Assembly (NCBI GenBank): GCA_016195985.1
Contig: JACPYP010000011.1
Span: 372,001 to 436,000, forward strand
Reading direction: 5' to 3'
DNA: 64,000 nucleotides
Origin: Acidobacteriota bacterium
GTDB lineage: Bacteria > Acidobacteriota > Holophagae > Holophagales > Holophagaceae
Positions 1-64,000 of this stretch are shown here, piece after piece. Made by a program: the position numbers and the translations under genes. Each line of letters begins with the position of its first letter. The first letter of the stretch is position 1. Under the pieces are notes generated by a model that made no database searches, was not told the origin of the DNA, and saw only the letters and a program-made list of their open reading frames with translations.

Positions 1-378
1 TGCGGCATGGCCCGCAACGAGGCCGGCCTCAAGAAGGGGCTCGAACTCATCCCCAAGCTCCGCGAGGAGTTCTGGAAGGATGTCCGCGTCCTGGGCGAGA
101 ACGAGAGCCTCAACCAAAGTCTGGAGATGGCCGCCCGCGTGGCGGACTACCTGGAGCTGGCCGAGCTGATGTGCCTGGACGCCCTCCAGCGCCGCGAGAG
201 CTGCGGCGGCCACTTCCGCGAAGAGTTCCAGACGGAAGACGGCGAGGCCCTCCGCGACGACGAGAACTTCTGCCATGTGGCCGTCTGGGAATATCAGGGC
301 GAAGGCCAGGTTCCGGTGCGCCACATCGAGTCCCTGTCCTTCGAGAACGTCCACCTCGCCACCCGCAGCTACAAGTGA
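1..378 (+). CDS. sdhA: Succinate dehydrogenase/fumarate reductase flavoprotein subunit, C-terminal part (5' truncated by window)
   Basis: The reading frame is open from the first base and codes for the last ~125 residues of an SdhA/FrdA-type flavoprotein. The segment holds the helical C-terminal domain and the typical stretch [18 protein letters not shown], in which the ES(C/R)GGHFR(E) signature of the family is readable, followed by [20 protein letters not shown]. The subunit carries covalent FAD and oxidises succinate in the TCA cycle, feeding electrons to SdhB at the membrane. The FAD domain lies upstream of the window. sdhB begins 11 bp downstream, so the two are co-transcribed. Confidence 0.92.
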
Positions 379-389
379 GGAGCTGAGTT

Positions 390-1178
390 ATGTCCCATAA
401 GTCCATGAACCTCACCCTCCATGTGTGGCGCCAGAAAAATGCCAAGTGCGACGGCAAGTTCGTCGAGTACAAGGCCGACGGCGTCAGCCCTGACATGTCC
501 TTCCTGGAAATGCTCGACGTCGTGAACGAAGGCCTCATCGGCAAGGGCGAGGAGCCCATCGAGTTCGACCACGACTGCCGCGAAGGCATCTGCGGCACGT
601 GCAGCATGGTGATCAACGGCCGCCCCCACGGCCCCAAGGAGCGCACCACTACTTGCCAGCTGCACATGCGCAGCTTCAAGGACGGCGACAGCATCACGCT
701 GGAGCCTTGGCGCGCCGAGGCCTTCCCCGTGGTCCGCGATCTCGTGGTGGACCGCACGGCCTTCGACCGCATCATCGCCGCCGGGGGTTTCATCACCGCG
801 CCTGCGGGCACACCGCAGGACGCCAACGCCCTGCCCATCCCCAAGGAGAACGCCGACCTCTCCATGGATGCCGCCGCCTGCATCGGATGCGGCGCCTGCG
901 TGGCCGCCTGCCCCAACGCCAGCGCCATGCTCTTCGTTTCCGCGAAGATCAGCCACCTGGGCCTTCTTCCCCAGGGCCAGCCCGAGCGCTACCTCCGCGT
1001 CCGCGATATGGTCGCCCAGATGGACGCCGAAGAGTTCGGCACCTGCACCAACCACGGCGAGTGCGAAGCCGCCTGCCCCAAGGGCATCAAGATGGAGAAC
1101 ATCGCCCGCATGAACCGCGACTTCATCAAGGCCAGCCTCACCTGCCGGCCCACCACCACCGGCGGCGGCGCGGGCTGA
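390..1178 (+). CDS. sdhB: Succinate dehydrogenase/fumarate reductase iron-sulfur subunit
   Basis: A 262-aa electron-transfer subunit linking the SdhA flavin to the membrane quinone site. The N-terminal ferredoxin fold has a 2Fe-2S ligand set (Cys63, Cys68, Cys71, Cys89 in CREGICGTC...C). The C-terminal half has two further Cys clusters, [11 protein letters not shown] (residues 164-174) and [15 protein letters not shown] (219-233), for the 4Fe-4S and 3Fe-4S centres. Insert lengths resemble the enzymes that work with a single-chain dihaem SdhC rather than the E. coli type (from memory of the family). ATG is preceded by a GAGGAG-like ribosome binding site. A strong hairpin follows, so sdhB is the last gene of its operon. 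Confidence 0.95.
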
Positions 1179-1196
1179 AGCCGGCTCCAGCCCAAG

Positions 1197-1226
1197 GCAA
1201 ACGCCCGGCAGCCGCCGGGCGTTTGC
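1197..1226 (+). terminator. Intrinsic terminator between convergent sdhB and glycoside hydrolase gene
   Basis: A perfect 13-bp inverted repeat (GCAAACGCCCGGC, 1197-1209, with its complement at 1214-1226) encloses a 4-nt loop and is followed by TTGT. It sits 19 bp after the sdhB stop and 18 bp before the stop of the opposing gene, so it can serve both directions. Confidence 0.85.
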
Positions 1227-1244
1227 TTGTCCGCCCCCGCGGCC

Positions 1245-3212
1245 TCATAGATCGATGCGCACCAGGCAATGAGGCGGGAGGACCAGGGCCGCCCCTGGGG
1301 AAAGGATCCGGCTTTCCGTCGTCAACTGGACCTGGATGGCGCCTTCGTTGTTCGCGGAAAGGTCGTCGGGCCTCAGCCAGGTCAGCTGGGCCGCTCCACT
1401 CAGGGGAAGCGCCAGGGAAAGGGGCTGGTCCGGGCTGCGGTTGATCAGCGCGAGGCGGAGATGGCCGTTGGCCTGGCGGCTGGCCAGCGCGGCTGCCTGC
1501 GCGTAGCTCGCATCCGATGGGATGTTGCCCTTGCCGGGCCCCAGGACGACCGTGCCCACGCCGCTCAGGGCCGTGGCCACCCGGGTCTCCCCCGCAAAGG
1601 GCGCGAGCAGTTGTTGGGCCAGGCCCGCGGGGCGCAGATCCCAGGCGCCGGGATGGACCAGCAACCCGAAACCCGAAGGCTCCGCCAGGTTCCAGGCGCA
1701 GGCGCCCTCGAAGCCGCCCTGCATCATCTCCAGCAAGGTCTCCCCCACCGCCAGTCCCGAGGCGGCGTCCACCAGGCGCTCGGGCTGGAGGATTCCCGAC
1801 TGCTGAAGCGCCACGTGGTATTCGGTGATCCAAAGGGGCAGTGCGGAGGCCGCCGCCAGGCGGTTTCGCGTGCGGCGCAGCACCGTTCCAGCGGACATGA
1901 GCCGCCGGAACCGGGCCGCTGGATCCGCATCCGTATCGAAGTAGCTGTAGAAATGCCCGTGCCACATGCGGAGCCTGGGCGCCAGGCCCAGCGCCTCCTG
2001 GTTCCACCGGGCCAGGAGCGGCTGGGCCTGCAGCCAGTCGGCCTCCTGGAATGAGGCTTCCACCACGCCGCTGAACTGGGCCTTCGCGTCCGCAGCGGCC
2101 ATGGCATCGGCCAGGGGGGCAGCCAAGGCCGCGTAGACGGCGCCGCTTTGGCCCGCGACGGGCTCATTGCCCAATTCGAAGTGGGTCACCCCGTAGGCGG
2201 CCGGATGTCCATGGGCCGTCCGCATCCGCCCCATGGGGGTGTCCGCATCTCCATTGCAGTACTGGACCAGATCGGCCGCCTCCGCCGTGGTGGCGTGGAG
2301 GCTCACCTGCAGGACCGGCTCGGCGCCCAGGGCCTGGCACAGCTGCAGGAACTCATCCAGGCCTAGGCTGGGGGTCTGGAGCCGCCCGCCGCTGGCCAGC
2401 GTTTCGCCCCGGACCAGCATGGGGCCGACGGAGGCACGCCAGTCGAAACCCTCGGCCAGGGTCCCCCCCGGCCATCGCAAAACACGAATGCCGAGGCTGC
2501 GCACGCGCGCCAGCACCGTGGCATCCAGGTCGGCCAATCCATCTGGTCTCGCGCAGAGACGCACCTCGTCCAGCCGGAGGGCTCCCGGCCCCTGGATGGC
2601 GAGGCTGAGCAGGGGACTGGCCACATCCCGGCCCGCCGTGAGGCTGAGGCGGTGGTGCTTCCATGCCCCGGCCAAGGTCGAATCTGTGGCGGAGGCCACC
2701 GTCAGGTAGGGTGTGGCCTGACCCAGGGCCGCCACCAGGTTGGGCGTCTCGGGGCCCTCCGCGTAGGTGGAGCAGCAGAGGGTGTACGTGGTGCCGGAAC
2801 GCAGGGGCCCCAGCAGCAGCTGGGCGGTGCCCACCAAGTCCGATGCATTGGGCCCGCCGTTCAGCCGCAGGCACCCGCCGTAGGCCACGCCTCCCTGGGG
2901 GCTCGGGTCGCCCCCGGTGGCCTGGGCTGCCACGGCCCCGGGGCCGGTCAGGGCCGACCAGGGCGAGCCGGCCGAACCAAAGCTGCGGAAGGAGCGGTCC
3001 TGCACCAGCTCCCCGCCCGACATGATGCCCTGGCCCAGGTCCTCCCAAGGCGCGTTCACGCCCAGGAGACTGGGGGGAATGATTCCCTGATCCGGCCCTG
3101 CGCCGATGGCCAGCGAAGGTCCCGGCGCGGGAACGGGAGCCGGCGGCGTGCTGCTTCCCCCGCCGCAGGCGGAAAGGACGGCCAAGGCCGCAAGCAGGAA
3201 CAGGGGGCGCAT
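1245..3212 (-). CDS. Lipoprotein glycoside hydrolase, alpha-L-arabinofuranosidase-like (clan GH-A)
   Basis: 655 aa from an ATG at 3212, which gives the signal MRPLFLLAALAVLSAC with a lipobox (LSAC, Cys16) and a Gly/Ser/Pro-rich linker. The export target is therefore the cell envelope or surface. After a carbohydrate-binding-like beta domain the catalytic region shows RWPGGTLAEGFDW, HFELGNEPV (the Asn-Glu pair expected for the acid/base of clan A barrels) and WITEYHV (candidate nucleophile Glu), then a C-terminal beta domain. The pattern resembles GH51/GH39-type arabinofuranosidases. Substrate is not deducible. It stands alone and converges on sdhB. An in-frame extension of ten residues upstream (to 3242) is possible but spoils the signal peptide. 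Confidence 0.72.
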   Translation of the reverse strand: MRPLFLLAALAVLSACGGGSSTPPAPVPAPGPSLAIGAGPDQGIIPPSLLGVNAPWEDLGQGIMSGGELVQDRSFRSFGSAGSPWSALTGPGAVAAQATGGDPSPQGGVAYGGCLRLNGGPNASDLVGTAQLLLGPLRSGTTYTLCCSTYAEGPETPNLVAALGQATPYLTVASATDSTLAGAWKHHRLSLTAGRDVASPLLSLAIQGPGALRLDEVRLCARPDGLADLDATVLARVRSLGIRVLRWPGGTLAEGFDWRASVGPMLVRGETLASGGRLQTPSLGLDEFLQLCQALGAEPVLQVSLHATTAEAADLVQYCNGDADTPMGRMRTAHGHPAAYGVTHFELGNEPVAGQSGAVYAALAAPLADAMAAADAKAQFSGVVEASFQEADWLQAQPLLARWNQEALGLAPRLRMWHGHFYSYFDTDADPAARFRRLMSAGTVLRRTRNRLAAASALPLWITEYHVALQQSGILQPERLVDAASGLAVGETLLEMMQGGFEGACAWNLAEPSGFGLLVHPGAWDLRPAGLAQQLLAPFAGETRVATALSGVGTVVLGPGKGNIPSDASYAQAAALASRQANGHLRLALINRSPDQPLSLALPLSGAAQLTWLRPDDLSANNEGAIQVQLTTESRILSPGAALVLPPHCLVRIDL

Positions 3213-3406
3213 TCCACCATTTTGACGGAACCGGCACGCCATCCAAGCGCCGGTTCCATCCGCTCATCGGCGCGGCAGGTCCGTTCGACGGTTGCGGAAA
3301 CCCGGAATCCCCACGCCTCTCACAGTAGAGTCGGAGAGGCCGTGGCGGCAGCGCGGCGCTCCGACCCATCCGAATCCCGACGCTTCCTCTCCCGAACCCC
3401 ACGCCC

Positions 3407-4441
3407 ATGCGCTTCCCCGCCGTCCGATCCACCCTGAAGGCCCGCCTGCGGCACCCCGGCTGGTGGTCCATGGCCATCGTTCTGAGCACGTTTCCCGGCC
3501 TGTTCATGGTGTTGGCTCCGGGGCCCCACACGCTCCGCTTCTATCTCGGGCTGCTCTGGCTCGTCCCGGCGCTCAACGCCGGGCTCTTCCTCTGCCCCGT
3601 GCCCTGGCAATGGAGTTCTGACGACCGCATGACGGCGGGCGGCTGGCGGGGTTTCCTGCAAGTCCTTGTTTTCGCCCTGGCGATGGGCACCCTTCTCGCC
3701 CCCCTGGGCTGGTTCGGGAATCGGGCCACGCCCAAGGAGTCCTTCCACCTGGGAGCGATCCTGGGACTCTCCCTGCCCTTCCTGCTGCTGCTGGGGCCGG
3801 CGGGATGGATCGTCGCCCGGGCCGAACGGCTGGCCCAGGAGGCCCGCGATGCCCAGGCCAAGGCCCGGGAAAGCCTGTGGATGAGCCACCGAGGCGCCTT
3901 CAGCCCTCGCCTGCTCTTCAGCAACCTGAACCAGCTCGCCTCCGTCGCGGGGCAAGACGCCCGGTCCGCGGAACAGGGTCTGGTGGATCTGGCCGCGCTC
4001 TACCGCCGCTGGCTCGTGGAGGCGGAACTGCCCCTGGTGCCCCTCTCCACGGAACGCAGCCTCACCGAGCAGTACCTGGCCCTCGAACGGAAGCGTTGGG
4101 GCAGCCGTCTAAACCTCCGCTGGAACCTCGCTCCCCACCTGGACGCCTTCCTGATTCCACCGCTGCTGCTACAACCCCTTCTGGAGGCGGTTCTGGAACA
4201 CCTTTCGGAGGCGCCTCTGGAAATCGAGCTGGAGGAACAGGCCCTGCCCCGGGGCTTCCTCGGCCTGCGGCTGCAGGTCCAGGGCCCGGGCCCCTCCCCG
4301 GAGGAAGCCCAGCTTCACCCCATCCGGCGCCGCCTGCTCACCCTCTTGGGGCGGGAAGCCGAGCTCGTCCTGACCCCGTTTCCTGGGGGCTGGGAGGCCA
4401 GGCTGCGGCTCCCCGCCGCCCCCGAGGAGATCCAGCCATGA
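3407..4441 (+). CDS. LytS-like sensor kinase homologue, catalytically degenerate (pseudokinase)
   Basis: 344 aa with about four membrane segments in residues 20-135, then a short coiled coil and a HisKA_7TM/LytS-type kinase region. The position of the phospho-accepting histidine reads SPRLLFSNLNQLA (166-178), with Arg where active relatives have His (NPHFLFN type). The ATP-binding N-box reads LLLQPLLEAVLEH (253-265), lacking the Asn of ENAIKHG, and no glycine-rich G-box follows. The protein should neither bind ATP normally nor autophosphorylate. Its stop overlaps the start of an active paralogue (ATGA at 4438-4441), implying equimolar synthesis and possibly a heterodimer. No good ribosome binding site is visible at 3407. 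Confidence 0.8.
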   Translation: MRFPAVRSTLKARLRHPGWWSMAIVLSTFPGLFMVLAPGPHTLRFYLGLLWLVPALNAGLFLCPVPWQWSSDDRMTAGGWRGFLQVLVFALAMGTLLAPLGWFGNRATPKESFHLGAILGLSLPFLLLLGPAGWIVARAERLAQEARDAQAKARESLWMSHRGAFSPRLLFSNLNQLASVAGQDARSAEQGLVDLAALYRRWLVEAELPLVPLSTERSLTEQYLALERKRWGSRLNLRWNLAPHLDAFLIPPLLLQPLLEAVLEHLSEAPLEIELEEQALPRGFLGLRLQVQGPGPSPEEAQLHPIRRRLLTLLGREAELVLTPFPGGWEARLRLPAAPEEIQP

Positions 4442-5544
4442 TGTTCCAGGAAGCTCTCCAGGCCGTGGTCCACCGCAGCCGCCGCCCCGCCATCCTGGCC
4501 CTGGCCGGGGGCATGTGCCTCTTCAATCTGGGCATGGTCGGCCTGAGCATGCTGGCCCAGCGGATGGTGCCTCCCTCGGCCACCATGCCTCCGGCGATCC
4601 TGAACCTGCGGCTGGTCCTGTGCACCGTCCTGGGTTGCGTCTTCCTGTTCATCATCAGCCCCTTCAGCTGGCAGTGGACCGGCGATGGAAGACGGATGGC
4701 CCGGCCCTGGCGGGGCATCCCCCAGGCCCTGGCGCTCCATGTTTGTTATTCCCTGGTGAACCTGACCATCGGCTGGCCGAATTTCCAGAAATCCGTCACC
4801 TTTGCCACCCAGGCTTCCCATTCGAAGCTGGCCGGTTTCCTGCCTCTCATGGGCCTGGGCCTGATCCTGGGTTTCTCCTTCAACGTCATCCTGAGCTTCG
4901 CCCTGGCCTTCTGGGAGGCCAAGACCCACGAGAAGCGGGAGGCCCTGCGCCAGGCGGAGGAGGCCCGCTGGAGCCTGCTGAAGGCGCAGATGTCGCCTCA
5001 TGTCCTGCTGAACAGCCTCAATGGTCTGGCGGAGCTGGTGCGGGACGATACCGGGGCCGCCGTGAAGGGCATGCGTGATCTCGCCGAGATCTACCGCCAC
5101 CTGCTCACCCTGGGCGAGACCCCCACCGTTCCCCTGCGGGAAGAGCGCCATCTGTTGTCCCGCTACCTGGACGTGGAGAAGCTCCGCCTAGGCGAAGCCC
5201 TCCAGGTGGACTGGGACTGGGACCCGGCCCTGGATGCCATTCCCGCCATGCCCCTGTTGCTCCAGCCCCTGGTGGAGAACGCCATCAAGCACGGCGTGGC
5301 CGCGGATCCCAACGGGGGGCTCATCCACATCGGCGGGCGGCGGGAGGGCGGACAGCTCCTTCTCACGGTCTCGAATACCGGACAGGCCAGCGCCCAGGCT
5401 TCCTCGAAGGGGACGGGCGTGGGCCTGCGGAACCTCCGTTCCCGCCTGGAACTGGCCTATGGCAACCGGGCCTCCTTCGCCTTGGTGCGGGAATGGCCCT
5501 GGACCCGCGCCATCCTCAAACTCCCCCTGGAGGAGAAGCCATGA
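4438..5544 (+). CDS. LytS-family membrane sensor histidine kinase
   Basis: 368 aa. It has about four N-terminal membrane segments (residues 18-155), a short coiled coil, then an intact kinase core: H-box KAQMSPHVLLNSLNGL with His188, N-box LLLQPLVENAIKHG (273-286) and a G-box GTGVGLRNLRSRLELAYG. It should phosphorylate the LytTR regulator encoded immediately downstream, whose ATG overlaps its stop (ATGA at 5541-5544). It is a paralogue of the preceding degenerate protein with the same layout. The start is the first of two adjacent ATGs that overlap the upstream stop. The signal sensed is unknown. Confidence 0.88.
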   Translation: MMFQEALQAVVHRSRRPAILALAGGMCLFNLGMVGLSMLAQRMVPPSATMPPAILNLRLVLCTVLGCVFLFIISPFSWQWTGDGRRMARPWRGIPQALALHVCYSLVNLTIGWPNFQKSVTFATQASHSKLAGFLPLMGLGLILGFSFNVILSFALAFWEAKTHEKREALRQAEEARWSLLKAQMSPHVLLNSLNGLAELVRDDTGAAVKGMRDLAEIYRHLLTLGETPTVPLREERHLLSRYLDVEKLRLGEALQVDWDWDPALDAIPAMPLLLQPLVENAIKHGVAADPNGGLIHIGGRREGGQLLLTVSNTGQASAQASSKGTGVGLRNLRSRLELAYGNRASFALVREWPWTRAILKLPLEEKP

Positions 5545-6290
5545 CCCTACGCGTGGTGCTCGCCGATGACGAACCCCTGGCCCGGAAACGCCTGGCCAGG
5601 CTGCTTCGCGAGGCCGGTTGCGAGGTGGCCGCCGAACTGGGGGGCAGCGCCGCCACCCTGGAATGGTTCGCCAACCATGGCGGCGGCGAGGCCCTCTTCC
5701 TGGACATCCAGATGCCGGGACTGACGGGGCTCGAGGTGCTGGCCGAACTGCAGGATCCGCCGCCGGTGGTCTTCGTGACCGCCCACGTGCAGTACGCCGT
5801 GCAGGCCTTCGAGGCTGCCGCCGTGGACTACCTGTTGAAACCCGTCACCGAGGACCGCCTGCACAAGACCCTCGAACGGCTCCGCCACCAGCAGATTCCC
5901 CGCCGCCGGGGCCCGGAACTGGCGGCCCTGATCCCCACCCCGTCGCCCCGGTTCCCCGTGCGGGCAGGCGAGGGCTTTGTTTTCTTAGATCTTCGTAAAG
6001 TCAGTCACTTCGAAGTGGAAGATGAAATTGTCTACGCCTGGTCCAACGAGCGGTTCCGCACCTCCTGGACCACCCTCCTCGAGATCGAACAGGCCTTTCC
6101 GGAGGAGGGCCTCCTGAAAGTCCACCGGCACCTCCTGGTGCGGCCCCAGGCCATCCTCGGCTTCAAACCCCTGCTGGGCGGCCGGGGGGACATCACCGTC
6201 ACCGGCGGGAGGGTGCTGCCGGTCAGCCGGGCCATGACTCCCAAGCTGAAGGCCCTCCTCGGCCTTCAGGCCCCGGGCGGAGGCGCCTGA
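5541..6290 (+). CDS. LytTR-family DNA-binding response regulator
   Basis: 249 aa. The receiver domain has the acidic pair D9/D10, phospho-acceptor Asp55 (LFLDIQMPG), Thr80 and Lys100 (LLKP). A proline-rich linker leads to a LytTR domain (residues ~138-240) with FPVRAGEGFVFLDLRKVSHFEVEDE and the conserved HRHLLV. Such regulators bind direct repeats upstream of targets. It is the output of the kinase/pseudokinase pair upstream; all three genes overlap by 4 bp, so they form a single translationally coupled unit. ATG 5541 is chosen because it fuses directly to the receiver domain and overlaps the kinase stop. Confidence 0.92.
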   Translation: MTLRVVLADDEPLARKRLARLLREAGCEVAAELGGSAATLEWFANHGGGEALFLDIQMPGLTGLEVLAELQDPPPVVFVTAHVQYAVQAFEAAAVDYLLKPVTEDRLHKTLERLRHQQIPRRRGPELAALIPTPSPRFPVRAGEGFVFLDLRKVSHFEVEDEIVYAWSNERFRTSWTTLLEIEQAFPEEGLLKVHRHLLVRPQAILGFKPLLGGRGDITVTGGRVLPVSRAMTPKLKALLGLQAPGGGA

Positions 6291-6375
6291 GAACCGGCCC
6301 ATGGGCGCCCTTAGGGGTTCGGTATCGGTTGTGGGCCTTGGATCATCGCTCCAGGCCTCCGTCAAACCTTCCGCG

Positions 6376-6899
6376 CTATGGAAGGCGGCTGCTGCCGGCC
6401 AGATACCCTGATTTCGCAATAAATTCCCGCACGGCGGCCTCGTCGCCGTAGGGCAACTGGATCATGGTCCGGACCGCGGCGCTTTTGTCAGGATGGCGCT
6501 CATAGAAGGCCTTGGCGATTTCGCAGCCGACAAAATACCCCAGATCGGATACGCCGAATACGTTGCGATCGCTGTTGTAGAGCCAATCATTCCAGTTTGT
6601 TTTTGCCATATCAGCCTGGAACCGTTCGCGCACCGCATCGCGGTGTGCCGGGCCGCGATCAACGCGCGCAGTCCCGGCGTCGCATGATCGAGATATAAAC
6701 TTTGGAACAGCGCTAATTTGCTGGATCGCTCAGGCGAGGCCCGCACCGCATCATAAGCCTCCCAGAATCGGTCGATATCCCCAGTCTGGATGGTTTGACC
6801 GGCAATCGGTTCCGTGGGTCCGGCCAGCAACAACCCGGACGGCGCGAAAGCCGTGCAGCACGCCAGCGCAAAGGACCTAAAACCTGACCATGCCATCAT
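6376..6899 (-). pseudogene. DUF2268-type putative zinc protease, remnant with internal deletion and frameshift
   Basis: Two reading frames meet near 6625-6640. The upstream frame (ATG at 6899 or 6896, behind a GGAGG motif) gives a signal peptide and then GDIDRFWEAYDAVRAS...LYLDHATPGLRALIAARHTA, which matches the N-terminal part of DUF2268/GldB-like proteins. The downstream frame gives VRERFQADMAKTNWNDWLYN...DLGYFVGCEIAKAFYE...YGDEAAVREFIAKSGYL, which matches their C-terminus. The roughly 180-200 residues between, including the expected HExxH zinc site, are missing and the joint is out of frame. The gene is dead. Base composition is less GC-rich than its neighbours. Confidence 0.75.
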
Positions 6900-7157
6900 T
6901 TCCTCCAAGAAGCCGCATCCGCCGCGCCGGAATTCGATCTGCTCATGGGCACCCCGCCCCTTCCACCAGAAACAGCGGCCGGTTGATTCGCTTGGATGGA
7001 ATCAGACCCGTCACCGCGCATCTCCTGAGCATTCAAATGCTGTTACGGCATCAACCCGGGTGAGGTTAGGGCCATTCATGGATTTTCCGGACCACCGCCC
7101 CCCGCGACGGATGCGAAAAGAAGGGCTGCGGACCTGCGGCCAACTCGACAACAGCCT

Positions 7158-7583
7158 CTATGAACCCAGGGCCGTCCTGCAATGCTTGCAGCGCGTGGCC
7201 TCGGGATGGACTTCCTCCCGGCAGGCGGGACAGATCCGGACGGATGGGGCTGCAGAGGTTTCCTGGCGCCGGGCGAGGATGCGGGCCCCACGGATGATGA
7301 TGAAATACACGGCCACGGCCTTGACCAGGAAATCCACGATGGCGGCCACCACGCGGCCGATCTGGAACCCCGAAACCGTCCAGTTCTCCCACCGGGTGCC
7401 CGGAACGCACTTGCTCAGAAGGGGCATGGCCACCCCCTCCACCAGGACGGTGACCACCTTGCCCAAGGCCCCGCCCACCACCACAGCCATGACGAAATCC
7501 ATCACGTTGCCGCGGGTTAGGAAATCCTTGAAATCCTCTTCCAACTTGGTCAAGCGGACCGGGATCGTCGACCGCTCATCCAT
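7158..7583 (-). CDS. mscL: Large-conductance mechanosensitive channel with C-terminal zinc ribbon
   Basis: 141 aa. The N-terminal amphipathic helix and TM1 carry the family core DFLTRGNVMDFVMAVVVGGALGKVV (residues ~20-44), and TM2 spans about 85-105 (VDFLVKAVAVYFIIIRGARI). The channel opens under membrane tension to release solutes during osmotic downshock. Instead of a simple helical bundle, the tail ends in CPACREEVHPEATRCKHC, a four-Cys zinc-ribbon signature seen in a subset of MscL proteins. It lies 39 bp downstream of the sucrose-phosphate synthase gene on the same strand, pairing a compatible-solute maker with an emergency release valve. Confidence 0.93.
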   Translation of the reverse strand: MDERSTIPVRLTKLEEDFKDFLTRGNVMDFVMAVVVGGALGKVVTVLVEGVAMPLLSKCVPGTRWENWTVSGFQIGRVVAAIVDFLVKAVAVYFIIIRGARILARRQETSAAPSVRICPACREEVHPEATRCKHCRTALGS

Positions 7584-7622
7584 CCCCGGCCCCCGGCTTC
7601 CGGGAAAACCCGGTTCCTGAGG

Positions 7623-9794
7623 TCACGAGTGGGTTCCAGTCAGGAGCTCAGGAACGCGGAATCTCAGGTGGTAATGCCGCAGGCCCTCCAGGATGCCCCC
7701 GGCGAAGGGGCGCGACGCGAAGTAGACGCGGGGGCGGCCGCGCAGAGGCTCCACTTCCGGCGAGTGGTTTCCCACCACGATGCCCAGCACGTCGCCTTCC
7801 AGCATGTCCCTGTCGTTGCCTGAATCCCCCGCCACGAGGAAGCGGTTCAGCGGAAGGCCCCACTTGAAGGCCAGGTAGCGGATCGCCTGCCCCTTGGAGG
7901 CGCGCTGGGGCAGCACGTCCAGGAGCCGGCCCTGCGAATAGATCAGGTTGGCTTGGAGGCCGGCGCCGTGAAGGAGTTCCCTGAGCCTTCCGATGCCCGG
8001 CATGCGCCAGGGGTTCACCAGGTAGCTGAGCTTGTAGGGCCCCTGCTTCCGGTGGTTCTGGAGCCGGAGGCCTGGGACGGCGGACAGGATCCTGCTGAGC
8101 TCCTCGCGCCGCCAGCCTTGGCAGATGTGGTGCTCCCACCCGCTGTCGATGGCCCCGGTGGCGCCATAGCGGATTTCCGAGCCCACGCCGGAGATGAGCA
8201 CGTCGGGCGTGGGCACCCCCCACTGCTGCAGCATCCGAAGGGCGTTCCCGGCCTTGCGCCCCGTGGCGACGCCGAACACCAGGTCGGGCGTCGACCGCAC
8301 CCAGGCCATCAATTCGCTAAGGGAATCGGCATCGCCCAGGAGCGTCGCGTCGAGATCGCTTATGAGGATCTGCTGGGCATGGAGGAACCGCCTGGATCCA
8401 GCCGAGGGCTCGAAGTGCCTCAGCGCTTTGCGGCGCCGTTTCTCCTCCCGCCGCAGGATCCGCGCCAACGCCTTCAAGTACCGGTTCACATGGGCCTCCC
8501 AGGTGTACGTGTTCCGCACCCCCCTCAGGCCATTCCTGGACCACTGCGCCCACCGTCCGGAATCGGAAAGGGCTTCCCGGATGGCTGCCCCGATGTCCTT
8601 CGGATCCGCGACATCCACCAACAGGCCGTTCCGGCAGTTGGCGACGATATCCCTGGGCCCTCCGTTGGAGGTAGCCACCACCGGCAGGCCTGAGGCGGCC
8701 GCCTCGATCAACGTCAGGCCGAAGGATTCGGTGTAGGCCGGATCCACATAGACTCCCTTCCGCTGGGCGGCCAGGCGGTAGAACTCCGGAATGTCCTGGG
8801 GCTCGTGAGTCTTCGGAATGGCCACCGAACCGAACAGATCGTAGCGGTCCAGCAAGTGGAGAATGTCCTCCCAGGTGCCGCGGCTGGTGTCGTCCAGCCC
8901 CCTGATGTCTTCATGATTCCCCACCACCAGGAGGAGATTCGTTTCCTCCCGCAGCCCTTCGTCCTCGCCGTAGGCCCGGATCAGCCCCAGGACGTTCTTG
9001 GAGGGCTCCGGCCGGCAGATGCAGAGGATCAGGGGCTTTCCCGGCTTCACGAGAAAGCGGTCCACCTTAGAGGCGATGGGGGACTCCGGCGACCGCCCGC
9101 GCGGCGGGCTGAAACGGAGCAGGTCCGTCCCAGGGGGGATCACCACCGCGCGGTCCGGGCGGAAGCGGACGTATCGCCCGTACTGCTCGCTGATCTCATG
9201 GCGGGTGCTTGCCACCACGGCCTGGGCCCGGGAAAGCACCGCTTCCTCCTCCTGGATCCGCCGCTCGAAATGGAACACTTTTTCCAGGTGGTCCGGGTTT
9301 CCGCCGCCCTTGAGCAGGGTCGCGCGCTTGCATTGGCCCAGCGAGTGGCCGCAATGGATGAAGGGAATGCCCAGCAGGCTCGAAAGGCGCTGGGCCACAT
9401 AGCCGGCATCCGCATAGTGGCTGTGGATGATGTCCGGCAGACGGGGCAGCTGTTTGGCGTGGTGGAGGAAGCGGTCCACCAAGCTGTCGAGATGGCCCCA
9501 CAGGGATTCTTTGCGGATGTACCTCCTCGGCCCGAAGGGCAGCCTCAGGATTCGCGCCCCGGGGGCGAGCCACTCCTCGGGCTCGGTGTAGTCTTTGTCC
9601 ACCCGTGGATCCTCCACAAGCCTCGTGAGAAGGTCCACTTGCGCCACCTGCGGATTCCGGGCGAGGGCCTTGACGAAATCCAGCACATAAAGAACCTGGC
9701 CCCCGGTATCGGGATCCCTTCCCAGTTCTGGCGAACGGCCGCGAATCAACCCATGGACGCTGATCGTGAGGATGTAAAGTCCCTGTTCATTCAT
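7623..9794 (-). CDS. Sucrose-phosphate synthase with fused C-terminal sucrose-phosphatase-like HAD domain
   Basis: 723 aa. The N-terminal GT-B region begins LYILTISVHGLIRG, continues with GRDPDTGGQVLYVLDFVKAL and IHSHYADAGYVA, and has the GT4 donor-site motif ESFGLTLIEAAASGLPVV (around residues 375-395), as in sucrose synthases/SPS that use a nucleotide sugar and fructose-6-phosphate. After a charged linker a HAD-IIB domain follows with LISDLDATLLG (DxDxT nucleophile) and FLVAGDSGNDRDML, as in sucrose-6-phosphate phosphatase. It could therefore make free sucrose in one chain, probably for osmoprotection. ATG 9794 follows GAGGTGGG; longer in-frame starts would overrun non-coding DNA. Confidence 0.88.
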   Translation of the reverse strand: MNEQGLYILTISVHGLIRGRSPELGRDPDTGGQVLYVLDFVKALARNPQVAQVDLLTRLVEDPRVDKDYTEPEEWLAPGARILRLPFGPRRYIRKESLWGHLDSLVDRFLHHAKQLPRLPDIIHSHYADAGYVAQRLSSLLGIPFIHCGHSLGQCKRATLLKGGGNPDHLEKVFHFERRIQEEEAVLSRAQAVVASTRHEISEQYGRYVRFRPDRAVVIPPGTDLLRFSPPRGRSPESPIASKVDRFLVKPGKPLILCICRPEPSKNVLGLIRAYGEDEGLREETNLLLVVGNHEDIRGLDDTSRGTWEDILHLLDRYDLFGSVAIPKTHEPQDIPEFYRLAAQRKGVYVDPAYTESFGLTLIEAAASGLPVVATSNGGPRDIVANCRNGLLVDVADPKDIGAAIREALSDSGRWAQWSRNGLRGVRNTYTWEAHVNRYLKALARILRREEKRRRKALRHFEPSAGSRRFLHAQQILISDLDATLLGDADSLSELMAWVRSTPDLVFGVATGRKAGNALRMLQQWGVPTPDVLISGVGSEIRYGATGAIDSGWEHHICQGWRREELSRILSAVPGLRLQNHRKQGPYKLSYLVNPWRMPGIGRLRELLHGAGLQANLIYSQGRLLDVLPQRASKGQAIRYLAFKWGLPLNRFLVAGDSGNDRDMLEGDVLGIVVGNHSPEVEPLRGRPRVYFASRPFAGGILEGLRHYHLRFRVPELLTGTHS

Positions 9795-10189
9795 GGTCCC
9801 ACCTCGGTGTGAATTGGGTTTCAGGCCGCCGCAGATTACGCGGACCACTGAATATGGATCAGTGGGGATATGGATCAGTAGATCGATGGATCGAGGGTCT
9901 CGGAAGTCCGGGGAACCTACGGGCTGCAGGGCTCTCCCAATGCGGAATCGTCACCGGATCCCGCCGGCCGCGCAGTCAATGCTCCGGCAAGATCCAGAGC
10001 GCGCTGGACCCGCCGGTCCGAAGCATCGGAAGAAGAACCGTCAGGCTCGCCGCGCGATGCTCCGCGGGGCCTCCGGAAGGTGCACACCAACAAGCGGATT
10101 TCGAACTCTTTCATACCGCACTCCTCCCAGGCACAAGAGACAAGAGAACTTGAGCACCGGCCCGCGAACGAACCGGTGCCCACGCCCAA
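9795..10189. other. Spacer with short direct repeats, no confident gene
   Basis: About 395 bp lie between the sucrose-phosphate synthase start and the end of the YHS-like gene. Near 9853-9895 an 11-bp unit TATGGATCAGT occurs twice (9853-9863 and 9869-9879), followed by the near-palindrome GATCGATGGATCGA. The only coding candidate is the weak reverse ORF listed separately at 9917-10114. Confidence 0.5.
9917..10114 (-). CDS. Small hypothetical protein (weak prediction)
   Basis: 65 aa beginning MKEFEIRLLVCTFRRPRG. The only real support is a good ribosome binding site (GGGAGGAG, six bases before the ATG at 10114). The protein turns into low-complexity Arg/Ser/Asp-rich sequence, has no recognisable domain, and could be a chance frame or the decayed start of a lost gene. 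Confidence 0.25.
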   Translation of the reverse strand: MKEFEIRLLVCTFRRPRGASRGEPDGSSSDASDRRVQRALDLAGALTARPAGSGDDSALGEPCSP

Positions 10190-10480
10190 TCACGGATGGC
10201 CGGGTCCATCCGGCTTCTTGGCGTTTTTCGGCGTGCCGTCCGGATCCAGGTACTTGTCCGGGTTGGCGGCCAGCTCTTCCGCGGCGGCCTGGTTGAATAC
10301 CAGGTACTCCCTTCCGCGTACCATGACCTTGACGCCCTTATCCGGATTGACCACCTTCCCAGTGACTGGACATTTACTGTCGATCGCCTGGAAAAGGCTT
10401 CCATCAACATCCGGATGGATCGGCGCGGCGGACGGATGTCCCGCCAGAAGCAGCCCCATGAGTGCAGTAGTGACGATCAT
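10190..10480 (-). CDS. Small secreted YHS/TRASH-like domain protein
   Basis: 96 aa. It starts with a short signal-like segment (MIVTTALMGLLLAGHPSAA), then SKCPVTGKVVNPDKGVKVMVRGREYLVFNQAAAEELAANPDKY, which has the layout of a YHS-type metal-associated domain: CPVTGK near the start and a (Y/F)xF(C/N)...F..NP.KY end. Only one Cys is left, so metal binding is uncertain. It ends in a charged Lys/Pro/Gly tail. A strong ribosome binding site (AAGGAGG, six bases from the ATG) supports the start. Probably periplasmic; partner unknown, as it stands alone. Confidence 0.65.
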   Translation of the reverse strand: MIVTTALMGLLLAGHPSAAPIHPDVDGSLFQAIDSKCPVTGKVVNPDKGVKVMVRGREYLVFNQAAAEELAANPDKYLDPDGTPKNAKKPDGPGHP

Positions 10481-10598
10481 GTCACGCCTCCTTGAAAGTG
10501 CGAAGCACGGCTTCGCGGGTTCAGGAGACAGATGCCTTGCCAGGGACCTTGGTTTTCCTAAATTGTGCGCTTAGGAAGCACCTTCGAAGGAAACGAGA

Positions 10599-11264
10599 AT
10601 GCCAGTTTCAAATCCGTACTTCCCCTCTTCGAAGCTCTCTGAAGTCAAATTCAGACAGATTCTAAAGTGCTTTTCGATCGATTTCACGGCAACGGCCAGC
10701 GCCGCGCTGACGAAGGTGTCCGTCCGTTCGGTAAACGCGCTCTTTCTCCGTCTTCGCGTGCGTTTGATTCATGTTTGCAAGTATCCTTGTTCTTCGGATA
10801 TACCGTCAATTAACGAAGAGCATGAGTATGCGTCTCCCTGCCTCCAGATGGAGGGATGCATCGGCCAAACGATCGTGTTCGGCATCCATCAAAGAAATGG
10901 AATCGTGTCCACGGAGGTGTTCGGAAAGGAGGCGCGCGCCTTACTGCAGATATTGCTGCGGGGAGACCCCCTGCAGGCAGCCTCATTTCCTCCCGGAGCC
11001 CGGGGACATTTGGAAGGGGTGGTGGATATGCAATTCGATCGATTCTTCCCGGTTGGCGCCAGTCAAATACCGCGATCTTGTCTAGAAGAAACCAGCCTCG
11101 CGGAATCCTTCTGGCGGTTTGCGAGACACCGCCTACAGAAGTTCAAGGGCCTTCCCGTCCACACATTCCACCTGCACCTGAAGGAATGCGAATTCCGCTT
11201 CAACCACCGGCACGAAGACCTGTATCCGATCCTCCTGAAACTGCTGCGACAGTCTCCTTTGTGA
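10599..11264 (+). CDS. Decayed IS1595-type (ISXO2-like) transposase, full-length frame without catalytic residues
   Basis: 221 aa. The C-terminal third, SFWRFARHRLQKFKGLPVHTFHLHLKECEFRFNHRHEDLY (split here for reading), closely follows the IS1595/ISXO2 end motif FW..AK..L.KF.G.....F.LHLKECE.RFN. The N-terminus (FRQILKCFSIDFTATASAALTKVS...) resembles the helix-turn-helix start of the family. The middle lacks the DE(S/T)YFGGK and YTD motifs that supply the catalytic acidic residues and is much degraded, yet the frame stays open. No terminal inverted repeats were recognised. The first half is AT-richer than its surroundings, a sign of transfer. Best read as a dead transposase; repurposing cannot be excluded. 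Confidence 0.65.
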   Translation: MPVSNPYFPSSKLSEVKFRQILKCFSIDFTATASAALTKVSVRSVNALFLRLRVRLIHVCKYPCSSDIPSINEEHEYASPCLQMEGCIGQTIVFGIHQRNGIVSTEVFGKEARALLQILLRGDPLQAASFPPGARGHLEGVVDMQFDRFFPVGASQIPRSCLEETSLAESFWRFARHRLQKFKGLPVHTFHLHLKECEFRFNHRHEDLYPILLKLLRQSPL

Positions 11265-11295
11265 TCCTGCACGGCCTGCGGCCACGTTCAGGATC
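11263..11295. terminator. Possible terminator hairpin between convergent transposase remnant and cca
   Basis: GATCCTG (11263-11269) pairs with CAGGATC (11289-11295), and a nested GGCC/GGCC stem lies between. It spans the end of the transposase frame and the cca stop codon. No T-run follows, so function is uncertain. Confidence 0.35.
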
Positions 11296-12640
11296 GCCCC
11301 AGCCATTCCCGGACAAGGGCAGCGAGGCCGGCGGCGGTGTTCCGTTCAGGATCCTCCAGCACCGAATCCAGGAGCTGCTTCTGGAGGGCCCCCAACCAGG
11401 GCCCGCCTCTCCTGCCTGCCAGCGCCATGAGCTCAGCCCCGCCCAGCGCGAGATCCGTCACACACAGGGGCGGAGCCTGGCAGGCCAGGGCCTGGAGACG
11501 GTCCATCACCTGTTGATGATCCGCCTCCCGCCCTTCCAGCCCGAGGCCCTTGCCCCGCTGGTCCGCCAGGCGGAAAGCGCCCCAGCGCGCCAAGGAGAGG
11601 CCATCGTCCTGCAACCGCTTGAGGAAGCGGCGGCAGGCCGCATCCTTCCAGCCTGGTTCGGGATGGATGCCGTGATGGCGGATGAGGGCGAGCACATCCT
11701 TGCGCAAGAGATGGCTGGCCTTCAGCCTTTCGAGAATGGTTCCGGCCAGGGCCAGGGACAAAGACTCATGGTTGTAGAAATGGGCTTCGCCATCCTGGCC
11801 CTCGGTGCGGCTGCCGGGCTTCCCGGAGTCGTGCAGAAGGGCCGCCCAGCGCTGCCCTGAATCGTCCGGCGCATGGCGGACGACTTCCAGCGTGTGGCGC
11901 CAGACATCGTAGCGGTGGTGGCGGTTCTGCCCGCAACCGATCATGGGCCTCAGCTCCGGCAGCCAGAGGTCCAACAGGCCGCTGGAGGCCAGGAGGCTCA
12001 GGCCCCGGACCGGATCCTGGCCGCGCAGCAGCTTGTCGAGTTCCATGAAGACGCGCTCCACCGCCACCTTGCGGGCCACTTCCAGACGCTTCGGGATGGC
12101 CTCCGCGGTGGCCGCCTCCACCTCGAAACCGAGCTGAGCCGCGAAGCGGCAGGCCCTTAGGAGGCGCAATCCATCCTCGGCGAAGCGCTGCAGCGGATCG
12201 CCCACGGCCCGGATGAGCCCCAGGGCCAGATCCCGCTTCCCTCCGAAGGGATCCACCAGGCCGCCGCCCTCCACGGGCATCGCCATGGCATTGACCGTGA
12301 AGTCCCGGCGGGACAGATCCTCTTCCAGGGACACGCCCATCCGCACGGACTCGGGCCGGCGGCCGTCCAGGTAATCCCCGTCGCTGCGGAAGGTGGTCAC
12401 CTCCACGGGCCGCTCCTCCAGCATCACCGTCACGGTGCCATGCTGAAGCCCCGTGGGAATCACCTTCAGGCCCGCCGCCCGGGCGCGGTCCATGACCGCC
12501 TGGGGCAGCAGCCGCGTGGCCAGATCCCAGTCCGCATGAGGCCGGCCCAGCAGTTCGTCGCGGACGGCACCGCCGACGATCACCAGCTCAGCCTCTCCGC
12601 CCAGGGCCTCCTTGAGCCGGAGCAGCGGGGCCCAGGTCAA
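11288..12640 (-). CDS. cca: CCA tRNA nucleotidyltransferase / poly(A) polymerase family, with HD domain
   Basis: 450 aa from a TTG at 12640 that overlaps the stop of the upstream acetyltransferase gene (TTGA). The class II nucleotidyltransferase head shows VGGAVRDELLG, the carboxylates in HADWDLAT, RRDFTVNAMAM and RFAEDGLRLLRACRFAAQLGF. A C-terminal HD phosphohydrolase-like region includes AALLHDSGKP and FYNHESLS. The enzyme adds or repairs the CCA end of tRNAs. The homology begins almost at once after the TTG (LTWAPLLRLKEAL...), and no ATG or GTG in frame gives a sensible length, so TTG is the best start. Confidence 0.88.
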   Translation of the reverse strand: MTWAPLLRLKEALGGEAELVIVGGAVRDELLGRPHADWDLATRLLPQAVMDRARAAGLKVIPTGLQHGTVTVMLEERPVEVTTFRSDGDYLDGRRPESVRMGVSLEEDLSRRDFTVNAMAMPVEGGGLVDPFGGKRDLALGLIRAVGDPLQRFAEDGLRLLRACRFAAQLGFEVEAATAEAIPKRLEVARKVAVERVFMELDKLLRGQDPVRGLSLLASSGLLDLWLPELRPMIGCGQNRHHRYDVWRHTLEVVRHAPDDSGQRWAALLHDSGKPGSRTEGQDGEAHFYNHESLSLALAGTILERLKASHLLRKDVLALIRHHGIHPEPGWKDAACRRFLKRLQDDGLSLARWGAFRLADQRGKGLGLEGREADHQQVMDRLQALACQAPPLCVTDLALGGAELMALAGRRGGPWLGALQKQLLDSVLEDPERNTAAGLAALVREWLGRS

Positions 12641-13119
12641 TCCGCCGCTCCGGCGAGCTTGCGAAGCGCCTCTCCAGCCACCCGGCAGGTGAGCCAGGGA
12701 CGCAGGATCTGGGCGCCCTGGGCCTCGTAGAATTCGATGGCGGGCGTGTTCCAATCCAGCACCTGCCAGGTGAACCGGCTCCAGCCCTCCTTCTCCGCCA
12801 AGGCCGCCAAATGCTGCAGCAGGGCCTTGCCGATGCCGTGGCCGCGGAAACCGGGCCTGACGAAGAGATCCTCCAGATACAGGCCGGGCTTGCCTTCCCA
12901 GGTGCTGAAATTCAGGAACCAGAGCGCGAAACCGGCGGGCTGCCCCCCCCATTCCGCCAGCGTGACCCTCACCAGGGGGTGCTCGGAAAAGAGGTGCCGC
13001 CGCAGATCCGCCTCGGTGGCCACGGCGGCCTGGGGCTCGCGCTCGTACTCGGCCAATTCCCGGATGTAGGCCAGGATCAGCGGGGCATCGGCAGGAACGG
13101 CGGAACGCAGGGTCAACAT
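12637..13119 (-). CDS. GNAT family N-acetyltransferase (spermidine/diamine acetyltransferase-like)
   Basis: 160 aa single GNAT domain: LYLEDLFVRPGFRGHGIGKALLQHLAALA (residues ~78-106) is the beta4-alpha3 acetyl-CoA loop (R/Q-x-x-G-x-G/A), and NTPAIEFYEAQGAQ is the conserved beta5-alpha4 segment. The WEGKPGLYLEDL and WQVLDWNTPAIEFY patterns are close to eukaryotic-like SSAT (diamine acetyltransferase) members, but the substrate cannot be fixed from sequence. It is translationally coupled to cca. The divergent E1-alpha gene starts only 17 bp away, so its promoter must overlap that gene or transcripts are nearly leaderless. Confidence 0.85.
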   Translation of the reverse strand: MLTLRSAVPADAPLILAYIRELAEYEREPQAAVATEADLRRHLFSEHPLVRVTLAEWGGQPAGFALWFLNFSTWEGKPGLYLEDLFVRPGFRGHGIGKALLQHLAALAEKEGWSRFTWQVLDWNTPAIEFYEAQGAQILRPWLTCRVAGEALRKLAGAAD

Positions 13120-13136
13120 GCGTCTATCCTAACCAG

Positions 13137-14075
13137 ATGGACCAGGACACTGCCCTCCGGCTCTACGAGGCCATGCTGCTCACCCGCTTGGCCGAGGAAC
13201 GGCTCGTGAAGCTCTTCCGCCAGGGACAGACCCTCGGCAGCGTGTACCGCAGCCTGGGCCAGGAGGCCACCGCCTGCGCCACCGCCATGGCCCTGGGCCC
13301 TGACGATGTGATCGCGCCCATGATCCGGAACCTCGGGTCCATGTTCGTCCGCGGTGTCACCCCGGAAGAGATCTTCCTCCAGTACCTGGGCCGGGCCACG
13401 GGCCCTTCCGGGGGCCGGGAGCACAACAACCACTTCGGTTCCGTGGCGCGGGGCGTCATCGCCCCCACGTCCATGCTGGGAGCCCTGATTCCGGTGATGG
13501 CCGGAGTGGCCTTGTCCTTCCGCCAGAAGGGTGAGCGCCGGGTGGCCATGACCTGGATCGGCGACGGCGGCAGTTCCACGGGCGCCTTCTACGAGGGGCT
13601 CAACTTCGCCACCGTGCAGAACCTCCCCCTCATCGTGGTGGGCGAATCCAACGGCTACGCCTTTTCCACCCCGCCGGAGCGGCAGATGGCCGGGCATATG
13701 TCCCAACGCTCGCAGGGCGCCTTCACCCTCACCGTGGACGGCAATGATGCCGCGGCGGTGTATGAGGCCTCGGCCCAGGCCCGCCAGCACTGCCTGGAAG
13801 GCGGGGGCCCGGTCTTCCTCGTCTGCGAAACCTTCCGCATGAAGGGCCACGCCGAGCACGACGATCAGCGCTACGTGAACCCGGGACTGCTCGCCCAGTG
13901 GGCTGCCAGGGACCCCCTGCCCCGCCTCGAAACGTGGATGGCGCAACGGGGCTGGAGGCCCGATCCCTCCCTCGGCCCGCGGCTCGAGGCGAAGCTGGCC
14001 GCGGAGGCGGAAGCGGCCCTGGAAGCGCCCTGGCCCGGAACCGGCGCGCTTTCCGCGGGTATTTTCAGTTCCTGA
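13137..14075 (+). CDS. Thiamine-diphosphate dehydrogenase E1 component, alpha subunit (pyruvate/branched-chain 2-oxoacid type)
   Basis: 312 aa. The ThDP-binding motif is readable as [20 protein letters not shown]...[17 protein letters not shown] (GDG...N, residues ~140-180). Earlier motifs ([31 protein letters not shown]) match E1-alpha chains of 2-oxoacid dehydrogenase complexes. Phosphorylation-loop-like HMSQRS follows. The reaction is oxidative decarboxylation of a 2-oxoacid with transfer to lipoyl-E2. No E1-beta or E2 gene is adjacent, which is unusual, so its partner is encoded elsewhere and the exact substrate is open. No clear ribosome binding site precedes the ATG. Confidence 0.87.
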
Positions 14076-14134
14076 AGCCACAAATATTCAGACACTTCCG
14101 CATTCGCCCGATGAGGTGGATGCGGAGCGATTAT

Positions 14135-15733
14135 ATGAACATCGGGAGATTTACAGACCAGTTGGAAATGCGGGGGAAATTCAACCTCCTGCTGATCATC
14201 CAATCCATCGCCCTCGTGGTGGTGGGGGGCCTGGGATGGCAGACCGTCGCCGAACTTCAGCACGGCCAAGGGGAGGTCAAGGAACAGCTGGCCGAAACGG
14301 CGGTGCTCTCCCGGGTGCTGAACGGCATGAACATTTTCCGCACCCTCCACGTGAGCATGATCGGGGGGGCCACCGACCCGGACTACCTGGCTAACCGCAA
14401 ACAGCGGATGAAGGAATACTCCGACACCCTTCAGAAGGACATGGCCGCCCTCCGTGCCCTTTCGTGGAGCGCCGAGGAAAAGACCCAGCTGGAAGAGGGA
14501 TTGCAAGCCTTCAAGAAATACGATGAGGCCTTCCCCGCCCTGCTGGCCGAGGCCCAGGCCGACCACAGCCCCAAGACCGTCAGCCGCCTCATGGAAGGCA
14601 ACATCGATCTCATGAGGACGGCCCGGGAGCGCCTGCTGAAGGTCCAGAAGGCCTCGGAGGATTCCGCCACGAAGACCATGCAGGAAGACACCGCCTACGC
14701 CTCCAGCCGGAAGCTGTGGATCTCGGGAGTCGGCTTGGGGACCGTGGTGCTGGGCATCGTCCTTGGACGGATCATCGGCGCCCGGGTGAGCCGGAAGGCC
14801 CGCCACATTGAACTGGCCATGAACGCCGTCGCCAAAGGGGATCTGACCCACCTCCCCGCCATTGAAGGCAAGGACGAACTGGACCACGTGGCCTCGGGCC
14901 TGAGCCAGGTCATTCAAGGCCTCCGCAGTGACATCCAGGCCATCAGCCAGTCCGCCGAAGGCACCGCCTCCAGCGCCACGGAGCTGGCGGCCACCACGGA
15001 ACAGGTGAACCGCACCACCGAAGAGCTGCGCCGCAGCACCGAACAGGAACGCCTGGCCATGGAGCGTTCCTCCGCAGCCCTGGAGGAGATGAACGCCAAC
15101 ATCCACCAAGTGAAGGCGAGCGCCGTGCGCGCCGAGGCGCTCGCGGCCCGCTCGCAGGAGGCGGGCCACCAGGGCCTCATCGCCGTGCGGGACACCGGCC
15201 ACGCCATGGAGGCGATCGAGGAAAGCTCGACCAAGGTGAACCGGATCATCACCGTCATCACCGATATCGCCCGCCAGACCAACCTGCTTTCCCTGAACGC
15301 CGCCATCGAGGCGGCCAAGGCCGGCACCATGGGCAAGGGTTTCGCCGTGGTGGCCGAAGAGGTGCGGAAACTGGCGGAGCGCAGCGGCACCGCCGCCAAA
15401 GAGATCACGGCCCTCATCCAGGAGAGCACCGACCGGGTGGGGCTGGGCGCCGAGTCCGTGAAGCAGGCTTCCCTCAACCTGGAGCGCATCGAGGGTCACG
15501 TCCGCGACAATGCGGGCCAGCTCAAGGAAATCGCCCACGCCATGGATGAGCAGGGCCGGGCCAGCGAAGAAGTGGTCCAGGCCATGGCCTCCGCCACCCA
15601 GATGGTGGAGCGCAACGCCTCCGCGGCCGCGGAACTCTCGGCCACCGTGCAGGAAACCGCCCGCACCACGGACGAACTGGCCAGCCTGGCCCAGCAGATG
15701 CAAGTCCTGACGCGGCGCTTCAAGCTTTCGTAG
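14135..15733 (+). CDS. Methyl-accepting chemotaxis protein
   Basis: 532 aa: short cytoplasmic start, TM1 (residues ~20-40, [18 protein letters not shown]), a periplasmic four-helix-bundle-like sensor domain, TM2 (~191-212), HAMP with [19 protein letters not shown], and a long coiled-coil signalling domain. The hairpin tip [21 protein letters not shown]...[16 protein letters not shown] is perfectly conserved, so it should couple to CheW/CheA. No C-terminal NWETF-type tether is present. The ATG at 14135 has GGAG upstream at good distance; in-frame ATGs at 14111 and 14120 are alternatives. No che genes lie nearby. Confidence 0.93.
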
Positions 15734-15806
15734 CTTCCTTTCGCCGATTCTTGGGATCGACAATGCGGCGTTGGTCACGTGGTCTGACCGCTAGACTGTC
15801 CTTGAT

Positions 15807-16988
15807 ATGGGGGAAACCGTGTTCGTTCTCATCCTGAATGCCGGCTCGTCGAGCCTGAAATTCAATCTCTTCGACATGGCCAAAGAGGTTTCCATCGCCG
15901 AGGGCATGGCCGAGCGCATCGGCCTGGCGGAAGCCAACCTGGTGTGGACCGTCGATGGGGACAAGCGGAAGGAAACCCTTCCCATGCCCACCCACCGTGA
16001 GGCCCTGGACGCCATTCTGGAGCGGCTGAAGGCCACGGTGCTGCATGAGACCCCCATCCACGCCATGGGACACCGGGTGGTGCACGGGGGCCCCAAGTAC
16101 GGCGATTCAGTGCTGGTGACCGAAGAAGTGCTGCAAGACATCGAGCATTTCGCGATGTACGCCCCCCTGCACAACCCCGCCAACGCCCTGGGCATCCGGA
16201 CCGCCATGCAGGCCTTTCCGGAGGTGCCCCACGTGGCGGTCTTCGACACGGCCTTCCACCACGACATCCCCGATGCCGCCCGCATCTACGGCATCCCTTA
16301 CGATCTGAGCCAGAAATACGGCATCCGCCGCTACGGTTTCCACGGAACCAGCCACGCCTACGTGGCGGCCCGCACCGCCATCCTGCTCTGCCGCCCCCTG
16401 CGGGCCCTCAAGATCGTCACCTGCCACATCGGCAACGGCACCAGCATCTGCGCCGTCCGCAACGGCAAGAGCATGGACACCAGCATGGGCATGACCCCCC
16501 TCCAGGGCGTCATCATGGGTACCCGCTGCGGCACCATCGACCCCAGCGTGGTGGAAATGCTCATGGAATACGAGCACTTGGATTACAACGGCATCACCGA
16601 CCTGCTGAACAAGAAGTCCGGCCTGCTGGGCATCTCCGGCGTCTCCTCGGATTTCCGCGAGATCGAGCGCGCCGCCGAGCAGGGCAACGACCGCGCCCGC
16701 CTGGCCCGGGACCTCCTGACCTACAACGTGCGCCAGTACATCGGCGCCTACGCCACGGTGCTCGACGGGGTGGACGCCATCACCTTCACCGCCGGCATCG
16801 GCACCCACAGCACCTTCGTCCGCGCCAAAGTCTGCAGCAAGCTGACCTTCCTGGGCGTCAAGCTGGACAAGGAAGCCAACGAGCACGGCACCGGCGAACG
16901 CATCATCAGCACCCCGGACTCCCGCGTGGTCGTGACCGTGGTCCCCACCAACGAGGAACTCATGATCGCCCGGGAAACGGTGCGCTAA
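15807..16988 (+). CDS. ackA: Acetate kinase
   Basis: 393 aa, the usual family length. The adenosine/phosphate signature LILNAGSSSLKFNLF lies at the N-terminus, with HRVVHGG, FHGTSHAYV, ATP-binding GNGTSICAVRNGKSMDTSMGMTPLQGVIMGTRCGTIDP (read in parts) and FTAGIGTHS. It interconverts acetate + ATP and acetyl phosphate + ADP, giving substrate-level ATP during fermentation or acetate overflow. No pta is adjacent. A GTG 12 bases inside (15819) is a plausible alternative start. A strong terminator follows. Confidence 0.96.
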   Translation: MGETVFVLILNAGSSSLKFNLFDMAKEVSIAEGMAERIGLAEANLVWTVDGDKRKETLPMPTHREALDAILERLKATVLHETPIHAMGHRVVHGGPKYGDSVLVTEEVLQDIEHFAMYAPLHNPANALGIRTAMQAFPEVPHVAVFDTAFHHDIPDAARIYGIPYDLSQKYGIRRYGFHGTSHAYVAARTAILLCRPLRALKIVTCHIGNGTSICAVRNGKSMDTSMGMTPLQGVIMGTRCGTIDPSVVEMLMEYEHLDYNGITDLLNKKSGLLGISGVSSDFREIERAAEQGNDRARLARDLLTYNVRQYIGAYATVLDGVDAITFTAGIGTHSTFVRAKVCSKLTFLGVKLDKEANEHGTGERIISTPDSRVVVTVVPTNEELMIARETVR

Positions 16989-17021
16989 GCCACCATTCCA
17001 GCCATTTCAGCATTTGTCGCG

Positions 17022-17046
17022 CGGCCCCCGTCCTGGGGGCCGTTTT
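17022..17046 (+). terminator. Intrinsic terminator of ackA
   Basis: CGGCCCCC (17022-17029) pairs with GGGGGCCG (17035-17042) around a 5-nt loop and is followed by TTTT, 33 bp after the ackA stop. Confidence 0.88.
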
Positions 17047-17201
17047 GCGCCGGGCCTCCCCGGTCCGGCGGGGCCACTCGCCGGTGGGGGGCGGGCAATG
17101 GCCGAATCCCCGCCCAAGTCGCCTCTAAACGGCTTCAGACTCTGCTGCGTAGGCATTCCATCATCCCGGCTGGTCCGGCGTCTTTCCCATCAGGGGGTTC
17201 C

Positions 17202-18422
17202 ATGCAGAAGCGTTGGATCATTGTTTCTGTGGCCGGGCTGGCCGTGGCGGCAGGCATGTTCTTGACCCTGAAGGGCGGCGACGGAAAGTCCAAGAAGGCC
17301 GAGGCGAACACCCCCTTCCGCGTGGGCAAGGTGCAGGCCGAAGACCTGCAGGTCAGCGTGCGCGAAGTCGGCGTGGTCGATCCCCTCATCAAGGTGGACG
17401 TGAAGTCCACCGTCTCGGGCCGCATCGTGGGCCTGAAGGTGCGGGAAGGCGCCACCGTGCGTTCCGGCGAAGTGCTGGCCGAGGTCGAGCCCGACGTGAA
17501 CCAGGCCCAGACTCTTTCTGACGTGCAGGGCAGCGTCTCCCAGGCCCGGGTGAGCTTCAAGAATGCCGAACGGGATTTCAGTCAACAGTCCGAGCTGTTC
17601 AAGGCCGGGCTCATCTCCGATCAGGTTTTCCGCGCCGCGAGGACCAGCCGCGATCTGGCGGAAGAAACCTACAAGGCCGCCCAGACCCGCTACCAGATCG
17701 TGGAGGACCGGGGCATTCCCATCAGCGGCAACGCCTCCACCCAGCTGGCCCGCGTCACCGCTCCCATGAACGGCGTGATCGTCAAGCGCGGCGTGGAACT
17801 GGGCGACACCATCACCTCCGGCGTCAGTTCCTTCAATGCCGGCACCGTGGTGTTCACCGTGGCCGATCTCGCCTCCCTCATCGTGAAGGTGAACCTCAAC
17901 GAAGTGGACATCGCCAAGGTGCAGGTGGGCCAGCCCGTCCGCATCACCCTGGACGCATACCCCCAGCGGGCCTTCACCGGCAAGGTGCGCTTCGTGGCCC
18001 CGGCGGCCGAACTGGTGGAGAAGATCAAGGTCTTCCGGGTGGAGGTCGCCCTTGATGAACTCACGGAATCATTCAAGACCGGCATGAGCGCCAACGTGGA
18101 AATCCTGGGCGAGAAGCGGGACAAGGCCGTCAGCATCCCCCTGGAGGCCCTCCAGCGCCGCGACGGCCAGACCGTGGTCTACCGCCTGAAGGAGAACCTC
18201 ACGCCCCAGGACATCGCCAAGGCCAAGGACGGCCTCACGGGCCGCGGCAAGTTCATCTGGCTCTCCGACCACTGGAAGGAATACTTCGAGGTGGTGCCCG
18301 TGAAGGCCGGCATCGCCACCCTGGAGCGCGTGGAGATCCTCTCGGGCCTGAAAGCCAACGATCAGGTGAGCCTCGAGGATCCCAGCAAGAAGAAGGTCGA
18401 GAAGGACGACGAGAATAATTGA
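17202..18422 (+). CDS. Efflux transporter periplasmic adaptor (HlyD/MacA family)
   Basis: 406 aa. An N-terminal membrane anchor/signal (residues 5-22, IIVSVAGLAVAAGMFLTL) is followed by a beta-barrel/lipoyl half-motif (GRIVGLKVREGATVRSGEVLAEV), an alpha-helical hairpin (residues ~95-150), the second lipoyl half (NGVIVKRGVELGDTI) and membrane-proximal beta domains. It bridges an inner-membrane ABC pump to the outer membrane. The three genes that follow encode the ATPase and two permeases, as in MacAB-type systems. Its ATG follows AGGGGG. No TolC-like gene is in the window. Confidence 0.9.
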   Translation: MQKRWIIVSVAGLAVAAGMFLTLKGGDGKSKKAEANTPFRVGKVQAEDLQVSVREVGVVDPLIKVDVKSTVSGRIVGLKVREGATVRSGEVLAEVEPDVNQAQTLSDVQGSVSQARVSFKNAERDFSQQSELFKAGLISDQVFRAARTSRDLAEETYKAAQTRYQIVEDRGIPISGNASTQLARVTAPMNGVIVKRGVELGDTITSGVSSFNAGTVVFTVADLASLIVKVNLNEVDIAKVQVGQPVRITLDAYPQRAFTGKVRFVAPAAELVEKIKVFRVEVALDELTESFKTGMSANVEILGEKRDKAVSIPLEALQRRDGQTVVYRLKENLTPQDIAKAKDGLTGRGKFIWLSDHWKEYFEVVPVKAGIATLERVEILSGLKANDQVSLEDPSKKKVEKDDENN

Positions 18423-18423
18423 T

Positions 18424-18600
18424 GCTCCGTGGGGGGACCGCCTGCTCGCTTCGCTCGCGATGTCCCCCCACACCCCCGCCCTTCGGTCGGCCTTCGCCTC
18501 CCTCAAGGGCCCCGCTCCGTGGGGGGACCGCCTGCTCGCTTCGCTCGCGATGTCCCCCCACACCCCCGCCCTTCGGTCGGCCTCCGCCTCCCTCCGTGCC
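18424..18600. repeat. Tandem pair of palindromic repeats (90-bp period) inside the efflux operon
   Basis: A ~80-bp unit starting GCTCCGTGGGGGGACC occurs at 18424-18504 and again at 18514-18594 with one clear mismatch (T/C at 18493/18583). Each unit can form a hairpin from GTGGGGGGAC and GTCCCCCCAC (18429-18438 with 18462-18471; 18519-18528 with 18552-18561), enclosing the purine/pyrimidine-patterned GCTCGCTTCGCTCGCG. It fills the 213-bp gap between adaptor and ATPase genes, where all other junctions of the operon are a few bases. Likely a REP-like mobile palindrome. Confidence 0.9.
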
Positions 18601-18635
18601 TGCGCTCTCCCATGTGCTCCCTCAAGGGATTTCCC

Positions 18636-19322
18636 ATGAATGCCATCATCCAAACCCAGGCCCTCACCAAGGTCTACGGCTCCAACGGCACGGCGGTGCA
18701 TGCGCTGCGCGGCATCGATTTCAGCGTGCAGAAGGGCGAATTCGTCGCCCTCATCGGCCCCTCCGGTTCGGGCAAGTCCACCCTCATGGCCATCCTGGGA
18801 TGCCTGGACCTGCCCACCGCCGGCACCTACACCCTGGACGGGCACCAGGTCCAGGGCCTGGCGGGCGGGGAGCTGGCCCGCATCCGCAACGAGAAGGTCG
18901 GCTTCGTGTTCCAGAGCTACAACCTTCTGCCCAAGGCCAGCATCGCGCGGAACGTGGAGCTGCCCATGCTCTACGCCGGCGTGGGGCGCCGCGAACGCCG
19001 TGAGCGCGCCATGGCCCTGCTCGAGAAAGTGGGCATCGCCGACAAGGCCGACAAGCTGCCTGCCACCCTCTCCGGGGGCCAGAAGCAGCGCGTGGCCGTG
19101 GCTCGCGCCCTGGCCAACGCCCCGGCCCTGCTCCTGGCCGACGAACCCACCGGCGCCCTGGATTCCAAGACCGGCGCCGAGGTGCTGCAGCTGTTCCACG
19201 AGCTGCACCAGCAGGGCAACACCATCGTGCTGGTGACCCACGATCCCTCCATCGCGGCCCAGGCCGAGCGGCGGGTGGAAATCCGGGACGGACTCATCGC
19301 CACGAGCGAGGGGGCGGCCTAG
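18636..19322 (+). CDS. ABC transporter ATP-binding protein (MacB/LolD family)
   Basis: 228 aa ABC domain. Walker A is GPSGSGKST (residues ~43-51), Q-loop VFQSYNLLPKASIARNVELP, signature LSGGQKQRVAVARAL, Walker B LLLADEPTGALDSKTG and the switch His in VTHDPSIA. The ALDSKTG and NLLPKAS patterns place it with MacB/LolD-type exporters and extractors rather than importers. It powers the two permeases encoded next. ATG 18636 follows AAGGGA; the frame continues upstream through the repeat, but that extension is repeat-derived and not credible. Confidence 0.92.
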   Translation: MNAIIQTQALTKVYGSNGTAVHALRGIDFSVQKGEFVALIGPSGSGKSTLMAILGCLDLPTAGTYTLDGHQVQGLAGGELARIRNEKVGFVFQSYNLLPKASIARNVELPMLYAGVGRRERRERAMALLEKVGIADKADKLPATLSGGQKQRVAVARALANAPALLLADEPTGALDSKTGAEVLQLFHELHQQGNTIVLVTHDPSIAAQAERRVEIRDGLIATSEGAA

Positions 19323-20573
19323 ATGCGTAACTCCGGCGCCTTCCGGGAGCGGCTGTTCGGGGCCTGGATCGAGATCCGGGAGAACCTCGGACGCTCCGTG
19401 CTGCAGGCCCTCGGCGTGCTGCTGGGGGTGGCTTCGGTGCTGGGCGGCTTCTCCATCTCCGACAGCCAGCGCAAGCGCTCCGACGAAATGTTCGTGAAGA
19501 TGGGCGGCCTCGACAAGCTCAACGTCCAGCCCAAGGCCGCCATCCGCGACGGCCGCCCGACGGCCCTTCAGCAGGCCAACCTGGGGCTCCGCGACGCCGA
19601 CGCCATCGAGGGCGAGGCCCTCAAGGCCGACGCCATCCAAGGCGTGAGCCGTCAGCGCAACGCCCGTACGCGGGTGGTCTCCGCCTACGCCGACCAGGAC
19701 CGCCAGATCAGCGGCATCGGCGGCGACTTCATCCCCGCCAACGGCTACGGCATCGCCCAGGGCCGGGGTTTCTCCAACAGCGAGATGGAAACCGGCGCCC
19801 CCGTGGTGGTGCTGGGCACCGAGGCGGCCGCCACCTTCTTCCCCAAGGGAGACGCCCTGGGCCAGACCATGAAGGTCGGCAACGTCCCCGTCACCGTCAT
19901 CGGCACCTTCGAAGAGCGGGTCTTCCGCTTCCGGGAAGGCCAGGGCAACCAGTTCTGGTGGCGGAACCGCATCATCGCCGTCCCCGCGAACCTGGTGCAG
20001 CGGCGCATGAACGGCGACGCCTACCGCAGGGTCGACCGCGTCACCTTCCGCATCCCCGACATGGGCATCATGAGCGATTTCGCCGGCCAATTGAAGAACC
20101 TCCTCACCGCCAACCACCGCCTCCAGGAGGATTTCAGGCTGGACGACGTGGCCGCCCGCGTGCGGAGGCGCCGCAGCCAGGGCGACGTGTACAACATCAT
20201 CTTCATGCTCTCGGGCGTGCTGGCCCTGGTGGGCGGCGGCATCGTGAACGTCAACATCCAGATGGCCAGCCTCAAGGAACGGGTGCGCGAAGTGGGCGTG
20301 AAGATGGCCATCGGCGCCTCAGGTGGCGAGATCTTCAAGGGGTTCATGACCGAAGCCCTGCTCCTCACCGCCCTCGGCAGCCTGGCGGGCCTGGTGCTCG
20401 GCATCGGCTTCTCCTGGATCATCACCACCAGCATCGGCATCCCGCTCTACATGACTCCGGCCAGTTTCGTGTGGGCCTACGTGCTGGCCGCTGCCTTTGG
20501 ATTCCTGTTCGCACTCTACCCGGCCTGGAAGGCCTCGCGGCTGTCGCCCATGGAGGCCCTGCGGTATGAATGA
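19323..20573 (+). CDS. ABC transporter permease, MacB-like (FtsX fold), first copy
   Basis: 416 aa with MacB-type layout: one N-terminal membrane helix (residues ~22-42), a large periplasmic core domain, then three C-terminal helices (around 292-312, 343-365, 378-400) ending in ALYPAWKASRLSPMEALRYE, the classical coupling end of FtsX-like permeases. Mechanotransmission rather than channel transport is the known mode. The ATG directly follows the ATPase stop (TAGATG). It probably pairs with the second permease as a heterodimer. Confidence 0.9.
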   Translation: MRNSGAFRERLFGAWIEIRENLGRSVLQALGVLLGVASVLGGFSISDSQRKRSDEMFVKMGGLDKLNVQPKAAIRDGRPTALQQANLGLRDADAIEGEALKADAIQGVSRQRNARTRVVSAYADQDRQISGIGGDFIPANGYGIAQGRGFSNSEMETGAPVVVLGTEAAATFFPKGDALGQTMKVGNVPVTVIGTFEERVFRFREGQGNQFWWRNRIIAVPANLVQRRMNGDAYRRVDRVTFRIPDMGIMSDFAGQLKNLLTANHRLQEDFRLDDVAARVRRRRSQGDVYNIIFMLSGVLALVGGGIVNVNIQMASLKERVREVGVKMAIGASGGEIFKGFMTEALLLTALGSLAGLVLGIGFSWIITTSIGIPLYMTPASFVWAYVLAAAFGFLFALYPAWKASRLSPMEALRYE

Positions 20574-21879
20574 CGAAGCCCTGCCCCTCCGCTCCCCCGG
20601 CCCTTCCCTGCTGAACGGCGAAGCGCCTGCCCCCATGCCCGCCACTCGCGGTTTCAACTTCGGCATGCTGTGGGAGATCGTCCGCACCGGCCTGGTGGAA
20701 CTCTGGGCCCACAAGGTGCGCAGCGTGCTCACCCTCACCCTGCTCATGCTGGGCGTCTTCGCCCTCGTGGTGATGACCTCGGTGCTGGATGGCGTGATGG
20801 ACAAGGTCAGCACCGGGTTCGCCGGCATGAGCTGGGACGGCACCGTGCGCATCGCGCCCAAGACCGCCGAGACCAGCGAAGAGCGCAAGCGCTTCGACAT
20901 GAGCCCCGGCCTCCGCTACGAGGACCTCAGCCGCATCACCACGCCCAACCCCAAGATCCTGGCCTACCTGCCCAGGGCCCAGAAGAACGTTCCCGTCCGC
21001 GTGCAGGGCGACACCGAGCGCATCTTCGTGAGCGGCGTCACCCCCGACTACGCCCAGTGGATGAACCGCCCCATCAGCCTCGGGCGAGGGTTGACGGAAG
21101 ACGACCAGCGGCGGCGCTCCACGGTGGCGGTGGTGGGCGCCACCCTCGCCAGCAAGTTGTTTGGCGGCGGCGATCCGGTGGGCCGGGACCTGGTGGTGGA
21201 AGGCGTGCCCTTCCGCATCATTGGCGTGCAGGCCCCTGGCCAGATTTTCAACGACGAGAACTACTTCGACGCCAACGGCATCCTGATTCCATTGGAAACC
21301 TACATGGATCGCATGGACGCCACCCACAAACTGTCCCAGGTGACCGTGAAGCTGCGGCGCCAGGAGGACATGGGCGGGGTGTCCGCCGCCCTGCTGGGCC
21401 GGGTGAGACAGGCCCACCATGGCATCGAGGACGTCGAAGTGGTGGACCTCGACGCTGAATCCGCCAAGTCCTACCAGAACTTCCTCGAGCAGATGCGGGG
21501 CTGGAAGATCGTGCTGCTTAGCCTGGCCGGCACCGTGCTGCTGGTGGGCGGTGTGGGCGTGCTTTCGGTGATGCTCATCAGCTTCAGCGACCGCCGTTTC
21601 GAGATCGGCCTGCGCAAGGCGCTCGGGGCTTCCGATCACGAAATCTTCATCCAGTTCCTGTTGGAAGCCGTGGTGCTGGCAGCCATCGGCGCCCTGCTGG
21701 GCACCCTGGGCGGCGGCCTGCTCTGCCAGGCGCTTTCAGCCAACTTCCCCTACGGCCTGGTGGTGAATCCCCTGGGCCTCCTCACCGCCTGGGTGGTAGC
21801 CCTGACGCTGGCCGTGATCTTCGGGCTCTACCCCGCCTTCCGCGCCATGCGCCTCAGCCCTATGGAAGCCATGCGGTAG
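20566..21879 (+). CDS. ABC transporter permease, MacB-like (FtsX fold), second copy
   Basis: 437 aa, same architecture as the preceding gene: N-terminal helix about residues 52-72, periplasmic domain, three C-terminal helices and the end GLYPAFRAMRLSPMEAMR. It has a longer cytoplasmic N-terminus (~40 residues). ATG 20566 overlaps the upstream stop by 8 bp, so the two permeases are translationally coupled. Together with adaptor and ATPase they form a tripartite pump whose substrate could be antibiotics, peptides or lipids. Confidence 0.9.
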   Translation: MNDEALPLRSPGPSLLNGEAPAPMPATRGFNFGMLWEIVRTGLVELWAHKVRSVLTLTLLMLGVFALVVMTSVLDGVMDKVSTGFAGMSWDGTVRIAPKTAETSEERKRFDMSPGLRYEDLSRITTPNPKILAYLPRAQKNVPVRVQGDTERIFVSGVTPDYAQWMNRPISLGRGLTEDDQRRRSTVAVVGATLASKLFGGGDPVGRDLVVEGVPFRIIGVQAPGQIFNDENYFDANGILIPLETYMDRMDATHKLSQVTVKLRRQEDMGGVSAALLGRVRQAHHGIEDVEVVDLDAESAKSYQNFLEQMRGWKIVLLSLAGTVLLVGGVGVLSVMLISFSDRRFEIGLRKALGASDHEIFIQFLLEAVVLAAIGALLGTLGGGLLCQALSANFPYGLVVNPLGLLTAWVVALTLAVIFGLYPAFRAMRLSPMEAMR

Positions 21880-21886
21880 GCATAAA

Positions 21887-21951
21887 GCGGAACACGAAGG
21901 ACACGGAGAAACACAACGGAAAGGCTGCTCTCTGCGTCCTCTGTGTTCCGC
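21887..21951. repeat. Imperfect inverted repeat of the GGAACAC...GTGTTCC intergenic type
   Basis: Left arm 21887-21909 (GCGGAACACGAAGGACACGG...) and right arm 21928-21951 are complementary with several mismatches; the outer 9 bp (GCGGAACAC/GTGTTCCGC) are perfect. It lies between the second permease gene and arfB. The body (GGACACGGAGAAACAC-like) resembles ERIC/BIME-like dispersed repeats known from many genomes. It may also end the efflux transcript. Confidence 0.7.
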
Positions 21952-21982
21952 CTTGCTCCCGAAACGGCTCTAGACTTGGGTC

Positions 21983-22408
21983 ATGGCTGATCCGATCCAC
22001 GTCACTGCTTCCGTCCGCGTTCCCGCCGACGCCATCCGCTTCAAGGCCGTGCGGGCCGGCGGCGCAGGCGGACAGAACGTGAACAAGGTGTCTTCCAAGG
22101 TCGAGCTGCGCATCGATCTGTCCGCCATCGAAGGCCTTCCCGAGGATGCCCTGATCCGCCTGCGCGCGGCCCAGCGGAACCGCCTGGACGCGGAGGGCCT
22201 CTGGATGATCACCAGCGACCGCACCCGCGACCAGATCAAGAACCTGGAGGATGCCCGGGAAAAGGCCGCCGCGGCCATCCGCGAAGCCCTGGTGCGGCCC
22301 GTCGCCCGCCGTGCCACCCGGCCCACCAAGGGTTCCAAGGAGCGCCGCCTGGAATCCAAGAAACGGGCATCGGAGGTCAAGCGGCGCAGGAGCGGGCCGC
22401 TGGAGTAA
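21983..22408 (+). CDS. arfB: Alternative ribosome-rescue peptidyl-tRNA hydrolase
   Basis: 141 aa. The RF-1 domain has the catalytic loop RAGGAGGQNVNKVSSKVELR (GGQ at residues ~31-33), and the C-terminus is a basic tail (TKGSKERRLESKKRASEVKRRRSG) that in ArfB/YaeJ enters the empty mRNA channel. It hydrolyses peptidyl-tRNA on ribosomes stalled without a stop codon. Length and architecture match ArfB, not a full release factor. Confidence 0.92.
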   Translation: MADPIHVTASVRVPADAIRFKAVRAGGAGGQNVNKVSSKVELRIDLSAIEGLPEDALIRLRAAQRNRLDAEGLWMITSDRTRDQIKNLEDAREKAAAAIREALVRPVARRATRPTKGSKERRLESKKRASEVKRRRSGPLE

Positions 22409-22441
22409 GCTCAGACTTCCCCCCCCAATCAGGAGCCGCCC

Positions 22442-22873
22442 ATGCCAGCGCCCCAAACCTATGCCAACCATCGCCGCCTGGACCCCCTGCACCACTTCGT
22501 GCTGCAGCCTGTCCTGCTCATCACCTGGATCGCCACCCTCTGGCAGGCCGTCAGGTTCCCCAGCCTGCACAGCGCCTGGGTGGCCGTGCTGGGCCTCGCC
22601 ATCCTGTTCATGGCCATCCAGCTCCGCAGCTACGCTCTGAAGGTGCAGGATCGCGTCATCCGCCTGGAGGAGACCCTTCGCATGGAGCGCCTCCTCCCCG
22701 CGGAACTGCGGGCCCGCATCCCGGAACTCTCCGTGAAGCAGATGGTGGGCCTGCGCTTCGCCGCCGATGCGGAGCTGCCGCAGCGGGTGCAGGAAGCCCT
22801 CGGCGAAAACCTCGGCGCTGAAAGCATCAAGAAGCGCATCCAGACTTGGCGGCCCGACTTCTTCCGGGTGTGA
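22442..22873 (+). CDS. DUF6526-like small membrane protein
   Basis: 143 aa. It starts PQTYANHRRLDPLHHFVLQP, the signature of the DUF6526 group (from memory), with two membrane helices (residues ~20-40 and 46-64) and then a cytoplasmic alpha-helical tail with VIRLEETLRMERLLP and a WRPDFFRV end. Function unknown in the family. GGAG lies seven bases before the ATG. It converges on the msrBA gene with only 4 bp between the stops. Confidence 0.72.
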   Translation: MPAPQTYANHRRLDPLHHFVLQPVLLITWIATLWQAVRFPSLHSAWVAVLGLAILFMAIQLRSYALKVQDRVIRLEETLRMERLLPAELRARIPELSVKQMVGLRFAADAELPQRVQEALGENLGAESIKKRIQTWRPDFFRV

Positions 22874-22877
22874 GGGA

Positions 22878-23969
22878 TCAGTCCCGCACCCAGTGGCAGG
22901 TATAACCGCCGGGGTGCTTGATCAGGTAGTCCTGGTGGTAGTCCTCCGCCTTCCACCAGGGGCCCGCGGCGGTGATCTCGGTGACGAGGGGCCGCTTCCA
23001 CTTCCCGCTGGCGTCCACCTCCGCCTTCACCCGCTGGGCCGTCTCGCGCTGGGCCTCGGAGTGGAAGAAGATGGCGCTGCGATACGAAACGCCCGCGTCG
23101 TTCCCCTGGCGGTTCAGCGTCGTGGGGTCGTGCATGCGGAAGAAAAAGCGCAGAAGGGCCTCGTACGTGGTCTTCGAGGGATCGAACCAGATCTGCACCG
23201 CCTCGGCGTGGCCTTCGTGGTTTTCGTAGGTGGCGCGGGCCACGGAGCCACCCGTGTAGCCCACCTCGGTCCTGAGGACACCGGGCTGCTTGCGGAGCAG
23301 GTCCTCCATGCCCCAGAAACACCCCCCGGCCAGGGTGGCGATCTCCTCCTTCGTTTCTTTCGACGCGGGCGCGGCCTTGCCCTCCGCCGCGGGCGCGGCC
23401 CGGCCGAAGAGCGGCAGGAAGGCGCCCAGCCCCTCCTTTTCCAGATTCTCCACCGGAACGAACCGGAGGGCGGCGCTGTTGATGCAGTAGCGCAGCCCGC
23501 CCCGGTCGCGGGGGCCGTCGTCGAACAGGTGGCCCAAGTGCGAATCCGCGTCCTTGGAACGGACCTCGGTCCGGACCATGCCCAGGCTGGTGTCGCGCTT
23601 TTCGACCACATCCGCGGCCGCCAGGGGCTTCGTGAAGCTGGGCCACCCGCAGCCGGAATCGAACTTGTCCTTGGACGTGAACAGAGGCTTGCCGCTGACC
23701 ACGTCCACGTAGACGCCTTCCCGGTGCTCGTTCCAGAACTCGTTGCGGAAGGGGGGCTCCGTGCCGGCCTCCTGGGTCACGTGGTACTGCATGGGCGTGA
23801 GCTTCTGCTTCAATTCGGCGGCGCTCGGCTTCTTGGATTCGGTCACAGATTCCTCTCGGGCGGACGGGGCTGCCGCGCTGGCAGGCCTATGGTTGTTTGA
23901 AACGGCGAGTCCGAAGGCCGCCAAGGCCACCGTGCAGGCGATGCTGCCCAGGATGGTGCGTGGTCCCAT
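22878..23969 (-). CDS. msrBA: Exported bifunctional methionine sulfoxide reductase, MsrB-MsrA fusion
   Basis: 363 aa. A signal/anchor (residues 8-30, [16 protein letters not shown]) suggests a periplasmic enzyme. MsrB (about 48-165) has [21 protein letters not shown] and the catalytic Cys in RYCINSAAL, but lacks the zinc CxxC pairs. After a linker, MsrA (about 208-360) has the catalytic [17 protein letters not shown] and YHQDYL. It reduces both R and S isomers of oxidised Met in envelope proteins. Domain order is MsrB first, the reverse of the Neisseria PilB order for these two. GGAGG lies seven bases before the ATG. Confidence 0.92.
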
Positions 23970-24082
23970 GTGAATCCTCCGGCATGGATCCTTTGATGCA
24001 GAGATGGAGTCTTATGGTACAGACTCCCGAAAGGGACCCCCCCCTGGCCTTTCCAGCGGTCACTCGCGCCCCGCGCCGCCCG

Positions 24083-24088
24083 TACAAT
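24083..24088 (+). promoter_or_regulatory. Probable -10 element of topB
   Basis: TACAAT (5 of 6 to TATAAT) stands alone in GC-rich DNA; no convincing -35 is seen. Transcription would begin near 24095, leaving a short leader with GGAGGG (24102-24107) before the CTG at 24112. It lies downstream of the only in-frame ATG (24004). Confidence 0.5.
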
Positions 24089-24111
24089 GGAAGCTGTCCA
24101 CGGAGGGAAGC

Positions 24112-26121
24112 CTGCGCCTCATCATCGCCGAAAAACCAAGCATGGGCCGCGCCGTGGCGGAAGCCCTGGGCGTGAGCGGCCGGGGCCGCAGCCTCATCGA
24201 GGGCAACGGCCTGGTGGTGACCTGGTGCGTGGGACACCTGGTGGAGACCCTCCAGCCCGAGGGCTACGATCCGGCCTGGAAGGCCTGGCGCTGGGACCGG
24301 CTGCCCATCTTTCCAGAGCCCTTCCGCTACGTGGCCATCCCGCAGACCCGCGACCAGTTCGACGTGGTGGCCCGGCTCCTCAACCGCGAAGACATCACCG
24401 AAGTGGTGAACGCCACCGACGCCGGACGCGAAGGCGAGCTGATCTTCGACCTGGTGTACCGACTGGCGGCCTGTGCCAAGCCGGTGCTGCGCTTCTGGAC
24501 CTCCAGCCTCACGCCGGAAGCCATCCAGGAGGCCTACCAGGCCATGAAGCCCGGCGAGGCCTACATGGGCCTGCGGGAGGCCGCGCGCAGCCGCCAGGAA
24601 GCCGACTGGCTCGTGGGCATCAACGCCACCCGGGCCCAGACCCTTCGCATGCGCCGCGCCGGGGCCGAGGAGGGCGTGTGGAGCGTGGGCCGCGTGCAGA
24701 CCCCGACGCTGGCTCTGCTGGTGCGCCGCGAGCTGGAGATCCGCGACTTCAAGCCCCAGCCCTTCTGGACCCTGCGGGCCCGCTTCGCGCATCCCAACGG
24801 GGCCTACGAGGGCCGCTGGTTCAAGGAGGTTGAAGGACAGGTCCAGGAGCGCTTCGCCACCGAGGAAGAAGCCCGCGGCCTGGCCGCGAAGCTGGAAGGC
24901 AAGCCTGGGAAGATCCGCATCGCCACGGGCCGCACCGAGAAGAAGAAGCCCGAACTGCTCTACGACCTCACGGCCCTGCAGAAGGAAGCCAACAAGCGCT
25001 TCAACCTCACGGCCGAGGAAACCCTGGGCCTGGCTCAGAACCTCTACGAGAAGCAGCTCATCTCCTACCCCCGAACCAACAGCCGCCACCTCACGGAAGC
25101 CGACGCCCAGAAGGCCCCGCAGTGGATCAAGTCCCTGGCCCAGGGGCAGCTCGCCGAGCTGGCGCCCTTTCTCGACGAGCTCCGCAAGCGCTGGCCCGTG
25201 AAGCTGGACAAGCGTTTCGTGAACGACAAGGAAGTGGAAGACCACGCCGCCCTGGTGCCCACGGAAAAACCCGCCCGGGGCCTGGCTGGCGATGAGCTGC
25301 GCATCTACGAACTCATCGCCCGGCGTTTCCTCGGTGCCTATTTCCCGGATCGAGTGGAAGCCAAGACCACCCTCATCACGGAAGTCGAAAGCGAGACCTT
25401 CAAGACCAACGGCACCATCGTGAAAGAGGAGGGCTGGTCCGCCGTGGACCCCCCGCACCGCCGCAAGAAAGCCGAAAAGCCCGCCGATTCCAAACCCGCG
25501 GACCCAGGGGAGGCCGACGACGAAGGCGACGAAGAGACCGAGGGCGGTCTGCCCGTGGTGAAGAAGGGTGATGGTGTCGATGTGACCTCCCTCCACCCGA
25601 AAGAAGGCAAGACCACCCCGCCCAAGCGCATGAGCGAGGGCGATCTGCTGTCCGCCATGCAGGGCGCCGGCCGGGATCTCGACGACGAGGCCCTGCGCGG
25701 CGCCATGAAGGATTGCGGCCTGGGCACGCCTGCCACCCGCGCCAACATGATCGAAACCCTCATCAAGCGCGCGTACATCGAGCGCAAGCGGAACGTGCTC
25801 CTGCCCACGGACAAGGGCATCCGGCTCATCCAGAGCCTTCCGGCCGAGGCCCTTTGCAGCGCCGAACTGACGGGCAACTGGGAGGCCCGGCTGGAGCGCA
25901 TGCGCCGGGGCGAGGAGGCCCGGGAAACCTTCATGGCCGACATCCGCGGCTTCGTCGCCAGCGTCGTGGCCGATCTGCAGGAGGCCCCGGCCCCGCAGAT
26001 TCTCGGCAGCCCCTGCCCCTCCTGCGGCAAGCCCATGCGCGTGATCCCCAGCACCCGGCGCGGCGACTTCTTCCATCGCTGCTCGCCCTGCAACCGCATG
26101 GAGCCCGTACCCAAGGCCTGA
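24112..26121 (+). CDS. topB: DNA topoisomerase III (type IA), apparent CTG start
   Basis: 669 aa if begun at CTG 24112. The TOPRIM domain starts at once with LIIAEKPSMGRAVAEAL and includes DAGREGELI. The catalytic Tyr is in LISYPRTNSRHL. A Lys/Glu-rich insert is present around residues 455-490, and the C-terminus has one Cys4 zinc motif, CPSCGKPM...CSPC. It passes single strands to decatenate DNA. No ATG, GTG or TTG fits between 24004 and the TOPRIM start. GGAGG five bases before the CTG and the TACAAT box at 24083 support CTG. An ATG at 24004 would add 36 unlike residues. Confidence 0.88.
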   Translation: MRLIIAEKPSMGRAVAEALGVSGRGRSLIEGNGLVVTWCVGHLVETLQPEGYDPAWKAWRWDRLPIFPEPFRYVAIPQTRDQFDVVARLLNREDITEVVNATDAGREGELIFDLVYRLAACAKPVLRFWTSSLTPEAIQEAYQAMKPGEAYMGLREAARSRQEADWLVGINATRAQTLRMRRAGAEEGVWSVGRVQTPTLALLVRRELEIRDFKPQPFWTLRARFAHPNGAYEGRWFKEVEGQVQERFATEEEARGLAAKLEGKPGKIRIATGRTEKKKPELLYDLTALQKEANKRFNLTAEETLGLAQNLYEKQLISYPRTNSRHLTEADAQKAPQWIKSLAQGQLAELAPFLDELRKRWPVKLDKRFVNDKEVEDHAALVPTEKPARGLAGDELRIYELIARRFLGAYFPDRVEAKTTLITEVESETFKTNGTIVKEEGWSAVDPPHRRKKAEKPADSKPADPGEADDEGDEETEGGLPVVKKGDGVDVTSLHPKEGKTTPPKRMSEGDLLSAMQGAGRDLDDEALRGAMKDCGLGTPATRANMIETLIKRAYIERKRNVLLPTDKGIRLIQSLPAEALCSAELTGNWEARLERMRRGEEARETFMADIRGFVASVVADLQEAPAPQILGSPCPSCGKPMRVIPSTRRGDFFHRCSPCNRMEPVPKA

Positions 26122-26202
26122 CGGTTTCCGGGGAGAAGTGTGACTTAAGCCCTGGCCGCCGCGGGTCTCCCACGGCCAGACTGGTCCATCCCCCGAGGAC
26201 GA

Positions 26203-26874
26203 ATGCATCACCCATCTTTTCCTACCGACGAGACACCCCTTCTCCTGTTGGATGAAGAGGCCGTGAAGGGCGGCCAGGCGGTCGAGGCCCTGGCCCAGGA
26301 AAACCAACGGCTCCGGGCGAAGGAGGCCTTCCTCAACCGCCTGCTGCTGGCCATGACGCTGCTGACCCGGCACCGCTCCATCGCCTCCGGCGACCTGCCC
26401 GCGGCCTTCCGGGACATCACGCGCATGGCCGCGCGCTCCGTGGCCGTCCAGCGCGCCAGCATCTGGTTTCTGGACCCCGCGCGGACCCTGCTCACCTGCG
26501 CCTGCATCTTCGACGGCATCGAAGACCTGCATGCCGAGGGCGCCCGCCTGCCCGCCGGCCAGTATCCGGCCTATTTCGCGGAGATCGAACGGGGGCGCGT
26601 CATTGCGGCGGAGGATGCGATCCACGATCCCCGCACCCGCGAATTCGCCCAGAGCTACCTTCTGCCCCTGGGCATCCGCTCCATGCTGGACGTGCCCATC
26701 AAGCTGGGCGACCGGCTGGCGGGCGTGGTCTGCCTGGAGCACACCGGCCCCGCCCGGACCTGGCAGCCGGAGGAACAGCAGTTCGCCGCCTTCGTTTCCA
26801 GCCTCGTCAGCCTGGCGGTGGAATCCTCGGAACGGCTATCCCAGCCCCAGAGCCAGGCTGAGCATCGCGCTTAG
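26203..26874 (+). CDS. GAF-domain sensor protein
   Basis: 223 aa. A short N-terminal coiled coil (LAQENQRLRAKEAFLNRLL) leads into one GAF domain (residues ~60-205) with RASIWFLDPARTLLTCACIFDG, LPLGIRSMLDVPIKLGDRLAGVVCLEH and a closing helix. No output domain is attached, so it would act on a partner. GAF domains bind small ligands such as cyclic nucleotides or haem; the ligand is not predictable. Its last 68 bp overlap the end of the convergent PAS gene. Confidence 0.82.
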   Translation: MHHPSFPTDETPLLLLDEEAVKGGQAVEALAQENQRLRAKEAFLNRLLLAMTLLTRHRSIASGDLPAAFRDITRMAARSVAVQRASIWFLDPARTLLTCACIFDGIEDLHAEGARLPAGQYPAYFAEIERGRVIAAEDAIHDPRTREFAQSYLLPLGIRSMLDVPIKLGDRLAGVVCLEHTGPARTWQPEEQQFAAFVSSLVSLAVESSERLSQPQSQAEHRA

Positions 26875-27493
26875 CGGCACTTTCCCTTGCGTAGGCCTCA
26901 ACTTCCGCATGCAGCCTGGCCCTGTAGCCCGGGTAGCAGTTCGGGCAAACCCCATGGCTGAAATCCGTGCCCGAATGGGAGTGAATGTATTCGTCCAGCG
27001 CCTCCCAGGCCCCGTCCTCATTCTTGATTTTCTTGCAGAACATGCAGAGCGGGAGCAATTCCTGAAGGGCTTTGATCTGGATGGCCTGGGCCTCGGCCAA
27101 GGCTGCCTGGGCCTCCACCCGGGCCGTCACGTCGGTGCAACTGCCGATGTAGCCGGCGAAATCCCCGCCGGCGCCGAACATCGGCGTACCGCGGTCGAAA
27201 ATCCAGCGCCAGGCCCCGTCGTGGCGCCGCAACCGGTACTCCATCTCGAAGGTGGCGCGGCGGCCGAAATGATCCAGGTACGTGTCGAGGCAGGCCTGAA
27301 GGTCCCCGGGGTGGACCCCCTCGGCCCAGCCGTTGCCCGCCTCCTGGTCCATGCTGCGCCCCGTGAACTCCAGCCAGCGCTGGTTGAAGTAATCGCAAAG
27401 GCCATCGGTGCCCGCCCGCCAGATCAGGATGGGGGCCTGCTCCACCAGGACCGCATATTCTTCCGGCAGGAGCCTGGGACAAACCTCGACCAT
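26807..27493 (-). CDS. PAS-domain protein with C-terminal Cys motif domain
   Basis: 228 aa from ATG 27493 (GGAGG five bases upstream). A PAS fold (about residues 10-125) has APILIWRAGTDGLCDYFNQRWLEFTGRS and the PAC end WRWIFDRGTPMFGAGGDFAGYIGSCTDVT (read in parts). A coiled coil (AQAALAEAQAIQIKALQ) follows, then LPLCMFCKKIKNEDGAWEAL...FSHGVCPNCYPGY, a two-CxxC module often found at the ends of PAS and receiver proteins (known family pattern; function unclear). Possible redox or metal sensor. It has no kinase domain. Confidence 0.8.
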   Translation of the reverse strand: MVEVCPRLLPEEYAVLVEQAPILIWRAGTDGLCDYFNQRWLEFTGRSMDQEAGNGWAEGVHPGDLQACLDTYLDHFGRRATFEMEYRLRRHDGAWRWIFDRGTPMFGAGGDFAGYIGSCTDVTARVEAQAALAEAQAIQIKALQELLPLCMFCKKIKNEDGAWEALDEYIHSHSGTDFSHGVCPNCYPGYRARLHAEVEAYARESAAKRDAQPGSGAGIAVPRIPPPG

Positions 27494-27558
27494 CGAAACC
27501 TCCGCCAAGAACCGGCCTTACCCATCAATCGGTTTTTCCCGGCCTTTCATGAGGCCGG

Positions 27559-27966
27559 TCACGGCATCTGAGGCAGCACCTTGGCGTAGGCCACATAGTC
27601 CATATCCGCCTCCCGGATGTGGTGGTCGAACCAGTCCGTGAGGAATTCTGTCACCTCCGCAGTCACCGGCTCGCCCTTGGCCTGGAGGTACTGGATGGAT
27701 CGCACCTGAAGGATCAGGTGGTGGTGCTCCTCCGCGTGGCGGACCCGAGCCGGATACGCCAGCGCCTTCATGTGCGTCTCCTCTGACTGGAAATGCCGGA
27801 TGCTCTGCCGCGCGACCCGAGCCAGGCCCTCCTCCACCTTCTGGGCGGAGGAGCCTTCCGCCACCGCCGCATCCAGCTCGTTCAGCAAATCGAACAGCAT
27901 CCGGTGCTGGGCATCGATGAGCTCGAGGCCCGTTTCAAATTGAGAACTCCACGGCGCCATGGGCAT
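27559..27966 (-). CDS. Bacteriohemerythrin
   Basis: 135 aa four-helix hemerythrin domain. Predicted di-iron ligands are readable: IDAQHRML, HFQSEETHM, HAEEHHHL and DHHIREADMDY. It reversibly binds O2 at a non-haem di-iron site, for oxygen storage, sensing or delivery in microaerobic cells. CAGGAG precedes the ATG; a second ATG two codons in is also possible. It follows the PAS gene on the same strand after 65 bp, in the order hemerythrin then PAS protein, so both may be one transcript. Confidence 0.93.
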   Translation of the reverse strand: MPMAPWSSQFETGLELIDAQHRMLFDLLNELDAAVAEGSSAQKVEEGLARVARQSIRHFQSEETHMKALAYPARVRHAEEHHHLILQVRSIQYLQAKGEPVTAEVTEFLTDWFDHHIREADMDYVAYAKVLPQMP

Positions 27967-28171
27967 GGCAACTCCTGTTTGACATGAATCTGGTTGGGAT
28001 GGCCGCGTCTAATTACCTAATGATCGCATATCAGGCAAGAGCCGCCCCCATCGGTCCGGATCCCCAGGCCGCACTGACTTCGATCCCAACAGGAACACTT
28101 GGGGAACACTTGCCCCGCTGCCCGCATCCTGAATATGACACCTCAAAAACCTGCCGACCTTTGGATCTCCC

Positions 28172-28381
28172 ATGCCAGCCGGAACCACCTGCCCCAGGCC
28201 CCCCGTCAAGGTCGTCGAAAAGGCCACGGTGCAGGCCTGCATCGCCATCGCCCGAAAAGTGCAGGAAGCCCGCCGCCGCGCCGGCGACACCGCCGGCTCC
28301 GACGTCGCCCGCCTGGTCGCCCGGCTCATGGAAGAGGAACTGCTTGAACCCGCGCGGCAGCGGGGAGCCATGCAGGTGTAG
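28172..28381 (+). CDS. Small hypothetical helical protein
   Basis: 69 aa, MPAGTTCPRPP followed by a long amphipathic helix rich in Arg, Ala and Glu (VQACIAIARKVQEARRRAG...VARLVARLMEEELLEPARQRG). No recognisable domain and no strong ribosome binding site before the ATG at 28172. Codon usage is like the host genes. Confidence 0.45.
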   Translation: MPAGTTCPRPPVKVVEKATVQACIAIARKVQEARRRAGDTAGSDVARLVARLMEEELLEPARQRGAMQV

Positions 28382-28445
28382 CGAAGGCCTACCGCCGATT
28401 CCCTTCCCCGCATGCCGCATGAGGCGAATCGATGGAAGGGCTAGC

Positions 28446-28880
28446 TAGCTGCGAAGCTTCAGGTCCTCCTTCTCCGCGACCCGAAGCATGGCACCCTCCC
28501 ATACAACCTCGCATCCGTCGGGAGCTGGATGGCCTTGGGTTGCACGATGGTGGCAACAATCACTTTCTCGAAGCTGCGTTACGTGAAGGTTAGGCTTCGC
28601 CTTCTCGCTTCGATCATGAGGCCCAACAGCTTCCCCACACCTGCTTCACGGATTCGCTTTCTCCACCGCATCATCTGACTCGGGTCGATTGGGACCTTGT
28701 GCCGGAAAACTCCCCCTGCGGAGAGGCTCCGACTCTGCGAGCGGGAACCTGATCTAAGTCCGAGGGGGCATGCCTCAGGCGGAGGCTGCCAGTGGTTGAC
28801 AGCATCCACTGAGCCACCGCCTGCTCATCTGAGGGCCCGAACGTGTGCATTTCAGAAAATGGAGCCCCGCCATCAGTCGG
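28446..28880 (-). mobile_element. IS5-family transposase remnant with several frameshifts
   Basis: Reverse-strand fragments in successive frames follow an IS5-type transposase in order: RLMAGLHFLKC (near 28880-28848), SDEQAVAQWML in another frame (near 28830), VFRHKVPIDPSQMMRWRKRIREAGVGKLLGLMIEA (about 28710-28600, read in parts), RSFEKVIVATIVQPKAIQLPTDARLY in a third frame (28560-28490) and a last piece MLRVAEKEDLKLRS ending at 28446. At least three frame changes are needed; the second D of the VIVDTTVQ motif has become A. It is dead. No terminal repeats were recognised. Confidence 0.75.
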
Positions 28881-29007
28881 ATTGGAACGCCAGGGTGCCC
28901 ATCACCCGCCCTACCCATCGGAGTTGATGGCCGCACATGAGACCAACCCTTCCGTGGGAGATGCGCGAAATGTTTCCCACAGCTGATATTTCTAACGACT
29001 TAACTCA

Positions 29008-30000
29008 TCAATACGGAGGATCCGGAATACCGTCACCATCCTGGTCGTACCAGTCATCTGGATATAGGTCGTACTCCCAATTAGAGTCACGCTGCACTAA
29101 AAAGGTGGCTCTCGTGCCATTAAATCCAGGCGCAGACAATAAGTGGAATTGGGGCTGAATTACATGGATTGGTTTGTTGACAGCGCGGAGGTGAGAATGA
29201 GGATAATCGGGAGAAACGATGATGCTTCCATATGGCCTTAGATTACTATAGGTTAAGTTGCCAGAAATAATATTAGGATTCGAGGCAGGATAACCATTAA
29301 AATCAACATTTAAATATGCATTAGACACTTGGGAAGGGAATACACTTGGAATGTAAGAGGAATTCACAGCACAGATGAAAGGAAGGGTAAATTGAACCGG
29401 ACTAGTGCTCGATAGGCGGACCGAATTTAAGGTTCCAGCGGTATGAAAGAACACAGAGGACCCAGAGCCCACCGATACCTCTGCGGAGTAACACCCCGCC
29501 GGCAGGGTCACTTGAAATATCTTGTCTGTATTTGAAGAATAACTATCTTGAAAATCGATATAGTAGGTTCCTGTCGAAGATACGAGTTTAAACCTATTCC
29601 TCGGGTTATCTATGTCCCCCTTGAACGAACACCAGAATTTATAATTCGTTGTAGTAGGGACAATGAAATCGTAGAGGCGAGTTTGGGTATTTGGAGTCGA
29701 GAGGATTGCCGAGCTGAAATTAAACACAAGACTTCCTGCGAGGAAAATAGGCGATGACTTTCCCAGTGCAAACACAGCTAAGTCTTTGGCTGAGGAGAGT
29801 GAGGCATAATAGAAAGCATTCGCCTGTGACCCGTCAATATCTCCCCTGTGTGCGAATCCAATCTCCATTTCTGAGACGGAGAAGTTAGCATCCGCAACCA
29901 GGCTCACCTCCACTGTCCCATCTGAGCCATCTCTGACTATTTGTCCAAACATGGGCACGCTACACAGGAGAATCAGAGTTGAAAGCAGATGTCTGATCAT
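29008..30000 (-). CDS. Orphan secreted protein, AT-rich, acquired
   Basis: 330 aa from ATG 30000 (AAAGGAG five bases upstream). A clean signal peptide MIRHLLSTLILLCSVPMFGQ is followed by a beta-rich body full of Ser, Thr, Asn and Tyr, with only three Cys in the mature protein, and an acidic C-terminus DDWYDQDGDGIPDPPY that contains a DxDGDGxxD calcium-binding loop of the thrombospondin-3/dockerin type. A segment YKFWCSFKGDIDNPRNRFKLVSSTGTYY resembles a carbohydrate-binding or PPC-like beta sandwich, but no family is recognised with confidence. Composition is far more AT-rich than the genome average, suggesting transfer. Probably surface or secreted. Confidence 0.7.
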   Translation of the reverse strand: MIRHLLSTLILLCSVPMFGQIVRDGSDGTVEVSLVADANFSVSEMEIGFAHRGDIDGSQANAFYYASLSSAKDLAVFALGKSSPIFLAGSLVFNFSSAILSTPNTQTRLYDFIVPTTTNYKFWCSFKGDIDNPRNRFKLVSSTGTYYIDFQDSYSSNTDKIFQVTLPAGCYSAEVSVGSGSSVFFHTAGTLNSVRLSSTSPVQFTLPFICAVNSSYIPSVFPSQVSNAYLNVDFNGYPASNPNIISGNLTYSNLRPYGSIIVSPDYPHSHLRAVNKPIHVIQPQFHLLSAPGFNGTRATFLVQRDSNWEYDLYPDDWYDQDGDGIPDPPY

Positions 30001-31014
30001 TTTTGCTCCTTTGATTAAGTGATATTTTGGTGATGGTGTCTCTAAACGGATATGGCCGTTTGGACTTTTGGTGCAGATGAGTGAATGGCGATAAAACATG
30101 GCATGTGATCATGCAAATCTGTGTGAATTCCCGCGAACGGTATCAAATCGGGGTGTGAACGGTGTTGGCGATAACCAGAGCAACATTCATCATTTTTGGA
30201 GTTCAACGTAAATAATAATATATAATGATTTATTAATTATACTTTAGAGACCTTCGCTTCTTCCGTGGCGTGGTCAATTACGGCGCGAACCTTCTCAACT
30301 TTGGCTCGGCTGGTGCCTAGACCGGGGGTGGCTGGTCCACCGAATGAGGATGACTAACTCCCTGAGGCCTTCACTCTCCACCGATTCTTGGGAACGCCTG
30401 CGTAGGCATTCTCGATGTCTGCCCGACCTCGGTCAATAGACATCCCCCGACCGTCAGGATTTCAGAGTATGAATGCGGCAACCCTGCCAGCCCGCAGCCT
30501 ACTCTCCGCTGCGCTCGTTCTACAGGGGTGCGCCCACTTCCGGGCGACCAAGCGTAGGGCTCACGAGGCACCCCGCCCCTCAGTTCTCCCCCTACCCAAG
30601 ATGCTTTCGATGAGCTGGATTGGGGAGGCTGCGGCCAGCCAGACGGGGATAGCGTGGGATGAGGGTCTGCTCTGGGGCAGCCACAGCGATCTTGGATTGG
30701 CCTGACCGGGAGAGGTGCCAGCCCAACGACTCGCGGGTGCAGCAATGGATGACGAGGGCGACGACGGCCCATTCCTTTCGCACCGGTTTTCTGGCTGGGC
30801 ATGATCTGGAGAGGAACGGTTCTAGTCGCGTGGGCTAGGCGTTTCTTAGGCTTTGACGAAGAAGCCACCCTCCGGGCGGCTTCTTCGCTCATTAGGCTGG
30901 GGCGCCGCCCCGGATTCGAACGCGCCTGGCTTCGCCAGTCGCCGGTCCCGCTTCGGCGTGCCTTTGTGGCACGCCTCGGGCGGTCCCACTCGCAGGTTCG
31001 AATCCCAGATCTCT
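30001..31014. other. About 1 kb without a confident gene
   Basis: It begins as AT-rich DNA, extreme near 30205-30245 (runs of A/T such as AATAATAATATATAATG), which may hold the promoter of the orphan secreted protein, then returns to high GC. On the reverse strand one frame from an ATG at about 30440 (MSIDRGRADIENAYAGVPKNR) hits a TAG and then continues ...RAKVEKVRAVIDHATEEAKV to a TAA near 30240. This could be a small decayed gene, but nothing familiar was recognised. The last 130 bp hold T-arm-like inverted repeats listed separately. Confidence 0.5.
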
Positions 31015-31080
31015 CCAAACGAAAGACCCCCGCGAGCGGGGGCCTTTCGTTTGGAGCCAACTACAGGATTCGAACCTGCG
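30912..31080. repeat. Alternating inverted copies of a tRNA T-arm sequence
   Basis: GGATTCGAAC at 30912-30921, its complement GTTCGAATCC at 30996-31005, and GGATTCGAAC again at 31066-31075 within tRNA-Thr. The arm shared by the last two is 15 bp perfect (CGCAGGTTCGAATCC, 30991-31005, versus 31066-31080). Between the first two lie hairpins such as GGCGTGCC-TTTGT-GGCACGCC. The two upstream copies cannot fold as tRNAs because their T-stems do not pair. Confidence 0.7.
31015..31054 (-). terminator. Terminator of tRNA-Thr
   Basis: CCAAACGAAAG (31015-31025) pairs with CTTTCGTTTGG (31044-31054), with an inner CCCCCG/CGGGGG stem and a GAGC loop. On the reverse strand it starts at the encoded CCA end of the tRNA, so the CCA itself is part of the stem. 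Confidence 0.8.
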
Positions 31081-31127
31081 ACCTGCTGATTACGAATCAG
31101 CTGCTCTACCAGCTGAGCTAAGTTGGC
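31052..31127 (-). tRNA. tRNA-Thr (anticodon CGU)
   Basis: 76 nt with genomic CCA. Acceptor GCCAACT/AGTTGGC with discriminator U; D-arm GCTCAGCTGGTAGAGC; anticodon stem GCTGA/TCAGC around loop TTCGTAA (anticodon CGT, reads ACG); variable loop AGGTC; T-arm GCAGG-TTCGAAT-CCTGT. All stems pair. It lies 41 bp beyond the end of the first prolyl oligopeptidase gene, same strand. Confidence 0.96.
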
Positions 31128-31130
31128 GCT

Positions 31131-31156
31131 GGCCTCCCAGTTTGCCCTGGGAGGCC
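31131..31156 (-). terminator. Hairpin between S9A peptidase gene and tRNA-Thr
   Basis: GGCCTCCCAG (31131-31140) pairs perfectly with CTGGGAGGCC (31147-31156), 6-nt loop. It comes 11 bp after the peptidase stop and ends 3 bp before the tRNA 5' end. There is no T-run, so it may act as a processing signal as much as a terminator. Confidence 0.6.
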
Positions 31157-31167
31157 TCGGGAATCAA

Positions 31168-33309
31168 CTACTGGCCGAAGCCGGCGGGCAGCTTCATGCC
31201 CAGGTTCTTGACCAGGAAGGCCCAGAGGTCGGCCCGCTCGGCGATGAGCTTGGCGGTGGGCTTGCCTGCGCCGTGGCCCGCGTTGGTTTCGATGCGGGTG
31301 AGGACGGGGGCCGGTCCGGCCTGGTCGGCCTGGAGGGTGGCGATGAACTTGTGGCTGTGGGCGGGCACCACGCGGTCATCGTGGTCGCCGGTGGTCACCA
31401 GGGTGGGCGGGTACTTCACGCCGGGCTTCAGGGTGTGCAGCGGCGAGTACTTGATGAGGTTGGCGAAGCCTTCGGGCGTGTCGCTGGACATGTAGTCGCT
31501 CTTCCACATCCAGCCGATGGTGAACTTGTGGTAGCGCAGCATGTCCATGACGCCCACGGCGGGCAGGCAGGCGCCGAAGAGGTCGGGCCGCTGGGTCAGG
31601 CAGGCGCCCACCAACAGGCCGCCGTTGGATCCGCCCTGGATGGCCAGCTTGGGGGTGCTGGTGTACTTCTCCTTGATGAGCCATTCGCCGGCGGAGATGA
31701 AATCGTCGAAGACGTTCTGCTTCTTCTCGCGCTTGCCGGCTTCCCACCAATCCTTGCCGTACTCGCTGCCGCCCCGGAGGCAGGCCACGGCGTAGACGCC
31801 GCCCATCTCCATCCAGACCTGGGCGATGGGTGAGTAGCCGGGGGCCTGCGCGATGTTGAAGCCGCCGTAGGCGTAGAGCAGCGTGGGGTTCTGGCCATCC
31901 AGCTTCAGGCCCTTCTTGTAGGCCAGGAACATGGGCACCTTCGTGCCGTCCTTGCTGGGGTAGAAGACTTCCTTCACTTCGTAGTCGGCGGGCCGGATGT
32001 CCACCTTGGGCTGCCGGAAGACGCTGCTGGCGCCGGTCTTCAGGTCGTAGCGGTAGAGGGTCGGAGGCTGGTTGTACGAGGTGAAAGTGTAGAAGGTCTC
32101 CTTGTCCTCGCGGCGACCGTTGAAGCCGCTGAGGTTGCCCAGGCCCTCGGGCTGGATTTCCTTCAGGAACTTGCCCTTCAGGTCGTACAGCTTCACCACG
32201 TTCAGGGCGTCGATCTTCCAGGTCACGGCGAAGGTGTTGCCGAACAGGTCCGCGGCGGCGAGCACGTCCCTGCCCTTGCCTTCGGGGATCAGATCCTTCC
32301 AGGCGGCGGGTTCGGGATGCTTGAGGTCCACGGCCACGAGGCGGTGGCGGGGCGCGCCGGCATCGGTGTGGACGTAGAAGGTGTCGCCGTCGTTCCCGAT
32401 GATGCGGTACGAGCCGTCGTACTTGTCGAAGAGGGGCTTCACGGGGCTGCCCGCCTGCTTCAGGTCCTTCAGGAAGACGCGGTTCTTGCGCTCGGTGCCC
32501 TGGCTTTGGGAAATGACCAGCCAGCGGCCATCATCGGTGATGCCCGCGCCGAAGCCCCAGTCGGGCTGATCAGGACGCTCGTAGACCACCACGTCCTTCT
32601 CGACGGGATCGCCCAGTTTGTGGAAGAAGAGCTTCTGGTTCTTGTAGACGGCGGTGAGGGCCTTGCCCGCCTCCACCTTGGGATAGTCGGTGTAGTAGAA
32701 GCCGCTGGCGTCCTTGGCCCAGCTGTGCACGGCCAGGCGGCCCGCGGGGAGGGTGTCGGGCAGGTCCGCGCCCGTGGCCACGCTACGCACTTTCCAGGTG
32801 CTCACGTCGGAGCCGCCCTTGGACAGGCTGTAGGCCACGTACTCGCCCTGCTCGCTGAAGCGCATGCCGCCCAGGGCCACGGTGCCGTCCGTGCTCAAGG
32901 TGTTGGGATCGAAGAAGACCCGGCCCTTCTCCTCCAGCCGCTCCGTCAGGTAGACCACGGCCTGGTTCTGGAGTCCGGAGTTGTAGGTGTAGATGTAGAA
33001 CTTCCCGTGCTTGCTGGGGGCGCCGTACTTCTCGTAGTTCCACAGCTTGGTGATGCGCGATTCGATGGCCTTCCGCTCGGGGATGGCGGACAGGTAGGCC
33101 TCGGTCACCTTGTTCTGGGCCTCCACCCAGGCCTTGGTCTCGGCGCTGCGGTCATCCTCCAGCCACCGGTAGGGATCGGCCACCTTGGTGCCGAAGTAGT
33201 CGTCGGTCACGTCCGCCTTGCGGGTGGCGGGATAGGTGATGGGCGCCTGGGCGCAGAGGGCCGTGGCGGCCAGCGCCGTGAGGCAGATGCGGGGCAACGG
33301 GAATGGCAT
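31168..33309 (-). CDS. Prolyl oligopeptidase family serine peptidase (S9A), exported, copy 1
   Basis: 713 aa with a signal peptide (MPFPLPRICLTALAATALCAQA). The N-terminal start YPATRKADVTDDYFGTKVADPYRWLEDD is typical of prolyl endopeptidases, followed by a seven-bladed beta-propeller. The alpha/beta-hydrolase C-terminus has the nucleophile Ser in GGSNGGLLVGA, the Asp/His pair in TTGDHDDRVVPAHSHKF and the His in ETNAGHGAGKP. It cleaves peptides after proline, here probably in the periplasm. GGAGG precedes the ATG. It is a close tandem paralogue of the next gene and is transcribed after it. Confidence 0.94.
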   Translation of the reverse strand: MPFPLPRICLTALAATALCAQAPITYPATRKADVTDDYFGTKVADPYRWLEDDRSAETKAWVEAQNKVTEAYLSAIPERKAIESRITKLWNYEKYGAPSKHGKFYIYTYNSGLQNQAVVYLTERLEEKGRVFFDPNTLSTDGTVALGGMRFSEQGEYVAYSLSKGGSDVSTWKVRSVATGADLPDTLPAGRLAVHSWAKDASGFYYTDYPKVEAGKALTAVYKNQKLFFHKLGDPVEKDVVVYERPDQPDWGFGAGITDDGRWLVISQSQGTERKNRVFLKDLKQAGSPVKPLFDKYDGSYRIIGNDGDTFYVHTDAGAPRHRLVAVDLKHPEPAAWKDLIPEGKGRDVLAAADLFGNTFAVTWKIDALNVVKLYDLKGKFLKEIQPEGLGNLSGFNGRREDKETFYTFTSYNQPPTLYRYDLKTGASSVFRQPKVDIRPADYEVKEVFYPSKDGTKVPMFLAYKKGLKLDGQNPTLLYAYGGFNIAQAPGYSPIAQVWMEMGGVYAVACLRGGSEYGKDWWEAGKREKKQNVFDDFISAGEWLIKEKYTSTPKLAIQGGSNGGLLVGACLTQRPDLFGACLPAVGVMDMLRYHKFTIGWMWKSDYMSSDTPEGFANLIKYSPLHTLKPGVKYPPTLVTTGDHDDRVVPAHSHKFIATLQADQAGPAPVLTRIETNAGHGAGKPTAKLIAERADLWAFLVKNLGMKLPAGFGQ

Positions 33310-33371
33310 GGGGTTCCTCCTGGGACACGGGGATGCCCCAGGATACCTCGTTAAACTATGCTGGCTAGGCT

Positions 33372-35483
33372 TCAGGGCTCCAGGCCCAGGTTCTTCGTCA
33401 AAAAGGCCAGCACGTCGGCCCTTTCGGCGATCTGCTTGGCGGTGGGCTTGCCCGCGCCGTGGCCCGCGCTGGTCTCGATGCGGGTGAGGATGGGCGCCGG
33501 GCCCGCCTGGGCGGCCTGGAGGGTGGCGGTGAACTTGTGGCTGTGGGCGGGCACCACGCGGTCATCGTGATCGCCGGTGGTGATCAGGGTGGGCGGATAT
33601 TTCACCCCGGGCTTGATGGTGTGCAGGGGCGAGTACTTCATCAGCGTCTCGAAGCCCTCCTTCGTCTCGCTGCTGCCGTAATCGCTCTTCCAGCCCCAGC
33701 CCAGGGTGAACTTGTGGAAACGGAGCATGTCCATGACGCCCACTTCGGGCACGGCGGCGCCGAAGAGATCGGGCCGCTGGATCAGGCAGGCGCCCACCAG
33801 CAGACCGCCGTTGCTGCCCCCGTTGATGGCCAGTTTGGGGGTGGAGGTCACCTTCCGCGCGATGAGCCATTCGGCGGCGGCGATGAAATCGTCGAAGACG
33901 TTTTGCTTCTTGTCCTTCCGGCCCGCGTCGTACCAGGCCATGCCGTACTCGCCCCCGCCCCGCAGGTTGGCCAGGGCGTAGACGCCGCCCATCTCCAGCC
34001 AGACCATGGTGGAGACGGAGAACCAGGGCGTCAGCGACACGTTGAAGCCGCCGTAGCCGTAGAGCAGCGTGGGGTTCTGGCCATCCAGCTTCAGGCCCTT
34101 CTTGTGCACGAGGAACATGGGGATCTTCGTGCCGTCCTTGCTGGGATAGAAGACCTGCTCCACCTCGAAGTCCGCGGGCTTGAAGGCCACCTTCGGCTCG
34201 CGGAAGACGGTGCTCTTGCTGGTCTTCAGATCCAGGCGGTAGATGGTGCCCGGATAGGCGAAACTGCCGAAGGTGTAGAAGGTTTCCGTGTCCTCGCGGC
34301 GCCCGCCGAAGCCGGCCGCGGTGCCCAGGGCCGGCAGGGCCAGCTCCCCGGTCTTCCCCCCCTTCAGATCGTAGAACTCGACGGCGGAATGGGCATCCCG
34401 CATCCAGGTGGCGATGAAGCGGCCACCCACCAACGACACGGATTCGAGCACGTCCTTGCCCTTGGCCTCGGGGATGACTTCCTTCCACAGAGAGGGATCG
34501 GCCTGGCCCCGGCGGATGGCCACCAGGCGGTTGCGGGGCGCGCCCTGGTTGGTGCTCACATAAAACAGGTCGCCCTCGTTGTCCACGATGCCGTAGGCGG
34601 CGTCCATCTTGTCCAGGAAGGGTTCCACGGCGCCGCCGGGCTTGGCCAGGTCCTTGAGGAAGAGGCTGCTTTCGGGGTTGGTGCCCTTGCCGCAGGAGAT
34701 CACCAACCAGCGGCCGTCGTCGGTGACGGTTCCGCCCAGGTACCATTCGGGCTGGTCCGGGCGCTGATAGACCAGCTCGTCGGCGGACTGGGGCGTGCCC
34801 AGCTTGTGGAAGCAGAGCATGTGGTTGTTGTTGACCCCCGTGAGGGCGCCGCCCTCCTTGGGGGCCTCGTAGCGGCTGTAGAAGAAGCCGCTGCCGTCCT
34901 TCAGCCAGGAGGCGCCGCTGGCCTTGGACCAGCGGATCTCGTCGGGCAGGTCCCGGCCCGTGGCCACGTCGCGCACCTTCCAGGTCTGCCAGTCGGACCC
35001 CGCCACGGACACGGCATAGGCCATGAGCCGGCCATCCAGCGTGAGGCTGATCCCGCTGAGGGCCACGGTGCCGTCCTGGCTCAGCGTGTTGGGATCCAGC
35101 AGCACGCGGCCCTTGGCCTTGGGATCGTCGGTGACGAAGAGCACAGACTGGTTCTGCAGGCCCGTGTTGTAGGAGTAGAAGTAGCGCTTGTCCCGCTTGA
35201 AGGGAGCGCTGAACTTCTCGAAGTCCCAAAGTTTCGTCAGCCGCGCCTGGATCTTGGCCCGGCCCGGAATCTCCTCCAGGTAGTGGAAGGAGACCTTGTT
35301 CTGGGCCTCCACCCAGGCCTTGGTCTCGGGGCTGTTGTCGTCCTCCAGCCAGCGGTAGGGGTCCGCCACCTTGGTGCCGAAGAAATCCTCCACCACCTCA
35401 GCCTTGCGGGTGGGGGGATAGCTCAGGGGCGACTGGGCCGAAAGGGCGGTTCCGAGGGCGATGGCCATGGGAAGGATCCTCAT
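33372..35483 (-). CDS. Prolyl oligopeptidase family serine peptidase (S9A), exported, copy 2
   Basis: 703 aa from ATG 35483, chosen because it gives a signal peptide (MRILPMAIALGTALSAQ) and has AGGAG eight bases upstream. It contains the propeller and the triad motifs GGSNGGLLVGA, TTGDHDDRVVPAHSHKF and ETSAGHGAGKP. It aligns end to end with copy 1 (for example YRWLEDD, GQNPTLLYGYGGFN), so the pair arose by tandem duplication; 62 bp separate them. Divergent from the PIN-PhoH gene, with a 107-bp shared control region. Confidence 0.94.
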   Translation of the reverse strand: MRILPMAIALGTALSAQSPLSYPPTRKAEVVEDFFGTKVADPYRWLEDDNSPETKAWVEAQNKVSFHYLEEIPGRAKIQARLTKLWDFEKFSAPFKRDKRYFYSYNTGLQNQSVLFVTDDPKAKGRVLLDPNTLSQDGTVALSGISLTLDGRLMAYAVSVAGSDWQTWKVRDVATGRDLPDEIRWSKASGASWLKDGSGFFYSRYEAPKEGGALTGVNNNHMLCFHKLGTPQSADELVYQRPDQPEWYLGGTVTDDGRWLVISCGKGTNPESSLFLKDLAKPGGAVEPFLDKMDAAYGIVDNEGDLFYVSTNQGAPRNRLVAIRRGQADPSLWKEVIPEAKGKDVLESVSLVGGRFIATWMRDAHSAVEFYDLKGGKTGELALPALGTAAGFGGRREDTETFYTFGSFAYPGTIYRLDLKTSKSTVFREPKVAFKPADFEVEQVFYPSKDGTKIPMFLVHKKGLKLDGQNPTLLYGYGGFNVSLTPWFSVSTMVWLEMGGVYALANLRGGGEYGMAWYDAGRKDKKQNVFDDFIAAAEWLIARKVTSTPKLAINGGSNGGLLVGACLIQRPDLFGAAVPEVGVMDMLRFHKFTLGWGWKSDYGSSETKEGFETLMKYSPLHTIKPGVKYPPTLITTGDHDDRVVPAHSHKFTATLQAAQAGPAPILTRIETSAGHGAGKPTAKQIAERADVLAFLTKNLGLEP

Positions 35484-35590
35484 TGGATGGTCTCCTGACG
35501 GGGGGCCATCTTCCCACCACCAGGTGTTCAAGCCTAGCCGTGCAAGGGGGCCCGCTTGGTGGTAGGGTGCCTGCATCCCGGAGGTTTGAT

Positions 35591-36922
35591 TTGGTCCCAC
35601 CATCCAGCAAGAAAGTCTTCGTCCTGGATACGAACGTCCTCCTGCACGATCCGAATTCCATCCTCCATTTCCAGGAACACGATGTGGTGCTTCCCATCGT
35701 GGTCATCGAGGAAGTGGATCATTTCAAGAAGGACCAGACCGAGATCGGCCGCAATGCGCGCACGGTCTCCCGCCTGCTGGACAGGCTCCGGGCCACCGGA
35801 ACCCTGAGCCGCGGCGTGCCCCTGGGCGGCGGCGGCATCCTCAAGGTGGACGTGGCGGCCCACAACCTGGACATCGGCATTCTGTCCGCGGACAAGCACA
35901 AGGCCGACAACCAGATCCTGGCCTGCGCCCGGGAACTGCTGCACACCTGCAAGGACCGCGTGGTGCTGGTCTCCAAGGACACGAACCTGCGCATCAAGGC
36001 CGACGCCATCGGCGTGCAGGCTGAGGACTACACCACGGACCGCGTGGAAATGGAGGAGCTCTACACCGGCCACAAGTCCTGGGAGGTGGAGCCCGCGAAG
36101 ATCGACCTTCTCTACGATGGCGGCCTGCAGCCGGACGCGGAGCTGTCCCTCTTCCCCAACCAGTACCTGACCCTGGTGGACCAGACCAACCCGAGCCACA
36201 CGGCCCTGGCGCGGTTCATGGCCGCCGAGGGCATGCTGCGCCCCCTGCGGCGCATGGAGTCCTATCCCTGGGGCATCAAGCCGCGCAACCGGGAGCAGCA
36301 ATTTGCCCTGGAACTGCTCCTGGATCCTACGGTCCAGGTGGTCACCCTCCTTGGCAAGGCGGGCACCGGCAAGACCCTGCTGGCCATCGCCGCCGGGCTG
36401 CAGCAGGTGGTGGACGACGAAGCCTACGACAAGATCCTCGTGAGCCGCCCCGTCATGCCCATGGGCCGCGACCTGGGCTACCTGCCCGGCGACATCAGCG
36501 AGAAGCTGCGCCCCTACATGCAGCCCATCTACGACAACCTCGAGTTCATCGTGGGCGCCAATACCGAAGCCCGGAAGCGCACCACCATGACGGCCGGGCA
36601 GCTGGAAGAGGCCGGCTACCTCAGCGTGGAGCCCCTCACCTACATCCGCGGCCGCAGCATTCCCAAGCAGTACCTGGTGGTGGACGAAGCCCAGAACCTC
36701 ACTCCCCACGAGGTGAAGACCATCCTCACCCGGGCCGGCGAGGGCACCAAGGTGATCTTCACGGGCGATCCCCACCAGATCGACAACCCCTACGTGGATG
36801 CCAGCACCAATGGCCTCAGCTTCCTGGCCGAGCACTTCAAGCACCTCGACATCTCCGGCCACGTCACCCTGCAGAAGGGCGAACGCAGCAAACTGGCCGA
36901 GCTGGCCAGCAACCTTCTCTAG
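35591..36922 (+). CDS. PIN-PhoH fusion ATPase/RNase (PhoH2/YlaK type)
   Basis: 443 aa from TTG 35591, which has GGAGG six bases upstream; no ATG or GTG suits. The N-terminal PIN domain (residues ~8-140) has the metal-binding acids in VFVLDTNVLLHD, EEVD, and VSKDTNLRIKA. The C-terminal PhoH P-loop has GKAGTGKT (255-262), Walker B YLVVDEAQNL and FTGDPHQID. Related PhoH2 proteins couple ATP-driven RNA unwinding to cleavage. It is followed after 9 bp by a small membrane-protein gene. Confidence 0.92.
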   Translation: MVPPSSKKVFVLDTNVLLHDPNSILHFQEHDVVLPIVVIEEVDHFKKDQTEIGRNARTVSRLLDRLRATGTLSRGVPLGGGGILKVDVAAHNLDIGILSADKHKADNQILACARELLHTCKDRVVLVSKDTNLRIKADAIGVQAEDYTTDRVEMEELYTGHKSWEVEPAKIDLLYDGGLQPDAELSLFPNQYLTLVDQTNPSHTALARFMAAEGMLRPLRRMESYPWGIKPRNREQQFALELLLDPTVQVVTLLGKAGTGKTLLAIAAGLQQVVDDEAYDKILVSRPVMPMGRDLGYLPGDISEKLRPYMQPIYDNLEFIVGANTEARKRTTMTAGQLEEAGYLSVEPLTYIRGRSIPKQYLVVDEAQNLTPHEVKTILTRAGEGTKVIFTGDPHQIDNPYVDASTNGLSFLAEHFKHLDISGHVTLQKGERSKLAELASNLL

Positions 36923-36931
36923 GAGCCCGCC

Positions 36932-37483
36932 ATGGCTGATTCATCATGGGACAACGGCGGTCAGGGCGTTCCCGCCAAGGCGGGCATGCCCCTCTGGGTG
37001 AAGATCACCATGGGATGCGGGGTCGCGTTCCTGCTGGCGGTCGTCACCTGCGTGGGGGCCGGCGCCTTCTTCGTCAACAAGGTCAAGAAGGACCCCGAAG
37101 GCTTCAAGAAGCAGGTGCTGGGCTTCGCCATCGACAAGATGAAACCCGAATGGGATGACTTCCGGGCCGTGATGGACCAGCTGCGGACCTCCGAGGGCTG
37201 CAAGGCCCTGTACGCCGCCAATCCTGCCCTGGCCAAGACCTGGCCCAGCGAAACGGCCTTCCTGGAGGCCGCCGCGACCTGGCGCAAGGACCTGGCCCCC
37301 ACGCCGGAGCTGACCCCCGAACTCATGGAGCAGCACGGTCTCCGCATGAACAAGAGCTACGGCGGCCGGGTGGAAGTGGGCTGGAGTCCCAAGGAGGGCC
37401 GGGCCGTCTACGTCACCTTCGACCGGGCGCGCCTGCCCGGGGAGACCGGCCCCCGGCACGTGCTCGAACTGGATGTTCGCTAG
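36932..37483 (+). CDS. Hypothetical single-pass membrane protein
   Basis: 183 aa. One membrane helix (residues ~22-47, LWVKITMGCGVAFLLAVVTCVGAGAFFV) is followed by a soluble, probably periplasmic domain with KPEWDDFRAVMDQLRTSEGCKALYAANPALAKTWPS and a C-terminal beta-strand region. The family is not recognised. TAGGAG precedes the ATG and it probably shares a transcript with the PIN-PhoH gene. A short GCGG-TTTTT-CCGC hairpin follows at 37501. Confidence 0.75.
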   Translation: MADSSWDNGGQGVPAKAGMPLWVKITMGCGVAFLLAVVTCVGAGAFFVNKVKKDPEGFKKQVLGFAIDKMKPEWDDFRAVMDQLRTSEGCKALYAANPALAKTWPSETAFLEAAATWRKDLAPTPELTPELMEQHGLRMNKSYGGRVEVGWSPKEGRAVYVTFDRARLPGETGPRHVLELDVR

Positions 37484-37525
37484 GAGCGCATTGAGCCGAC
37501 GCGGTTTTTCCGCCAAGATGCAGTT

Positions 37526-38728
37526 ATGACTGCAGCTTCTGGATCCGTATCCGACGCCCTGGCCCTGCTCACGAAGGGCACGGTGACTTGCCACAAAATC
37601 GAGCAGCTGGAGGCGAAGCTCAAGGAAGGCCGCCCCCTGCGGATCAAGGCCGGCTTTGATCCCACGGCCCCCGACCTGCACCTGGGGCACGGCGTGCTCA
37701 TCCGCAAGATGGCCCAGTTCCAGAAGCTGGGGCACGAGGTCACCTTTCTCATCGGCGACTTCACGGGCCTCATCGGCGATCCCACGGGCAAGAAGGCCAC
37801 GCGCCCGCCCCTCACCCGCGAAGAGGTGTTGGCCAACGCCGAAACCTACAAGGCCCAGGTCTTCAAGATCCTCGATCCCGAAAAGACCAGGGTCCGCTTC
37901 AACAGCGAATGGCTGGGCAGCATGGTGGGCGAGGGCTGGATCCGCCTGGCCTCTCGGTTCACCGTGGCGCAGATGCTGGAGCGCAACGATTTCGCCAAGC
38001 GCATGGAGGCCCGCGAACCCATCGCCCTCCACGAACTGCTCTACCCCCTGACCCAGGCCTACGATTCCGTGGCCCTCCAGGCAGATGTGGAACTGGGCGG
38101 CAACGACCAGCTGTTCAACCTCATGCAGGGACGCATCCTTCAGGAGGCCTCGGGCCAGAAACCCCAGGTGGTGCTCACGGTGCCCCTGCTGCTGGGGCTG
38201 GACGGCGTGGAGAAGATGTCCAAGTCCCTGGGCAACTACATCGGCTTCATGGAGGACCCGGACACCCAGTTCGGCAAGGCCATGAGCGTGAGCGACACCC
38301 TGATGTGGGACTGGTACCTGCTGCTGACGGACAAACTCCCGGCGGACATCGAGGCCCTGAAGCAGGGCCATCCCATGGAGGCCAAGAAGGCCCTGGCCCG
38401 CCAGATCGTGGCCGACTTCCACGGCGCCCCCGCCGGCCAGGAGGCCGAGGAACGGTGGATCAGGCGCTTCTCGGAGCGCAATCAGGAACAGGCCCCCGAA
38501 GTGGCCGTCTCCGCCACGGAAGGGGAAGTCCAGCTGTCCCGCCTGCTGGTGGAGCGGGGGCTGGCCGCCAGCCGCAAGGAGGCCGACCGGCTCATCGGCC
38601 AGGGGGCCGTGAGCCTGGACGGGCAGAAGGTCAGCGACCCCTCCCTGCGCCTCGCCCTGCAGGCCGGCCAATCCCTGCTGGTGAAGGTAGGCAAACTCAA
38701 GCTCGAGCGATGGGTGGTGGTCACATGA
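37526..38728 (+). CDS. tyrS: Tyrosyl-tRNA synthetase
   Basis: 400 aa class I synthetase. It has the HIGH motif as [11 protein letters not shown] (about residues 52-62), [20 protein letters not shown], substrate-binding [15 protein letters not shown] and [12 protein letters not shown] (about 231). A C-terminal S4 RNA-binding domain ([35 protein letters not shown]) follows. Length and motifs fit the TyrZ-like (type 2) branch. It charges tRNA-Tyr. No T-box-like leader is seen. The stop overlaps the next gene by ATGA. Confidence 0.96.
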
Positions 38729-40410
38729 GCCTTCCGGCCCTCAAGGATCTCTTCGCCCGCCACCGGGCGCGCGCCACGGGCCTGTGGCGGCTGGGCCAGG
38801 AACTCAACCGGACGGTGTTCCTGGAAAACGGCGACATCGTCTTCGCCGCCAGCACCCACCCTCTGGACCGCCTCACCCACCTGCTGGTGGAACGGGGGAA
38901 GATCACCCAGGCCCAGCTGGACTACGCCATGGCCAGCCTCAATCCGGCCATGTCCATCGGCAAGAACCTCATCGAGATGGGCTTCATCACCCAGCGCGAC
39001 CTGCTGGACGTGGCCCGGGCCCAGGTGGAGCGGGTGGTCTGGGCCAGCATGGCCAACACCGACCAGACGCCGGTCTTCGACGAAAAGGACCTGGACGCCA
39101 CCACGGTCCGGCTGCCCTTCGACACCGCCGCCATGCTGTTGTCCGGGGTCCTGAACCTGGTGGACCGGGAGCGGGTGCTGGAGGAACTGGGGCCCCTCAA
39201 CCAGGTCGTGGTCCTGGAGGGGCGCCGCCATCAGGAACTGTCCCTGCCTCCGGACCTGGCCAAGCTTCCCTCCATGCTGGACGGCAGCCGCACCCTAATG
39301 GAGCTGAGCCGTGAAACGGCGGTGGAGCCCTTCCGGCTGGGGGCCTTCGTCCTTTTCCTTCGGGAGATGGGCTGGGCCCGGCTGCATGAACTGCCCCCCC
39401 TCGACCGGCGGGCCCTGGAATTGGCCCTGGAGCCCCCCGAGCCGACCCAGACCACTCCGGCCCTTCCGGAACCGGCCCCGGCGCCCCAGCCCTCCCTGTT
39501 CGCCGAGATCCAGGCCAGCCAGCACCCCACCACCAATCTGGAGCATCTTTCCGAGGCCCTGGACCAACTGGGGCCCGAGGATGAGCTGGAGGATCCCTTC
39601 CCCCCGGCCCCCGAACCCCAGGACCTTCCGTTCACGCCATCCGAACCGGCCCTGCCCATCCACCACGACCACCACGAGGCGGAAGGCAGCACCGAACCCC
39701 TGGACCCGGCCCCCGCGCCCTCGCCCGCCCCCCCCGGAGAGGCCAAGCTCCCCCGCCTCGCCCTGGCCCTGGTGGCGGCCCTGGCCCTGGCGGCAGGATC
39801 CTGGGCCGGCATCAGCTGGCTCCGCCGGCACCGGTCCTCGGCCCCCTCCCCCAAGGCCCCCGAGGCCACTCCCCTAATCAAACCCAGCCCCAAGCCGGTC
39901 GTGGCGGTTCAGCCTCCTCCCCCCCAGCCCGCGCCGGAGCCGGAAAAGAAGCCCGAGCCCGAAACGAGGCCCGAGGTCAAGCCGATCGCCGAACCCGCCA
40001 AGGCTGCACCTCCGGCGTCCAAGCCGGAACCTCCCAAGTCGGAACCCCCGGCCGCCCCTTCCCGCGGGGAACGCCTCCAGGCCATCGTCCAGGGCGACAT
40101 GAAGCGCGCCCTGGCCCAGGGGGCCGCCCAGCGGAAGGCCATCCAGGGCCGCTGGACCCTGCGGCTGGAGATCGCCTGCCAGGCCAATACCATCCAGCAC
40201 GCCGCGGAACTGCTCAAGGCCCAGGATCCCGACCTGTTCCTGGTCCCCATGGCCATGCGGGATGGCCGGACCTGCTACCAGATATTCTTCGGTTCCTATG
40301 GCTCGGAAGCCGCTGCCAAGGCCGCTGCCAAGAAGCTGCCTTCGCCTTTCCTGGCCGAAGGGAACCGCCCGAAGCCCTTCCGGGCCGCCCAGATTCCCGA
40401 CCGCCAATAG
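38725..40410 (+). CDS. DUF4388-like N-domain protein with membrane helix and SPOR-like C-terminus
   Basis: 561 aa. The N-terminal ~225 residues start [41 protein letters not shown], typical of DUF4388/PATAN-type domains linked to gliding and signalling. A Pro/Glu/Asp-rich linker (residues ~240-345), one membrane helix (~350-370, [22 protein letters not shown]) and a second Pro/Lys/Glu-rich linker follow. The C-terminus has a SPOR-like repeat [22 protein letters not shown]...[25 protein letters not shown], which in other proteins binds denuded septal peptidoglycan. It may link a cytoplasmic signal to the cell wall. The ATG overlaps the tyrS stop. Confidence 0.8.
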
Positions 40411-40463
40411 CGTTTTGCAAATAGAACAACCACAGGGTATATGCTCATTCGTATGATCGCGCC

Positions 40464-40492
40464 TTTACAAAAGATCTAACCTCGTTCATACT
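40464..40492 (+). promoter_or_regulatory. Sigma-70-like promoter upstream of rlpA
   Basis: TTTACA (40464-40469), 17-bp spacer, CATACT (40487-40492) in an AT-rich 126-bp gap after the SPOR-like gene. Matches are 5/6 and 4/6. Confidence 0.5.
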
Positions 40493-40671
40493 TAATATGT
40501 ATACGAGATGGTTCATTAAACAGAACCAACAGATCTTTGTGGAGTCCGATGCTGTCCCCCTTTCACCCCACCAACTGGAGTCAGGCCTGCGCGTCGTGGA
40601 TCCACGAGATCCACATCGCCTTCGACCCTCCAGCCCCGGTGGAGCCTGGCAAGGGAGGTTTCCTCCGCCTC

Positions 40672-41391
40672 ATGCGCTGGGGCACGCCCCGGGTTGCCAG
40701 CCTGGTCATCCTCAGCTTCACCCTCCACTGCACCCGCCCCCCCGCCTATACATCCGCTTCGAGCACATCACGAAGTGGCGCCACGAACCTGGGAGCCCAG
40801 GCCTATGTGGAAGAGGGCATGGCCAGCTGGTACGGCGGCAATGATGATGGATTTGCAGGCCGGCCTACCGCAAGCGGGGAAATTTTCGATCCCGAGCAAT
40901 ACACCTGCGCCCACCGAACCCTCCCCCTGGGCAGCTTCGTGGAGGTCGAGAACCTCGACAACCACCGGCGCACGGTCCTCCGCGTGAACGATCGCGGGCC
41001 CTTCATCAAGGGGCGCATCCTCGATCTCTCCAAGCGGGGCGCTCAGGATCTGGGCATTATCGGCCACGGAACCTCCCGCATCAGGCTGCGTTCCGTCGAC
41101 GCCATGGGGGTCCCCACTGCCTTGGATCCCTCGGCCTCCCAGGCCGACCCCTTCGTCGTGCAGGTGGCTTCGCTTTCAGATCCCAAGAACATCGAGACAC
41201 TTACGCGCGAACTCGAAAGCACCTTCGGCGCCGTTTCCCTGCAGAGCGCCGTGGCGCGCAATGGCCAGGCCGTGAAGCGCGTCCGGGTCGGCAGCTACAC
41301 CACCCGCCAGGATGCGGAACAGGCAGCCGAACAGATCGCCAAGCTCCTGAAGGATCGTGGCGTCGAACCCTTCATCACCCGCCAGCATTGA
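40672..41391 (+). CDS. rlpA: RlpA-like septal ring lytic transglycosylase lipoprotein
   Basis: 239 aa from ATG 40672, which gives a lipoprotein signal MRWGTPRVASLVILSFTLHC (Cys20). A double-psi beta-barrel has GMASWYGGNDDGFAGRPTASGEIFD, HRTLPLGSFVEVEN and RVNDRGPFIKGRILDLSKRGAQDLGI, including the catalytic-type Asp. A C-terminal SPOR domain (residues ~160-237) is FVVQVASLSDPKNIETL...KRVRVGSYTTRQDAEQAAEQIAKLL. It cuts peptide-free glycan at the division site. The frame extends upstream to 40537 with non-signal sequence; the shorter start is preferred although GGGAGG lies 13 bases away. Confidence 0.87.
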   Translation: MRWGTPRVASLVILSFTLHCTRPPAYTSASSTSRSGATNLGAQAYVEEGMASWYGGNDDGFAGRPTASGEIFDPEQYTCAHRTLPLGSFVEVENLDNHRRTVLRVNDRGPFIKGRILDLSKRGAQDLGIIGHGTSRIRLRSVDAMGVPTALDPSASQADPFVVQVASLSDPKNIETLTRELESTFGAVSLQSAVARNGQAVKRVRVGSYTTRQDAEQAAEQIAKLLKDRGVEPFITRQH

Positions 41392-41392
41392 T

Positions 41393-42109
41393 ATGGGCCC
41401 CTCGACGCACGGACCGAATCCGATCAGCCCGTCCGACCCCCTGCATCCCTTCCTGGTCATTCCGGCCGGAGGACGTGGTCTGCGCATGGGCGGCGGCCTG
41501 CCCAAGCAGTTCCGCGACTGGGATGGCCGCCCTCTCCTGCAGGCCACGGTGGAGGCCTTCCTCGCGCCGGGCATGCCGCAACTGGCCGGCATCGCCCTGG
41601 CCGTGCCCGAATCCCATCTGGAGCAGGCCCACAGCTGGTCCTTCCAGGTGCCCTGCACGGTCGTGCCCGGTGGAGACACCCGTCAGGAATCCGTGTGGCT
41701 GGCCCTGCGGACCCTGCCCAACCTGCCCATGGCCCCCGTGATGATCCACGATGCCGTGCGCCCCTTCCCCCCGGCCACCCCGCTCTGGGAGGCCCTGGAA
41801 TCCCTCAACCGCTATGACGGGGTCCTGCTCGGGGAGCCTTCCACCGACACCCTCAAGCGGGTGGATGCCCTGGGCCGGGTTCTGCGAACCGAGCCCCGGG
41901 AGGAGTTCTTCCGGGCCCAGACGCCCCAGATCGCCCGCCTCGGCACCTGGCTCCAGGCCTTCCAGTCGGCCCAGGAAGCGGGCTTCACGGGCACGGACGA
42001 CGTGGCCCTGCTGGAGCGGCTGGGCCTGGCCGTGAAGCTCATCCCCAGCCCCAGCTCCAACCTGAAGCTCACCACCCCCGAAGACTGGGAACGGTCCTGC
42101 CCCCATTGA
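41393..42109 (+). CDS. ispD: 2-C-methyl-D-erythritol 4-phosphate cytidylyltransferase
   Basis: 238 aa. The nucleotide-binding loop is IPAGGRGLRMGGGLPKQF (about residues 20-37), followed by HDAVRPFPP, a TDTLKRVD segment, EFFRAQTPQIARL and FTGTDDVALLERLG. It makes CDP-ME from MEP and CTP in non-mevalonate isoprenoid synthesis. ATG 41393 follows the rlpA stop by 1 bp, so they are coupled. No ispF is adjacent. Start is slightly uncertain because ~17 residues precede the core. Confidence 0.92.
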   Translation: MGPSTHGPNPISPSDPLHPFLVIPAGGRGLRMGGGLPKQFRDWDGRPLLQATVEAFLAPGMPQLAGIALAVPESHLEQAHSWSFQVPCTVVPGGDTRQESVWLALRTLPNLPMAPVMIHDAVRPFPPATPLWEALESLNRYDGVLLGEPSTDTLKRVDALGRVLRTEPREEFFRAQTPQIARLGTWLQAFQSAQEAGFTGTDDVALLERLGLAVKLIPSPSSNLKLTTPEDWERSCPH

Positions 42110-42180
42110 CCACAGTGTGTGGTGGCGGTGCCCACAGCAAACCATCAGGCGGCTCTACCTAAATCCTGCAATGGTTTATA

Positions 42181-42206
42181 TAAGCTAATGGCATAAAAAT
42201 AGCTTA
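42181..42206. promoter_or_regulatory. Inverted repeat in AT-rich lpxC upstream region
   Basis: TAAGCTA (42181-42187) and TAGCTTA (42200-42206) form a perfect 7-bp dyad around AT-rich DNA (TGGCATAAAAA). It lies 20 bp before the lpxC ATG, in a position suited to an operator or early-transcript hairpin. A second dyad AAACCAT/ATGGTTT (42139-42145, 42171-42177) lies just upstream. Confidence 0.4.
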
Positions 42207-42226
42207 GATCTCTGCGAGGATTCACC

Positions 42227-43147
42227 ATGCCCCGCAGCAGCACGCCCCAGACCCTGAGCCGCGAGATCACCATCTCGGGTCACGGCCTGCACGGCAACCG
42301 GCCCTGCTCGGTGCGGCTGGTGCCCACAGCCAAGGCCTCCGGCCTGGTTTTCGTCCACACCCCCACGGGAACGGAAATCCCCGCCAAGGCGGATCTCGCC
42401 GGCGATCTGGTCCTGTCCACCACCCTGGTGAAGGACGGCGTCCGCCTCCAGACCATCGAACACCTGCTGTCCGCCCTCTCCGGCCTCGAAATCGAACACC
42501 TCCGCATCGAAGTGGATGCCGAGGAACTCCCCATCCTCGACGGCAGCGCCGCCCCCTGGGTGGAGGCCATCCTGCAGGCGGGCGCGAAGGGCCTGGAAGG
42601 CCGCCGCCGCTTCATGAAGATCACCCAGCCCGTGGAAGTGCGGAACGGCGACCGCTGGATCCGCGCCCTACCCTTCGACGGCCTGCGCCTCCGCTATGTC
42701 ATCGACTTTCCCGTTCCCGCCCTGGGCCGCCAGAGCCGCGAGCTGAGCCTCACTCCCGAGAAGTACCGCCGCGAACTGGGGGCCGCCCGCACCTTCTGCC
42801 TGGCCCAGGAAATCGACATGATGCGCGCCCGGGGCCTGGCCCTCGGCGGCAGCCTGGACAACGCGGTGGTCTTCGGCGCCGAAGGCCCCCTGAACGAGTC
42901 CCTCCGCTTCGAAGACGAGGCCGTGCGCCACAAGATGCTCGATCTGGTGGGCGATCTGGCCCTGCTCGGCGCGCCACTGCTGGGCCTGGTCGAAGCCCAC
43001 GCCGCCGGCCACGCCATGCATGTGGCCTTGGCCCAAGCCATCCTGGCCAACCCCAGCCATTGGGAGTGGACCGAAGAGACCGAGCCCGCCAACGTGCGGT
43101 TCTTCTTCCAGCCTTCTGAGCTCAGCATCGCCGCCCAGCCTGCCTAA
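42227..43147 (+). CDS. lpxC: UDP-3-O-acyl-N-acetylglucosamine deacetylase
   Basis: 306 aa, full family length. Zinc-binding residues are in LQTIEHLLSALSGLEIEH and KMLDLVGDLALLG, with a final catalytic-type His in VEAHAAGHAMHVALAQAI. Other conserved segments are ISGHGLHGNRPCSVRLVPA-like at the start, LPILDGSAAPWVE and ARTFCLAQEID. It performs the committed step of lipid A synthesis, which proves a Gram-negative envelope. GAGGA sits eight bases before the ATG. It is preceded by AT-rich DNA with dyads. Confidence 0.96.
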   Translation: MPRSSTPQTLSREITISGHGLHGNRPCSVRLVPTAKASGLVFVHTPTGTEIPAKADLAGDLVLSTTLVKDGVRLQTIEHLLSALSGLEIEHLRIEVDAEELPILDGSAAPWVEAILQAGAKGLEGRRRFMKITQPVEVRNGDRWIRALPFDGLRLRYVIDFPVPALGRQSRELSLTPEKYRRELGAARTFCLAQEIDMMRARGLALGGSLDNAVVFGAEGPLNESLRFEDEAVRHKMLDLVGDLALLGAPLLGLVEAHAAGHAMHVALAQAILANPSHWEWTEETEPANVRFFFQPSELSIAAQPA

Positions 43148-43325
43148 AGATCGCCCTCAACACGAGAGATCCGGCACGGAGGCCGTGTTTCTCCGTCATG
43201 GGCAGGCCGGAAGCCTTCGAAGGCGAAACGGTATGAATCCGTTCCCGCTGGATTTCCGATTGCGGTGCGACGGCCGATGCTGGCAGTCTGGTCACTTCAC
43301 CTTCGAGGTGCACAGGTGTTGCTTC
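43148..43325 (+). promoter_or_regulatory. Structured leader between lpxC and the his operon
   Basis: Several hairpins follow in series: CACGG-AGG-CCGTG (43175-43187), the palindrome GCCTTCGAAGGC (43213-43224), AACGG-TATGAAT-CCGTT (43227-43243, with the candidate hisD ATG in its loop) and CACCT-TCG-AGGTG near 43298-43310. No His-rich leader peptide, T-box or known riboswitch motif was found. It may contain an attenuator or protein-binding RNA controlling his genes. Confidence 0.4.
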
Positions 43326-44645
43326 ATCTCCATCCATGACCTGATCGACCGGGCGGATCTGCCCGGATGGGTGGCCTCCCTGGCCAGGAACAAGGAGATG
43401 GAAGCGGATACCCGGCAGGCCGTGTCGGCCATCCTGGCGGACGTGCGCCTTCGTGGGGTGGAAGCGGCCATGGATTGGACCCGGCGTTTGGATGGGGTGC
43501 AGCTGGATTCCGCCGCCCTTCGGATCCCCCGGTCCACCCTGGAAACCGCCCGGAAGGATCTGGACTGCGCTCAGCCCAGCCTCATGGCCGCCCTGCGGGA
43601 ACTCATCGCCAATGTGCGCCGCTTCGCCGAGGGCCAGCGCCGCAGTCTCCTGGATCTGGAACTGCCCCTGCCCGGCGGCGGCACGGTGGGCGAGCGCTGG
43701 TGTCCCTTGCAGACCGCCGGGGTCTACATTCCCGGCGGGCGGGCCTTCTATCCCTCCACCCTGGCCATGACCGTCATCCCCGCCCAGGTGGCCGGCGTGC
43801 GGCGCATCGTGGGCGTCACGCCCCCGAGGGCCCGGCCCACCCTTCCCGGCGCCTGGGGCATCGACCCCCTGGTGCTGGCCTGCGCGGCGGAGCTGGGCCT
43901 CACCGAGCTGTATCCCTTCGGCGGCGCCCAGGCCCTGGGCTGGCTGGCCCATGGCGAACCCGCGGTGGATCTCCTCGCCGGGCCCGGCAACCGTTTCGTG
44001 GCCGAGGCCAAGCGCCAGCTCATCGGCACCTGCGGCATCGATGCCCTGGCCGGCCCCACGGAACTGCTGATCCTAGCCGATGCCAGCGCCGATCCCGCCT
44101 GGCTCGCGGAGGATCTCATGGCCCAGGCCGAACACGATCCCGATGCCGCCGCCGTCCTGGTGAGCGGGGACCGCGCCCTGCTGGAAGCCGTCGCCGCGGA
44201 GCTGCAGGCCCGCCTCGCCGCCTCGCCGCGGCGGGCCATCCTCGAACAAAGCCTCGCCAGCCATGGGCGCCTCGTGTGCGCCGACCGCGAACTGGCCATC
44301 GCCCTGGCCCAGGCCTGGGCCCCGGAACACCTGGAGTTGTGCCTGGCGGATGCGGACGCCTGGCTGCCCCAGCTCACCACGGCGGGCGCCCTCTTCATCG
44401 GCGGCGCCAGCGCCGAGGCCTTTGGCGACTACGGCGCGGGCCCCAACCACGTGCTGCCCACGGACCGCAGCGCCCGCTACTCCAGCCCCCTGGGCGTGGC
44501 CACCTTCCTGAAGCGCCAGAGCCTGATCCGCCTGTCGCCTGCGGACGCTGCCGCCATGGCACCCTGGGTGGAACGCCTGGCGGAAGCCGAAGGCCTCGCG
44601 CACCACGGCCGCAGCGCCGCCCTTCGCGGCCACCATCATCCCTAG
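43233..44645 (+). CDS. hisD: Histidinol dehydrogenase
   Basis: 470 aa from ATG 43233 (AAGG nine bases upstream), or 445 aa from GTG 43308; similarity starts only at FISIHDLIDRADLPGW, so the shorter form is quite possible. Motifs include GERWCPLQTAGVYIPGGRAFYPSTLAM, GIDALAGPTELLI, AQAEHDPDA and the zinc/catalytic region PEHLEL...GDYGAGPNHVLPT. It carries out the final two oxidations of histidinol to histidine with NAD. It is first in the his operon; 82 bp separate it from the hisC fusion. Confidence 0.93.
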   Translation: MNPFPLDFRLRCDGRCWQSGHFTFEVHRCCFISIHDLIDRADLPGWVASLARNKEMEADTRQAVSAILADVRLRGVEAAMDWTRRLDGVQLDSAALRIPRSTLETARKDLDCAQPSLMAALRELIANVRRFAEGQRRSLLDLELPLPGGGTVGERWCPLQTAGVYIPGGRAFYPSTLAMTVIPAQVAGVRRIVGVTPPRARPTLPGAWGIDPLVLACAAELGLTELYPFGGAQALGWLAHGEPAVDLLAGPGNRFVAEAKRQLIGTCGIDALAGPTELLILADASADPAWLAEDLMAQAEHDPDAAAVLVSGDRALLEAVAAELQARLAASPRRAILEQSLASHGRLVCADRELAIALAQAWAPEHLELCLADADAWLPQLTTAGALFIGGASAEAFGDYGAGPNHVLPTDRSARYSSPLGVATFLKRQSLIRLSPADAAAMAPWVERLAEAEGLAHHGRSAALRGHHHP

Positions 44646-44727
44646 GGAGCGCCCCTTCCAGCGGCGCTCCACCCCGCTTCTTCCACCCCGGAAGCAGGAA
44701 TCCTCCTACCCTCATCTCGAGTCCGCC

Positions 44728-46545
44728 ATGTCCCTTCTTCGACCAGACCTTGCCGACCTGCCCTCCTACCAGCGGCCTCCCGAGCCCTCCGGCGGTGCGC
44801 GCCTGCACATGAACGAGCCCGCCGAAGACTGGCCGGAGGCGGCCAAGGAGGCGCTCCTGGCGCGGCTCCGGGACCTGCCCTTCCACCAGTATCCCGAGCG
44901 CCAACCCGAACTCACCGAACGGCTGGCCCGGCGTCTGGGCGTGCCCGAAGGCGGCCTGTTGCTGGGGCCATCTTCCGGCGCGCTGCTGGACCTGGTGGCC
45001 ATGGCGGGGCTGAGCCCGGGCGACACCGTGGCCATCCCCGAACCCGGTTTCAGCCTCTATCCCATGCTGGCGCGTCGGCACGGCGGCCGCGTGCGCCTCG
45101 TTTCCCAGGGCACGGGCTTTCCCCTGGAACCCTGGTTCGCCGCCCTGGACTGCCGCCAGATCTGGCTGACGCTGCCAAACAATCCCACGGGCGCCTGGCT
45201 TTCGCCTGAGGAGCTGGAGCCCCTGCTGGCGGCCATCGCCGCGCGGCCCGATCCGCCCCTGGTGGTGCTGGACGAAGCCTATGCCGAGTTCGCTCCGGCC
45301 ACCCACCGCCTGGCCGTGGACCGCTATCCCAACCTGCTCTTGCTGCGGACCTTCAGCAAGGCCCTCGCCTCCGCCGCCTGGCGCATCGGCTACCTTCTGG
45401 GCGATCCCGCCCTGGTGGCCAGGCTCGCCACGCTGCAGCTGCCCTATTCCCTGCCTTCGGCCAGCCTGGAAGCCCTGGACGTGGCCCTGGATTTCGCGGC
45501 GGATTTCGAGACCGCTGTGCGGGCCGTGCCTGAGCGCCGTGATCGGCTCGGCTCGGCGCTGACCGATTACCAGACCGCGCCCAGGTATCAGGCTGCGCCC
45601 AGGTATCAGGCTGCGCCCAGCTATCAGGCTGCGCCCAGCGCGGGCAATTTCCTGCACCTGTCGCCGGATCCTTCATCTGTCCTGGAAGGCGCGGGCCTGA
45701 AAGTCCGCCGCCTGCCCGGCGCCGACGCCGCCCGCGTCACCGTGGGCGCCGAAGCCGACACCGCCCGCGCGGCATCGGCCCTGGGCGCCGTCCTGCCCGC
45801 GCCGGCGCCCCGGCCCCGCCGCCGCCTGCTGGCGTTGGACATCGACGGCGTGCTCATCGACGCGGGCCGCAGCTTCATGGATTCCGTGGCCCGGGCCCTG
45901 GCCGAACTGCGCCCGGCCCTGCCCTGGTCCGACGGCACCTTCCGCGCCTTCAAGCGGCTGGGCGGTTTCAACAACGATTTCCGCCTCACGGCGGGCGCCC
46001 TGGCCCTGGCCGAGCGCCAGGGCGACGTGGACCTCCAGCCCCTGCTGGAAAGCGCCGCGGGCCGGGGCTTTCCGGAACTGGAACCGCGCATGCGGACCCT
46101 CGAGCCCATCGCCCAGGTGGTGGTTCAGAAGCACTACGCAGACACCATCCACAGCGAGCGCGCCCTGGTGGCCTTGGAGGAACTCCGCAGCACCGGCTGG
46201 GATCTGGCGGTGCTGACGGGCCGCCCCCCCGACGAGCTGGCCCTGGCCTGGCGGGTGCTCGGGTTCAAGCTGCCCGCCGTCTGCGATTCGGCGCCCCACC
46301 TGCGCAAGCCGGAGCCCGCGGGCCTGCTGCAGCTGGCCGACGCCTTCCGGGCCGAGGACATCGTCTTCGCCGGAGACACCATCGACGACGCCCGGTGCCT
46401 CGGAGCCGCGGCGGCTCTGCGTCCGGAGCTCCGTTGGCGCTTCGCGGCCATCGGGCCCGACCGCGGCCGCTTCGCCTCGCCCGGGGATCTGTCCTTCGCC
46501 GGACTTCGGGAATGCCTGTCCGTACTGACCCAGGAGCAGCCATGA
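44728..46545 (+). CDS. hisC: Histidinol-phosphate aminotransferase fused to HAD phosphatase
   Basis: 605 aa. Residues 1-350 are a class I/II aminotransferase with HMNEPAEDWPE at the start, LTLPNNPTGAWLS, LDEAYAEF and the PLP lysine in RTFSKALASAAWRIGYL. Residues ~370-600 are a HAD subfamily IA domain: LLALDIDGVLIDAGRSF (nucleophile DxD), GGFNNDFRLT, VLTGRPP, RKPEPAGLL and FAGDTIDDARCLGAA. No HisB-N or PHP histidinol-phosphatase is in this operon, so the HAD domain is the likely phosphatase (inference). The GGFNND motif recalls HAD-IA group TIGR01548. A YQAAPR repeat interrupts the aminotransferase near residues 281-304. The stop overlaps hisB. Confidence 0.88.
   Translation: MSLLRPDLADLPSYQRPPEPSGGARLHMNEPAEDWPEAAKEALLARLRDLPFHQYPERQPELTERLARRLGVPEGGLLLGPSSGALLDLVAMAGLSPGDTVAIPEPGFSLYPMLARRHGGRVRLVSQGTGFPLEPWFAALDCRQIWLTLPNNPTGAWLSPEELEPLLAAIAARPDPPLVVLDEAYAEFAPATHRLAVDRYPNLLLLRTFSKALASAAWRIGYLLGDPALVARLATLQLPYSLPSASLEALDVALDFAADFETAVRAVPERRDRLGSALTDYQTAPRYQAAPRYQAAPSYQAAPSAGNFLHLSPDPSSVLEGAGLKVRRLPGADAARVTVGAEADTARAASALGAVLPAPAPRPRRRLLALDIDGVLIDAGRSFMDSVARALAELRPALPWSDGTFRAFKRLGGFNNDFRLTAGALALAERQGDVDLQPLLESAAGRGFPELEPRMRTLEPIAQVVVQKHYADTIHSERALVALEELRSTGWDLAVLTGRPPDELALAWRVLGFKLPAVCDSAPHLRKPEPAGLLQLADAFRAEDIVFAGDTIDDARCLGAAAALRPELRWRFAAIGPDRGRFASPGDLSFAGLRECLSVLTQEQP
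45568..45639 (+). repeat. 18-bp minisatellite, four copies, in frame inside hisC
   Basis: Units 45568-45585, 45586-45603, 45604-45621 and 45622-45639 encode YQTAPR, YQAAPR, YQAAPS, YQAAPS. The last three differ by a single base (AGG/AGC); the first differs at several. The array lies just before AGNFLHL, the usual PSxxNFLL segment of HisC. Confidence 0.95.
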
Positions 46546-47138
46546 GGACCGCCACCATCCAGCGCGCCACCGCGGAAACCGAGGTGAAGCTCAGGCTGGA
46601 CCTCGATGGAGGTCACGATGGAGGCGAGGCCCGCATCCGCACCGGCCTGGGCTACTTCGACCACATGCTCGCGCAGCTGGCCCGGCATGGCGGCTTCGGC
46701 CTGGACGTGGAAGCCACGGGCGACCTGCCCGTGGACAGCCACCACCTGGTGGAGGACGTGGGCCTCTGCCTGGGCGACGCGCTGAAGCAGGCCCTGGGCG
46801 AGCGCCGGGGCCTGGCCCGCTTCGCCCACGCCTACGTGCCGCTGGACGAAGCCCTGGCCCGGGTGGTGGTGGATCTCTCCGGCCGGCCCTGGTGCGAATT
46901 CCACGCGGACCTCCCGCCCATCGTCCTCGGCGATGGGTTCCAGGTGGAGATGGTCCGGGAATTCTTCGTGGCCCTGGCCATGCGCGGCGGCCTCTCCATT
47001 CATGCCGACCTGCTGCGCGGCGTGAACACCCACCACAAGGTCGAGGCCCTGTTCAAGGCCCTGGCCAGGGCCCTGCGACAGGCCACGCGCATCGAGGGCG
47101 GCGGGCTGCCTTCCACCAAGGGAACCCTCTCCGCATGA
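46542..47138 (+). CDS. hisB: Imidazoleglycerol-phosphate dehydratase
   Basis: 198 aa, monofunctional. The two mirrored halves show GLGYFDHMLAQLARHGGF with DSHHLVEDVGLCLGDAL, and FFVALAMRGGLSIHADLLRGVNTHHKVEALFKALARAL (read in parts), whose His/Glu sets bind two Mn ions. It dehydrates IGP to imidazole-acetol phosphate, the substrate of HisC. The phosphatase half found in enterobacterial HisB is absent. ATG overlaps the hisC stop (ATGA). Confidence 0.95.
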   Translation: MRTATIQRATAETEVKLRLDLDGGHDGGEARIRTGLGYFDHMLAQLARHGGFGLDVEATGDLPVDSHHLVEDVGLCLGDALKQALGERRGLARFAHAYVPLDEALARVVVDLSGRPWCEFHADLPPIVLGDGFQVEMVREFFVALAMRGGLSIHADLLRGVNTHHKVEALFKALARALRQATRIEGGGLPSTKGTLSA

Positions 47139-47148
47139 GCGATACCCC

Positions 47149-47793
47149 ATGAGCGACACTGGCATCATCACCCTCATCGACTACGACGCGGGCAACCTGG
47201 CCTCGCTGGAGGGAGCCCTGGACCGCCTCCAGCTGCCTTGCCAGCGCGCCGCGACGCCGGACGGCCTCGCACCCGACGGCCCCGTCATCCTGCCGGGCGT
47301 GGGCCACTTCGAAGCGGCCCAGCGATCCCTCCGCGACCGCGGCTGGTGGCGCCTCCTGCCCACCCTCGTGGCCGAGGGCCGGCCTCTGCTGGGCATCTGC
47401 CTGGGCCTTCAGCTGCTGGCCGAAGGCAGCGAGGAAGCGCCCCGCGCCTCGGGCCTCGGCCTCATCCCCGGCCTCGTGCGCCGCCTGGGGCCGGGCGTGA
47501 AGGTGCCCCACATGGGCTGGAGCCGGGTGAGCGAACACCGCATGCACCCCGCATTGCCGGATCTCCACGGCGCCTGGCTCTACTTCGTCCACAGCTACGC
47601 CCTGGAACCCACCGTGGAAACGATCTGCGTGGCCGAGCACGGGCGGCCTTTCGCGGCGGTCCAGGCCCGCGGCCTGGTCCTGGGCTTCCAGGCCCACCCG
47701 GAAAAATCGGGAGAGGCCGGCCTGTCCATGCTGAAGTCCACCCTCGCCTGGATGGGCGTGGCAGCGCCCGCGCCGGAGGCGCCATGCAACTGA
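47149..47793 (+). CDS. hisH: Imidazole glycerol phosphate synthase, glutaminase subunit
   Basis: 214 aa class I glutamine amidotransferase. The nucleophile Cys is in LLGICLGLQLLAEGS (about residue 84), the His/Glu pair in FQAHPEKSG (about 182-184), with LPGVGHFEAA and YFVHSYAL also present. It supplies ammonia to HisF. The ATG at 47149 repeats a ten-base sequence (ATGAGCGAYAC...) seen 14 bp upstream across the hisB stop. It overlaps hisA by 10 bp. Confidence 0.95.
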   Translation: MSDTGIITLIDYDAGNLASLEGALDRLQLPCQRAATPDGLAPDGPVILPGVGHFEAAQRSLRDRGWWRLLPTLVAEGRPLLGICLGLQLLAEGSEEAPRASGLGLIPGLVRRLGPGVKVPHMGWSRVSEHRMHPALPDLHGAWLYFVHSYALEPTVETICVAEHGRPFAAVQARGLVLGFQAHPEKSGEAGLSMLKSTLAWMGVAAPAPEAPCN

Positions 47794-48497
47794 TCCCCAG
47801 CCTCGACCTCATGCAGGGCCGCCTGGTGCGGCTGCGTCACGGGGATCCCCGCCAGGCCACCTTCTACGACCTCGATCCCGAGGCCTGGATCGCCAGCTTG
47901 GCCGAAGCCGGCGCCCGCCGCATCCACCTGGTGGATCTGGACGGCGCCTTCGGCCGCCCGCGCCAGGGCCGCTTCACGGAATTCCCTGCCCGCTTTCCCC
48001 AGATCCGCTTCCAGGTGGGTGGTGGCCTGCGCGACCGCACGGCCATCGAGGAGGTGCTGGCCCTCGGCTTCGACGCCGTGGTGGGCACCCTGGCCGTGGA
48101 GCGGCCCTCGGCCCTGCGCGGCCTGCCTGGCGGCCACCTCATCGCGGCCCTGGACCTGAAAGGCGACCGCATCGTCACCCGAGGCTGGCAGGCCTCCAGC
48201 GAATGCGCCTCCACGGATGTCTTCGAGGCCCTGCTCAGCCTGGGCTTCAACCGGGCCCTGGTCACCGACGTCAGCCGCGACGGAACGCTGGAAGGCCCTG
48301 GCCTGGAAGCCGCCGCCTGGGTGGCTCGGGAGGGTTTCCAGGTGCAGGCCTCCGGCGGTGTCAAGGCGCTGGCGGATCTCGAGCCTCTGGCCCTCCTCCC
48401 CGGCGTCGTGGGCGCCATCAGCGGCAAGGCGCTCATGGAAGGGTTCATCCCCCTGGACGACCCGGACACCCGCGCTGCGCTGGAAGGAGTTGCCTGA
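47784..48497 (+). CDS. hisA: ProFAR isomerase (phosphoribosylformimino-AICAR isomerase)
   Basis: 237-aa (beta/alpha)8 barrel. Catalytic Asp in LIPSLDLMQGRLVRL and Asp in VTDVSRDGTLEGPG, phosphate-binding VGGGLRDRTAIE and ASGGVKALADL. It opens the ribose ring of ProFAR by Amadori rearrangement. The first Asp is preceded by SL rather than the common PAID/PSID. Start 47784 overlaps hisH; its stop shares a base with hisF (TGATG). Confidence 0.95.
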   Translation: MQLIPSLDLMQGRLVRLRHGDPRQATFYDLDPEAWIASLAEAGARRIHLVDLDGAFGRPRQGRFTEFPARFPQIRFQVGGGLRDRTAIEEVLALGFDAVVGTLAVERPSALRGLPGGHLIAALDLKGDRIVTRGWQASSECASTDVFEALLSLGFNRALVTDVSRDGTLEGPGLEAAAWVAREGFQVQASGGVKALADLEPLALLPGVVGAISGKALMEGFIPLDDPDTRAALEGVA

Positions 48498-49249
48498 TGC
48501 CCGCCAAGCGCATCATCCCCTGCCTGGACGTGAAACAGGGCCGCGTCGTGAAGGGCGTGCAGTTCAAGGACCTCCGCGACCTGGGCCATCCGGTGCAGCT
48601 GGCCCGCCGCTACGACGCCGAGGGAGCGGACGAACTGGTGTTCCTGGACATCGCCGCCTCCATCGAGAACCGCGGCACCCGGGAGACCTGGGTGCGCGAG
48701 GTGGCCCGCGAGCTCAGCATCCCCTTCACCGTGGGCGGCGGCGTTTCCCATGTGGAAGACGCCCGCAGCCTGCTCCGCGCCGGCGCCGACAAAGTGGCCG
48801 TGAACACCGCCGCCGCCCTGCGCCCGGCCCTGGTGCGCGAATTGGCGGACGCCTTCGGCCGCCAGTGCGTGGTGGCGGCGGTGGACGTGAAGCGCGATCC
48901 GGCCCTGGGCTGGCGGGTCTATCTGAAGGGCGGCACGGAACCCACGGAACGCTCGGTCCAGGATTGGCTGTGGGAGCTGAGCGACCTGGGCGCCGGCGAA
49001 ATCCTGCTCACGTCCATGGACCGCGACGGCACGGGCGAGGGCTTCGACATTCCGCTGCTGGATCTCGCCTCGAAACTGCCCATCCCGCTCATCGCTTCCG
49101 GCGGCGCGGGCCGGGAGATCCACTTCCTGGAAGCCCTGGAACACGGCGCCGATGCGGTGCTGGCCGCCACCCTCTTCCATGAGGGCATCCTGCCCATTTC
49201 CCAGCTCAAGGCCTACCTGGCCCACAACGACCTTTCCGTGCGGATCTGA
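48497..49249 (+). CDS. hisF: Imidazole glycerol phosphate synthase, cyclase subunit
   Basis: 250-aa barrel starting KRIIPCLDVKQGRVVKGVQFKDLRD (catalytic Asp in CLDV), with VGGGVSHVEDARSLL, AVNTAAAL, LTSMDRDGTGEGFD (second catalytic Asp) and IASGGAGREIHFLEAL. It joins ammonia from HisH with PRFAR to give IGP and AICAR. TGATG overlap with hisA. Confidence 0.97.
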   Translation: MPAKRIIPCLDVKQGRVVKGVQFKDLRDLGHPVQLARRYDAEGADELVFLDIAASIENRGTRETWVREVARELSIPFTVGGGVSHVEDARSLLRAGADKVAVNTAAALRPALVRELADAFGRQCVVAAVDVKRDPALGWRVYLKGGTEPTERSVQDWLWELSDLGAGEILLTSMDRDGTGEGFDIPLLDLASKLPIPLIASGGAGREIHFLEALEHGADAVLAATLFHEGILPISQLKAYLAHNDLSVRI

Positions 49250-49250
49250 C

Positions 49251-49874
49251 ATGGACATCAACACCCTTCGTTTCGGCCCCGACGGCCTCATTCCCGGCAT
49301 CGTGCAGGACCGCTCGGGCACGGTGCGCATGATGGCCTGGCTTAACCGAGAATCCCTGCAGGCCACGCTGGACACGGGCCACGTCACCTTCTGGAGCCGC
49401 TCCCGCCAGGCCCTGTGGACCAAGGGCGAAAGCAGCGGCAACCGCCTGAAGCTCATCCAGATCCGGACAGACTGCGATGCGGACGTGCTGCTCATCCTGG
49501 CCGATGCCGAAGGACCCAGCTGCCACCGGGGCACCCGAAGCTGCTTCGACGGCGAAGGGGAGCCCCCCACCCTGCCCTGGCTGGGCCAGCTGGAATCGCT
49601 GCTGCGATCCCGCAAAGCCCAGGCGGATCCAGGCGGCAGCTACACCCAAAGGCTCTTCGCCCAGGGCGTGGACCGCATCGCCAAGAAGGTGGTGGAGGAG
49701 GCGGGCGAGGTGATCCTGGCCGCCAAGAACGAGGACCGCGAAGCCTTCCTGGGCGAGGCGGCGGACCTGCTCTTCCATCTCGAGCTGCTGCTCGTCGAGC
49801 GCGGGGCCAGCCTGCAGGACGTGGTGGAGGTGCTCCACGGCCGCCACGCGGAGCGTTCGGGAGGAACCTCCTGA
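49251..49874 (+). CDS. hisI: Bifunctional PRA-CH / PRA-PH enzyme (HisIE)
   Basis: 207 aa. The N-terminal cyclohydrolase (about 1-110) has MMAWLNRESLQATLDTGHVTFWSRSRQALWTKGESSGN, metal-binding DCDADVLLI and SCHRGTRSCF. The C-terminal pyrophosphohydrolase (about 120-200) has SYTQRLFAQGVDRIAKKVVEEAGEVILAAKN and EAADLLFHLELLL, an all-helical MazG-like fold. It covers steps 2 and 3 of histidine synthesis. It overlaps hisZ (TGATG). Confidence 0.95.
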   Translation: MDINTLRFGPDGLIPGIVQDRSGTVRMMAWLNRESLQATLDTGHVTFWSRSRQALWTKGESSGNRLKLIQIRTDCDADVLLILADAEGPSCHRGTRSCFDGEGEPPTLPWLGQLESLLRSRKAQADPGGSYTQRLFAQGVDRIAKKVVEEAGEVILAAKNEDREAFLGEAADLLFHLELLLVERGASLQDVVEVLHGRHAERSGGTS

Positions 49875-50842
49875 TGCCCGTCCGCACGCCGCACTTTCCC
49901 GACTTGCTCTTCGGCGCCGCCGCGCGCCTCCGCCGCTGGGAAGGCGCCCTCATGGGCCTCTTGGAAGCCCACGGCTACCGCGAGCTGCACCCCTCCCTGG
50001 TGCTGCGCGAAGCCGTCCCCGACGGTTCCCTTCGTTTCTTCGACGGCGACGAGCTGGTGGCCCTGCGCTGGGATTTCACCGTGTCCCTGGCGGCCCTGTT
50101 GGCCCGGCGCTTCACGGAGCCGCCGCCCCGGGTGGCCTATGCCGGCGCCGTGTTCCGCAGGCCCGTGCAGCCCTGGGAGGCGGTGGAGCGCTTCGAGGTG
50201 GGCTGCGAGCGCATCCAGGCCGAAGGTGAAGCCACCGGCGAGGCCGACGTGGAACTGGCCCGCCTGCTCATGGCCATCCCCGGCGTGCTGGGGCTGAAGG
50301 GCGCCATCCTCCACCTGGGCAATGCGGCGCTGGTGCGTCGCCCACTTGAGGCGGAAGGGCTTCCGCCGAATCTGGCCGAAGCCGTGGTGGCGGCCCTTTC
50401 CCGGCGCGCGCCCCATCGGGTCCGCGAGGCGTTGGCGGACCACCCGGCCGCCGCACGGCTCGCCGCCCATGCCGAAGCCCTCCTTGCCGAGCTGGATGGG
50501 CCGCACACGATGGAAGCCCTCAAAGCCAGCCCCTATGCCGGTCTGCTGCAGGAGGAGCGGGAGCGCATGGAGCGGGCTCTGCAATCGCTGCTGCCCATTC
50601 TGCCGCCCAACCTGGAGCTGCGGGTGGACCTCGCCGACGTCGCCGGTCTCGGTTTCTACACAGGCCCCACCCTTCGCTTGTGGGCCCCCGGCGCACAGCA
50701 GGAGCTGGCCGCCGGGGGCCGCTACGACCGCCTCTTCCCGGGCCTGGGCCGCCCCTGGCAAGCCGCGGGCTTCTGCGTGCGCCTGTCCCGGCTGCTGGAT
50801 CTGGCCGACACCCGCCCCGACCTCTTCGAGCCACTGCCATGA
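49874..50842 (+). CDS. hisZ: ATP phosphoribosyltransferase regulatory subunit
   Basis: 322 aa, a HisRS-like catalytic fold without the anticodon domain. Class II-type pieces are FFDGDELVALRWDFTVSLAALLARR, RVAYAGAVFRR and the end AGLGFYTGPTLRLWAPGAQQELAAGGRYDRLF. It lacks the tRNA-charging residues and instead activates the short form of HisG, encoded next. Overlap of 4 bp with hisG fits obligate hetero-octamer assembly. Confidence 0.92.
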   Translation: MPVRTPHFPDLLFGAAARLRRWEGALMGLLEAHGYRELHPSLVLREAVPDGSLRFFDGDELVALRWDFTVSLAALLARRFTEPPPRVAYAGAVFRRPVQPWEAVERFEVGCERIQAEGEATGEADVELARLLMAIPGVLGLKGAILHLGNAALVRRPLEAEGLPPNLAEAVVAALSRRAPHRVREALADHPAAARLAAHAEALLAELDGPHTMEALKASPYAGLLQEERERMERALQSLLPILPPNLELRVDLADVAGLGFYTGPTLRLWAPGAQQELAAGGRYDRLFPGLGRPWQAAGFCVRLSRLLDLADTRPDLFEPLP

Positions 50843-51513
50843 CGCCAGCATCCCTCCTCATCGCCTTCCCCAAGGGTCGCCTCGGCGACGAGCTGGTGCC
50901 GAAACTGGCGGGCACGCCGCTGGCCCTGGATGCCGCCGCCCTCAAGTCGCGGGCCCTGCGCATTCCCACCGCCACGCCTGGCGTGGCGGCCCTGCTCCTC
51001 AAGGGGGCGGACCTGCCGCGCTACGTGGCCGCGGGCGTGGCCTCCCTGGGCATCGTGGGCTCGGACACCCTCGACGAACTGGACATGGACCTGCTGGAAC
51101 TGGCAGATCTGGGCTTCGGCGCCTGCCGCCTCTCCCTCTGCGCCCGGGAGGGGCTGACGCTGGAGGCTCTGCGGGCCAAGCCCCATCTGCGTCTGGCCAC
51201 CAAGTTCCCCAAGGCCACCGAAGCCTGGCTCAGCCGCGAAGGTCTCACCGCTGAGCTGGTGCCGCTCAGCAGCAGCGCCGAACTGGCGCCCCTGCTGGGC
51301 CTGGCCGACGCCATCGTGGACCTGGTGCAGACCGGCGGCACCCTTCGAGCCCACGGCCTGGTGGAAACCGCCGTGCTGGGCCACTCCTCCGCCCGCCTGG
51401 TGGCCGCCCGCGGCGCCTACCTCAGCGAACCGGGACGCATCCGGCCCCTGGCCGAAGGACTGATCCAGTCGCTGTCATCCTCCGTGAAACCGGCAGTTGC
51501 GAAGGGCGTATAA
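50839..51513 (+). CDS. hisG: ATP phosphoribosyltransferase, short (HisZ-dependent) form
   Basis: 224 aa, without the C-terminal ACT-like regulatory domain. It starts LLIAFPKGRLGDELVPKLA, has IPTATPGVAALLLKGADLPRYVAAGVASLGIVGSDTL (read in parts) and the PRPP loop DAIVDLVQTGGTLRAHGL. It condenses ATP and PRPP, the first step. Here it is the last gene of the operon, although most his operons place it early. Feedback control would pass through HisZ. Confidence 0.95.
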   Translation: MTPASLLIAFPKGRLGDELVPKLAGTPLALDAAALKSRALRIPTATPGVAALLLKGADLPRYVAAGVASLGIVGSDTLDELDMDLLELADLGFGACRLSLCAREGLTLEALRAKPHLRLATKFPKATEAWLSREGLTAELVPLSSSAELAPLLGLADAIVDLVQTGGTLRAHGLVETAVLGHSSARLVAARGAYLSEPGRIRPLAEGLIQSLSSSVKPAVAKGV

Positions 51514-51537
51514 CCCAGGGGGCAATGGCGGCGGCCT

Positions 51538-52419
51538 TCAGCTGCCCAACCAGAGCAGCCGCCGGATGAAGGGGATGCCCAGATTGGAGTGGAGGGTGAA
51601 CGAGACCACCACGCCGGCCGCGAAACCAAGGCCGGTGCGGGTCCGGCACAAGGGCCTGCTGAAACGCGGAAGCACCGCGCCCCAGAGCAGACCCACGACC
51701 AGGGCCCAGAAACAGACCCAGGCCGAAGGATAGAGCACGAAGGCCAGCCCCAGGAGCAGCAGAGGCACGGCGTTCGGCACGCGCGATAGGAGCTCCCTCA
51801 GCCGGGGCAGACCGGCGATGGCCACGCCCAGCGCGAAAACCGCCAGGGCTCCGGGCCAAGTGCCCGCGAACTGGAAATCGAAACCAGGTTTCGGCAGCAC
51901 CAATCCGAGCAGAGCCGCCGCCCAGAATGAGTTGATCTGATGCATGCAGGGCCAGGAGGGCTCCTCTTCCGGCAGGTGGCCAAAAGCCAGCAGAAAACCC
52001 GAAAGCCCGGCCCCCAGGAGGGTCAGCGTGGGGTGCCAGGTGCCCGCGTATTCCCAGGCGGCCACCCAGATCCAAAGCCCGGTCCCCGTATGCTCGCCGG
52101 GATGGGCCTGGGCCACCACCGAAAGGCTCAGCCCCATGAGCGCGTAGATGGCTGCGAGCCCCAGATGCGTGGTGTCGGCGAAACCGAGGTTGAAGGTCCG
52201 GGTCAAGGCCAGGGCGCAGATCAGCGCCGTGAGACCGGCGGCCCGGATCGTTCCTTTCCGCAGCACCCAGGCCTGATGGCGGCAGATCCGATCCATCAAA
52301 GGCAGGAGCAGGACTGGCAACAGAAGCAGGAAGGTGGCTGGCCGCTTGAAATCCAGGCGGTAGAGGGTCAGCAGCCGCATCAGGCAGCCCAGGTAGAGGA
52401 AGAGCCAAACGGCGCTCAT
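51538..52419 (-). CDS. Polytopic membrane protein of unknown function
   Basis: 293 aa from ATG 52419 (GGGAGG six bases upstream; overlaps upstream stop by ATGA). About eight to nine hydrophobic helices, no catalytic motif recognised; the end GLGFAAGVVVSFTLHSNLGIPFIRRLLWLGS is also hydrophobic. Acidic/His pieces sit in loops (HPGEHTGTG, HLPEEEPSWPCMHQ). It is the last of a three-gene coupled operon with a phosphoesterase and an alkaline-phosphatase-fold enzyme, so a role in lipid or envelope-polymer modification is a fair guess only. Confidence 0.75.
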   Translation of the reverse strand: MSAVWLFLYLGCLMRLLTLYRLDFKRPATFLLLLPVLLLPLMDRICRHQAWVLRKGTIRAAGLTALICALALTRTFNLGFADTTHLGLAAIYALMGLSLSVVAQAHPGEHTGTGLWIWVAAWEYAGTWHPTLTLLGAGLSGFLLAFGHLPEEEPSWPCMHQINSFWAAALLGLVLPKPGFDFQFAGTWPGALAVFALGVAIAGLPRLRELLSRVPNAVPLLLLGLAFVLYPSAWVCFWALVVGLLWGAVLPRFSRPLCRTRTGLGFAAGVVVSFTLHSNLGIPFIRRLLWLGS

Positions 52420-53582
52420 GGACGGCCTCCCCGGAGCCAAGTGCCCGATGGCGTGCTGGCGATGGGCGTGGGGCTGGGCTGCCCAGGCAAGTCCTGGGTA
52501 TAGCGGAGGAGCCGGCCCTTTTCAGTGACCAGAATCCGGTAACCGTAATAGCTCAAGGGCCAGCGGGTCACGCGCCTCAGGGCATCGCCCAGAGCGGTGG
52601 TCACCACGAACTTCGTGCCCGGGAAATCCGCGGTGTCGTCGCGGAACCGGCCCGTGGCATCGAACACCGCATCCTGATGCCAATGCCCTGTGAGCACGAT
52701 GGGCACCTGCCGCTCCACACAAAGCTTGACTAGACCATCGCGGTAGCCGAACAGGGGACCCCCGCTCTTCTCGCCGTTCCCATGGATGGCCGGCCCTGGC
52801 GGAAAGACGGGGTGGTGCAGCTGGATCAGGGGCACCCGGCCTTCCAGGTGATCCAACTGGTCTTGGAACCATTGGAACTGGCTGGGGGTCAGGCGGTCCC
52901 GGCCATGGGCCGAATCCAGGCTAAGGATGGCGAAGGGGCCGAGGTTGACGCGGTGGGTGGTGTTGAGGCCGAAGGTGTTCAGGTAGCGCGCCCAGCCGCC
53001 CCGCTCATGGTTGCCTGGGCAGGCGATCACCGGAATACCCAGGACCTCCAGGCGCCGGAGCTGGCCCACCAGGAAGGTGTACCACTCGGCGCTGGAATCG
53101 TAGGCCAGGTCGCCGGAAGCCAGGACCGCATGGGGTTTCAGAACGGCCATCTCATCCACGAACCGCTCGAGCATGGCCTCCCTTCCGGTGCTGGGGAAAT
53201 CCGCCACATGCACCAGAACCAGGCGGTCCGGAACGGCTCCTTCGCTCCAGTGCTCCAGCCCGTCCACGGGCAGCCGCAAGGCGCCTGCGACCGGGGTGGG
53301 ATCCGCCAGCGTGATCCAGTGCTGGTTCCCCGACTGGCGGTGGCTGAGGATGCGGCGGCCGCCCTGCTCCAGCCGCAGGCCCCACTGCCGCTCCAGGGCC
53401 CCTGCTGCGGCGCGCCAGGGCACGAAGGGCAGACTGGTGGCGAAAGACACCTCAAAGGCCTTGCCTGCGGGCACGATGGCCGGCGCTCCGAAACGCGGCG
53501 CGTCCAGACGCGTCTTCAGGGGCAACCCCACGGCCAGCAGGGCCAGGGCGGCGCAGAAATAGGGAAGAACCCACTGCTTCAT
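52416..53582 (-). CDS. Membrane-anchored metallophosphoesterase
   Basis: 388 aa. A signal anchor (residues 4-22, WVLPYFCAALALLAVGLPL) puts the enzyme outside the inner membrane. After a beta domain the calcineurin-like core shows LVHVADFPSTG (the usual DxH is degenerate here), LASGDLAYDSS, CPGNHERGG, LHHPVFPPG and GHWHQDAVF, i.e. most of the metal ligand set GD..., GNHE, H and GHxH. Substrate unknown. ATG 53582 overlaps the upstream sulfatase-like gene's stop; the stop overlaps the membrane protein. Confidence 0.85.
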   Translation of the reverse strand: MKQWVLPYFCAALALLAVGLPLKTRLDAPRFGAPAIVPAGKAFEVSFATSLPFVPWRAAAGALERQWGLRLEQGGRRILSHRQSGNQHWITLADPTPVAGALRLPVDGLEHWSEGAVPDRLVLVHVADFPSTGREAMLERFVDEMAVLKPHAVLASGDLAYDSSAEWYTFLVGQLRRLEVLGIPVIACPGNHERGGWARYLNTFGLNTTHRVNLGPFAILSLDSAHGRDRLTPSQFQWFQDQLDHLEGRVPLIQLHHPVFPPGPAIHGNGEKSGGPLFGYRDGLVKLCVERQVPIVLTGHWHQDAVFDATGRFRDDTADFPGTKFVVTTALGDALRRVTRWPLSYYGYRILVTEKGRLLRYTQDLPGQPSPTPIASTPSGTWLRGGRP

Positions 53583-55744
53583 GGCCGCCTCGCGATGGGC
53601 TTGTTGTGGGAGAGCAGGAATTTCGACCACTGGTGGAAGCCCTTGCCCAGGCGGGTCATGGCCTGGGCCTTCACCGGCTCTTCGGCGCTGTGATCCCTCG
53701 GAACAGCCTCATCCAGGCGGTAGAGCCGGGACCGGCCATCCGGTTCCACGTTCACGTACCAATCGCCCTGGAGGAGACCCACCCTCGCTGGACGCCGGAA
53801 GGTGGTGAAAGTGAAAGCGGCCGCCTTGCCGTCCCAGGCGGGATCCAGCAGATCCTTGCCGAGGGACTGATGCTCCAGAGGGCGCCCCATCAACGAGGCC
53901 AGAGTAGGCAGCAGGTCCATCTGGGTGCCCACCCTGGAGACGCGCTGGGGTTTCAGCAGGCCGGGCGCGTAGATGACGCAGGGGATGTGGTGGATGCCCA
54001 AGGCCAAATCGCCGAACCGCGGGTCGGTCATGCCCCGGGGAATGCCGTGATCGGCCCAGAGCACGTAGATGGTGTTGGCGAAGGCAGGGCTCTTTTCCGC
54101 GCGCTCGAAGAACTTGCGCAGGCTGTAATCCATGAGGCGCACGGCGTTGTATTCCTCGTTGCCGACGAAACCCGCCTGTTCGAGCTCGGCACGGCTCCGC
54201 TGATCCACCTGGAAGTCCTTCAGATGCCCGGGAAGGGTGAAGGGCGGGTGGTTGCCGCTGGTCTGGATGTAGGCCCAGTAGGGAGCCGTCTCCTGTTCCA
54301 GCACGCCCTGAGCCTCCAGCAGGAGATCGGCGTCGCAAACACCCCACACATCCACCCTGGGGGCCTTGAAGAAGCCCTCCTCGTACAGTTTCAGATCCTT
54401 GAAATTGTTCTTGAGAATGCCGCGCATCTGGGCCCAGTTGGCGCTGCCGCCCAGGAAGTAGGATTTCCGATAGCCGTCGAAGGCGCTCAGGGCCGAGTGC
54501 TGGTCCAGCAGCAAGGGATTGCGGGTGGCGTTCTCCACGGAACTCACGTCCGGGATGCCGAACAGGGTGGCGAACATGGAGCGGCTGGTGTTCTCCATGG
54601 CCACGTAGAAACGATCGAAGAAGATGCCACGGGCCGCCAGGCCATCCAGGCAGGGCGTGGGTTTCAGTGGGTTGCCCAGGACGCCGGTCTTGAATCCGGC
54701 CAGGCTTTCCAATTGAATGAGCACGATGTTGGGGCGGCCCTGGACCAGGGCGCGCGGCTCCTGGCGGCGGCGCAGGCTGGGCAGCCCCTGATCGTCGGTC
54801 CCCAGGGGAATGCCGAAGTAGGCCGCCAAGTCGGGCTGTGCGGCCTTCACTTGCGCCAGGTCGAAACCCCCATCCATGTCCCGCCGGGTTTCCAGGAAGA
54901 ACAGGATGGGATTCAAAGCCAGATGGGCATGGAAGCTGGATTTCGCCTCGAAGGCCTCGGACCAGCGCAGCGGATAGGCGCTCCACTTGGCCCACATGAG
55001 GGCGAGGAGAAGGAACGTGAAAGCGGCCTGCCCGGCGCGCCGCCCCCAGGGCGCCAGATCGAGCGCACGCGGGTTTCGAACCAGGCGGCGGAGCCCCCAC
55101 AGAGAAACCAGGGTGAGCAGGACCAACACCAGGGCCAGGCGGCCGGAGGGGTAGCTCTCCCACATCATGCGGAAGCTGGTACGGGCGTTTTCCAGGAACA
55201 TCAGCAGGGTGCCGTTGAGGCGGGTGTGGATGTAGCCGTAGCTGCCCGCATCCACCATGTAGGCAAAAATCAGCGCAGCGATGAGGGCGGTGGCATAGCC
55301 GCCCCAGATCAAGCGCCCGCTGCGCTGGGCAAGCCCATGGCCTGGAGTGCCGAAACGGTAGGCGAGCGCCAGGGCCAGGAAACCGAGCAGGAAGGGCCTG
55401 CCGGCGCGGTCGTCCACCATGGCCACCAGCACCAGGGCCACGTAGCAGGCCAGGGAGAGGATCAGCAGCCAGGGCGCGAGAGCCCTCCGCCACGGCGCCA
55501 CGGCCGGCGCCGTCTCGCTGTTCCCCAGCAACAACCAGACGGGCATCACCAGGATGGCGGCCAGCCGCAGGTCGAACTTCAGGCCCAGGTAGAACCCATG
55601 CCAGGCATCGGGATCCTTCAGGCCTCGCAGCCCCTCGAAACCGGCCAGGAATCCCAGGCGGGCCACGGTGAAGAGCAGGGCTAGCGCCAGGAGCAGCAAT
55701 GCCACGGACTGGAGTTTGGAGCGGTTTGGCGCACTGCTATCCAT
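53579..55744 (-). CDS. LTA synthase/sulfatase-family membrane phosphotransferase
   Basis: 721 aa. Five to six membrane helices in residues ~10-260, then a periplasmic alkaline-phosphatase-fold domain (about 330-650): NIVLIQLESLAGFKTGV with the metal-binding Glu, the nucleophile Thr in VAMENTSRSMFATLFG, SGNHPPFTLP and WADHGIPRG (metal Asp-His). This is the LtaS/OpgB/EptA-like group, which transfers glycerol-phosphate or phosphoethanolamine. In a Gram-negative the product is more likely a modified glucan or lipid than teichoic acid. It starts a three-gene overlapping operon. ATG 55753 is an alternative start. Confidence 0.87.
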   Translation of the reverse strand: MDSSAPNRSKLQSVALLLLALALLFTVARLGFLAGFEGLRGLKDPDAWHGFYLGLKFDLRLAAILVMPVWLLLGNSETAPAVAPWRRALAPWLLILSLACYVALVLVAMVDDRAGRPFLLGFLALALAYRFGTPGHGLAQRSGRLIWGGYATALIAALIFAYMVDAGSYGYIHTRLNGTLLMFLENARTSFRMMWESYPSGRLALVLVLLTLVSLWGLRRLVRNPRALDLAPWGRRAGQAAFTFLLLALMWAKWSAYPLRWSEAFEAKSSFHAHLALNPILFFLETRRDMDGGFDLAQVKAAQPDLAAYFGIPLGTDDQGLPSLRRRQEPRALVQGRPNIVLIQLESLAGFKTGVLGNPLKPTPCLDGLAARGIFFDRFYVAMENTSRSMFATLFGIPDVSSVENATRNPLLLDQHSALSAFDGYRKSYFLGGSANWAQMRGILKNNFKDLKLYEEGFFKAPRVDVWGVCDADLLLEAQGVLEQETAPYWAYIQTSGNHPPFTLPGHLKDFQVDQRSRAELEQAGFVGNEEYNAVRLMDYSLRKFFERAEKSPAFANTIYVLWADHGIPRGMTDPRFGDLALGIHHIPCVIYAPGLLKPQRVSRVGTQMDLLPTLASLMGRPLEHQSLGKDLLDPAWDGKAAAFTFTTFRRPARVGLLQGDWYVNVEPDGRSRLYRLDEAVPRDHSAEEPVKAQAMTRLGKGFHQWSKFLLSHNKPIARRP

Positions 55745-55804
55745 CCGGCGCATCCTAGAGAGGCCTGGCATGATCGGGGCTGGGTTGGGGCGGAAGCTGG
55801 GCGC

Positions 55805-56902
55805 TCAGGCGCGGACTTCACCGTAGATGTTGTCGCGCTGCCAGGGCTCGTAGCCAGCCGCGATGATCATGCGGGTCATCTCATCTTTATTGACGCTGTA
55901 GCAGGTGCCGGCGGCGCTGACGACGTTCTCCTCCAGCATGAGGCTGCCCATGTCGTCGCAGCCGTAGTGCAGGGCCAGCTGTCCCGTCTTGCGCCCCATG
56001 GTGACCCAGCTGCTCTGGATGTGCGCGAAGTTGTCCAGGAAGATGCGGGCCACGGCGATGGTGCGCAGGTATTCCACGTCCGTGGGCTTGGGCACCTTGC
56101 CCTCCCAGGGGGTGTGGCCGCTCTGGAAGGGCCAGGCGGCGAAGGCCGTGTAGCCGCCGCCATTGTTCCTGGCCAGGGCCCGGTCCTGCTGGTCGCGCAG
56201 GGCCTCGAAATGCTCGACGCGCTCGGCCAGGGTTTCGGTGATGCCGAACATCATGGTGCCCGTGGTTTTCACGCCTTCTTCGTGGGCGGCTTCCATGACC
56301 TCCAGCCACTTTTCCCGGCCCCCCTTCAGGGGCGCGATCTTCTTGCGGATGCGGTCCACGAGGATCTCGGCGCCGCCGCCGGGGATGGAACCCAGGCCCG
56401 CTTCGCGGAGGTCCGCGATGGTCTTGCCCAGGGCCTGGCCGCTGAGCTTGGCCATCATCTGGATTTCCACCGGGGAGAAGCCGTGCACCCAGATGCCCAG
56501 GTCATGGCGGAGGTAGCGCACCAGGTCCAGGTAGTAGTCCCAGGGCAGGTCCGGATTCACCCCCCCCTGCAGCAGGAAGCCCGTGCCGCCGATGGCCTTG
56601 GTTTCCTCAGCTTTCTGTTTCAGCTGCTCCCTGGTGAGCACGTAGCCGCGGCTGTCGCCGGGCTTGTGGTAGAACGCGCAGAAGGTGCAGTAGACGTTGC
56701 AGACATCGGTGTAGTTGACGTTGCGATCGATGACGTAGCTCACCCGGCGCGGATCGTTGTGTCGGTCGCGCACGGCGGTGGCCGCCACGGCAAGATCAGG
56801 CAGATCCGCCTGCTCGAACAGGCACAGAGCTTCCTGAGCGGTGATGCGGCGTCCCTGGAGCGCCTTCTCCAGGATCGCCTCTGCGGAGGCGGCTGTGATC
56901 AT
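55805..56902 (-). CDS. mqnC: Cyclic dehypoxanthinyl futalosine synthase (radical SAM)
   Basis: 365 aa. The radical SAM cluster is CNVYCTFCAFYHKPGD (about residues 67-82), preceded by VSYVIDRNVNYTDV and followed by LLQGGVNPDLPWDYYLDLVRYLR, HGFSPVEI and GLGSIPGGGAEILVD, as in MqnC/MqnE. RRITAQEALCLFE and the spacing favour MqnC. It forms the spiro ring intermediate in futalosine-pathway menaquinone synthesis. The ATG is 2 bp after the stop of the small Cys protein gene, so translation is coupled. Confidence 0.9.
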   Translation of the reverse strand: MITAASAEAILEKALQGRRITAQEALCLFEQADLPDLAVAATAVRDRHNDPRRVSYVIDRNVNYTDVCNVYCTFCAFYHKPGDSRGYVLTREQLKQKAEETKAIGGTGFLLQGGVNPDLPWDYYLDLVRYLRHDLGIWVHGFSPVEIQMMAKLSGQALGKTIADLREAGLGSIPGGGAEILVDRIRKKIAPLKGGREKWLEVMEAAHEEGVKTTGTMMFGITETLAERVEHFEALRDQQDRALARNNGGGYTAFAAWPFQSGHTPWEGKVPKPTDVEYLRTIAVARIFLDNFAHIQSSWVTMGRKTGQLALHYGCDDMGSLMLEENVVSAAGTCYSVNKDEMTRMIIAAGYEPWQRDNIYGEVRA

Positions 56903-56904
56903 GG

Positions 56905-57069
56905 CTAGACCTTGTAGCCCATCACCTGGAGGCAGCGGCGGCAGACGCACTCCTGCCCTTCAACGCCGTGCTGGAAGTGGTCCAGCGTGTAGGGGCTGCG
57001 GCATTTCTCGCAGATCTGGGTGGGATCTGTGCAGGTTTTCGGGGCATACAGGTGCGTGGGATCAGGCAT
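56905..57069 (-). CDS. 54-aa Cys-rich (zinc-ribbon-like) mini-protein
   Basis: Translates to MPDPTHLYAPKTCTDPTQIC then EKCRSPYTLDHFQHGVEGQE and CVCRRCLQVMGYKV. CEKC and CVCRRC provide two Cys pairs about 22 residues apart, enough for one zinc ribbon. GGAG lies six bases before the ATG at 57069. It ends 2 bp before mqnC begins. Family not recognised; its position suggests a role beside MqnC, or a general zinc-ribbon protein. Confidence 0.75.
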   Translation of the reverse strand: MPDPTHLYAPKTCTDPTQICEKCRSPYTLDHFQHGVEGQECVCRRCLQVMGYKV

Positions 57070-57094
57070 GGACGACTCCGGACTCCCTAGAATA

Positions 57095-57124
57095 CCAAAG
57101 GCGGCCCCGCAAGGCCGCCTTTGG
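57095..57124 (-). terminator. Intrinsic terminator downstream of hpf
   Basis: CCAAAGGCGGCC (57095-57106) pairs perfectly with GGCCGCCTTTGG (57113-57124), 6-nt loop. On the reverse strand TATTCT follows. It separates the rpoN-hpf unit from the mini-protein/mqnC unit. Confidence 0.82.
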
Positions 57125-57140
57125 GGAAAAGATTGGAACC

Positions 57141-57464
57141 CTATTCCTCGACGGCACCGGCCTTGGCGCTGTCGTGGGGGCGGGTGGTGCGCTTGTCCTG
57201 GTGTTTGTGGGCCTGGGCCTCGAGCTTGTCCGCGGCCTGCGTGATGCTGCCGTACATGTCGTCGGTGGTGGCTGAGGCCACGAAGGCGCTGGCTCTGGTC
57301 TTCAGGGTGATCTCCGCCTCATGGCGGTGCTTCTCCACCCCCAGGGTCACATGGACATCAATGATGTCATCCAGGTACGTGGCCATCTTGTCCAGCCGCT
57401 CTTTGGTGAACTGCTTCAGGGGCTCGGTGAGCTCCATGTGGCGGCCGGTGAAATTGACCTTCAT
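57141..57464 (-). CDS. hpf: Ribosome hibernation promoting factor, short form
   Basis: 107 aa single HPF/RaiA domain: MKVNFTGRHMELTEPLKQFTKERLDKMATYL, a central VHVTLGVEKHRHEAEITLKT and MYGSITQAADKLEAQAHKHQDKR. It has no C-terminal dimerisation domain, so it is the short type. It binds the 30S decoding region in stationary phase. GGAG precedes the ATG. It follows rpoN directly, the same order as in many proteobacteria, which suggests control with the sigma-54 regulon. Confidence 0.93.
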   Translation of the reverse strand: MKVNFTGRHMELTEPLKQFTKERLDKMATYLDDIIDVHVTLGVEKHRHEAEITLKTRASAFVASATTDDMYGSITQAADKLEAQAHKHQDKRTTRPHDSAKAGAVEE

Positions 57465-57518
57465 GGGACACTCCTGAAAGGGGCCGGTCGGCCCGGGATT
57501 TGTGGAATCCGACCCTTC

Positions 57519-59087
57519 CTATCGGCGTCGGCGCTGGGAAGCTGGAGGAATCTTCAACTCCTCCCGGTATTTGTTCACCGTGCGGCGGGCCACCTTGATG
57601 CCGTCCCGTTCCAGCAGCCCGGCGATGGCCTCGTCGGACAAGGGTTTGGCGGGATCTTCCGCCTGCACGAAGGCCTTGATGCGGTGTTTCACCACCGTGG
57701 CCGAGACATCGGAATCCTTGGGCCGGGCCGAGAAGAAGTAGTTCAGGTCGAAGAGGCCCTGGGGCGTGTGGATGGTCTTGGCCTTCACCACGCGGCTGAT
57801 GGTGCTCTCGTGGAAGCCCGTGGCCTCGGCCACGTCCCTCAGCACCATGGGCCGCAGCCGCTCGATGCCGTGCTCGATGAAGTCCTTCTGCAGTTCCACG
57901 ATCTGGGCGGACACGCGCAGCACCGTGCGGTTGCGGTCCTCCACGCCGCGGATGAAATCCCGGGCGCTGCGGAAGCGCTCGCGGATGAAATCCTTGTCGG
58001 TCTTGGCCTCGCTGGAGGCCATGAAGCGGGGGTATTCCCCGTTGACCTTCAGGCGGGGCAGGCCCTCGTCGTTGAGGTAGACCTTCCAGTTGCCGTCCTC
58101 GCCCTTGAGCACCACCACATCCGGTTTCACCACCCGCTCGCCCTCGGGATCGAAGGCCCGGCCGGGTGATGGGCTGAGGTGCTTGAGCTGCTCCATGGCC
58201 TGGTTGAGATCCTCATCCGTGCAACCCAGGGCCTTGCGGAGCCGCCCGCTGTCCCGTTGGGAAAGCAGGTCGCAGAAATCCTGGATGATGCGCACGGCGA
58301 GATCGTCGGGCTCGGCGCCCGCATGCCGCAGCTGGAGCAGAAGGCATTCCTGCACGGTGAAGCAGCCCACGCCGGAAGGATCGAATTCCTGGAGGACATC
58401 CAGGGCCTCGCGCAGGGCCTCCTCCGTGACGCCCAGATCAGCGGCCAGGAGGGCCAGGGTCGCTTCTTGCGAAGGCTGGTCGGGATCCATGCGCAGGAAA
58501 CCCTTGGGGTCCATGCGGTCGATGAGGCGCTCCACCAGAGGCGCCCGCGGATCCTCATGCTCCAGGGTTTCGTAGAGCTGGCCCAGCAGATGGTCCTGCA
58601 GGGATTCAAAGGCGCTGAGCCGGTCCTCCCAGGAGAGGCGATCCTCTTCGGGCAGATTGCTGGTGCGGGGCAGATCCTGGTCCCAGCTGTTCTCGGCGCC
58701 GAGTTCGGTTTCCTGGACCTGGGCCACGCCCTCTTCCGTGAAGCGCTCCAGGTCGCCCTCGGGGTTCATCTCCTCGGCGGCGTCCAGCAGGGGCCCCAGA
58801 TCTACCGTGTCCACCCCTTCGGGCAGTTCCACGCCATCGGCCGCCTGCTCCGCGGAACCTTCGGTCACATCCGAATCCCGCCCTTCTTCGATGGCCTCCA
58901 GGGTGGGCACTTCATCGCTGTCGTCCGCCAGTTCCAGCAGCGGGTTGTCCTCCAATTCGCGCTCGATGGTCTGGGACAGCTCTTGAAGATTCATCTGCCA
59001 AAGCTTCAGCTTCAGCTGCATGGCGGGAGTCAATGCAAGGGTCTGACTCTGGGCCAGTCTCTGGGAGAGAAAGGGTCCGGCGGCCAT
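57519..59087 (-). CDS. rpoN: RNA polymerase sigma-54 factor
   Basis: 522 aa. Region I is Gln/Leu-rich (LAQSQTLALTPAMQLKLKLWQMNLQELSQTIERELEDNPLL, read in parts). Region II is acidic (residues ~50-140). Region III has the core-binding domain, the HTH VAEATGFHESTISRVVKAKTI and the RpoN box ARRTVNKYREELKIPPASQRRR at the end. It recognises -24/-12 promoters and needs AAA+ activators. ATG 59087 shares a base with the lptB stop (TGATG). Confidence 0.96.
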   Translation of the reverse strand: MAAGPFLSQRLAQSQTLALTPAMQLKLKLWQMNLQELSQTIERELEDNPLLELADDSDEVPTLEAIEEGRDSDVTEGSAEQAADGVELPEGVDTVDLGPLLDAAEEMNPEGDLERFTEEGVAQVQETELGAENSWDQDLPRTSNLPEEDRLSWEDRLSAFESLQDHLLGQLYETLEHEDPRAPLVERLIDRMDPKGFLRMDPDQPSQEATLALLAADLGVTEEALREALDVLQEFDPSGVGCFTVQECLLLQLRHAGAEPDDLAVRIIQDFCDLLSQRDSGRLRKALGCTDEDLNQAMEQLKHLSPSPGRAFDPEGERVVKPDVVVLKGEDGNWKVYLNDEGLPRLKVNGEYPRFMASSEAKTDKDFIRERFRSARDFIRGVEDRNRTVLRVSAQIVELQKDFIEHGIERLRPMVLRDVAEATGFHESTISRVVKAKTIHTPQGLFDLNYFFSARPKDSDVSATVVKHRIKAFVQAEDPAKPLSDEAIAGLLERDGIKVARRTVNKYREELKIPPASQRRRR

Positions 59088-59842
59088 CAATCCAACCTGA
59101 ACCGATCGCCCAGATAGACCCGCCGGATGTCCGGGTCTTCAGCGATCTCACTGGGCAGGCCGTGTTTCATGATCATCCCGTCCGCCAAGATATAGGCCCG
59201 ATCGGCGATCTGCAAGGTCTCCCGGACATTGTGATCAGTAATGAGGACGCCAATGCCTCGCGCCTTGAGGTCCGCGATCAGGGCCTGGATCTCCAGAACG
59301 GATTTGGGATCCACGCCGGCAAAGGGCTCGTCCAGCAGCATGATGCGCGGCTCGGTCACCAGGGCCCGGGCCATTTCGCAGCGCCTCCGCTCGCCGCCGG
59401 AAAGACTCATGCCCAGGGTGTCGCGCACCTTGTCCAGGTGGAACTCCCCCATCAGACGCTCACAGCGCTCGATCTGCTCGGCCTTGGAAATGGGCTGCAG
59501 TTCGCCCAGGGCCATGAGGTTCTCCCAGACCGTGAGCCCGCGGAACACGCTGGACTCCTGGGCCAGGTAGCCGATGCCCAGACGGGCCCGGCGATGCATG
59601 GGCAGGGCCGTGACATCTTGCCCCCGCCAGCGGATGCTGCCCTGGTCCGGAGCTTCGACGCCCACCACCATGTAGAAGGTCGTGGTCTTGCCCGCGCCGT
59701 TGGGTCCCAGCAGGCCCACCACTTCACCCATGCCCACGCCCAAGCTCACGTCCCGCACCACGGTGCGGTCGCCATATCGCTTCTGGAGGTTCACGGCCTC
59801 AAGGCAGGGAGTGGGCTCGATCATGGATCTATCAGAACACAT
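59087..59842 (-). CDS. lptB: LPS export ABC transporter ATP-binding protein
   Basis: 251 aa. Walker [18 protein letters not shown]-loop [17 protein letters not shown], signature [16 protein letters not shown], Walker [14 protein letters not shown], switch [10 protein letters not shown]. The YLAQE/GxDP set and the SLSGGERRR signature are diagnostic of LptB. It drives LPS extraction through LptFG. Start 59842 has AAGGA seven bases upstream; ATG 59824 would lack a site. The order lptCA-lptB-rpoN-hpf is conserved in many Gram-negatives. Confidence 0.95.
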
Positions 59843-59889
59843 GAGCCTGTCCTTTGGCCCCGGGGCGGTCTCCTGGATGACGGCAGACG

Positions 59890-61638
59890 TCACCATCCGG
59901 AACCCGAGCCCTTCCCGCGCACGTGGCCCTGCCAGCGCGCCGCCTGGAGACCAGGCTCCAGTTCCAGGGCCTCGCCCTGCCCCTCGCCCAGGCGGCCGTG
60001 CAGGGTGACGGCACCCCTGGCCTGCACCAGCTTGACCGTGCGGTCCGGCGCCAGCGTCACGGCCACCGTGTCCGCCGAAAGGCGCCAGCCCTGCCCCTGG
60101 CATTCCACGCCGCCGGAGAGGGTGATCTTTTGGGCTTCGCTCTGGCCCCGCTCGGCCCTCAGGAAGAGGTCCCCGTCCGCGGCCGCCAGGGTGCCGTTCA
60201 GACCTTCAGGGAAGGTCACCAGATCGCCCCTCCGCAGGATGCGCGGACCGGAAAGCCGCTCCCGCAACCGGTTCCAAGCCGCCGGGCGGCCCGTCAGCGT
60301 CCACACGGCCTCTTCCCACACGAGTTTGGCCCCGCGCAGGCTGCCCCCGGTGAACAGATTCACCTGAACGGGGCCTTCGATGGTCCATGTACGCGGATCG
60401 CCCTGGGCGGCCCCGCCGGAGAAGGTGCCATCCTCGCTCCGGCCCAGCACGGGGCTCTGGAGCTTCCACCGGCGGCTGGCCCGCTCCACCAGGATGCGGG
60501 GCGAGGAGAGGCTGCGCCTGCCCCACGTGAGCAGGGCCTGGCCTTCGGCCTCGGCAAACCCCACCGGCAGCGACTCGGGCAGGTCCTTGCCGGGGGCCTC
60601 GCGCAGCAGCACCCTGGGGGCCCGCAGCATGAGGCGCTGGCCTTCGGCCGGCTGGTCCCAGATCACGTTCCCTTCCAGCCGCAGGCCGGCGGGAGTCCAT
60701 CGGGCGCCGTCCGTGCTGAGTTGCTCCTCGCCCCCGGGCAGGGTCCGGCGGGCCTTGAACCGCTTCAGGTCCACCTGCTGGAACGTGGCGCCCGGCAGGG
60801 GCCTGGGGGCCTGGCCGCCCTGGGCCTCCCCGTGCCAGCCATCCGCGCGCTCGAAGGAGAGGGGGCTGGGCCAGGTCACCGTATCGGGGGTGAGATCCGC
60901 CACGGAGGCATGGAGGGAACCGTCGCTGAGCTGGGCCTTCACCCCCTCCAAGTGGCCCGTCTGGAAGCCCGGCGTGGCCCAGAGGCGCTCGGCGTCCATG
61001 CCTCGCAGCGTGGGCGGCGCGGGGCCATCCGTGGGGGCCTGCCAGCGCACCGGGCCCCGCTCCACGCGCAATCTGCCGTCCGTTTCGCGGCGCCAACCGG
61101 CGGGCAGGTTCCAGGTGCCCCGGGAGGAGCCTTCCATGGAATCCCAGCGCAGCGGCGCCAGCCCTTCCCAATCTCCGCCAGTCCAGCGGATGGCGGGCCC
61201 CTTCGAGTCGATGCGCCCCTTGCCGAGGAGGGCCGAACTGGCGGGATCGGCCACCCCAAGATCCATGGGCCCCAGAAGCGTCCAGACACCGGCCTGGCGG
61301 CGGGCCGTGGGCGAGAGCAGGCGCCATAGCCCGGCGGGTTCGTCGAGGCGTCCCGTCACCTGCTCCAGGAGGAGATCTTGCTCGGAGCCCGAAATGGTCT
61401 TGTAGGCCAGCACCATGCGATTCGGCCCCAGCTGCTCAGTCACAGTGCCCCGGGTGCCCTTGGTGCCTTCGCCGAAGAGAGGGTCGCCACCGGTGGCACG
61501 GCCCGGCATGCCCTCGCTGCCCCGGGAAAGGGAGGCCACAGTGAAGCCGAGGGTCCCCGCCACCAGCGCCCAGCCAAGCCCCTGCCAGAGGGGATGCCGG
61601 GCCGGGGGCAGTTCCTGGAACAAGCCGGGAGCCTTCAT
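59890..61638 (-). CDS. LptC/LptA-like LPS transport protein, apparently both functions in one chain
   Basis: 582 aa. One N-terminal membrane helix (residues ~20-40, [18 protein letters not shown]) as in LptC, then a long beta-strand-rich periplasmic part. The last ~120 residues have OstA/LptA-like repeats ([73 protein letters not shown]). Position directly before lptB supports a role in the periplasmic LPS bridge. Length far exceeds LptC (~190) plus LptA (~180). ATG 61638 overlaps the recJ stop (ATGA). Confidence 0.78.
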
Positions 61639-63302
61639 GGAACCGCCTCGCCGAGGAGCGAATCCACCAGCCAGGAGCGGCCCCAGCGGGCGCTCCCCTG
61701 GGGCGCGGCGGCCACGGCCAGCCTCGAGCCTGGGACCGGCTGCTCCGGCCGCGAAGCCCCCGCGAACCAGGTGATGGGGTCCTGAAAGCCCGCCAGGCGC
61801 ACCTTCCAGTGATCCGCCCCGAAGACCTTCATGGATTCCACCACCCCATGGAGGCAGGCCAGCGGCGGCGCGAAACCCTGCCCAAAGGGCTCCAGCGAAG
61901 CCAGCTCCGCATCCCCTGGCAATTCCCCGGGAGCGCCGTCCACCAGCAGGGGCGGCAGGTCGCGGCCCTCGGCCTGGGCCAAGGCGCCCCGTTGCAGGGC
62001 CTGTCGGACGAAGGCCAGGCGGGATGCCTCGAAGCTGAGGCCCGCGGCCACGCGATGGCCGCCTCCGCCCAGGATGAAGGGCTGGGCCAAGGCCAGCAGT
62101 TCGCCGAGATCGTACCCTTCCGGCGCCCTCAGGCTGCAATGGGCGATGCCGTCGATGACCGTGCAAACGCCGGCGGGGCGTCCGCTGGCACGCATGCGAT
62201 GGCCCGCCACGATGCCGATGACCCCCTTGTGGGCCGTGGGATCCATCACCAGGTCGAAGGCCTCGGTCGTGGGTTCAGGCAGCCTCGCGGCCAGGTCCTG
62301 CTGGATGCTCCGGCGCTCCTGGTTGAGGGCCTCCACGCGGACCATCAGGGCCTCCGCTTCCGCCTCGTCCCGGGTGAGCAGCAGGCGCACCGCGTCCTCG
62401 GCGCCGCCCATGCGGCCCACGGCGTTGAGGCGGGGCGCCAGGCCGAAGGCGATGTCCTGCCCACCGGGAATGCCTTCCTTCTTGGCGGTCCGCAGCAGGG
62501 CTGCCAGGCCGGGTCCGTTCCTGCTGCCCAGGGACTGCAGGCCGCGCCGCACCAGCAGGGCGTTTTCACCCACCAGAGGCATGACGTCTGCCACAGTGCC
62601 GATGGCCACCAGCTTGAGGAGGCCATCCAGGAAGGCCGCGTCCGCTCCCACGGGATGGGGGACGGCGCCCAGCAGGGCCTGGGCCAGCTTGAAAGCGACG
62701 CCCACCCCGGCCAGGAAGGGATTGGCGTACCCGGTGAGATGGGGATGCACGACCGCGCAGGCTGGCGGCAGTTCCGCGCCCAGGGCGTGGTGGTCCGTGA
62801 TGATCCAGTCGAGGCCCAGCTCCGCGCTGGCGGCCACCTCGGCCACGCTGCGCACGCCGCAGTCCACGGAAATGAGCAGGCCCGGATCGCGGCTGGCCTT
62901 CAACTCCCGGATGCAATCCAAGTGCAGGCCGTAACCGTCGGAAAAACGGTTGGGGATGAAGAAGGACACGTCGGCGCCCAGCTTCTCCAGGGTGCGCACC
63001 AGCAGGGCGGTGGCGGTGACGCCATCCACGTCGTAGTCGCCGTAGACCACGATGCGTTCGCAGGCCTCGATGCCCCGGCGGATGCGGGCCACGGCGCCAT
63101 CCACCCCGGGAAGCAGGTGCGGGTCCGTGCTTCGGGCCCAAGACGGATCCAGGCGCCAGGCCAACGCCTCAGGATGGTCCACGCCGCGCAGCCAGGCCAG
63201 CCGGGCGAGCCGCGAATCGAGGCCCCAGGCCTCTCCCAGGTTTTTCCAGGGCGTCAGCCCCGCCGGCAGCTCCCGGCGGAGGCGCCAACGCAGGGCATCC
63301 AC
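61635..63302 (-). CDS. recJ: Single-stranded-DNA exonuclease RecJ
   Basis: 555 aa from GTG 63302, 1 bp after the accA stop. DHH motifs: VVYGDYDVDGVTATALLV, DCGVRSV, ITDHHALG (DHH), and DHHA1 region with FGLAPRLNAVGRMG and GGGGHRVAAGLSFE. The Mn-dependent 5'-3' exonuclease acts in recombination and mismatch repair. It is somewhat shorter at the C-terminus than E. coli RecJ. An ATG four bases inside is out of frame, so GTG is the start. Confidence 0.94.
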   Translation of the reverse strand: MDALRWRLRRELPAGLTPWKNLGEAWGLDSRLARLAWLRGVDHPEALAWRLDPSWARSTDPHLLPGVDGAVARIRRGIEACERIVVYGDYDVDGVTATALLVRTLEKLGADVSFFIPNRFSDGYGLHLDCIRELKASRDPGLLISVDCGVRSVAEVAASAELGLDWIITDHHALGAELPPACAVVHPHLTGYANPFLAGVGVAFKLAQALLGAVPHPVGADAAFLDGLLKLVAIGTVADVMPLVGENALLVRRGLQSLGSRNGPGLAALLRTAKKEGIPGGQDIAFGLAPRLNAVGRMGGAEDAVRLLLTRDEAEAEALMVRVEALNQERRSIQQDLAARLPEPTTEAFDLVMDPTAHKGVIGIVAGHRMRASGRPAGVCTVIDGIAHCSLRAPEGYDLGELLALAQPFILGGGGHRVAAGLSFEASRLAFVRQALQRGALAQAEGRDLPPLLVDGAPGELPGDAELASLEPFGQGFAPPLACLHGVVESMKVFGADHWKVRLAGFQDPITWFAGASRPEQPVPGSRLAVAAAPQGSARWGRSWLVDSLLGEAVP

Positions 63303-63303
63303 C

Positions 63304-64000
63304 TCAACCCACGCTGCCCATGCGGGCGAACTTTTGGTACCGCTCTTCCACCAGCTGCTCCGCCGAAAGGTCGGCGAGCTCCGAGTAGGCGTCGATGATG
63401 GCTTCCTTCAAGGCCGCGGCGGCGGCGTCGTAATCCGCATGGGCTCCGCCCAGAGGCTCCTTCACGATGCCGTCGATGATGCCCAGCTCCAACAAGCGCG
63501 GGGCCGTGAGTTTCAGGGCCTCCGCGGCCTTGGGGGCCTGGCCGGCGTCTTTCCACAGGATTGACGCGCAACCTTCGGGGGTGATCACCGAGTAGGTGGC
63601 GTTCTCCATCATGAGCACGCGGTCCGCCACCCCCAGGGCCAGGGCGCCGCCGCTGCCGCCTTCGCCGATGACCACGGCCACCACCGGAACTTCCAGTTTG
63701 GCCATCTCGATCAGGTTCCGCGCGATGGCTTCGGCCTGGCCTCGCTCCTCGGCATCCACGCCCGGATAGGCGCCCTGGGTGTCGATGAGGCAGAGGATGG
63801 GCCGCTGGAACTTCTCGGCCAGCTTCATGAGGCGCAGGGCCTTGCGGTAGCCCTCGGGCTTGGCCATGCCGAAATTGCGCAGGATCTTCTGCTTGGTGTC
63901 GCGGCCTTTCTGCTGCCCGATGACCATCACCGGATTGCCTTCGATCCAGCCCATGCCTCCCACGATGGCCGCGTCGTCGCCGAAACGGCGGTCGCCATGC
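63304..64000 (-). CDS. accA: Acetyl-CoA carboxylase carboxyltransferase subunit alpha (5' end outside window)
   Basis: The visible 231 residues run from [45 protein letters not shown] (read in parts) through [44 protein letters not shown] and [16 protein letters not shown] to a helical end. These are the acetyl-CoA-binding crotonase-fold motifs of AccA. It transfers the carboxyl group from biotin to acetyl-CoA to start fatty acid synthesis. The N-terminal ~80 residues lie beyond 64000. Confidence 0.96.

Follow-up and report, generated by a model that had tools for sequence, protein, structure and literature searches.

In the large-scale automated predictions of GapMind, the amino-acid synthesis step most often left at low confidence is histidinol-phosphatase, in 42 of 148 prokaryotes (PMC7311316); among the gaps in that work is the one in the cyanobacterium Synechococcus elongatus. 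The bifunctional HisB (HisNB) of enterobacteria, like the protein described here, contains a HAD-type histidinol-phosphatase fused to another enzyme of histidine synthesis. However, HisNB joins a HAD-IIIA domain of the TIGR01656 type to the dehydratase HisB, whereas the present fusion joins a HAD-IA domain, unmatched by TIGR01656, to the aminotransferase HisC. Another HAD-superfamily enzyme in the same gap, the Neisseria NMV_1317 class, belongs to subfamily IB rather than IA (PMC7606547). The IMPase-like HisN and the PHP-type HisJ/HisK catalyze the same reaction as that proposed for the present HAD domain, although their folds are unrelated to it.

Among archaea, the Haloferax gene HVO_0431 is reported in PMC4300041 as the gene disrupted in two identical histidine auxotrophs, and PMC8305020 names it as a proposed filler of the histidinol-phosphatase gap. 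A monofunctional histidinol-phosphate phosphatase of Thermococcus onnurineus (Lee et al. 2008, J Bacteriol 190:2629) is cited in PMC5516325. Among the openly licensed papers listed by literature searches, no earlier report of a HisC-HAD fusion emerged, and none of a HAD histidinol-phosphatase of Acidobacteria or Thaumarchaeota.

The HisC-HAD fusion and its operon

The fusion is encoded in a 64,000-nucleotide stretch of DNA, hereafter the window, from an Acidobacteriota bacterium of the Holophagaceae (GCA_016195985.1, JACPYP010000011.1:372,001-436,000, forward strand). A single ORF of 605 amino acids (44728-46545, + strand, ATG to TGA) comprises an N-terminal histidinol-phosphate aminotransferase (HisC) domain (44728-45816, residues 1 to about 363) and a C-terminal HAD-IA phosphatase domain (45817-46545, approximately residues 364-605), the latter being the proposed histidinol-phosphatase. 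The hisC model TIGR01141 covers residues 5-349 (171.4 bits, E 2.4e-50) and is the best family of the N-terminal domain, which also matches Aminotran_1_2 (E 3.7e-39), despite a score short of the cut-off of 276.55; a HisC paralog elsewhere in the genome does pass the HisC cut-off. The C-terminal domain is covered by PF00702 (residues 367-560, E 1.8e-10) and by TIGR01548 (residues 368-555, 54.1-55.6 bits, E 1.4e-14). All the HAD-IA motifs, namely DxD (I), T/S (II), K (III) and (G)D...D (IV), are present, and the ORF, the profile matches and the translation, which contains the motifs quoted in the initial annotation, bear out its reading of a HisC fused to a HAD-IA domain.

The surrounding operon has the order hisD-[hisC/HAD]-hisB-hisH-hisA-hisF-hisIE-hisZ-hisG, with all genes on the + strand. 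The histidinol dehydrogenase gene hisD (43020-44645; TIGR00069, 403.7 bits, over cut-off; PF00815) is a mechanical ORF whose true start probably lies downstream, given that the profile match begins near residue 123. The stop of the fusion and the start of hisB (46542-47138; NF002111, 249.4 bits, over cut-off; PF00475) overlap in an ATGA read from the sequence, and this hisB encodes only the imidazoleglycerol-phosphate dehydratase, without an N-terminal phosphatase domain. There follow hisH (47149-47793; TIGR01855, 169.9 bits), hisF (48497-49249; TIGR00735, 317.2 bits), hisIE (49257-49874; NF002747, 242.6 bits) and a short-form hisG (50836-51513; TIGR00070, 158.1 bits), all over their cut-offs, interspersed with hisA (47787-48497; TIGR00007, 160.7 bits) and hisZ (49868-50842; TIGR00443, 134.8 bits), which score below theirs with these models as their best families. 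The operon therefore encodes, as had been claimed for it, every step of the pathway besides the phosphatase, and no recognized histidinol-phosphatase was found by profile matches among the neighbors of the fusion from hisD to hisG.

As the seemingly missing phosphatase would be joined to the very enzyme that supplies its substrate, and as related phosphatases sit in the his clusters of many bacteria and archaea (see below), a single protein very probably performs two consecutive steps. We place the probability that the gene encodes a bifunctional histidine-synthesis enzyme, HisC plus a HAD histidinol-phosphatase, at roughly 0.9, with the fused HAD domain most probably being the histidinol-phosphatase itself. 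The HisC half would convert imidazole-acetol phosphate to L-histidinol phosphate by transamination, and the HAD half, whose substrate we infer to be histidinol phosphate, would release L-histidinol via an aspartyl-phosphate intermediate, with D371 as nucleophile, D373 as general acid, and T497, K527 and D550/D554 assisting; these roles follow from general HAD enzymology. The L-histidinol would then be converted to histidine by HisD, encoded next door.

Conservation and structure of the two domains

The fusion is present in 35 of 37 same-genus genomes (Geothrix, judging by the named relatives), the source genome included, and is full-length to within about 10 residues in 33 of these, extending to residues 570 and 568 in the other two (G022 and G030, respectively). 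It was not found in the remaining two genomes, G028 (87% complete) and G033 (77% complete). Its presence in so many congeners rules out a chance fusion or a frameshift artefact.

Across 16 fused proteins, whose identity to the window protein ranges down to 22%, neither domain varies at its catalytic residues. In the HisC half these are K211, N151, P153, T154, D182, Y185, R219 and R336, which we take to be the PLP lysine and substrate-binding residues of class I/II aminotransferases, with K211 judged to be the PLP lysine by its SFSK pattern. Consistent with this, HisC enzymes lead the PDB matches of the predicted model of this half (Z 36.5, rmsd 2.3, 331 residues). In the HAD half, D371/D373, T497, K527 and D550/D554 are invariant, and a 32-row HAD alignment shows the catalytic residues to be invariant except for T133 (domain numbering), which is nearly so. 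A helical cap is inserted between motifs I and II, with helices at 16-30, 38-46, 53-67, 73-78 and 85-112, between D7 and T133. The HAD domain was modelled alone (pLDDT 94.5), as the HisC half filled the match list of the structure search with the whole fusion.

An 18-bp tandem repeat (45577-45638, + strand), in frame and of 3.4 copies, lies inside the HisC domain, and at this site the window protein has 18 residues that are missing from the 15 other aligned fusions.

Other candidate histidinol-phosphatases

The source genome (98.3% complete) was searched for other histidinol-phosphatases, as the initial annotation had advised, and yielded no HisN over cut-off (TIGR02067, best 167.7 vs 275.15 bits) and no match at all to HisJ (TIGR01856). 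The HisB-N-type model TIGR01656 matched only C18:70878 and C26:404654, and not the fusion. Only weak or differently named relatives of HisB-N, HisJ and HisN were thus found elsewhere in the genome, and the canonical enzyme that the initial annotation had named as one part of a refutation has so far not turned up. The model cut-offs are strict, being exceeded among 14 well-known control genomes by HisN in 2, HisJ in 6 and TIGR01656 in 4, and failure to reach them is therefore weak evidence of absence. For this reason, we retained as a rival explanation that the genuine histidinol-phosphatase is a different protein of this genome and that the fused HAD acts on some other substrate. The HAD-IIIA, GmhB-like protein C18:70878 does exceed the cut-off of TIGR01656, the histidinol-phosphate phosphatase domain model (131.7 vs 84.15 bits), but is best matched to heptose-bisphosphatase (153 vs 178 bits), reaching only 58 of 140 bits for HisB-N. 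Likewise, the single IMPase, C23:31577, matches HisN at 168 bits but is closest to inositol monophosphatase (203 of 332 bits), and the PHP protein C30:194549, although directly adjoining a HisC-like aminotransferase paralog (251.8 bits), matches CehA/McbA (80.2 bits, cut-off 80) and not HisJ. The gene of the first candidate is some 346 kb from the operon on the same contig, and those of the other two are on other contigs. Taken together with the genome survey below, this makes the rival very unlikely.

A HAD-IB enzyme of the Neisseria type was also considered among the seven matches of PF12710 in the genome. Three of these were scanned: phosphoglycolate phosphatase or PpaX is the best match of two, and only weak HAD-IA-type matches were seen for the third; on these three the HAD-IB model TIGR01490 variously reached 23.5 of 98.3 bits, was unlisted, or fell outside the best 25. 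Two more are phosphoglycolate-phosphatase-like and GmhB-like proteins. The rejection of such an enzyme covers these five of the seven; the other two matches fall within ORFs 843 and 754 amino acids long.

Other phosphatases were surveyed in a comparison set of 37 genomes in which the HAD adjoins a his gene or is fused to one. In G066 and G073 (genome completeness not given) IMPase-like matches are absent and neither HisJ nor TIGR01656 has a match that exceeds its cut-off. Of the 37, 24, including all 7 Geothrix tested, possess a HAD-IIIA protein that passes the cut-off of TIGR01656. No TIGR01656 match over cut-off was found in the other 13, and no IMPase-like match in 6, which speaks against the rival explanation above. 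One genome (G054) carries the HAD plus a HisJ match over cut-off. Ten close relatives were used as HAD-minus controls, "minus" being defined by a single-protein search only.

Gene neighborhoods and repeated fusion of the HAD relatives

A scan of named genomes with the HAD profile alone, ignoring his genes, recovered 105 relatives, of which the best 80 were analyzed; this is not a census, and about 10 of the weakest among the 80 appear by eye to be generic HADs. Among these best 80, 29 loci, spread over several bacterial phyla and archaea, are flanked by hisC no more than 0.7 kb upstream and/or by hisB no more than 0.4 kb downstream, with both present in 24. The HAD is fused to hisC in 16 of the 29 and separate in 11, and in 8 of the latter its match starts 0-18 nt past the hisC stop; in G054 the separate hisC and HAD genes overlap by GTGA. 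The other 51 of the best 80 loci, including 23 from haloarchaea, show no hisC/hisB linkage, and relatives lie away from the his operon in 7 loci, mostly of Acidobacteriota, and in haloarchaea. In G058 the fusion itself has no other his genes on its stretch.

A quick tree, which carries long-branch warnings, requires at least three changes between the fused and separate states across well-supported branches, suggesting repeated joining of hisC and the HAD or their renewed separation. Eight rows without a DxDG motif (L096, L100, L102, L116, L121, L124, L133 and L135) were omitted from it, and its drop list comprises L090, L109, L112, L115, L121-L125, L127-L130, L132 and L135. The window HAD is divergent in this tree, with a branch of 2.0 below six Holophagaceae rows.

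The benefit of the fusion presumably lies in matching the two activities or in passing the product on. The stronger version of the latter, the direct hand-over of the initial annotation, in which histidinol phosphate would move inside the protein from the HisC site to the HAD site in addition to the proposed activity, has in its favor the repeated joining or splitting and the tight spacing of most of the unfused genes. However, the fusion may merely fix stoichiometry or expression, the model of the whole two-domain protein has a pTM of 0.66, and separate genes are retained in many organisms; accordingly, we regard such channelling as a tentative and rather unlikely addition.

Archaeal relatives and the scope of the family

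Further support for the histidinol-phosphatase reading comes from a sample of 61 archaeal genomes of one phylum (inferred to be mostly Thermococcales). A strong HAD match is seen in 31 of the 32 genomes with hisD, the sole exception being G140, and in none of the 29 without it (Fisher value 1.4e-16, which ignores shared ancestry). The line was drawn at E <1e-20 because all 61 genomes show some HAD match at E 0.001. Of 20 archaeal loci fetched, 19 have hisC upstream in the same orientation, and in 18 it adjoins the HAD; in the window HAD the same link to hisC takes the form of fusion rather than neighborhood.

The closest solved structure to the window HAD, by both profile and fold, is Tt82, a HAD phosphatase of Thermococcus thioreducens (PDB: 6IAH). 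It ranks first with the domain model (Z 22.4, rmsd 3.3, 217 residues; next Z 19.3) and with the sequence profile (E 3.1e-28; next 2.1e-13), and its catalytic residues align with those of the window HAD. Unlike the latter, Tt82 is stand-alone; the two have about 26% identity in the structural alignment, and Tt82 shares with the archaeal HADs a GSFGDDF-type cap motif in place of the GG(F/Y)NN(D)F of the window HAD group. Tt82 and the hisC-adjacent archaeal protein of locus L157 agree at 183 of 201 residues (91%). In profile comparisons the Holophagaceae HADs match the archaeal hisC-linked HADs at E 3.5e-16 and the haloarchaeal ones at 3.2e-21, against 0.083 and 7.6e-5 for two controls from the source genome. 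The Thermococcus HAD-type histidinol-phosphatase of 2008 is probably the product of the hisC-adjacent gene.

TIGR01548 (HAD-SF-IA-hyp1) is matched by all nine HADs of one scan and by all seven archaeal hisC-linked HADs of another, and shares the GGFNND motif with the window HAD. The domain had been described as TIGR01548-like, which holds in the sense of relationship (54.1 bits); membership in the family is ruled out by the cut-off of 140.2. At E 0.001 the model is unspecific, with matches in 11 of the 14 control genomes and over cut-off in 2. Two Haloferax loci were equated with HVO_0431 through the neighboring npdG, and one of them, the locus with a listed score of its own, exceeds the TIGR01548 cut-off. 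The haloarchaeal genes found, unlike the window HAD, are neither fused to hisC nor located in a his operon. The genetic evidence carries a caveat: in PMC4300041 the printed integration site of the HVO_0431 mutants, 1,198,248, lies just 5 bases away from the site of an HVO_1312 mutant and misfits the printed positions of genes with nearby numbers, and this conflict points to an error somewhere in that table. A polar effect is also a possible cause of the auxotrophy.

HAD-IA phosphatases are often of broad specificity. Together with the location of some relatives off his operons, this would accommodate a house-cleaning phosphatase that targets a side product or pyridoxal phosphate, or has broad activity, in place of the enzyme of step 8. 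We consider this extremely improbable, as co-occurrence of the HAD with hisD is nearly complete, G066 and G073 have no other known kind of histidinol-phosphatase at threshold, and the Haloferax auxotrophy, subject to the above caveat about the table, exceeds what would be expected of a repair enzyme. The original proposal that the HAD supplies the missing phosphatase is thus strongly supported by context in multiple phyla, hisD co-occurrence, repeated fusion, homology to 6IAH and the HVO_0431 auxotroph. The accompanying view that the group is of uncharacterized activity holds only in part, given the genetic (Haloferax) and very probably biochemical (Thermococcus) evidence on its relatives.

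Such a family would represent a HAD-IA type of histidinol-phosphatase with a wide distribution, separate from the HisB-N, HisJ/HisK and HisN types. More broadly, it appears probable that a single pan-domain class unites the TIGR01548/Tt82-like HADs, with members in haloarchaea, Thermococci, Nitrososphaerota, CPR bacteria, Acidobacteriota, Myxococcota, Gastranaerophilales and some Pseudomonadota, and that this class fills a good part of the commonest remaining gap in predicted amino-acid synthesis. Its several independent fusions to HisC would then rank as the first bifunctional enzymes to combine HisC with a phosphatase. If so, the Thermococcus enzyme, the Haloferax auxotroph gene and the bacterial his-operon HADs would constitute one family, closing the gap in many lineages and reducing false calls of histidine auxotrophy, and the joining of HisC to the next enzyme would be a new domain arrangement in a pathway known for gene fusions. 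In NCBIfam of June 2026 the nearest family, TIGR01548, is still designated 'hypoth_equivalog'.

The HisC-HAD fusion and its operon

The 605-aa ORF at 44728-46545 on the forward strand unites an N-terminal HisC-like part (TIGR01141, E 2.4e-50) with a C-terminal HAD-IA domain recovered by both PF00702 and TIGR01548 (E 1.4e-14), as the initial annotation had described it. Its neighbours are hisD, hisB (dehydratase only), hisH, hisA, hisF, hisIE, hisZ and hisG, and the further claim that the operon holds a recognised gene for every step except the eighth, histidinol-phosphatase, was borne out. The window is part of contig 18 of a 4.26 Mb genome that is 98.3% complete. The HAD domain falls short of the TIGR01548 cut-off and forms a long branch on a quick tree, its nearest named relatives being Geothrix species (closest Geothrix sp. 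GS30, 77% identity), which points to Geothrix or a very near member of Holophagaceae as the source; the fused HisC likewise stays below the HisC cut-off, which a paralog elsewhere in the genome passes.

In a search of 60 genomes, the fusion was present in 35 of the 37 from the same genus, including its own, the match stopping at residue 570 in genome G022 and 568 in G030; it was not found in G028 and G033, which are 87% and 77% complete. Across 16 fusions, with identity to the 605-aa protein down to 22%, the HisC half retains K211, N151, P153, T154, D182, Y185 and R219, and the HAD half D371, D373, T497, K527, D550 and D554. Two of the invariant residues beyond the catalytic motifs, N51 and D53 in domain numbering, lie in the cap motif GG(F/Y)N(N/D)D, which may shape the substrate site. 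AlphaFold models had a pLDDT of 83.9 for the whole fusion and 94.5 for the HAD domain alone. Within the HisC domain, an 18-bp in-frame tandem repeat at 45577-45638 (3.4 copies with 97% matches) accounts for 18 extra residues of YQAAPR-like units; it is not found in the 15 other aligned fusions and appears to have expanded recently in this strain.

Genomic context, homology and a Haloferax phenotype lead us to infer that histidinol phosphate is the substrate of the HAD domain. Most likely the HisC half makes this compound, the HAD domain hydrolyses it by the usual HAD route with an aspartyl phosphate on D371, and the histidinol released serves as substrate for HisD. Several results weigh against this reading: both halves miss the cut-offs of their families, the HAD domain forms a long branch, many relatives (a side clade of seven among them) lie away from hisC and hisB, and G054 combines the HAD with a HisJ-type protein. 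The fusion itself may channel the intermediate or may only couple expression of the two activities.

Other candidate phosphatases and HisC paralogs

The suggestion that the fusion supplies a missing phosphatase was supported and is very probably right. Nothing in the genome matched HisN or HisJ at cut-off; IMPase, HAD-IIIA and PHP proteins are present, any of which may, with low probability, act at step 8 instead. The single IMPase is best matched by inositol monophosphatase (168 of the 275 bits required for HisN), and the single HAD-IIIA protein by heptose-bisphosphatase, the latter exceeding the domain-level cut-off of TIGR01656 and reaching 58 of 140 bits for HisB-N. For the PHP proteins the families matched are CehA/McbA and nucleoside-bisphosphatase, not HisJ, and a third PHP match lies within a frame of 1322 aa, a length which suggests that it is probably DNA polymerase III. 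In favour of a PHP protein, one of them adjoins a HisC-like paralog on contig 30.

At C30:192852-194743 (L005; also L011 1474-3467) this second HisC-like aminotransferase (251.8 bits) lies directly beside the CehA/McbA-like PHP-domain protein, and the pair follows an ORF resembling by eye an adenylate-forming enzyme; it possibly constitutes a separate small pathway. A third HisC paralog (C14:265149-266207, L010), over the cut-off at 284.5 bits, stands beside an ORF that by eye is ClpP-like; similar matches recur in many same-genus genomes, and it may be an aromatic aminotransferase.

A survey covered 37 genomes chosen for having the HAD adjacent to a his gene or joined with one. HisN passed its cut-off in none, HisJ in one (G054, which thus has the HAD plus a HisJ-type protein) and TIGR01656 in 24, these cut-offs being strict enough that among 14 well-known control genomes HisN passes in 2, HisJ in 6 and TIGR01656 in 4. 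Six of the 37 have no IMPase-like match, and two of these six, G066 and G073, also have no HisJ or TIGR01656 match over cut-off. Therefore, in at least some HAD-carrying genomes step 8 is unexplained by these models.

Relationship to archaeal phosphatases

A profile of nine of the HAD domains, searched against the PDB, retrieved 6iah ('Phosphatase Tt82 from Thermococcus thioreducens') far ahead of all others (E 3.1e-28; next chain 2.1e-13), and a fold search with the HAD model again placed it at the top (Z 22.4 with an rmsd of 3.3 across 217 residues, against Z 19.3 for the next hit). Tt82 shares 183 of 201 residues with the protein encoded beside hisC at an archaeal locus, L157. A profile of five Holophagaceae HADs likewise matched the archaeal hisC-linked HADs (E 3.5e-16) and the haloarchaeal HADs (3.2e-21), the controls, two other HADs of the same genome, giving E 0.083 and 7.6e-5 as single sequences, hence with lower power. 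The histidinol-phosphatase of Thermococcus onnurineus, which we take to be TON_0887, probably corresponds to the hisC-adjacent archaeal HAD gene. That species is mentioned in PMC5516325 as having a monofunctional HAD-type histidinol-phosphatase with archaeal homologues.

Two identical histidine-requiring mutants of Haloferax volcanii are described in PMC4300041 as having a transposon insertion in HVO_0431, which encodes a HAD hydrolase. Their integration site is printed as 1,198,248, only 5 bases away from the site given for an HVO_1312 (tyrosine) mutant in Table 5 despite the distant gene numbers, suggesting that one entry is probably a slip; HVO_0449, printed at 399,114, is out of line with it, and HVO_0431 is named at two places in the text. 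The auxotrophy may alternatively stem from a polar effect of the insertion. The later review PMC8305020 already proposes HVO_0431 as a candidate for histidinol-phosphatase, the sole remaining gap of haloarchaeal histidine synthesis, and lists HVO_0433 as npdG. Both Haloferax loci recovered here have an npdG-like gene beginning some 0.6 kb past the HAD, which assigns that HAD to HVO_0431. Against TIGR01548 the Haloferax protein of L078 reaches 223.7 bits, above the family's cut-off, and all six haloarchaeal proteins scanned match this family.

HAD-type histidinol-phosphatases and fusions of histidine genes are already known, and the Thermococcus enzyme is published. Neither a HisC-phosphatase fusion nor the union of these HAD groups as one family was found in the accessible text of the openly licensed literature searched.

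Gene neighbourhoods and phyletic patterns

Named genomes were searched with the HAD profile alone, ignoring his genes, and the best 80 of 105 relatives were analysed. In 29 of these 80 loci hisC lies at most 0.7 kb upstream of the HAD and/or hisB at most 0.4 kb downstream, with both in 24. HisC and HAD form one protein in 16, from Lysobacterales, Marinicella, Pleionea, Gastranaerophilales, Myxococcota, Aminicenantes, Roizmanbacteria and Holophagaceae, with a further fused sequence (L069) from an unclassified bacterium. They are separate genes in 11, from Acidobacteriia/Bryobacterales and relatives, Roizmanbacteria, Gottesmanbacteria, Nitrososphaerales, the archaeon NM3 and a contig labelled Woesearchaeota; here the gap from the hisC stop to the start of the HAD match is 0-18 nt in 8 of 11 and 61 (L119), 97 (L109) and 620 nt (L062) in the others. 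Well-supported branches of the quick tree force at least three changes between these states, and the fusion is not one unbroken state across it.

Six genomes of the same class share the one-ORF order [hisC/HAD]-hisB-hisH-hisF-hisA, with hisG detected before the fusion in five and hisIE-hisD after it in all five with a long enough stretch. In G054 (L049 6700-7900) separate hisC and HAD genes overlap by GTGA, which looks like an intermediate between the separate and fused conditions. The G058 stretch carries the fusion with no other his genes.

No hisC/hisB linkage was found in 51 of the 80 loci, 23 of them haloarchaeal; in four haloarchaeal loci the opposite strand of the retrieved stretch carries hisIE- and/or hisH-like matches. 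Seven loci, mostly from Acidobacteriota (L068, L070, L072, L074, L083, L086 and L105), form a side clade of related HADs marked by a GFNDDW- or GNNDDW-type motif; their retrieved flanks gave no his-gene match, and the group is read as a paralogue.

The archaeal co-occurrence was examined in 61 genomes of the phylum of G085, apparently mostly Thermococcales. Strong HAD matches (E below 1e-20; some HAD match at E 0.001 occurs in 61/61) were found in 31 genomes and histidinol dehydrogenase in 32: hisD is present in all 31 HAD carriers, no strong HAD occurs in the 29 genomes without hisD, and only G140 has hisD without one. Of the 31 genomes, 29 have the two genes on one contig, 4.8 to 8.3 kb apart, and two have them on different contigs. 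Upstream of the HAD, on the same strand, hisC is present in 19 of 20 fetched archaeal loci, adjoining in 18; locus L138 has almost no upstream sequence. In L153 about 0.7 kb between hisC and HAD holds two short ORFs that by eye resemble an antitoxin of the AbrB type and a toxin with a PIN domain, which gives the impression of an inserted toxin-antitoxin pair.

Three further bacterial loci were observed. In a Spirochaetota MAG (L124 5509-6561) a related HAD follows hisD-hisB-hisH-hisA-hisF with no hisC match nearby, extending the his-operon linkage to a further phylum. In Holophagaceae CTSoil_007 (L132 5650-6720) the HAD occupies a 356-aa ORF between hisD and hisB; a hisC match was not found, and truncation or mis-assembly may have affected the HisC part. 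A short contig of genome G017 (L055, G017 C92:1-3222) carries a second HisC-HAD, 59% identical, together with his genes of its own. The HAD of this copy differs little from the one in Holophagaceae MAG GL140 (L114), so it may be contamination.
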